Below are positions 1-24,439 of a stretch of 24,439 nucleotides of DNA, piece by piece (the stretch's first letter is position 1; each line of letters opens with the position of its first letter). Source of the DNA: a virus; the IMG/VR virus record IMGVR_UViG_3300044641_002057, positions 1 to 24,439 of that record. One strand, written 5' to 3'. Below the pieces are notes generated by a model. It saw only the letters and a program-made list of their open reading frames with translations. It did not search any database and was not told the DNA's origin. Both the position numbers and the translations under genes were made by a program.

Positions 1-517
1 AGTGTCACTGGTAGCAATTGCCAGGGACGGGGACGAAAGAGATGTCAAGGTTCACACCGAAGACTACGATGAGTCCATTGCACTAGAAGCACTCGGTTGG
101 CTAGCGGCTGTTAAGGAAGCAAAGGAACCGCCAGCACCAGAGAAAGATGCAAGTTACTGTCAGTTCTACTGCAAGTTCTACGAATCATCAGGTGAGATAG
201 GATGCGTTGGTCTAAAAAAAGAACGTACACCAGTCAGTAGTCTACTGATTGAAGATGTAGATATTGACAAGAACGCACTGTTGTACTTACAGTTAGCAGC
301 ACAGATTAAAGAGTTAGAAACACAACAGGATTCTTTGAAGGCATCCTTTGAAGGAGTACTGGGTACTACTAATTCGGGTATCGAAGTCAGTTGGACAACT
401 ATTAAAGGGCGCGAGTCAGTTGACAGTGATGAGGTAGAAAAACTATTAGGGTTTGTCCCTAAGAAGGTAGGAGCTGAGAGTCAGCGACTAACCGTAAAGC
501 AAAATGGAGGCAAGTAA
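1..517 (+). CDS. Cas4/YqaJ-like exonuclease, C-terminal part (5'-truncated by window edge)
   Basis: Open from the first bases of the window, so the true start is probably upstream; a GTG at 2 is the only start-like codon at the edge. The visible 171 residues contain a cysteine cluster (C-x3-C near residues 53-57 and a further Cys in GC about ten residues on), then a helical stretch (about 92-118) and a tail beginning EVSW..KGRESVD. That tail is typical of the end of phage YqaJ/lambda-exo and Cas4-like PD-(D/E)XK nucleases used for recombination and end resection. The catalytic residues would lie upstream, outside the window. The next gene starts directly after the TAA with its GGAGG inside this gene, so the two are translationally coupled. 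The family call is inference from the tail and cysteines; a different nuclease family is possible. Confidence 0.55.
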   Translation, partial: VSLVAIARDGDERDVKVHTEDYDESIALEALGWLAAVKEAKEPPAPEKDASYCQFYCKFYESSGEIGCVGLKKERTPVSSLLIEDVDIDKNALLYLQLAAQIKELETQQDSLKASFEGVLGTTNSGIEVSWTTIKGRESVDSDEVEKLLGFVPKKVGAESQRLTVKQNGGK

Positions 518-991
518 ATGGCTACAGAAGGCACTAAGTATCAGATTAACTTTAAGACACACAAAGACGGAACTCTTATTAACATCTATGCAGATAGCAT
601 CAAGGAATTAGAAGTACAGATCACTGATATTTCAATGATCGCTTCATTGATTAAGTCAACAGAGGCAGAGCTTTACACTGGACCACAGTCTGCACCAGTT
701 GCGCCAACTGCACCAACAGTTGCATCAGTTGCTCAGCAGTTCAATGCAACACCAGTGGCTGCGCCTGCAACAACAGGTGGAGCACAAGAGGTTCGAGACA
801 AGTATGGAAACCTTTGGGTTTACAATTTGCCAGAAGCGCCCGAGTGTGCTCGCGGTAAGATGGTTCTCAAGCACGGTACAGCTCAAGCAACAGGAAAACC
901 TTACAAGGGTTGGTTCGACCCTGCTGCAGGTCCTAACTGGGCCGGACCAAAGGTTCCTAAAGAACAACAATTTCATACTATTTGGGCTTAA
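518..991 (+). CDS. Hypothetical protein with Pro/Ala linker, recombination-operon neighbour
   Basis: 157 residues, ATG start with GGAGG at 506-510. Three parts are visible: an N-terminal block (about 1-52) with alternating beta/helix pattern, a low-complexity Ala/Pro/Thr/Val linker (about 55-87), and a C-terminal block (about 90-157) with the segment ECARGKMVLKHGT followed by TGKPYKGWFDP. The C-terminal block resembles small phage modules that carry a Cys-His zinc site, but here only one Cys and one nearby His remain, so metal binding is doubtful. Its place right after an exonuclease suggests an accessory role in recombination or single-strand DNA handling. That role is inferred from context only; I do not recognise the family with certainty. 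Confidence 0.75.
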   Translation: MATEGTKYQINFKTHKDGTLINIYADSIKELEVQITDISMIASLIKSTEAELYTGPQSAPVAPTAPTVASVAQQFNATPVAAPATTGGAQEVRDKYGNLWVYNLPEAPECARGKMVLKHGTAQATGKPYKGWFDPAAGPNWAGPKVPKEQQFHTIWA

Positions 992-994
992 ACG

Positions 995-1264
995 TTGCGG
1001 CGACCCGATGAATTTGAGTCGCCTAGTTGTGCAACAATCGGTGGTGACTTCTGGTTTCCTGATAAAGAACAGGGATCAATAAGTCTCACCGAGGCTCAGT
1101 ATGCTAAATCAATTTGTAGACGTTGCCCCCACCGCAGAGAATGTGCTGAGTGGGGCATACATAAAGAGAACTTTGGTATATGGGGTGGACTCTCTCCAAG
1201 AGAACGCTTCCGTATTCGCCAACAACGAGGTATTAGATTAAATCAGGAGGACGACGTTGCTTAA
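995..1264 (+). CDS. WhiB-family iron-sulfur transcriptional regulator
   Basis: 89 residues from a TTG start; the previous gene's TAA lies in the same frame 3 bases upstream, so no earlier start is possible. All four WhiB cysteines are present: Cys12, Cys41, Cys44 and Cys50 (C-x2-C-x5-C), followed by the GIWGG turn (61-65) and a basic C-terminus (ERFRIRQQRG) of the kind that contacts DNA. WhiB proteins bind a [4Fe-4S] cluster and act with the primary sigma factor; phage copies such as WhiBTM4 are known to interfere with host Wbl function and can cause superinfection exclusion. The family is found in actinobacteria and their phages, making this the strongest host marker in the window. It overlaps the next gene by 8 bases. 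A start-proximal RBS is weak. Confidence 0.92.
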   Translation: MRRPDEFESPSCATIGGDFWFPDKEQGSISLTEAQYAKSICRRCPHRRECAEWGIHKENFGIWGGLSPRERFRIRQQRGIRLNQEDDVA

Positions 1265-2102
1265 TCTTTCCCGCGCTTGGAGTGGAGTGCTTACCAAAGC
1301 AACACCACTGCCTGATGTGTGGAAAGGTTTAGCAGCCGAAGGTATTAAGTTTCGCAGAGGCCAGGTATGTATGATAGCTGCTGCACCTAATGCTGGTAAG
1401 TCTATGTTCTCGCTAATCTATGCGGTCAAAGCAAAGGTTCCTACATTGTTCTTCTCGGCAGACACAGACACAACTACGGTAATGATGCGTGCTGCTTCAC
1501 ATTTATCTGGTCACTCACAGGTATCGGTTGAGGCAAACCTGTCAAACAATTCACACTATTACGATCCCCAGTTTGAAAAGGTTTCACATATCAAATGGGT
1601 GTTCGACTCATCACCATCTATTGATGATCTTGAACTAGAGATTCGTGCATACGTAGAACTCTACGGGATGCCACCAGAGTTGATAGTGATAGATAACTTA
1701 ATGAATGTAGCAGCAGAAACTGATAACGAGTGGGCAGGACTTCGTGCAATTATGATGGAACTGCACGATATGGCACGCAAGACAGAGGCGTGCGTAATGG
1801 TCCTGCACCACGTATCAGAACAGTCAGAGTATGGTTCCCAAACTGAACCACCTCATCGCAGGGCTATTCACGGCAAGGTATCGCAGTTACCTGCTCTAAT
1901 ACTCACTCTGGGTTTTGATGGTCAGGCAATACTTAAGGTGGCAGCGGTCAAGAATAGATTTGGGCCACACTCAGCAGATGGCAAGAAATATGCACAGCTT
2001 CTAGTAAACTATGCAGCAGTACAGATAGGCGACCAAGATGAGTTTGGTTGGATGTTAAGGAAAGATGCAATCGCAGGATACCAAGGAGGGTATAATGTCT
2101 GA
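1257..2102 (+). CDS. RecA-fold ATPase, DnaB/KaiC-like replicative helicase
   Basis: 281 residues. TTG start chosen because AGGAGG at 1245-1250 sits 6 bases upstream; the start overlaps the whiB-like gene's end. Walker A is APNAGKS (residues 43-49) and Walker B LIVID (142-146); LHH near residue 182 and a later basic segment (VKNRFG) fit the RecA/DnaB core, where the sensor His and arginine finger lie. It has only the ATPase domain, without the N-terminal primase-binding domain of DnaB, and is much shorter than full DnaB (about 450 residues). The two-gene primase lies a few genes downstream, so this is probably the helicase of a split helicase-primase. An alternative is a RecA-like or RadA-like recombination ATPase. 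Confidence 0.82.
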   Translation: MLNLSRAWSGVLTKATPLPDVWKGLAAEGIKFRRGQVCMIAAAPNAGKSMFSLIYAVKAKVPTLFFSADTDTTTVMMRAASHLSGHSQVSVEANLSNNSHYYDPQFEKVSHIKWVFDSSPSIDDLELEIRAYVELYGMPPELIVIDNLMNVAAETDNEWAGLRAIMMELHDMARKTEACVMVLHHVSEQSEYGSQTEPPHRRAIHGKVSQLPALILTLGFDGQAILKVAAVKNRFGPHSADGKKYAQLLVNYAAVQIGDQDEFGWMLRKDAIAGYQGGYNV

Positions 2103-2325
2103 ACAGTTATCAAATAAGTACCGAGACAATCTCAAAGCAGATGCTTTGCGTGCAGAAGTTGATGCACTACGTGAAGATGTTAATTCCATCAAGGTAGACC
2201 TAACCAACTTCGTTGGTGCGTTACTGCAATCTGGTGTTGTCGAGTTAGTTAAAGATGAAGAAGGCAACATCATCTATAAGATCAACAAGGTTGTATTGGT
2301 AGATGAGTCAGTACAACAAGACTAA
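2095..2325 (+). CDS. Small coiled-coil hypothetical protein
   Basis: 76 residues. I place the start at ATG 2095 and not at the in-frame ATG 2065, because AAGGAGG (2083-2089) precedes 2095 with good spacing, and this gives the usual 8-base overlap with the helicase gene. Residues about 12-40 form a heptad-like helix (ALRAEVDALREDV), followed by a short beta-rich tail. No function is recognisable. Its position between helicase-like and nuclease genes suggests a replication accessory or adaptor protein; this is inference only. Confidence 0.75.
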   Translation: MSEQLSNKYRDNLKADALRAEVDALREDVNSIKVDLTNFVGALLQSGVVELVKDEEGNIIYKINKVVLVDESVQQD

Positions 2326-2653
2326 AGGTTCTCAGTTTGAAACAGATGTAATGAAGTGGCTTCGCAAAAGCGGAGTGCTTGCAGAACGTCTGACTAAAGC
2401 TGGGGCAAAGGATGAGGGCGACATCGTAACTGTTATCGCGGGAGAAACCTATATCCTTGAACTCAAGAACAGGGCAACCCTATCGTTGCCTGAGTTCTGG
2501 AGAGAAGCACAAGTTGAGGCGCTTAACTATGCAAAGGCAAGAGGTCTTGGGGAAGTCCCTCTGTCTTACGTGGTAGTTAAGCGTCGCAACGCTTCAATAG
2601 ATCAGGCTTGGGTAATCCAAGACTTAACTCAATGGTTAAAGGAGAAACAATAA
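2303..2653 (+). CDS. PD-(D/E)XK nuclease, Holliday-junction-resolvase-like
   Basis: 116 residues, ATG start overlapping the previous gene by 23 bases. The pattern is that of archaeal Hjc-like and VRR-NUC-like phage resolvases: Glu13 in KGSQFETDV, then Asp40 in DEGD, then the ExK pair Glu53/Lys55 in YILELKNR, all at expected spacing. These enzymes cut branched DNA such as Holliday junctions with a divalent metal. In a phage replication operon the expected job is to resolve recombination or replication intermediates before packaging. The length matches the family (about 110-150). A mismatch-repair-type or restriction-like nuclease of the same fold cannot be excluded. Confidence 0.8.
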   Translation: MSQYNKTKGSQFETDVMKWLRKSGVLAERLTKAGAKDEGDIVTVIAGETYILELKNRATLSLPEFWREAQVEALNYAKARGLGEVPLSYVVVKRRNASIDQAWVIQDLTQWLKEKQ

Positions 2654-2763
2654 TGCCAGTTCCAGGTGGAGAAATCACAACATCAGAGATACTTGTACCA
2701 GAAGTTGTACCAGTAGAGGAAGTAACAGAAGAAGCTGAAGATGATTTGCCAGAATTGTCTTAA
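2653..2763 (+). CDS. Acidic 36-residue peptide, hypothetical
   Basis: ATG overlaps the upstream stop as TAATG, with AAAGGAG just before it, giving translational coupling. The product (begins MPVPGGEITTSEI) is strongly acidic and proline/valine rich (about 11 Glu/Asp, no Lys or Arg), probably disordered. It overlaps the following zinc-protein gene by 23 bases. It could be a real small acidic protein or merely a coupling leader peptide. No function recognised. Confidence 0.55.
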   Translation: MPVPGGEITTSEILVPEVVPVEEVTEEAEDDLPELS

Positions 2764-2920
2764 AGGCGGAGAAGAAAACACACTTGCTCACTACAAGCGT
2801 GCAACTAATTGGCACGACAAGTGCGACTTTAAGGGGTGTGTATGCCAGCACAAGACTGGTCCAGGGTACGTAAAGCGGGACGGTTCAAAGGTGCCGTTGA
2901 TGCAAACTCAATCCCCATAG
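2741..2920 (+). CDS. Small Cys/His zinc-binding protein
   Basis: 59 residues from ATG 2741. It carries an ordered set of metal ligands: Cys3-x2-Cys6, His17, His25, Cys28, and Cys33-x-Cys35-x-His37 (CVCQHK). Such a pattern would be unlikely in a non-coding frame, and it resembles small CxxC...CxCQH proteins of actinophages. It overlaps the acidic peptide by 23 bases and, in a different frame, the primase zinc-domain gene by 79 bases. The start has only a weak purine-rich RBS (GAAGAAG). Function unknown; nucleic-acid binding or a protein adaptor role is plausible. Confidence 0.7.
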   Translation: MICQNCLKGGEENTLAHYKRATNWHDKCDFKGCVCQHKTGPGYVKRDGSKVPLMQTQSP

Positions 2921-3219
2921 GAGCAATCGTTTCCCACTATGGAGGTGAGGTACGTGAAGGCAAGAGTGCTTCGGTTCGTTGCTGTTTACATAGTGACAGT
3001 AGACGTTCAGCAGTTATCAATACTTATGACAATTTATATTTCTGCCATACCTGCGGTAAGGGTGGCAACGCAGCTAACTTAGTGTGCATACTAGAGAACT
3101 TGGAGTTTAACGATGGCCTCAAACGTGCAGTCGAAATTGCTGCTGGAAGCGGCGCAGCAATACGCACAGGCAATAAGTCCAGAGGCTCTAGCCGTACTCG
3201 AAGGACGTGGGATCTCTGA
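2842..3219 (+). CDS. DnaG-type primase zinc-binding (CHC2) domain protein
   Basis: 125 residues. I choose ATG 2842, preceded by AAGGGG (2831-2836), over GTG 2836. The core is a CHC2 zinc ribbon: Cys47-x2-His50 ... Cys68-x2-Cys71, with IVSHYGGEV before it and GKGGNAANLV after it, as in DnaG. In DnaG this domain recognises the template and helps start primer synthesis. Here it is a separate gene; the TOPRIM catalytic domain is encoded by the next gene in another frame, beginning inside this one (107-base overlap). The last roughly 25 residues are basic and Ser/Arg/Gly rich, as expected for an out-of-frame reading of the next gene. Together the two proteins probably form the phage primase. Confidence 0.85.
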   Translation: MPAQDWSRVRKAGRFKGAVDANSIPIGAIVSHYGGEVREGKSASVRCCLHSDSRRSAVINTYDNLYFCHTCGKGGNAANLVCILENLEFNDGLKRAVEIAAGSGAAIRTGNKSRGSSRTRRTWDL

Positions 3220-3763
3220 AGAGACAGCAGGACTGTTTCAGTTAGGCACTATTACCAATCCAATCAATGGTCACGAGATGTATCAAGGGTGGCTATCTAT
3301 CCCATACATCACAGCATCTGGTGGTTGTGTTGGCTTTAAGTTTAGAAGATTAGATGACGCCAAGCCTAAGTATGGATCTCCTACTGGGCAGAAGGCACAC
3401 CTGTATAACGTATGTGACATCACTGTTGACTCACCTTACATCGTTGTATGTGAGGGTGAACTAGATGCGATAGTTACTAGCGGTGAACTAGGTATCCCAG
3501 CAGTAGGTGTACCAGGAGTTGCAGCGTGGAAGCCACACTTTCCAAAGCTCTTTGCAGGTTATGAAACTATCTATGTCGTAGGTGACAATGATGTTAAAGA
3601 AGATGGGTCTAACCCAGGTGCAGAGTTTGCTAAGCGTGTGGCTAACGAGGTAATGAACTCACAGATTGTTACACTACCACCAGGTATGGACATCAATGAT
3701 TACTACTTGGCTAATGGAATTGATGCTACGAGGAAGTTACTGATAGGGGAGTCGAATGTATGA
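3113..3763 (+). CDS. Primase TOPRIM catalytic subunit
   Basis: 216 residues from ATG 3113, with GGAG (3102-3105) at suitable spacing inside the upstream gene. Order of elements: a helical N-terminus with a RGISEETAGLFQLG segment (31-45) typical of the linker before the DnaG/Twinkle core, a KPKYGSP segment (84-90), TOPRIM motif EGELDA (115-119; catalytic Glu115), the GDNDVKEDG acidic loop (157-165; Asp158/Asp160), and PPGMDINDYY (189-198) typical of phage primase-helicases. It lacks both the zinc domain (previous gene) and a fused helicase (the separate ATPase gene at 1257). It should synthesise RNA primers for DNA replication together with the CHC2 protein. It overlaps the next gene by 8 bases. 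Confidence 0.88.
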   Translation: MASNVQSKLLLEAAQQYAQAISPEALAVLEGRGISEETAGLFQLGTITNPINGHEMYQGWLSIPYITASGGCVGFKFRRLDDAKPKYGSPTGQKAHLYNVCDITVDSPYIVVCEGELDAIVTSGELGIPAVGVPGVAAWKPHFPKLFAGYETIYVVGDNDVKEDGSNPGAEFAKRVANEVMNSQIVTLPPGMDINDYYLANGIDATRKLLIGESNV

Positions 3764-4172
3764 CAATGACAAGAAGCGAGTGGGACACGATGCTACAAAC
3801 TTTGCAGCATATGGGCTTCCAGATCCTGAGCTACGATACATCAACGGAAGTAGTATTGATAAAGCCGATAGCGACAAGATAGATTACAAGCACGTCAAGT
3901 TTGTCACTGATGTATGGGAAGTCTTAGATGGTGCAGGTAATCTGCTCATCAAGAAGCACAAAGACTACGGCCCAACTAACATTAGTCTCTCACCTGGTGG
4001 ACCGCTCAATGGTTTGCGTGTGCGTATGCACGACAAGACTGCACGCATCAACCACTTGATTGATACTGGTGCAACACCAGAGAACGAGTCACTACGAGAT
4101 AGCTTCATTGATCTACTGAACTACAGTGCTATCGCACTGATGGTCTTAGATGGTAAGTGGCCTCGTGACTGA
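3756..4172 (+). CDS. DUF1599 / Nmad1-like protein (nucleotide-modification associated)
   Basis: 138 residues, ATG start overlapping the primase gene by 8 bases, with AGGGGAG upstream (3745-3751). The C-terminal two thirds carry the characteristic string KKHKDYGPTNIS, then PLNGLRVRMHDKTARI, then NESLRDSFIDLLNYS and a final ALMVLDGKWP. This matches the DUF1599 / nucleotide modification associated domain 1 family of phages and bacteria. That family is predicted, not proven, to act on modified nucleotides or DNA. Conserved His, Lys, Asp and Arg residues are present, so the core looks intact. The N-terminal 45 residues are less conserved-looking. A role in dNTP metabolism or base modification is inferred. 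Confidence 0.78.
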   Translation: MYDNDKKRVGHDATNFAAYGLPDPELRYINGSSIDKADSDKIDYKHVKFVTDVWEVLDGAGNLLIKKHKDYGPTNISLSPGGPLNGLRVRMHDKTARINHLIDTGATPENESLRDSFIDLLNYSAIALMVLDGKWPRD

Positions 4173-4797
4173 ACTGCACCCAGTAATCTATGACCTAGTG
4201 CCTAGTGTTGCTAACACTATCCATCGTAGGTATAAGAACCACGTTGAGAAGGATGATATCAAGCAAGAGCTGATGGCGTGGGCTATGACTAGAGTAGAAG
4301 ATCACATCATTGATCTAATGGAACCTATCGAAGAGCGACGCAGACACAACGAACAGCGCATTGCGTGGCAGATGAAGCGTGCAGGAGAGCGCTATGCACG
4401 CAAGGAGAAGGCTGCTAAGTCTGGCTACCAGACTAATGATGAGGTTTACTACGAGTCAGCAACCCTTGGTCAGTTACTACCCTTTGTTATTGCATCAGTC
4501 ATAGATGGCACAGTATTAGAGCAAGCACAAGAGATGATTAGAGATGGGCAACCTAAAGGTTCATCATCTCCAGCAGAAGGTGGCAACCTGCTTGCTAACC
4601 TCATTGACATCAAGAAAGGTTTTCTTAAATTAGATCAAGAAGACCAAGCCCTCTTGCGTATGCGCCATCACGAGAGCTTTACCCTGCAACAGATAGCACA
4701 AGTATTAGAGTGTGCCATCTCTACCGCAGATCGTAGGTGTGCTCAGGCTTTGCGTAGGTTGCAGGATAATCTAGGCGGGGTTAGTCCCTGGCAATGA
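4150..4797 (+). CDS. Sigma-70-like RNA polymerase sigma factor
   Basis: Up to 215 residues. The start is uncertain: ATG 4150 or GTG 4165, both inside the upstream gene and with poor RBSs. Residues about 157-207 form a region-4-like helix-turn-helix (LKLDQEDQALLRMRHHESF, then LQQIAQVLECAISTADRRCAQALRRL), where the second helix would read the -35 element. The N-terminal part (about 15-50, IHRRYKNHVEKDDIKQELMAWA) resembles a reduced region 2. The middle (60-150) is charged and unlike standard sigma factors. Such factors are common in actinophages and probably direct host RNA polymerase to phage promoters, perhaps the late head genes. It ends in an ATGA overlap with the next gene. Confidence 0.78.
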   Translation: MVSGLVTELHPVIYDLVPSVANTIHRRYKNHVEKDDIKQELMAWAMTRVEDHIIDLMEPIEERRRHNEQRIAWQMKRAGERYARKEKAAKSGYQTNDEVYYESATLGQLLPFVIASVIDGTVLEQAQEMIRDGQPKGSSSPAEGGNLLANLIDIKKGFLKLDQEDQALLRMRHHESFTLQQIAQVLECAISTADRRCAQALRRLQDNLGGVSPWQ

Positions 4798-5177
4798 ACG
4801 AAGAGTTATTATTTACCTTCTTGCGTGAGAGTTTGTACCCAGATTTAGTAAAGTCTGAGGGCATCTTTGATGCCTATGACTGTATCTCTAGGCAAGCAGG
4901 TCACTACATAGAGTTAAAGTGTAGGGCTGCACACTACAACACCTTGCTGATTGAAGAGATGAAGTATCGCAAGCTGATAACACAAGCAGCAGAGCGTGAC
5001 CTTGTTCCCTTCTACATCAACTCTACCCCTGCCGGTATCTTCTCCTTTGATCTAATGGATTTACCGGAACCAGTATGGTTTAATCACCAGATGCCAGCGA
5101 CAACTGAGTTTGACAGGGTTGAAAAGGTTGAGAAGTTAGTAGGTTATCTACCCATAGAGGAGGGTGTGCAGCTCTAA
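4794..5177 (+). CDS. PD-(D/E)XK-like nuclease, hypothetical
   Basis: 127 residues; its ATG overlaps the sigma gene's stop as ATGA. Residues 22-42 contain Glu22, Asp26/Asp29 (GIFDAYDC) and YIELKCR with the Glu40/Lys42 ExK pair; a Lys-containing helix and a YINSTPAGIFSFDL strand follow. This is the layout of small phage nucleases of the PD-(D/E)XK fold. It is distinct in sequence from the resolvase-like gene at 2303, so the operon encodes at least three nuclease-type proteins. The substrate is unknown. The fold assignment comes from motif spacing only. Confidence 0.68.
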   Translation: MNEELLFTFLRESLYPDLVKSEGIFDAYDCISRQAGHYIELKCRAAHYNTLLIEEMKYRKLITQAAERDLVPFYINSTPAGIFSFDLMDLPEPVWFNHQMPATTEFDRVEKVEKLVGYLPIEEGVQL

Positions 5178-5350
5178 TGCAGTACGACTATCGTTGCCCT
5201 GATTGCAACAGCGTATTAACTATTGAACGTAGTATCCACGAGGAGCCACGTGAACCGTCCTGCTTTGATTGTCACATACCAATGGTGCGTAAGTGGGACT
5301 CACCTGGTGTTACCTTCAAGGGTAAAGGGTTTTACTCTACTGGTGGATAG
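5177..5350 (+). CDS. FmdB-type zinc-ribbon protein
   Basis: 57 residues; the start overlaps the upstream stop as TAATG. It begins MQYDYRCPDC, and the two CxxC knuckles are Cys7/Cys10 and Cys29/Cys32. It then has the conserved MVRKWDSPGVTFKGKGFYSTGG ending (described here as separate parts: MVRKWDSP, then FKGKGFYSTGG), typical of FmdB/CxxC-CxxC-SSSS regulatory-type small proteins found widely in actinobacteria and phages. Function in phages is unproven; it is often annotated as a putative regulator. It is the last gene before the intrinsic terminator and so closes the left rightward operon. Confidence 0.88.
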   Translation: MQYDYRCPDCNSVLTIERSIHEEPREPSCFDCHIPMVRKWDSPGVTFKGKGFYSTGG

Positions 5351-5398
5351 TGTTATTATTTAGTCCTCGGCAGCAAGTAGCTGTAGAGTGCTAGCAAG

Positions 5399-5434
5399 AA
5401 GCCCCCGCCAGTTACAGCGAGGGCTTTTTGTTTT
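5399..5434 (+). terminator. Rho-independent terminator of the left operon
   Basis: Ten-base arms AAGCCCCCGC (5399-5408) and GCGAGGGCTT (5417-5426) pair with one mismatch around an 8-base loop, followed by TTTTTGTTTT (5425-5434). It lies 48 bases after the FmdB-type gene and 30 bases beyond the 3' end of the convergent methyltransferase gene. Read on the other strand the hairpin is followed only by a weak T run (TTCTTG), so it may partly stop leftward transcription too. Confidence 0.88.
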
Positions 5435-5463
5435 GCCAGGAAAGGGTTAAGAACCTAGCAAGA

Positions 5464-5937
5464 TTATTTTAGAAATAGAACCCAGTGTGTACCCATACGT
5501 TTACCTGATGGGTGTCCAAGTACTGGCTTGTATTGGGGGGGGGTAAGAGCCAGTATTTCTTTTAATGGAATAGATACTTCGTTCCACTTAAAGATTAGCG
5601 TGCCATTAGTTTTTAATACTCTAAAACATTCAGCAAAACCTTTAGTAATATCATCTCGCCAGTTCTCACTATCTAGCACACCATATTTCTTACGCATCCA
5701 AGACTTCTCTGAAAGTCTTAGCATATGAGGTGGGTCAAAAACTACCATCTCAAACGTCTCATCTTGGTAAGGAATAGCCCTGAAGTCCATCACCTCATCA
5801 GGTTTAATTTTAATAGTCTGCCCGTTGGTTAATAAGTGAGTCTCATCCTCGCGTATATCACCGAACAAAACTCTCTCGTCCTTCTTGTCAAAGTAGAAAG
5901 ATCTCATTGATGATGCAGGATCTAATACGAGTTTCAT
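5464..5937 (-). CDS. Class I SAM-dependent methyltransferase (phage DNA-methyltransferase-like)
   Basis: 157 residues, a full-length member of a compact phage methyltransferase family. N-terminal LDPASSMRSFYFDKKD (5-20) is in the SAM-binding region. The catalytic-type motif FDPPHM (about 87-92) is a DPPY-like variant with His in place of Tyr. It is followed by AECFRVLKTNGTLIFKWNE (101-119) and a GHPSGKRMGTHWVLF ending. The DPPH motif suggests amino methylation of DNA (N6-adenine or N4-cytosine), but the substrate is not provable here. It is the last gene of the leftward cassette and abuts the stop of the transglycosylase-like gene. A run of nine C on the coding strand (5535-5543) lies in the C-terminal third. 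Confidence 0.83.
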   Translation of the reverse strand: MKLVLDPASSMRSFYFDKKDERVLFGDIREDETHLLTNGQTIKIKPDEVMDFRAIPYQDETFEMVVFDPPHMLRLSEKSWMRKKYGVLDSENWRDDITKGFAECFRVLKTNGTLIFKWNEVSIPLKEILALTPPQYKPVLGHPSGKRMGTHWVLFLK

Positions 5938-6360
5938 TTAGTACCAGCCTCGTCTATCGGAGTGTCCGAGAGCGCGACACGCACTCCCTCCATAGCGATG
6001 ACCAATGTATCGTATGCCGTGAAGGATTTGAAGTTCAGGTTGTCCACTACGCTCTCTAAGGAGTTGAGCAATTCCATAAGCTGAGCTTCTGGGGTTGTCT
6101 GCGAGGTGGTCAAACCTGCTCTCACGGGTCCATAAGGTGACAAGACATCTGATTTGGTTTTGGTTGTAGCCGAGTGCTCGTGCGTAACTAACTGCAAGTG
6201 CCTTGTTCTCACGCTTTTCCTCCATTGTAGCTTTTGTTCTTGCGACTACGCTTAGGTCTTTTGGTAGTTCTCCCCTTATTCCGCGTTGGTCGGGAGCGAA
6301 CGCCCATAGTAACGCTAACACGGGTATTACGAGCAACCCAATTCTTGCCCTCGTCTTCAT
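5938..6360 (-). CDS. Lytic transglycosylase-like (SLT domain) protein with N-terminal membrane anchor
   Basis: 140 residues. Start ATG with AAGGAG 4 bases upstream, located inside the previous gene. Residues about 7-22 are a hydrophobic signal anchor (RIGLLVIPVLALLWAFA). The C-terminal 85 residues match the SLT fold: CLVTLWTRESRFD with candidate catalytic Glu80, ADNPRSSAYGIAQLL (87-101), the QI..GIRYIGHRYG segment and the characteristic final GWY. Such enzymes cleave peptidoglycan glycan strands; in a phage it could serve in lysis or wall remodelling. It sits away from the head module, within a cassette of tiny genes. It overlaps the preceding gene by 152 bases in another frame; an RBS and a full domain support this reading. 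Confidence 0.85.
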   Translation of the reverse strand: MKTRARIGLLVIPVLALLWAFAPDQRGIRGELPKDLSVVARTKATMEEKRENKALAVSYARALGYNQNQIRCLVTLWTRESRFDHLADNPRSSAYGIAQLLRERSGQPELQILHGIRYIGHRYGGSACRALGHSDRRGWY

Positions 6361-6499
6361 CTCTCTCCTTCTCTTCCAGTAATAAGTCCCTGTATACGTT
6401 TGGATAGAGGTGAGACAGGCGTACTAAAGCTCGGTCTCTTGCCCTCCGGTAATTACGATAGTGAATAGCCTGCTTCCCGCTGACTTCCTTACTCTCCAT
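6209..6499 (-). CDS. Small basic hypothetical protein (YRRARDRAL motif)
   Basis: 96 residues, ATG with GGAGG about 9 bases upstream. The N-terminal 57 residues contain HYRNYRRARDRALVRLSHLYP, then YRDLLLEEKERDEDEGKNW, a helix pair seen in many actinophage small proteins of unknown function. The last 40 residues are very basic (RPTRNKGRTTKRPKRSRKNK) and are encoded over the start of the transglycosylase-like gene. The homologous-looking head supports reality; the tail may be constrained by the overlap. It also overlaps the 27-residue membrane peptide gene by 11 bases. No function recognised. Confidence 0.72.
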   Translation of the reverse strand: MESKEVSGKQAIHYRNYRRARDRALVRLSHLYPNVYRDLLLEEKERDEDEGKNWVARNTRVSVTMGVRSRPTRNKGRTTKRPKRSRKNKSYNGGKA

Positions 6500-6572
6500 T
6501 GATCTTGTCCTCCCACACTATAAGCACATAGACTACCACCATTACTAACGCTATCCCTAGTACTAAACTCAT
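6489..6572 (-). CDS. 27-residue single-pass membrane peptide
   Basis: A very short gene: ATG at 6572 overlaps the previous stop as ATGA and has GGAGG 7 bases upstream. The product begins MSLVLGIALVMVVVYVLIV, one membrane helix of about 18 residues, and ends WEDKINGE, giving a charged tail. The combination of strong RBS, coupling and a clean hydrophobic helix supports a real product. It overlaps the next gene by 11 bases. Role unknown; small membrane peptides in phages can affect lysis timing or exclusion. Confidence 0.65.
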   Translation of the reverse strand: MSLVLGIALVMVVVYVLIVWEDKINGE

Positions 6573-6877
6573 CTTCCTACCTCCCTTGCCCGCTGAATAA
6601 TCTGGGTTATGTCTATCGTTTGCCCTACTAGGTGGGCATCTTCCTCATCACTATCCCACGCACTCACCAAGACTCTACTGCCGTTAGGCGCAAGGGTAAG
6701 CCACTGCATACACTGCTCAGCACTAGCTCCACCCCACTCGTTCTGTCCGTCTGGCGTAGCCACTTCATAGAAGAGAATCAAGTCAGACTTCTTGGGGTGT
6801 ATAGTGTAAATGTTGCTTGCTTCTTTCTCTAGTTTTCTTTTCATCTCAGCAACCTGTTGTGCTATGTAGTTAGTCAT
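6569..6877 (-). CDS. Hypothetical protein, 102 residues
   Basis: I choose ATG 6877 (MTNYIAQQ), not the GTG 9 bases earlier, because AAGGG lies upstream of the ATG and the ATG overlaps the preceding stop as ATGA. N-terminal residues 1-25 form a charged helix (VAEMKRKLEKEAS); the rest looks like a small alpha/beta domain with IYTIHPKKSDLILFYEV and LTLAPNGSRVLVSAW strands and an acidic patch (DSDEEDAH). No signal, membrane segment or known motif. I do not recognise the family. Confidence 0.75.
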   Translation of the reverse strand: MTNYIAQQVAEMKRKLEKEASNIYTIHPKKSDLILFYEVATPDGQNEWGGASAEQCMQWLTLAPNGSRVLVSAWDSDEEDAHLVGQTIDITQIIQRAREVGR

Positions 6878-6993
6878 AACTTGCACCCTTCATTTACCCA
6901 ACGTACAAGGCACAATGCACTTTCCTCCTTAGTTAAAACTGCATAGGCATTTGAGAACCACATCTCGTATTTGTAATCTGAAACTTTATTCAC
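6874..6993 (-). CDS. 39-residue hypothetical protein
   Basis: GTG start with GAGGAGG 6 bases upstream; the first two codons overlap the upstream gene's TAA (GTGAATAA), and its own TGA overlaps the next ATG as ATGA. The product (MNKVSDYKYEMWFSNAYAVL, then a short amphipathic helix with RWVNEGCKL) has three aromatic residues near the N-terminus and a helical tail. Coupling at both ends and a strong RBS are the main evidence. Unknown function. Confidence 0.68.
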   Translation of the reverse strand: MNKVSDYKYEMWFSNAYAVLTKEESALCLVRWVNEGCKL

Positions 6994-7147
6994 TCTCTAC
7001 CTCCTCCTCGAACCCGAACAGTTGTGAGAGCGCACTGTTGGCACGTCTTAGGTTCTTGATAGCTCGCGCTATCTCCTGCTCCTGTAAATCCTTCTCGGCT
7101 TGGTTGATACATAAATCAAACTTAGCCTGTAAATATTCTTTATTCAC
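6986..7147 (-). CDS. 53-residue helical hypothetical protein
   Basis: The frame stays open upstream to 7204, but I place the start at GTG 7147. AAAGGAGG lies just before it, and the upstream stretch is occupied by a well-supported gene in another frame. The product is almost entirely helical and charged (KFDLCINQAEKDLQEQEIAR, then AIKNLRRANSALSQLF) with an acidic end. A coiled-coil or small dimer is likely. It overlaps the gene before and after by 8 bases each. No family recognised. Confidence 0.72.
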   Translation of the reverse strand: MNKEYLQAKFDLCINQAEKDLQEQEIARAIKNLRRANSALSQLFGFEEEVESE

Positions 7148-7283
7148 TTGCTTCCTCCTTTGGACAGTCTGCGTATGGGTTTTCTTGTCCTTCATTGTCT
7201 TCACATAGGCAGAAGTTAAAGTGCTCTACCTGTGTGGCGTGAGTTAGTTCTGCCAACTCCGCCCAACTTAAATCTCTACTCAT
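7140..7283 (-). CDS. 47-residue Cys-containing hypothetical protein
   Basis: ATG at 7283 overlaps the previous stop as TAATG. The product begins MSRDLSWAELAELTHATQVE and carries Cys25-x-Cys27 and Cys40 with His21 nearby, a possible metal site, and an acidic tail ending EEASE. The gene's end contains the AAAGGAGG used by the following gene. Supported by coupling at both ends; function unknown. Confidence 0.65.
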   Translation of the reverse strand: MSRDLSWAELAELTHATQVEHFNFCLCEDNEGQENPYADCPKEEASE

Positions 7284-7417
7284 TATGCTACCTCCTCCAC
7301 TACTACATCTTGATAGCCCTTATCTTTCCAAGCCTGCGCCATATTTTGCGCCTGTGTCTCCGATAGATAGCACAAACTAACCTCGCTACCGCCTACCCAT
7401 ACTGTCCACTTACTCAT
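7283..7417 (-). CDS. 44-residue hypothetical protein
   Basis: ATG at 7417 overlaps the upstream gene by 8 bases (ATGAGTAA), with GGGAGAGAG just upstream. The product, MSKWTVWVGGSEVSLCYLSE followed by a helix AQNMAQAWKDKGY and a VVVEEVA strand, looks like a mini beta-alpha-beta unit. This type occurs repeatedly among phage accessory proteins. A longer reading back to 7546 is possible in frame but would run over two zinc-ribbon genes and lacks an RBS. Function unknown. Confidence 0.68.
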   Translation of the reverse strand: MSKWTVWVGGSEVSLCYLSETQAQNMAQAWKDKGYQDVVVEEVA

Positions 7418-7556
7418 TACTCTCTCCCTTTGTCTCTTTGTCCTCGCACACTGCACAGGTGCGAGAGTTGTACTTGCTTTCATCAAAGTATTCATCACAG
7501 GTATTACACCGTGTCCAAATCGCATCATCATAAAACACTGGGTCATTCAGTTCCAT
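7410..7556 (-). CDS. 48-residue zinc-ribbon protein
   Basis: ATG at 7556 (TAATG overlap with the previous stop) with GGGAG 6 bases upstream. Two knuckles are visible: Cys17-x2-Cys20 (RCNTCDEYF) and Cys34-x2-Cys37 (RTCAVCED), the standard treble-clef/zinc-ribbon spacing; the C-terminus is acidic. The in-frame extension to 7601 is rejected in favour of the upstream zinc-ribbon gene. Likely binds zinc and perhaps nucleic acid or host protein; target unknown. Confidence 0.75.
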   Translation of the reverse strand: MELNDPVFYDDAIWTRCNTCDEYFDESKYNSRTCAVCEDKETKGESNE

Positions 7557-7675
7557 TAGTAACTCCCGTCCTTGTGTGATACCCAGCCACACGCCTCGCA
7601 TTTGACCTTGCCCTCTATTGTCTGGCTATCGCCACTCATTACTCTACCGCATACCCAACACTTGCCAAAGCTCAT
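7556..7675 (-). CDS. 39-residue zinc-ribbon protein
   Basis: ATG at 7675 overlaps the upstream stop as ATGA, and its TAA overlaps the next ATG as TAATG. Cys6-x2-Cys9 (KCWVCGR) and Cys26-x2-Cys29 (KCEACGW) form a minimal zinc ribbon. It follows a common DUF-like layout: CxxCG, 16 residues, CxxCG. Immediately followed by a second zinc-ribbon gene, so the two may act together or derive from duplication, although their sequences outside the knuckles differ. Function unknown. Confidence 0.75.
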   Translation of the reverse strand: MSFGKCWVCGRVMSGDSQTIEGKVKCEACGWVSHKDGSY

Positions 7676-7899
7676 TTCGTTATGTCCTCCCCTGCCTCTA
7701 CCTTGTGCCATAGGTGGTAGTTCTTGATGATGTTTTCAGCAATTCCAATACAGTCAGCATCACACCAAGCAGAAGACTCCAACGCCATAGCCCTAGAGAT
7801 TAGGTCTAGTGTCTGTCCGTTGATAGTGTCCTCTCCTTCTATGTACTGGCTGTATGCACCAAAACTATCTGATAGTTGTACCAATTCTGCGTCTAACAT
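7672..7899 (-). CDS. Hypothetical acidic protein, 75 residues
   Basis: ATG at 7899 directly after the upstream TAA, with AAGGAGG 8 bases before it. The product is acidic and mainly helical (MLDAELVQLSDSFGAYSQYI, GEDTINGQTLDLISRAMALE) with a Cys46-x3-Cys50 pair in SAWCDADCIG. No signal or membrane segment. It ends in an ATGA overlap with the zinc-ribbon gene. I do not recognise the family. Confidence 0.76.
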   Translation of the reverse strand: MLDAELVQLSDSFGAYSQYIEGEDTINGQTLDLISRAMALESSAWCDADCIGIAENIIKNYHLWHKVEAGEDITK

Positions 7900-8181
7900 T
7901 TACATTCCCTCCTTAAAGCACTCAGTCATAGTCCCCCAGCAGTAGCCGAGGAAGTTCCCGCCCTCTCCTACATACCACAGGTGTCCTGACACCTGCCATA
8001 CAGCCCACAGCACTAAAAAGCTGGGGATAACTACCAGCACAAGCCAACCTCTCGGTGTTAATCTCACAACCTCAACCTCTCCCTCTTTGATTATCTCTCC
8101 GTGATAACTCTCAGCGTCACACTTAGGACACCAAGCACAACAGGTACAGTCACCTGTTTTCCAATCGTGTTTGTGTTTCAT
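7900..8181 (-). CDS. Cys-rich protein with one membrane segment
   Basis: 93 residues, ATG with a GGGGG-type RBS. The N-terminal 22 residues hold His3/His5 and a Cys cluster (Cys12, 14, 15, 18, 21: CTCCAWCPKC), a likely metal site on the cytosolic face. Residues about 45-64 (GWLVLVVIPSFLVLWAVWQV) are one transmembrane helix, followed by an aromatic and Gly-rich segment with two more Cys. The topology suggests a zinc head tethered to the membrane. It could alter host membrane functions or exclude other phages, but nothing in the sequence proves this. Confidence 0.75.
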   Translation of the reverse strand: MKHKHDWKTGDCTCCAWCPKCDAESYHGEIIKEGEVEVVRLTPRGWLVLVVIPSFLVLWAVWQVSGHLWYVGEGGNFLGYCWGTMTECFKEGM

Positions 8182-8192
8182 TCTTTGCCCCC

Positions 8193-8531
8193 TTACACAG
8201 CCACGCTGTGATAGTTGATGAATCCCTCGAACGAGTGTGTCCCGTCCACCGCTGTTACAGTCTGTTCTTGTAGGTCAATCAAGACCCACGCCTCATCTGT
8301 GCAAGGCTCAGCCGATACCCACAGCCCAAAGCCTGTCTCGCTGTCCCACTCGTTACCGATTAACTGACTCACGATAATCCGAGCACAGTAAGAGTCATCT
8401 CCCCAGCGTGGGCGAGCTTTTGCGATAGCCCTCCCCGCGTCCTCTAGGGCTGTGTACTCGCCCCAATGTGAATAGAGGCAGATGTAGTTTTCCTCGTCTT
8501 GCTTGATGTTAAATACTACTCGTGCTCCCAT
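8193..8531 (-). CDS. Hypothetical protein, 112 residues
   Basis: ATG with AGGAGG upstream. The sequence starts MGARVVFNIKQDEENYICLY with SHWGEYTALEDAGRAIAKAR and RWGDDSYCARIIVSQLIG following, and a second half rich in acidic and aromatic residues. Proteins of this look (short beta hairpin, SHWG, then helix) recur in actinophage accessory regions and have no assigned role as far as I know. It abuts the C2H2 gene upstream with 3 bases between. Confidence 0.77.
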   Translation of the reverse strand: MGARVVFNIKQDEENYICLYSHWGEYTALEDAGRAIAKARPRWGDDSYCARIIVSQLIGNEWDSETGFGLWVSAEPCTDEAWVLIDLQEQTVTAVDGTHSFEGFINYHSVAV

Positions 8532-8534
8532 TTC

Positions 8535-8630
8535 CTATTCCTCCTCCTTATGTTGTGCCTTGTAATGCGCCACAATCTCGCTTGATGTGGCGAAGTAGTC
8601 GAAACAGTACTCGCAAACTCGTGTGCTCAT
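8535..8630 (-). CDS. 31-residue single C2H2 zinc finger
   Basis: ATG at 8630 immediately follows the upstream stop; the upstream RBS is weak (GAGAG). The product MSTRVCEYCFDYFATSSEIV plus AHYKAQH matches the classic C2H2 finger: Cys6-x2-Cys9-x12-His22-x4-His27, with Phe/Tyr at the expected core sites. Only four N-terminal and a few acidic C-terminal residues flank it, so the finger is the whole protein. Its end provides the AGGAGG for the next gene. Probably binds nucleic acid or a protein partner. Confidence 0.7.
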   Translation of the reverse strand: MSTRVCEYCFDYFATSSEIVAHYKAQHKEEE

Positions 8631-8966
8631 TTATGCAACTCTCTCGCTATAATTTGTGTATATCTTGAACATATCAGCCTTTTTTGTGTTGGTTTTGGCA
8701 CTGTAATAGTCGAAACCTTGTTCCTGTGCGATTGTCCATAAACCCGCGTTCTTTCCTTCTTGTGGCAAATAGCCTAGTTCAAGAAGTTTTTTCTGTGCCT
8801 CGTAAATAAATTGGTCGCCATAGCCGTACTGAAAGGGCAGAATCGCGACCTGTCCCCCGTCTACCCAAATGCGAGCGGAAAAGTAGGAATTACCGTTTAC
8901 CTTGTCAAACCATTCGCGCCCCTCAATGAATAAAGACCGCTCAATTTTTGCCTTATCTGTTGTCAT
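8631..8966 (-). CDS. Hypothetical protein, 111 residues
   Basis: ATG at 8966 with AAGGAG about 9 bases upstream. N-terminal half reads as a small beta sheet (GNSYFSARIWVDGGQVAILP, FQYGYGDQ), followed by a helix (EAQKKLLELGYL) and a polar C-terminus. The NSYFSARI..DG pattern recurs in phage accessory proteins of unknown function. No membrane or signal segment. It lies second in the leftward cassette. Confidence 0.78.
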   Translation of the reverse strand: MTTDKAKIERSLFIEGREWFDKVNGNSYFSARIWVDGGQVAILPFQYGYGDQFIYEAQKKLLELGYLPQEGKNAGLWTIAQEQGFDYYSAKTNTKKADMFKIYTNYSERVA

Positions 8967-8979
8967 TTGCCTAGTCTCC

Positions 8980-9216
8980 TTATGCTGTGATTGCTGTTAT
9001 GATTGAATTGCTGTACTTTTCTACCATTGGGGCAAGATAGGCGAGGGCTTGTTCTTTAGATGTAAAGCCGTCTTCTCGTAGGTAGATACGGCGTGAGCCG
9101 AACTCTCTAAAAACTACATAATCGCGTGAGTCAATCTTCTCAATACCAAATGGGTACCCGAAAACATAGTGAGTTTCCCATACATCATTGAGTGACTTTC
9201 TTAGTTGTAGCTCCAT
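8980..9216 (-). CDS. Hypothetical protein, first gene of leftward cassette
   Basis: 78 residues, ATG at 9216 with AAAGGG 6 bases upstream. It is the promoter-proximal gene; the -35/-10 pair lies 36-62 bases upstream of the start. The product has several strands (THYVFGYPFGIEKI, YVVFREFGSRRIYL) and a helix (TSKEQALAYLAPMVEKY), resembling a small wHTH or SH3-size domain but without a diagnostic motif. Being first in the operon, it is a reasonable candidate for an early host-takeover protein; this is inference. Confidence 0.78.
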   Translation of the reverse strand: MELQLRKSLNDVWETHYVFGYPFGIEKIDSRDYVVFREFGSRRIYLREDGFTSKEQALAYLAPMVEKYSNSIITAITA

Positions 9217-9251
9217 TTGTAACCCTTTCGTTAGTTGCTTACATAGAGAAA

Positions 9252-9278
9252 TTTATACGGGACTATGCCGTATGTCAA
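9252..9278 (-). promoter_or_regulatory. Leftward promoter of the small-gene cassette
   Basis: On the minus strand a perfect -35 TTGACA (9273-9278) is followed after 15 bases by TATAAA (9252-9257), or after 17 bases by the overlapping TAAATT. It is the only consensus-quality promoter seen and lies 36 bases before the first leftward gene. The short 15-base spacer, or the choice of -10 register, may make it factor dependent. Confidence 0.7.
9255..9273. promoter_or_regulatory. Operator-like dyad in the promoter spacer
   Basis: Inverted repeat ATACGG (9255-9260), 7-base spacer, CCGTAT (9268-9273). It occupies the space between -35 and -10, where a bound repressor or MerR-type activator would act. 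The arms are exact. No cognate regulator is identified in the window; WhiB-like or external factors are possible. Confidence 0.5.
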
Positions 9279-9506
9279 GCGATAACAAGCATTTAATGGT
9301 AACAGTTTGATAACGTTTTGCTGGGGACTTCCTGAGAATGGCAGAGGGTCACAGGTCATAAGTAGTTGAATCTTCAATCACTTACGGGCTTTCAATCGGT
9401 GGACAATTAGGGCGGTGAATGTCTAGGGCTTGGAACTGTAAAGGGTTACTTAATAGTTGGGGATTACCTGAGAGATACCGCCCAGAACCTAGCAAGCCCC
9501 TGCTTT

Positions 9507-9518
9507 CTTTCTAGAAAG
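9507..9518. repeat. Perfect 12-base palindrome beside DnaA boxes
   Basis: CTTTCTAGAAAG is a perfect palindrome and directly abuts the first DnaA box at 9519. It may be a binding site for a dimeric protein in the putative origin. Confidence 0.55.
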
Positions 9519-9542
9519 TTATCCACAGGCTTATCCACAGGC
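9519..9542 (+). repeat. Tandem DnaA boxes (2 x 12-base direct repeat)
   Basis: TTATCCACAGGC occurs twice back to back (9519-9530, 9531-9542). Each copy contains TTATCCACA, a perfect match to the bacterial DnaA-box consensus TTATNCACA. A 12-base spacing places both on nearly the same helical face, favouring cooperative DnaA binding. I found no other intact copy in the window by eye. Confidence 0.85.
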
Positions 9543-9543
9543 A

Positions 9544-9565
9544 GGGCAGGGGGTGGGGGGCAGGG
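9544..9565 (+). other. G-quadruplex motif
   Basis: Four G-tracts of 3, 5, 6 and 3 bases (9544-9546, 9549-9553, 9555-9560, 9563-9565) with loops of 2, 1 and 2 bases. This meets the canonical intramolecular G4 rule with short loops, which favours stability. It begins two bases after the DnaA boxes. Folding is predicted, not shown. Confidence 0.6.
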
Positions 9566-9688
9566 CAAACAGCCAGCAACAGACACCCCCCGTTGTTGAA
9601 TTGTGCAGGCGTGGGCCGTGTACTCCCCAACAAAATATATTTGCTAAAGTGAAAGCTCATATAGCCTCTGACCTGCGGTTTTATATAC

Positions 9689-9704
9689 TGTGATGAAGGT
9701 CACA
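9689..9704. promoter_or_regulatory. CRP/GlxR-type binding site
   Basis: TGTGA-N6-TCACA, an exact match to the CRP-family dyad used by E. coli CRP, corynebacterial GlxR and mycobacterial CRP. On the minus strand a weak TTACAA/TATATA promoter-like pair with 17-base spacing brackets it. A second nested inverted repeat (TGACCT 9669-9674, AGGTCA 9697-9702) overlaps. Suggests control by a host cAMP-responsive regulator. Confidence 0.6.
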
Positions 9705-9789
9705 TTGTAAAAACGAGAAATGCGTTAAATTTCCTGCCTTATATATAGTAAGGGGTTTTAATAGGAAAAGCCCTGAGCTGCTACGGTAT

Positions 9790-9805
9790 GGCCTCTAGCG
9801 AGGCC
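9790..9805. repeat. GC-rich hairpin
   Basis: GGCCTC (9790-9795) and GAGGCC (9800-9805) form a perfect 6-bp stem with a TAGC loop. There is no T-run after it, so it is not a standard terminator; it may structure the leader RNA or DNA near the packaging gene. Confidence 0.45.
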
Positions 9806-9849
9806 CCTAGGCCGAGCACTAACTTACCCCTCAGTTCGCTGTGGCTCCT

Positions 9850-9866
9850 TCGGGCGCTAAGCCCGA
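9850..9866. repeat. Hairpin upstream of terminase
   Basis: TCGGGC (9850-9855) and GCCCGA (9861-9866) pair perfectly around GCTAA. No T-run follows. Second of two compact hairpins in the leader before the terminase gene. Confidence 0.45.
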
Positions 9867-9896
9867 CCTGCCCAGTACTTTTAGTGGGGATAGGTC

Positions 9897-9912
9897 TATC
9901 TACTGGTAGATA
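9897..9912. promoter_or_regulatory. 16-base dyad upstream of terminase
   Basis: TATCTAC (9897-9903), TG, GTAGATA (9906-9912): a perfect 7-base inverted repeat about 70 bases before the terminase start. Followed by AAAA, so not a terminator on the plus strand. Operator or terminase recognition element are the likely options. Confidence 0.45.
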
Positions 9913-9980
9913 AAACCTTCCTCGCCTAGTAATGAAACGAACCGATTCCGGCCGGTCCCCAATAAATTTTAGGAGATCAC

Positions 9981-11840
9981 GTGGCTGACAATAGTGCCGA
10001 CATCGCCAAGAGAATTATCCTTGGCTGTGTTGCAGAGGGTATGACCATTGAGGCAGCTTGTGCCTCGGCAGGTAAATCCATTAAGACTTACGAGTACTAC
10101 CGACGTACCGATAAGGTCTTTACAGACAAGGTTGACCGAACACGCCTTGGTCTAAAGGACAAGTCCTTTGCAGCCTCCGATGTTCACGATCTTACCTTTG
10201 CCGAGTTTCGCCAGAAGTACCTACACTCCCGCACCTTTCCACACCAGCAGAACCTGATAGATGTAATCGAAGGCCGCGAACCTGGCTGGCTACATCCTTC
10301 TATGAAGTACGAAAAGGGTCTGGCTAATAACAGAATCCTTTTGAACATCCCGCCCAACCACGCCAAGTCTATGACTGTGACCATTGATTACGTCACTTGG
10401 CAGGTTTGTCAGAACCCTAACTTTAGAGTACTCATCGTATCTCAGACGCAGCAGTTAGCTGCAGACTTTCTCTACGCCATCAAGCAACGCCTGACTCATC
10501 CTAATTATGAAGCACTCCAACAGGCTTACGCTGCTGGCGTAGGGTTTAACTCTAAGTCAGCCTCGTGGCAGGCTACCCGTGTCACCTTTGGTGATGAGCT
10601 TCGTGAGTCCAGCGAAAAGGACCCGAACATCGAGGCCGTTGGTATCGGTGGTCAGATCTACGGTAAGCGTGCCGATATGATTATCGTAGACGACGCCGTT
10701 ACCTTGAAGAACGCAAACGAGTTTGAGAAGCAAATCCGCTGGTTAACCCAGGACGTGCGCTCTCGTCTTAACCCTACTGGTAAGTTAATTATTATTGGTA
10801 CACGAGTTTCTGCAGTAGACTTATACAAGGAGCTACGCTCCGAAGACCGCTACCCTGGTGGCTTGGTCCCTTGGACTTACCTTGCAATGCCAGCGTTATT
10901 AAAGACAGATGAGAACCCTGATAACTGGGAGACTCTCTGGCCTGCATCCGATGCCGCATTTGATGGACAGACAGAAACAGATTTGAATGAGGACGGCCTA
11001 TATCCACGTTGGAATGGTCGTAACCTTTACAATGAACGCCAAGCTATGGATGCAAGTACCTGGGCTTTAGTTTATCAGCAGCAAGATATCTCAGATGATG
11101 CCATCTTTGATCCAGTATGTGTGCGAGGTTCTATAGATGGTATGCGTAAAGCAGGTCGCTTGGTTCCTGGGAACCCAGGCCATCCGCGTGATGTTAACGG
11201 CTTTTCTTTTATTTGTGGTCTTGATCCCGCTATGGTTGGTGATACAGCCGTCGTTTGTTACGCTGTTGATAGGGCTACACATAAACGCTATATCGTTGAT
11301 GCTATTAAAATTACTAGGCCAACGCCTGCTGCAATCCGTCAGCTAATCTTTGACTGGACTAGCCTCTACTCACCCAGTGAGTGGATAGTAGAGAAGAACG
11401 CATTTCAATCTTTCTTAACGCAAGATGAGGGCATCCGTGCCAACCTTGCAAGCCGAGGAGTACTACTACGTGAACACCATACAGGAACCAACAAGTGGGA
11501 CTCCGGCTTCGGAGTTGCCAGTATGTCCACTTTGTTTGGAACGAAGCAGCACGATGGTAAACATCATAGAGACAACCTTATCCATCTTCCTAGCGATCAA
11601 ACAGAAAATATCAAAGCTCTTATCGAGCAATTGATTACGTGGTCGCCTACTACTAAAGGTAAGACCGATATGGTAATGGCTCTTTGGTTCTGTGAGATCA
11701 GAGCACGCGAGATGCTTAACCAAGGTATGCACAAGACACACCACTTAAAGAATCCTTTTCTATCTCGCTACGAGGTAGGCAAACGAACAGTTGTCAACAT
11801 AGATGAACTGCTCGCAGAAAAAGATCGCACATTCATCTAA
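9981..11840 (+). CDS. terL: Terminase large subunit with N-terminal helix-turn-helix
   Basis: 619 residues, GTG start with TAGGAG (9970-9975) 5 bases upstream. Residues about 8-55 form a helix-turn-helix (TIEAACASAGKSIKTYEYY) like that of a small terminase, perhaps giving DNA recognition since no separate small subunit is seen. ATPase: Walker A-type PPNHAKS (124-130, Ala in place of the usual Gly, as in several phage terminases), Walker B IIVDD (234-238), coupling motif GTR (273-275). Nuclease: Asp415 (CGLDPA), Glu471 (WIVEKNAF) and Asp563 (KTDMVMAL), the RNase H-like triad. It packages DNA into procapsids. The module starts here and all following genes share its direction. Confidence 0.95.
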   Translation: MADNSADIAKRIILGCVAEGMTIEAACASAGKSIKTYEYYRRTDKVFTDKVDRTRLGLKDKSFAASDVHDLTFAEFRQKYLHSRTFPHQQNLIDVIEGREPGWLHPSMKYEKGLANNRILLNIPPNHAKSMTVTIDYVTWQVCQNPNFRVLIVSQTQQLAADFLYAIKQRLTHPNYEALQQAYAAGVGFNSKSASWQATRVTFGDELRESSEKDPNIEAVGIGGQIYGKRADMIIVDDAVTLKNANEFEKQIRWLTQDVRSRLNPTGKLIIIGTRVSAVDLYKELRSEDRYPGGLVPWTYLAMPALLKTDENPDNWETLWPASDAAFDGQTETDLNEDGLYPRWNGRNLYNERQAMDASTWALVYQQQDISDDAIFDPVCVRGSIDGMRKAGRLVPGNPGHPRDVNGFSFICGLDPAMVGDTAVVCYAVDRATHKRYIVDAIKITRPTPAAIRQLIFDWTSLYSPSEWIVEKNAFQSFLTQDEGIRANLASRGVLLREHHTGTNKWDSGFGVASMSTLFGTKQHDGKHHRDNLIHLPSDQTENIKALIEQLITWSPTTKGKTDMVMALWFCEIRAREMLNQGMHKTHHLKNPFLSRYEVGKRTVVNIDELLAEKDRTFI

Positions 11841-11853
11841 CTAGGAGATAACA

Positions 11854-12216
11854 ATGGCTAAAGAGTTAAGAAAGAAAGTTGAAAAGGCAATCAAGGCCAA
11901 GAACAAGGAAGTCAACCCACCAAAGTCTTCTTTTAGTTATGGCACTGCAAAAGAAAAAGGTCCACGTATTAGTACTAAGACAGCAGACATTGTTGCAAAG
12001 CGTACACGTGGCAAAGAATCATTAGTTGAAAAGGCTGAAAGAGTTGTCTATGCCGAGCCACGCAAACTTACTGCTACAGAAAAAAGAGCAGCAAAGTTAG
12101 TACAGGCACGACGTAACCAGGATCTAAAAAAGACTGCGGCACGCGGAGTTGCTATCTATAAAACTCAGGCAAAGAAGAAGGCAGCAAGCAACGCTAAGAA
12201 AGCAATTGGTGGCTAA
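11854..12216 (+). CDS. Lysine-rich basic protein, putative virion/DNA-binding
   Basis: 120 residues, ATG with TAGGAGA upstream. Strongly basic (Lys/Arg throughout, e.g. MAKELRKKVEKAIKAKNKEV, and KKAASNAKKAIGG at the end), with long helical stretches and almost no hydrophobic core. First of four consecutive basic proteins between terminase and portal. Likely binds DNA or RNA or packs inside the head; no family recognised. Confidence 0.8.
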   Translation: MAKELRKKVEKAIKAKNKEVNPPKSSFSYGTAKEKGPRISTKTADIVAKRTRGKESLVEKAERVVYAEPRKLTATEKRAAKLVQARRNQDLKKTAARGVAIYKTQAKKKAASNAKKAIGG

Positions 12217-12219
12217 GTA

Positions 12220-12510
12220 ATGGGTCGCGGTAAATTAACCCCAGAGTCAGCAGCACGTCAAAAGAAACTTATTGCTGAAGCTCGCGCTAAGAATAACGCT
12301 GTTAAAGCAGAAGCAATGAAAGCATTAAAAGAAAAAGAAATGCGTGCTGCAATTAAAGCAGAATTAGATTCACGTAAGAAGCCAAAGACTTCACGTGCGA
12401 CACCTCGTACGCCTAAGATTCGTACACCACGTACTGGTGGTAGTGGTATGCGTGGTGGTCTTGGTTCATTCGGCAGTGGCGGCGGTCTTCGCGGCTCAGT
12501 AAATAAGTAG
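12220..12510 (+). CDS. Basic protein with Gly-rich tail
   Basis: 96 residues, ATG 3 bases after the previous stop with GGTGG as a weak RBS. The N-terminal 55 residues form a charged helix (AEARAKNNAVKAEAMKALKE); the C-terminal part has basic Thr/Pro/Arg repeats (RATPRTPKIRTPRTGG) and a Gly/Ser/Arg tail. Composition suggests nucleic-acid binding and disorder. Function unknown; likely a head-associated protein by position. Confidence 0.75.
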   Translation: MGRGKLTPESAARQKKLIAEARAKNNAVKAEAMKALKEKEMRAAIKAELDSRKKPKTSRATPRTPKIRTPRTGGSGMRGGLGSFGSGGGLRGSVNK

Positions 12511-12519
12511 GAGATACTA

Positions 12520-12675
12520 ATGGCAAATATGAAGAAGCCTGCAGTTAAGAAGCCAGCAGTCAAGCGTCCAAGTGTTAAGCCAGCACCACTTCCAAAGAAG
12601 CCAGAGAAGATGACTCCACAGGATGCAGCAATGAAGAAACTTCTTGAGAAGAAGTACGGCAAGATTTATGGCTAA
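12520..12675 (+). CDS. 51-residue Lys/Pro-rich protein (histone-H1-tail-like)
   Basis: ATG with TAGGAGA 6 bases upstream. The first 30 residues are KKPAV/KRPSV-type repeats (MANMKKPAVKKPAVKRPSVK and on), the composition of histone H1 tails and bacterial PAKK proteins; the last 20 form a short helix (QDAAMKKLLEKKYGKIYG). It overlaps the next gene by 8 bases. Probably binds DNA non-specifically. Confidence 0.78.
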   Translation: MANMKKPAVKKPAVKRPSVKPAPLPKKPEKMTPQDAAMKKLLEKKYGKIYG

Positions 12676-13153
12676 GAACACTCCTAAAGGAACAGGCCGT
12701 GGGGATATTATTAACTACGGTTGGAAAGAAGCCGATAAGGTTTTGAACAAAGTCCGTAAAGAAGTTGCTAAGACTATTGTTGCTGGTGCAGTTGGCGGTA
12801 TTGGAGCCAAGGTTGCATCAGAAGTTAGAGGCGTACTTGCTGCTAAGAAGGTTGCCGAGAAAGCACCTTATGTAAAGACAACACGTGGCACACAAGCAAA
12901 GAACGCAGATATTACATTGAAGGCACCTGGCTCTAAAAAATCAGGCTCTCCAAAACCTGGAACAAAAGCAACTATTAAGAAAGTTGTTGAACCAAAGAAA
13001 GGCGCAGCTATGGCTGGCGCTAAGGTAGCAAAGAAAACTGCAAACAGAACTCGTACTGGCGCTCTTGCAGCTTATGGAGTTGGCAAGACAATAGAGACAG
13101 CATACAAGGTCGGTAAAGACCAAGGCAAAAAAGAAGCCAAAAAGAAGAAGTAA
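12668..13153 (+). CDS. Basic Ala/Lys/Gly-rich protein, putative virion protein
   Basis: 161 residues from ATG 12668; the frame is open upstream to 12644 but that stretch belongs to the previous gene. Residues 25-60 include a small-residue helix (AKTIVAGAVGGIGAKVASEV) that could be membrane-active or a packing helix. The rest is Lys/Pro/Thr-rich and ends with an eight-residue Lys-rich tail. Fourth of the basic set before the portal. Possibly a DNA-condensing or ejected head protein; unproven. Confidence 0.75.
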   Translation: MAKNTPKGTGRGDIINYGWKEADKVLNKVRKEVAKTIVAGAVGGIGAKVASEVRGVLAAKKVAEKAPYVKTTRGTQAKNADITLKAPGSKKSGSPKPGTKATIKKVVEPKKGAAMAGAKVAKKTANRTRTGALAAYGVGKTIETAYKVGKDQGKKEAKKKK

Positions 13154-13162
13154 GGACCTCAA

Positions 13163-14920
13163 TTGTTATCAGTTAAAGAAGTTGACGCTAAGCTAGCACG
13201 CTTACGTACTCGCTCATCAGCGCGAGATCAACGTATGCGTGATGTGCTCTCGGTGCGTCAGGGAGATATCTCTAAGGTATATCCTGCAATGTTTTCAGAG
13301 GATTATCCAAAGCCTCTGGTTGCAAACTTCATTGACGTCGCAGCACGTGACTTAGCAGAAGCAATGGCACCACTGCCATCCTTTAACTGCTCGGCAACCA
13401 ATATGGTTTCAGATGCAGCACGCAAGGCAGCAGATACTAGAACTCGTATTGCAAACTTTTATGTAACAAACTCTGACCTACAACTGCAGATGTACACAGC
13501 AGCAGACTGGTATAACACCTATGGTATGGGTATCGGTATGGTTGAGATGGACTTTGAGGATAACAACCCTCGTATCCGTATGCTTAACCCATTCGGTACC
13601 TACCCAGAGTTAGATCGTTATGGTCGTGTTCTATCTATTTCTCAAGTCATCGTTACCGATGCAGAGACACTAGCAGCGCAGTATCCAGAGTATTACGATT
13701 TAATTCTAGGCCGTAACCAGTATGCCCTATCTTCTCCTTATATCTCAATGGTCAAGTACCACGACAAAGATCAGGACCTGCTCTATATCCCAGAGCGTAA
13801 GAACTTAGTTCTAGCACGTACGCCTAACATCTTAAACAAGCCAATGGCATCTGTTGTAATGCGTTCATCACTAGATGGTGAAGCACGTGGACAGTTTGAT
13901 GATGTTCTATCAGTTCAGTTAGCTCGTGCTCGTTTTGCAGTATTGCAGATCCAAGCCGCAGAAAAATCTATCCAAGCACCTATTGCTATCCCACAAGATG
14001 TGCAAGAGTTGGCACTTGGTCCAGATTCAATTATGCGTTCTGCTAACCCACAAGGTATTCGTCGCGTTCCACTAGAGCTACCACCTGGAGTCTTTACAGA
14101 GTCTGGTGTACTAGAGCGTGAACTACGTCTTGGTGCTCGTTACCCTGAATCTCGTTCAGGTAACATTGAAGCATCAGTTGTAACAGGCCGTGGTGTGCAA
14201 GCACTACAGGCTGGCTTTGATACACAGATCAAGGCAGCACAAGCACAGTTTGCTCGTATGTTCCAAGAACTTATCTCTGTTTGCTTTGAAGCAGATGAGA
14301 AAGTATTTGGTGGTATTCCAAAGACCATCAAGGGAACAGATGACGGAACACCTTACGTTCTCAAGTACACACCATCTCGTGATATCAAGGGTGAGTATGG
14401 CGTAGATGTACGCTACGGAATTATGTCTGGTATGGACCCAAACCGTGCCATCATTGCTTTACTACAAATGCGTTCAGACAAGCTCGTATCTCGTGACTAT
14501 GTACGTCGTGAGATTCCAATGGACTTAAATGTTACGCAGGAGGAACAACGTGTTGATATTGAAGAGATGCGCGATTCTTTGCGTGTTGCTGTTGCACAGT
14601 ATGCTCAGGCAATTCCAGCCCTCGCAGCGCAAGGTCAAGACCCTAGTGAGATTATCTCACGTATCGCAACTGTTATCCAAGGTCGCCAAAAGGGACAATC
14701 ACTAGAGTCAGTTATTGAAAAAGCATTTACACCAGAACCACCTCCAGCCCCAGAGATGCCACCTATGGCACCAGGTATGGAACAACAGCTTCCAGCGGCA
14801 GGTGCGGCCCCCGCCCCAGCCTCAGCGCAACCTCCACAAGAACAAGGTGGTATGGCCCCTGCTGCTGGTCAACGTCCAGATATAGCCCAACTACTAGCTG
14901 GTATCACCGGCGCAGCATAA
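13163..14920 (+). CDS. Portal protein
   Basis: 585 residues, TTG start with AAGGA 6 bases upstream. The portal forms the dodecameric ring at one head vertex through which DNA passes. Signs: N-terminal YPKPLVANFIDVAARDLAEA segment, a TYGMGIGMVEMD strand, RIRMLNPFGTYPE, a long helical crown-like region around residues 330-375 with AQFARMFQEL, and position after terminase. The last 60 residues are Pro/Ala/Gln-rich (PPPAPEMPP, then PAPASAQPPQEQ), probably disordered. The length suits actinophage portals (about 450-600). Confidence 0.85.
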   Translation: MLSVKEVDAKLARLRTRSSARDQRMRDVLSVRQGDISKVYPAMFSEDYPKPLVANFIDVAARDLAEAMAPLPSFNCSATNMVSDAARKAADTRTRIANFYVTNSDLQLQMYTAADWYNTYGMGIGMVEMDFEDNNPRIRMLNPFGTYPELDRYGRVLSISQVIVTDAETLAAQYPEYYDLILGRNQYALSSPYISMVKYHDKDQDLLYIPERKNLVLARTPNILNKPMASVVMRSSLDGEARGQFDDVLSVQLARARFAVLQIQAAEKSIQAPIAIPQDVQELALGPDSIMRSANPQGIRRVPLELPPGVFTESGVLERELRLGARYPESRSGNIEASVVTGRGVQALQAGFDTQIKAAQAQFARMFQELISVCFEADEKVFGGIPKTIKGTDDGTPYVLKYTPSRDIKGEYGVDVRYGIMSGMDPNRAIIALLQMRSDKLVSRDYVRREIPMDLNVTQEEQRVDIEEMRDSLRVAVAQYAQAIPALAAQGQDPSEIISRIATVIQGRQKGQSLESVIEKAFTPEPPPAPEMPPMAPGMEQQLPAAGAAPAPASAQPPQEQGGMAPAAGQRPDIAQLLAGITGAA

Positions 14921-14936
14921 TCAGAGGAGGTGTAAT

Positions 14937-15080
14937 ATGAACCAAGGATCACGTGCAACAGCACCAATGTCAAAGCCAGTTGAAGGCAAGAAGGATACCT
15001 CCAAGCCAGCAGGACCAGGCAAGGTAGTACCATCAATGATGCCAGCAGGCCGACGCGGCAATGCAGTAAAAAAGGGATAA
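14937..15080 (+). CDS. 47-residue basic Pro/Gly-rich protein
   Basis: ATG with AGAGGAGG at 14923-14930, a strong RBS at ideal spacing. The product is Pro/Lys/Gly-rich (MNQGSRATAPMSKPVEGKKD, then PAGPGKVVPSMMPAGRRG), disordered in appearance and ending in a basic tail. Likely a small virion-associated peptide; function unknown. Confidence 0.75.
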   Translation: MNQGSRATAPMSKPVEGKKDTSKPAGPGKVVPSMMPAGRRGNAVKKG

Positions 15081-15109
15081 TAACTTTTCAATGAGAGGTG
15101 TACTGGGCG

Positions 15110-15325
15110 ATGAGAGATGACAATTACGTTCCTCGCCCAGTGCGCTTTCTTGATTTTGTAGTTGTCGGTGTAGGTTTTCTACACAACATTGCTTCATCTT
15201 TTGAAACATTAACAGGTGAACTAATGGAACTATCTATTTACCATTCAAATCATCTTACTCAAACCAATAGGGCTTGGGAAGATATGGCAACAGACTTAGA
15301 AAAATTAGAGGAGGACCAACAGTGA
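15110..15325 (+). CDS. 71-residue hypothetical protein with hydrophobic helix
   Basis: Start is uncertain: ATG 15110 (GAGAGG about 11 bases upstream) or GTG 15098 with no clear RBS; a stop in frame at 15092 limits it to these. The product contains a hydrophobic stretch FLDFVVVGVGFLHNI (about residues 13-27) that could be a membrane helix, then an acidic helical tail (EDMATDLEKLEEDQQ). It overlaps the next gene as GTGA. Holin-like or virion role possible; unproven. Confidence 0.68.
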   Translation: MRDDNYVPRPVRFLDFVVVGVGFLHNIASSFETLTGELMELSIYHSNHLTQTNRAWEDMATDLEKLEEDQQ

Positions 15326-15726
15326 GTATGATGAATCCACTGGCAGGACCAGCAGGTCCAGGTAAGTACTCTACACGTACCGATAATTTACAAATGGGTT
15401 CCACAGCATACGGCGAAGGCGTTGAGACACAGGCTATTAAGTCTGGTGCTCCGCTAGCCAAGACTGGTGATGTACGTCCTGCTCGTGCAGGCGATGTACG
15501 TGAGGCAGCTACACAGGGACCAGTAACAGAATTATTTGCACCATCAGACCGTCCTAATTCACCAGTCACTTCAGGCATTGATATGGGAGCAGGCCCAGGA
15601 ACATCTGCATTGATGATGGCTAAATCAGTAACAAAGACTTCTGACACACTAGCAAAGATGTTGCCATTTGATACAGACGGTTCTATTGCCATCTTGTATC
15701 AACAGGCTGTTGCGCGAGGTGACTAA
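15322..15726 (+). CDS. Hypothetical protein, 134 residues
   Basis: GTG at 15322 is chosen because GAGGAGG (15308-15314) lies 7 bases upstream and the start overlaps the previous stop as GTGA; the frame stays open to 15274 but overlaps the upstream gene. The product is Gly/Pro/Ala/Thr-rich (MMNPLAGPAGPGKYSTRTD) with repeated TGDVRPARAGDVREA and a helical end (SVTKTSDTLAKMLPF). Probably a small structural or accessory head protein. Confidence 0.74.
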   Translation: MSMMNPLAGPAGPGKYSTRTDNLQMGSTAYGEGVETQAIKSGAPLAKTGDVRPARAGDVREAATQGPVTELFAPSDRPNSPVTSGIDMGAGPGTSALMMAKSVTKTSDTLAKMLPFDTDGSIAILYQQAVARGD

Positions 15727-18700
15727 TTGGCTGACTTCAAAGCTGCTGCTGCCGCTGCAGGATTAACACCTGCAGAGCAAAAGGAAATGGAAGCGTTATC
15801 AAAGACGCTATCTGTACATCGTGAACTTTCTAATCTTCCACAAAGAACCGCACAGCAGGCTTATGCGTTAAAGACGCCTCAACAACAGGCTGCTCTTAAG
15901 CGTGTAGCAGGAGAAGAAGATCCAGTAACTAAACCACAGCGTGGCTGGTTGGGTACTGCTTGGCACTACACAGGTGGTGCATTACTAGCAGGACTTACTG
16001 AGGTTTCAGATCTTACAACTCGTGCATATCGTGCAGCAGTTATACCTATTGCAGAACGTGGTGAACTTGGCTTTGCTTGGACTGAAGCAAACGACAAAGG
16101 CGACAAAGTATTTAACCCAGGTCGCATTGAAGATGCTCGTACAAAGTTTGGTACAGACCGTGTCAATGTTGCAATGCGAGTTGCATCTGGTGAGAAGTTA
16201 AGTGCTATTGCTTCATCTGGATCAGAGTCAGAGCGTCAACTTGCAGCTCTTGCTGCACAGAATAAAGATGATTTATTTCAAGATGCACTAGATGCAGCAC
16301 AGGCTGCTAAGTACTCTCCTGGTCGTCAGATTGCAAACCTTATTACACCTGCACAGGTTGAAGGTTCAGGCTTTTTCTATCGCGCAGTATCAGGTACTTT
16401 TGATGCGGCATATCGCGTCCTTGCAGATCCGCTTATTCTTGCAGGTAAAGCAAAGCGTCTTATAGATATATCTCGTTATTCAGTTGCTGTTGTCGTTGGT
16501 GGTAATAAAGTTGATGAAGTGTTTGCACGCCCACAAGTCCAGAACTTCTGGAACCAGTACGGCGCAGATCTTAAGGCCTATAAAAAAGCTGTTGATGAGG
16601 GTGCTACAAAAGAGGCAGTTGCTATCAAGCAGCGTCTTACAACACTTGCACCTGAGTTTGGTGATCCAGTAATCAAGTCTTTTATTAGTACAGCAGATGA
16701 CGCTGTCCCTATCACAGATGCACTTAGCGCTAAGGCTTTCTTTGATAACGCTAAGCAACTAGAAGAGATGATGAAGGGCCAGATTGGTCGCAAGCGTGTG
16801 ATGATTCCAACACTTGGAAATCCACTTGTTCCTGGTTCTCGTGCAATGCGAGTAAAGGCAGTCACTACAGCCAATAAAGTATTTAACCTAGATAAGATTG
16901 GTCCTAGATTTGTTGATGACCTTTATTTCGGTGGCGCAGCAACTGATGATGGCATTGCTAAGGCAGTCATTGACGGTCAAGAAACTATTGTCAACACTGT
17001 CAAGGGTAACCGCAACGCTAAAGGAACAGCACGCTTTTCTATGGCACAGGTTCAATACCGCATTGACCGTTTTAAGGCTAAGTTCTCACAAGTTCCTTTT
17101 TTTGAAGATGATTTATTTGATGTTACTTCTAAAGATGGTGCATCTAAGGTTTACCGTTATGCACGTTTGGTTCTTCCTAAGAACGAATCCAAGTTAATTG
17201 CACAAGCATTTGACAACGCTGAAGTAGGACGCAAGAAAGAAATCTTTTACGGCTTACAATCAACTATCGCTGACATTCGCGGGTTGAATGTAACCAAAGA
17301 AGGCAAGATACTTGATGACCAATTGAAGGCTACGCCTAAACGTGAGTTTGCTACTACCGATCCACGCACTGGCTATAACCCAGCAGCGCTACCTGATGGT
17401 GAGCAAGTTGGTCTTATTCTTTCTGACTTATCAGACTACGTATCTACTCTAAGCGTTCGTGATATTGACCGCGCAGCAGCTCGTTCTGGTCTTATCCAGA
17501 AAATTGCAGGAGTTGCACATTCTAACTGGGTAGAGAAGATGACTACAGGTTGGTCGTTCTTGACTCTTGCCGGTCCTCGTTATGCTATCCGTAACGCAAC
17601 AGAAGATTTAATGGTCCACCTTGCAATCGGTGAGTCAGCATTTGGTTTAGTTAAAGCACGTGGTTTATCAACTCGTTTGCGTACAGCACGTCAAGTTGAA
17701 GAGGGTTTAACTAGACTAGGCAACGCTGCACAGAACCCGCTTGGTGGAGTTATCCGTTTTGTTAACAGCAAAGAGGCAGAGCACTACACACAGGCTATTG
17801 CAGCAGCACAAGGTGATGTAGTTAAGATTCGCCAGATTACTGCAGAGGCTTTGAATGAAGGCAAACTCACACGTTTTTATGACCAAACAGGTTTGGGTAA
17901 GTTTACTGCCGATGACCGCAAGTACCTGCAAGAGCAGATTCTATTCGGTGACCTAGACAACGCCCTTATGGATGTTGTTGAAGGTGGCAAGAACTCATTT
18001 ACTGGTGTTGATACCTTTACACGTACTCTCAACTTTGCACGTAAGAACAATGTTCGCACAGCAGAATTAGGTTATAACCTACCTAAAGGCAAGTTTGCAC
18101 GTGCTAAAGGCGCTAAAGCCTATACATCTATGGCACCGCTTGCCAATGAAGCAACTCAGGTTGCTTGGGCGATGCGTATTGGTTACTACTCAAACGACAA
18201 ACTAGGTCGTATTGCTGTAGCAAACCTTGCAGATAGTGAAGAAGGCGCACAAGTTGCAATCGGTAAGATTGCTGACTGGCTCAATAACCCAGAAAATGCT
18301 AAGCAAGTTGCAGCATTTCGTATGGGTGAGCGTGGTATCAGCAATGAAGAGCACGCAAAGCGTATTTACGATGCAGCAAAACAACTATTTGTTAAGAAAG
18401 ACGGCAATCTTAATCAAGACTTGCTATCTAAGGTGCGAGTTTGGGATGAAGAACTAGGCCAATACCGAATTTCAGGTAAAATAGGTCTTGATGATCTACC
18501 AAAGAACATTGATGATGTTCCAGAGTACATCGTTGGTCCACAGTTGGTACCTATTACAGATACTGGCAACTACACCACATCCATTATGGAGTGGGGTTGG
18601 GACTGGTTAGGTGAGGCTAACGCCCGTCTGTCACGTGAACCTATGGTTCTGTCTGAAATGATTAAGATGCGTAAGCAGTTTGATGAGTCTGGATTTGAAA

Positions 18701-20418
18701 AGGCTTTCATTGCTTCATACCAAAAGGGCATCACAGATCCAACAGCACTTGCTAAAGCAGAATTTAATGCACGTACAAAGCTAGCAGAGATTGTAGAAGA
18801 CAGAGCACGCTTGCAGACATTAGCATACGTTGACAATCCTGCAGTGCAAAGCCAGATGGCTTTCTCTATTCGTAACTTTGCACGTTTTTACCGTGCTACT
18901 GAAGACTTCTATCGTCGTATGTACCGCGTTGTACGCTACAACCCAGAGGCTATTGTCAAGGCAAGCCTTACTTATGAGGGTGTAACCCACTCAGGTTGGG
19001 TACAACAAGACGATCAGGGTGAGCCATACTTCATTTATCCTGGTACGCAGTACGTTTACAAGGCAGTGCAAGCTGCGATGACAGCGTTAGGCGTACCTGC
19101 AGAGTTTAAGACACCATTTCCAGTGGAGTTTGGTGCAAAGCTCAAGATGATTACACCATCTTTGAACCCAGAATCAGCAGTTCCTACTCTTGCAGGTCCA
19201 TTATCTGGTTTCTCAATCAAGGTTGCAACTAACCTTGTAGGTATCTTCAGCCCAGGTGCTGCAGACACCATTACAACCACACTTTTAGGTAAGTATGCAC
19301 AAGACCAACCAATGGTTTCGTCATTCTTGCCAGCACACGTCAACCGTATTTACTCAGCAATGAACCAAGATGAGCGTGATGGTCAGTACGCATCAGCTAT
19401 GCGTAAGGCTATGACTTATCTTGAGGCAGGTGGACACGGACTCGTACAGAAGTACGATGAGAACGATACGCCTATCCCATTTAGTGCAGCTGAACTAGAG
19501 GATTACCGTATTCGTTTGAAGAACACCACACTAGGTATCCTAGGTATGCGTGTTGTCTATGGCTTTACTGCACCTGCTACAGCACAAGTACAACTGAAGT
19601 CTGAGATGGCTGACTGGGTACGCGATAATGGTGAAGCATCATTTAAGCAGACTTGGTATGGACTACTAGACAAGTATGGCGATTACGATACAGCGATGAC
19701 CGAGTGGGTTAAGCGCTATCCAGATCAGATGCCATTTACTGTCTCTGAATCAGACCGTTCAACTGTTGCATACTTCCGTTACGCACAAGAGTCTGGTGAC
19801 TTTGTTGACGGCAATCAAGAACTATTCAAGTCTTATCCACAGGGTGCAGCGTTCTTAATCCCTCACAAGGCTGGATACTCTTGGGATGCTTACAAGACTA
19901 TGACTGATATGGGTCTTCGTAAGAACAAAGTCGTATCTGACTTTATGCGTGAAGTACAGACTGCAGCAGATATGCAGACTTACTATGAGAAGAAGAACGA
20001 ATACGAGACTAACCTCGAATCTGTAGCTACAGACTTTGAGCGTTCACAACTTCGTAAAGAGTTCTCAGACTGGTCAACAGTATTTAAGGCTGGTCGTCCA
20101 TTAGTTCAAGAAGAACTAGCACAGGGTGGCAAGAAGGCTATTGAACGTATGAAGGCGCTTAATGACCTTCAGAAGATGCTTAATGAGAAGTCAGCGTACA
20201 AAGCAGCACCTGAAACAACTAACAAGTTGCGTCAGATGATGGACCTTTACAACTCATACAAAGCAACAAAGGATCAATTTGAAGGCATTGGCGGTAGCCA
20301 GTTCCTTATCAATATGAACAAGGAAGAAACCATTATCAAGATGCGTGAACTTTCACAGTTCAATGAGAATACACAGAGTGCATATAACGTGCTCTTTGGT
20401 AGATTGTTAGGAGACTAA
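15727..20418 (+). CDS. Very large putative internal virion (ejection) protein
   Basis: 1563 residues, TTG start directly after the previous stop with GAGGTG 5 bases upstream. The protein is mainly helical and Ala-rich. Visible segments include a hydrophobic/amphipathic stretch near residues 75-110 (WHYTGGALLAGL, AYRAAVIPIAE), a conserved-looking block near 605-640 (WSFLTLAGPRYAIRNATEDL), another near 1045-1075 (NFARFYRATEDFYRRMYRVV) and a hydrophobic block near 1155-1190 (GPLSGFSIKVATNLVGIFSP). The C-terminal third is charged and coiled-coil-like. I recognise no enzymatic motif. Size, composition and position between portal and scaffold suggest an internal head or DNA-ejection protein, comparable in role but not in sequence to T7 gp15/gp16. 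Confidence is high for the gene and moderate for the role. Confidence 0.7.
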   Translation: MADFKAAAAAAGLTPAEQKEMEALSKTLSVHRELSNLPQRTAQQAYALKTPQQQAALKRVAGEEDPVTKPQRGWLGTAWHYTGGALLAGLTEVSDLTTRAYRAAVIPIAERGELGFAWTEANDKGDKVFNPGRIEDARTKFGTDRVNVAMRVASGEKLSAIASSGSESERQLAALAAQNKDDLFQDALDAAQAAKYSPGRQIANLITPAQVEGSGFFYRAVSGTFDAAYRVLADPLILAGKAKRLIDISRYSVAVVVGGNKVDEVFARPQVQNFWNQYGADLKAYKKAVDEGATKEAVAIKQRLTTLAPEFGDPVIKSFISTADDAVPITDALSAKAFFDNAKQLEEMMKGQIGRKRVMIPTLGNPLVPGSRAMRVKAVTTANKVFNLDKIGPRFVDDLYFGGAATDDGIAKAVIDGQETIVNTVKGNRNAKGTARFSMAQVQYRIDRFKAKFSQVPFFEDDLFDVTSKDGASKVYRYARLVLPKNESKLIAQAFDNAEVGRKKEIFYGLQSTIADIRGLNVTKEGKILDDQLKATPKREFATTDPRTGYNPAALPDGEQVGLILSDLSDYVSTLSVRDIDRAAARSGLIQKIAGVAHSNWVEKMTTGWSFLTLAGPRYAIRNATEDLMVHLAIGESAFGLVKARGLSTRLRTARQVEEGLTRLGNAAQNPLGGVIRFVNSKEAEHYTQAIAAAQGDVVKIRQITAEALNEGKLTRFYDQTGLGKFTADDRKYLQEQILFGDLDNALMDVVEGGKNSFTGVDTFTRTLNFARKNNVRTAELGYNLPKGKFARAKGAKAYTSMAPLANEATQVAWAMRIGYYSNDKLGRIAVANLADSEEGAQVAIGKIADWLNNPENAKQVAAFRMGERGISNEEHAKRIYDAAKQLFVKKDGNLNQDLLSKVRVWDEELGQYRISGKIGLDDLPKNIDDVPEYIVGPQLVPITDTGNYTTSIMEWGWDWLGEANARLSREPMVLSEMIKMRKQFDESGFEKAFIASYQKGITDPTALAKAEFNARTKLAEIVEDRARLQTLAYVDNPAVQSQMAFSIRNFARFYRATEDFYRRMYRVVRYNPEAIVKASLTYEGVTHSGWVQQDDQGEPYFIYPGTQYVYKAVQAAMTALGVPAEFKTPFPVEFGAKLKMITPSLNPESAVPTLAGPLSGFSIKVATNLVGIFSPGAADTITTTLLGKYAQDQPMVSSFLPAHVNRIYSAMNQDERDGQYASAMRKAMTYLEAGGHGLVQKYDENDTPIPFSAAELEDYRIRLKNTTLGILGMRVVYGFTAPATAQVQLKSEMADWVRDNGEASFKQTWYGLLDKYGDYDTAMTEWVKRYPDQMPFTVSESDRSTVAYFRYAQESGDFVDGNQELFKSYPQGAAFLIPHKAGYSWDAYKTMTDMGLRKNKVVSDFMREVQTAADMQTYYEKKNEYETNLESVATDFERSQLRKEFSDWSTVFKAGRPLVQEELAQGGKKAIERMKALNDLQKMLNEKSAYKAAPETTNKLRQMMDLYNSYKATKDQFEGIGGSQFLINMNKEETIIKMRELSQFNENTQSAYNVLFGRLLGD

Positions 20419-20419
20419 A

Positions 20420-21061
20420 TTGCCAGTAGGTTCAAGTAGCAGTGTAGCAAAGATTGCTCCACGCACGCCCAAAGAGCAGCAATCTAAGACCACTTCTGAC
20501 TACACAGAGTTCTTATCCGTTGTTGCTAAAAGTCCAGCACTTATTACTGGTTACTCTAAGTTGCTTAAGGCAGCTGGATACTACAAGGGCAAGATTACTG
20601 ACAAGTACACGCCTGCTTTGCAGCGAGCATTTACTGCTGCAGAACAAGCGCGACTAGAAATCAGTGCTGTACGTCCTATGAGCCGCGATGCTTTCCTGCA
20701 GGAATCAATCGAGTTTGGCGGAGAAGGTGGAGACGGCGGCCCAACTACAGTTACTAGCATAACTAAGTACAAGCCAGAGGCTGCACAGCAATTAGTTGAT
20801 TCAATCATCAAAGATACTCTAGGGCGCAAGGCTACTGCTGCAGAAATCAAGAAATACTCAGCAATGCTTAAAGGCATTGAAGGCAAAGCTGCAAGCACAA
20901 CAACTTATGGTAAGGGTGCTAAACAAACACAGACAACTATGGCTGGCCTAAATGAGCAACAGTATTTAATCGATCAAATTTCAGGTACAGATGAAGGTAA
21001 GGCCAACAAGGTCCTTGGTTTCTATGAGACATTTATGAACGCATTGGGTGGTGGTCGTTAA
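20420..21061 (+). CDS. Putative virion protein, 213 residues
   Basis: TTG start with TAGGAGA 7 bases upstream. After a polar Ser/Thr-rich N-terminus, residues 37-72 (LITGYSKLLKAAGYYKGKIT) look like a small three-helix peptidoglycan-binding-type module. A helix-rich part follows (about 120-150, IKDTLGRKATAAEIKKY). The C-terminus NEQQYLIDQISGTDEGKANK, then VLGFYETFMNALGGG, resembles repeat-type ends of aquatic phage virion proteins. It overlaps the next gene by one base (TAATG). Structural role inferred. Confidence 0.68.
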   Translation: MPVGSSSSVAKIAPRTPKEQQSKTTSDYTEFLSVVAKSPALITGYSKLLKAAGYYKGKITDKYTPALQRAFTAAEQARLEISAVRPMSRDAFLQESIEFGGEGGDGGPTTVTSITKYKPEAAQQLVDSIIKDTLGRKATAAEIKKYSAMLKGIEGKAASTTTYGKGAKQTQTTMAGLNEQQYLIDQISGTDEGKANKVLGFYETFMNALGGGR

Positions 21062-22761
21062 TGGCTGAAGTAAGATTTAATCGCCTCAAAGGAAACGTTG
21101 ATCGCCTAGAGCGCAGAATTGCATACGTTAACCGTGGAATCAAAACTAGCAAGAAATTTGCTGAAAACATTGATACTCCAGAAAAGTTACGTAAGGAATC
21201 TTTAGCCAAACTAAAGACAGATGAAAAGATTATTGCAGATCTTAAAGCAGAACTTAAGGAAGCAACCAAAGCATTAAACACTTTTGTCGCTGAAAGACGT
21301 TCAAAAGAAGGCAAAGAAAAAGCCAATCTTATTGAGAGTAAATATGCAAAACTAGAAGAAGCACTTAGCCTCCAATTTGATCCAACAAGTCCTGCTGCTG
21401 AGAAGATTAAAGCAGATATGGAAGATCTTGTAGATGATTATAAGAACGCATTAACAGCGGCAAACAAACGAGCAGTAAATAAGATTGAAGCTCGTGCGGA
21501 GTTGACTAAAACTAAAGTGCCTGGATTTGGTACTCCATCAAAGGAACCAATAAAGCCATCAGTAATCACAGAGACAAAACCTGATGTAAAGAAAGACACT
21601 CTTACAAAGACACCATTGCCTAATATTGGCGGCGATACAAAGCCAACAGACGATAAAGACACATCTAACAAGGGTGCAAATACATCTGCGTTCCCTCAAT
21701 ACAGTGGTGTTGATACAACAACAGCGACTGGTATTGCAGCAGCAAGTGCACGTCCAGCAGCAACTGGCGCTACTACTCCTCTTAATACTCTTCTTGCTAA
21801 GACAGAGTTCTGGTATGACTTGCCAGATTATATTTTTAAGGTTGACGTAGATCCAAAGACTGGGCAACCAGGAGAAATTGGCAGACTGCTACAAGAAGCA
21901 GTTGCTGGAGAGTGGAAGAACGATAAGTTCTTATCGAAACTTCAATTGACTAAATGGTGGCAAAAGAATGCACCAGTTCTTCGTACTCGCATTATTGATC
22001 GTGAAAAGTACAATGATCTTAAAGCATCTGGCGAAGATGTAACAAAGTCGGATTATGGTCTATATCTATCCAAGCAAATGCGTGCTGTTAAGGCAAAAGC
22101 AAGAGAAATTGCTGGAGTTACACTTACAGATGAGCAGGCACAATCTGTTGCTCAAAAGATTTATGACGGTTTCCTAGATGATGACCCACTAGCAATCAAC
22201 GCTTTGATTACGCCGTTTATCGGCAAGGTATCAAGCATTGTTGGTACTGGAGTGGGTGGAAAGCAAACTGGTTTTGGTGGTCAAGCACTTAAGGATTATC
22301 AAACGCTTCAAGGTATTGCTAGAGCAAATGGCTTTAAGCTAACAGATATCTTGCCAAATATATCTGCTATAACAGCAGGTGGTGATCTTGAGACAGCAGT
22401 CTTACAAGGTCTTGCCAATGGAGACATTGACATTAACCGTGTCGCACAAGATGCTCGTATGCTTGCAGCACAAGGTCAACCACAATATGTACGCAATTTG
22501 CTTAGTCAAGGATATGATCTGGAAAACATCTATGCGCCGTATCGCGAACAGATGGCAAGGGAACTTGATCTAAACCCAGATGAGATTGATCTTAATGACC
22601 CTACTTTGCGTATGGGTATTACAGATAAAGGCGATATGAACTTATACGACTTTAAGAAAGCCCTTCGTCAAGACAACCGTTGGCAGTATACAAGTTCAGC
22701 AAGAGAAGAAGTATCAAATTCAGTTCTAGGCATTCTCAGAGATTTCGGATTCCAGGGGTAA
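21061..22761 (+). CDS. Putative virion protein with coiled-coil N-terminus, 566 residues
   Basis: ATG overlaps the previous stop (TAATG). Residues 1-155 are a charged coiled coil (RLKGNVDRLERRIAYVNRGI and onward). Residues 160-235 are a Thr/Pro/Lys-rich linker, and 240-566 form a mostly helical domain with LNPDEIDLNDPTLRMGI near the end and FKKALRQDNRWQYTSSAREE before the C-terminus. This DPTL..MG..GDMNLYDFK ending is of the kind found in large structural or ejection proteins of aquatic phages. With neighbours at 15727 and 22766 it probably forms part of the internal or portal-associated complex. Confidence 0.68.
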   Translation: MAEVRFNRLKGNVDRLERRIAYVNRGIKTSKKFAENIDTPEKLRKESLAKLKTDEKIIADLKAELKEATKALNTFVAERRSKEGKEKANLIESKYAKLEEALSLQFDPTSPAAEKIKADMEDLVDDYKNALTAANKRAVNKIEARAELTKTKVPGFGTPSKEPIKPSVITETKPDVKKDTLTKTPLPNIGGDTKPTDDKDTSNKGANTSAFPQYSGVDTTTATGIAAASARPAATGATTPLNTLLAKTEFWYDLPDYIFKVDVDPKTGQPGEIGRLLQEAVAGEWKNDKFLSKLQLTKWWQKNAPVLRTRIIDREKYNDLKASGEDVTKSDYGLYLSKQMRAVKAKAREIAGVTLTDEQAQSVAQKIYDGFLDDDPLAINALITPFIGKVSSIVGTGVGGKQTGFGGQALKDYQTLQGIARANGFKLTDILPNISAITAGGDLETAVLQGLANGDIDINRVAQDARMLAAQGQPQYVRNLLSQGYDLENIYAPYREQMARELDLNPDEIDLNDPTLRMGITDKGDMNLYDFKKALRQDNRWQYTSSAREEVSNSVLGILRDFGFQG

Positions 22762-22765
22762 ATAA

Positions 22766-24133
22766 ATGGCTGAAAAACCAGAAGTTCCACTAAGTCCTTA
22801 CAGAACTGTAGGCACTAAAGGACGAAAAATTATTGGAGACATTGGAAACAATGTCTATGAAGATCCAGATGTTCCAACTACACCTTTAACAGCAGTTGAT
22901 GAGTTGTACCAAAAAGGTCGTTATCGCTGGCAACTTGATGAAAATTTTGTACCAGAGGAAGATCCCGCCAAGCAGTTAGAAAACCTATCAAAGCAGATGG
23001 CAGCTCGTTATGGAGTTGGAACTCCAGCTTACGAATCAGCAATGCGTTCTACTATTGCCCAAGATCGTACTATGGGTGGTGGTATGGGTAGTGGAGAACT
23101 TGCAAAATATGTAGCAGGTCAATTAACTCCTGATAAAGCAAAACAATTGGGTCTTAACTCTTTACTTCCAGGCCCAGCAGATCAAGCTGGAACAACATCT
23201 GCATCTGGATTAAACATTTCTGGTTTATTTGGAGGAGGCTCAGGAGCTTCAGGTGGTGGTGCTGGTGATGCTAATGATCCCAGAAATGCAGAACGTAAGT
23301 CTGCATACGACCTACTTTATGCACAGTTCAAGCAGTACGGACTAGAATCCTTGGTTGAACCATTAAGGGGATTGATTACATCAGCAACTCCACCATCAGA
23401 GTTTGTTATCAAACTTCGTGAGACAGATGCTTACAAGAAGCGATTTGCTGGTAATGCTGCGCGTATTGCTAAAGGATTAGCTGCTATCTCAGAGGCAGAG
23501 TACATTGGTCTTGAAGACCAGTATCAGAACATTATGCGTAACTATGGATTACCTGCATCTTATTGGGCTAAAGATTCTATGGGAACACAAAAAGGATTTA
23601 CTAATCTTATTGGTAATGATGTTGATGCGCTAGAACTTGAAGATAGAATTATGAACGCACAGAAGCGTGTCATCAACGCTAATCCAGAAGTATCAAAAGC
23701 ACTCAAGCAGTTCTACCCAGAGATTACTAATGGAGATATCCTTGCTTACGTACTTGATCCTACAAATGGAAAAGATGTAATTAAGAATAAGATTACTGCA
23801 GCAGAAATTGGTGGTGCAGCACTTGCTCAAGGACTTGAGACGGGAATGACTCGTGCAGAAGAACTTGCTAAGTATGGTGTAAATAAGGCTGAAGCAATGC
23901 AGGGTTATGGAACTATTGCCGGTGGGTTACAACGTGGCTCACAACTTGCATCTATCTATGGACAAGACCCATACACACAGACTACTGCTGAAAAGGAAGT
24001 CTTTGGACTTGCTGGAAAGGCAGAAGCAGAGAAGCAACGCAAGAAACTTACTGGATTAGAAACAGCCTCCTTTAGAGGTCAAACTGGTCTAACAGGTGGA
24101 GCATTAGCACGAGATCGTGCTGGCGGTTACTAA
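22766..24133 (+). CDS. Putative virion protein, 455 residues
   Basis: ATG with AGGGG 8-9 bases upstream. N-terminus polar/Pro-rich; a Gly/Ser-rich linker (about 145-170); then the block YDLLYAQFKQYGLESLVEPL and IKLRETDAYKKRFAGNAARI, then GLAAISEAEYIGLEDQYQNI. The last pattern is a recurrent motif of structural proteins in marine and freshwater phages. The C-terminal half is helical with Gly-rich ends (GLETGMTRAEELAKYG, QTGLTGGALARDRAGGY). Likely a head or tail-interface protein. No enzyme motif. Confidence 0.7.
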   Translation: MAEKPEVPLSPYRTVGTKGRKIIGDIGNNVYEDPDVPTTPLTAVDELYQKGRYRWQLDENFVPEEDPAKQLENLSKQMAARYGVGTPAYESAMRSTIAQDRTMGGGMGSGELAKYVAGQLTPDKAKQLGLNSLLPGPADQAGTTSASGLNISGLFGGGSGASGGGAGDANDPRNAERKSAYDLLYAQFKQYGLESLVEPLRGLITSATPPSEFVIKLRETDAYKKRFAGNAARIAKGLAAISEAEYIGLEDQYQNIMRNYGLPASYWAKDSMGTQKGFTNLIGNDVDALELEDRIMNAQKRVINANPEVSKALKQFYPEITNGDILAYVLDPTNGKDVIKNKITAAEIGGAALAQGLETGMTRAEELAKYGVNKAEAMQGYGTIAGGLQRGSQLASIYGQDPYTQTTAEKEVFGLAGKAEAEKQRKKLTGLETASFRGQTGLTGGALARDRAGGY

Positions 24134-24145
24134 ATAAAAAGCCTG

Positions 24146-24169
24146 CCACTAGAACGACTGGCCTAGTGG
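24146..24169 (+). repeat. Hairpin after the 22766 gene
   Basis: CCACTAG (24146-24152) and CTAGTGG (24163-24169) pair perfectly around a 10-base loop, 12 bases after the stop codon. No T-run follows, so it is not a classic terminator; it may stabilise the upstream mRNA or tune expression of the scaffold gene. The rest of the 125-base gap has no assigned gene. Confidence 0.45.
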
Positions 24170-24258
24170 AGCGATAACAAGACCAGTAGTAGGAGCCATA
24201 CCGTTTCCCCAAACGAATATGAGGCCTGCGCCAACAACTAATAGGGAGAAGGACCACT

Positions 24259-24439
24259 ATGTCCAATTACGACTACGAGGATGATGACGACTTCACAATG
24301 GATGACTCATCAAACGATCTAGTAAAGCAACTACGCAAAGCGTCTAAGCAAAAAGACAAAGAACTAAATGAGCTTAAGGCTCAGTTTGAGTCTTTGAATA
24401 AGGCCCAACGCGAACGAGCAATAAAGGATGCCCTCGCAA
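24259..24439 (+). CDS. Scaffold-like protein, N-terminal part (cut by window end)
   Basis: ATG with AGGGAGAAGGA (24243-24253) upstream; open to the window edge (60 codons). The visible part starts with an acidic segment (MSNYDYEDDDDFTMDDSSND) followed by a charged heptad helix (LVKQLRKASKQKDKELNELK, AQFESLNKAQRERAIKDALA). This acidic-then-coiled-coil start is typical of actinophage capsid scaffolding proteins, and the expected neighbour, a major capsid protein, would lie beyond the window. Assignment is from composition and position. Confidence 0.65.
   Translation, partial: MSNYDYEDDDDFTMDDSSNDLVKQLRKASKQKDKELNELKAQFESLNKAQRERAIKDALA

Follow-up and report, generated by a model that had tools for sequence, protein, structure and literature searches.

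Tandem DnaA boxes in a probable direct terminal repeat of an uncultured actinophage: a candidate host-DnaA module at the genome end

Introduction

The window analysed here, 24,439 nucleotides in length, represents a linear genome fragment from an uncultured freshwater phage and carries two consensus DnaA boxes in tandem upstream of the terminase large subunit gene (terL). We interpret these boxes, from comparison with related phages, as a binding module for host DnaA that lies in the direct terminal repeat (DTR) and serves a function of the genome end, an interpretation to which we assign a probability of roughly one half; the boxes are probably not an oriC-like start site of the genome. Host DnaA would bind both boxes cooperatively, and the complex would most likely cause the strands to open or replicate locally, so that the one DTR copy lying between genomes in a concatemer is duplicated; alternatively, it may protect the ends or hold them in synapsis. 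To our knowledge, the way in which short-DTR phages recover two repeat copies from the one present in a concatemer is poorly understood outside T7. If the interpretation is correct, a recurring host-DnaA module in DTRs would represent a concrete host factor acting at genome ends.

The genes of the phage include those for a DnaB-like helicase, a RusA-type resolvase, a sigma-like factor and a WhiB protein, together with a primase divided between two overlapping frames, a content that makes an actinobacterial host likely. The WhiB gene (995–1264; Pfam PF02467) itself points to such a host. The zinc-finger and Toprim parts of the primase occupy the overlapping frames 2836–3219 and 3113–3763, a split that is also annotated in the Streptomyces phage Immanuel3, and the gene for the sigma-like factor lies at 4150–4797.

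Results

The site in the window

A first-pass annotation had described the site as a candidate origin, consisting of a palindrome that abuts a tandem repeat with a DnaA box in each copy, placed within a large non-coding stretch and 90–230 bases from AT-rich tracts, in a phage with its own helicase and primase genes. As a description this holds throughout. The arrangement is exact at 9507–9542; the surrounding intergenic stretch (9217–9980, 764 bases) is the largest in the window and divergent, with leftward small genes on one side and terL on the other; the AT-rich minima, located at 9633 and 9738, are roughly 90 and 200 bases from the boxes; and both replication genes are present. The features of the region are as follows.

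9401–9424, no strand assigned: dyad GGACA-N14-TGTCT, upstream of the DTR core, as read from the sequence
9456–9467, plus strand: GTTGGGGATTAC, an inverted copy of the boundary motif GTACTCCCCAAC at 9620–9631
9474–9620, no strand assigned: inferred core of the DTR, its right edge placed by homology and its left edge uncertain
9507–9518, no strand assigned: perfect 12-base palindrome CTTTCTAGAAAG, with no gap before the 12-base repeats
9519–9542, plus strand: direct repeat of 2 x 12 bases, unit TTATCCACAGGC, copies at 9519–9530 and 9531–9542
9519–9527, plus strand: DnaA box 1, TTATCCACA, at -102 relative to the boundary 9620/9621
9531–9539, plus strand: DnaA box 2, TTATCCACA, at -90 relative to the boundary and 12 bases from box 1
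9543–9566, plus strand: G-rich stretch, ranking with the window's most stable DNA and following the boxes in many, not all, relatives
9584–9601, plus strand: conserved motif CACCCCCCGTTGTTGAAT, of which the part GTTGTTGAA matches GTTGTTAA of Streptomyces relatives
9621–9652, plus strand: conserved AT-rich sequence TACTCCCCAACAAAATATATTTGCTAAAGTGA, just beyond the inferred right edge of the DTR
9981–11840, plus strand: terL

Sites of the form TTWTNCACA number four in the window against 2.7 expected, so that the number of boxes is ordinary and their adjacency is not. Searches of the region against Rfam and for tRNA genes returned no Rfam match and no tRNA.

The boxes are kept exact and helically phased among box-carrying relatives

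A search with TerL identified hundreds of related contigs, of which the best 80 were retrieved, and the region was anchored in more than 100 contigs by the conserved 32-base sequence 9621–9652. At least one exact forward DnaA box is present in 61 of 143 distinct homologous segments. The 120 boxes found overall compare with 0.1 expected from composition shuffles, which bears out the earlier judgement that tandem boxes are very unlikely by chance. Forward boxes with a single mismatch number only 11, indicating that the boxes are kept exact; they are under strong constraint, in the form of purifying selection. The first box of the box-carriers mostly starts 100–107 bases ahead of the boundary, in otherwise variable surroundings, and the second is most often found at -90.

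Spacings between neighbouring boxes in the phage family fall into three classes of 11–13 (34 cases), 18–22 (18) and 29–32 bases (8), with none in between; these correspond approximately to one, two and three helical turns, counted over family sequences that are not independent of one another. A period of about 10–10.5 bases also fits the boxes of other phages (Rayleigh R 0.65, n 25). Spacing near whole helical turns is the pattern expected if DnaA binds cooperatively on one face of the helix. The palindrome stands out less than the boxes do: a dyad arm of six bases abuts a box in only 4 of 57 box-carriers. Shorter arms of at least four bases do so in 18 of the 57, compared to about 4% in shuffles, and the four bases that most commonly precede a box are AAAG (33 cases), part of the palindrome's right half.

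The boxes lie beside the edge of a probable terminal repeat

The closest annotated phages with named hosts are the Streptomyces Beephvirinae, whose TerL is about 43% identical and whose records start approximately 620–770 bases upstream of terL, the Abafar record being offset relative to the others. Six of them (Immanuel3, Zeigle, RosePharie, Stella, Dennebes and FlowerPower) have exact DTRs of 253–275 bp with a common right edge, GTTGTTAA...GAGTG/AGTCCC (the slash marks the edge), in which GTTGTTAA stands about 30 bases ahead of the boundary. At 9620/9621 the window reads GTTGTTGAAT...GTG/TACTCCCC, followed by a TGTGA-N6-TCACA site as in most of the Streptomyces relatives. Sequence comparison therefore places the conserved right edge of a Beephvirinae-type DTR upstream of terL in the window too and, given this homology, the boxes are probably inside the DTR of this phage, 80–100 bases in from its edge. 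The window being a linear fragment, two DTR copies are not directly visible in it, and we infer the repeat from its edge. One relative assembles as a circle of 39.4 kb, the outcome expected if a terminal repeat had collapsed in assembly.

The left edge would fall at 9474 if it is marked by contig starts, and at about 9356 if the repeat is as long as in the Streptomyces relatives. Contig starts of relatives from different metagenomes cluster in the segment, at -121/-122, -137 and -147/-148 relative to the DTR edge, and such recurrent offsets may mark physical ends or have arisen in assembly; the position of the left edge is uncertain because the starts at -121/-122 may reflect an assembler k-mer effect. 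The DTRs of the Streptomyces relatives contain no exact DnaA box. Ancestral boxes were considered for them, but only one-mismatch boxes within TGTCC-rich repeats were found, which we take to be chance occurrences.

Strand-biased G-rich words (GGTTAGGG, GGTTGG and AGCTGCAAGGG) are found upstream of terL in the relatives L009–L084, from about -600 to -150 of the terL-side anchor, within the terminal repeat or immediately beyond it, and are repeated in ways specific to each relative; it is possible that they are recombination or nuclease-control words. One further contig (IMGVR_UViG_3300002930_000474, 49744 bases) appears chimeric, since it carries a second, partial terL that is 80% identical to the query.

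Promoter-side elements

Beyond the DTR edge, the window has a CRP/GlxR-type operator, TGTGATGAAGGTCACA, a perfect TGTGA-N6-TCACA at 9689–9704. Of 139 relatives, 138 have the operator with no more than one mismatch (97 of them without any), compared to 0.5% in shuffles; its position in relatives ranges from +58 to +81 counted from the DTR edge, and it is perfect in six of the seven Streptomyces relatives checked. This suggests that the late operon is under host cAMP-receptor control. Upstream of terL are two similar promoter-like elements (9672–9690 and 9733–9748), each with CCTGC followed by an AT-rich, TTATATA-like stretch; one or two such elements are present in most relatives, and the sigma-like factor encoded by the phage itself may recognise them.

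The situation of the boxes in a divergent intergenic region, about 150 bases from the conserved CRP-type site and the promoter-like repeats, would suit a regulatory role of DnaA in transcription, either of the terL operon or of the genes running leftward. We consider this the most improbable of the explanations weighed here, since phages that lack boxes conserve the promoter-side elements just as well and since regulation would leave the box arrays in other phages' DTRs unexplained.

Boxes are exchanged for GACA/TGTC dyads

The first-pass annotation had proposed comparing the site in related phages, and this comparison does not favour an origin: 82 of the 143 distinct segments have no boxes, and a TerL tree of 150 rows shows 23 changes of box presence, at least 20 of which are forced by well-supported branches. 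The box-less segments are of nearly equal length and often contain a GACA-N-TGTC dyad, which resembles the one at 9401–9424 of the window and takes the place of the boxes. The two core types exclude one another: none of the 55 box-carriers has a GACA/TGTC dyad in its core, as against 49 of the 71 others. Among 128 gene families tested within 10 kb leftward, none is convincingly tied to core type (best p 6e-4). Repeated swaps of boxes and dyads, combined with the lack of a convincingly tied gene family within 10 kb to the left, mark the boxes as a replaceable module, and the phage's basic replication machinery appears to be independent of them. In box-less relatives, another protein bound to the GACA/TGTC dyads in the same segment would do the equivalent job.

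These results bear directly on the origin proposal, according to which DnaA on the boxes would open the AT-rich DNA at 9633–9663 and the phage or host helicase would be loaded there, perhaps with the origin at the genome junction. Two perfect consensus boxes close together, conserved AT-rich DNA about 90 bases away, a phage-encoded DnaB-like helicase and primase, and the occurrence of the same tandem near the beginning of one or more complete bacterial chromosome records are all as such an origin would have them. However, there are only two boxes, and the DNA beside them, far from melting readily, is among the most stable in the window: the 60-base stretch starting at 9543 belongs to the 0.4% that are hardest to melt. 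Most relatives dispense with the boxes, and no gene family in the left 10 kb convincingly accompanies the switch. GC skew, which had been suggested as a check, follows gene orientation and is hence uninformative on the origin. We therefore regard an origin as unlikely, and a place within the inferred DTR as the better reading of the boxes.

DnaA boxes at the ends of other phages

Searches for tandem boxes located comparable arrangements in other phages. Exact DTRs hold four boxes in Shigella phage A7 (177 bp), five in Enterobacter phiEap-1 (195 bp), six in Klebsiella ZK1 (292 bp) and seven in a metagenomic podophage contig with a T7-type primase-helicase (221 bp), while the T5-like phage BF23 has three boxes within its annotated left terminal repeat. 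In Microbacterium phage Squash the boxes lie about 140 bases inward of an exact 204-bp DTR. Arthrobacter phage Tiff81 has boxes less than 100 bases from an end without a terminal repeat, so that the genome end rather than the repeat may be what matters. In four linear contigs with boxes near an end (G032–G035), an end repeat was looked for and none was seen. Of 120 stretches with tandem boxes among the matches listed from IMG/VR, 42 are no more than 1 kb away from the end of their contig, compared to 19.6 expected. Since these phages were found by way of their boxes, they demonstrate recurrence and not frequency among DTR phages.

Replication of T7-type phages proceeds without DnaA, yet some of them also have box arrays in their DTRs, a further argument against an origin. 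Such arrays recur in phages with and without common replication machinery, and DnaA boxes in phages should not automatically be taken for replication origins.

Discussion

A genome-end function is favoured by three observations: there is no unwinding element adjacent to the boxes, most relatives lack boxes, and some DnaA-independent phages of T7 type have them. DnaA sites at the same place in unrelated phages imply that DnaA probably helps to handle phage genome ends. More broadly, and tentatively, DnaA-box arrays in short DTRs could be a convergent genome-end element through which DnaA helps to duplicate, protect or synapse the repeat, and which in this actinophage family is exchanged, at nearly fixed segment length, with a different, dyad-binding factor.

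Two other explanations must be set against a genome-end function. Boxes on replicating phage DNA might act as a sink that sequesters host DnaA and halts host initiation. Location in a DTR doubles the box copies per genome, extra boxes carried on plasmids are known to titrate DnaA in E. coli (PMC5835720), and a sink would account both for the patchy distribution and for arrays of four to seven boxes in phages able to do without DnaA. But two boxes per copy are few and a sink would not need a fixed distance to the repeat edge, so that we think this decidedly doubtful. The second explanation is a pause in DNA entry, of the type of the T5 injection stop signal, in which DnaA or DNA structure holds the entering end. 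The T5 signal is described as containing repeats, palindromes and DnaA boxes (PMC13250531), BF23 has its three boxes in a terminal repeat, and boxes, repeats and a palindrome likewise occur together in the window, within what we take to be its terminal repeat. The inferred DTR is, however, only about 0.15–0.3 kb long and non-coding, leaving no pre-early genes to deliver, and an entry pause is accordingly very improbable.

For the injection stop signal of T5, DnaA boxes are already on record (PMC13250531), and this was the sole precedent that searches of the open-licence literature found; the same searches yielded no description of short terminal repeats with DnaA-box arrays, nor of box arrays exchanged for another core.

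Comparison with known systems

The site shares tandem consensus boxes with bacterial oriC but differs in having no adjacent unwinding element, only two boxes and no trio motif that could be seen. It resembles E. coli datA and other titration sites as a high-affinity box cluster outside an origin, and is unlike them in having only two boxes and a fixed relation to the genome end. T5-like terminal repeats also contain tandem DnaA boxes and palindromes (in the window, within an inferred repeat), but are about 10 kb long, carry pre-early genes and belong to a two-step DNA transfer. In the Autographiviridae A7, phiEap-1 and ZK1, a short exact DTR (177–292 bp) similarly contains several boxes in one orientation, although these are unrelated phages with four to six boxes and T7-type replication machinery. 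The Streptomyces Beephvirinae have longer DTRs (253–275 bp) devoid of exact DnaA boxes, yet they match the window in TerL (about 43%), in the split primase, in the position upstream of terL, in the homologous right edge and, in most of them, in the CRP-type site downstream of that edge.
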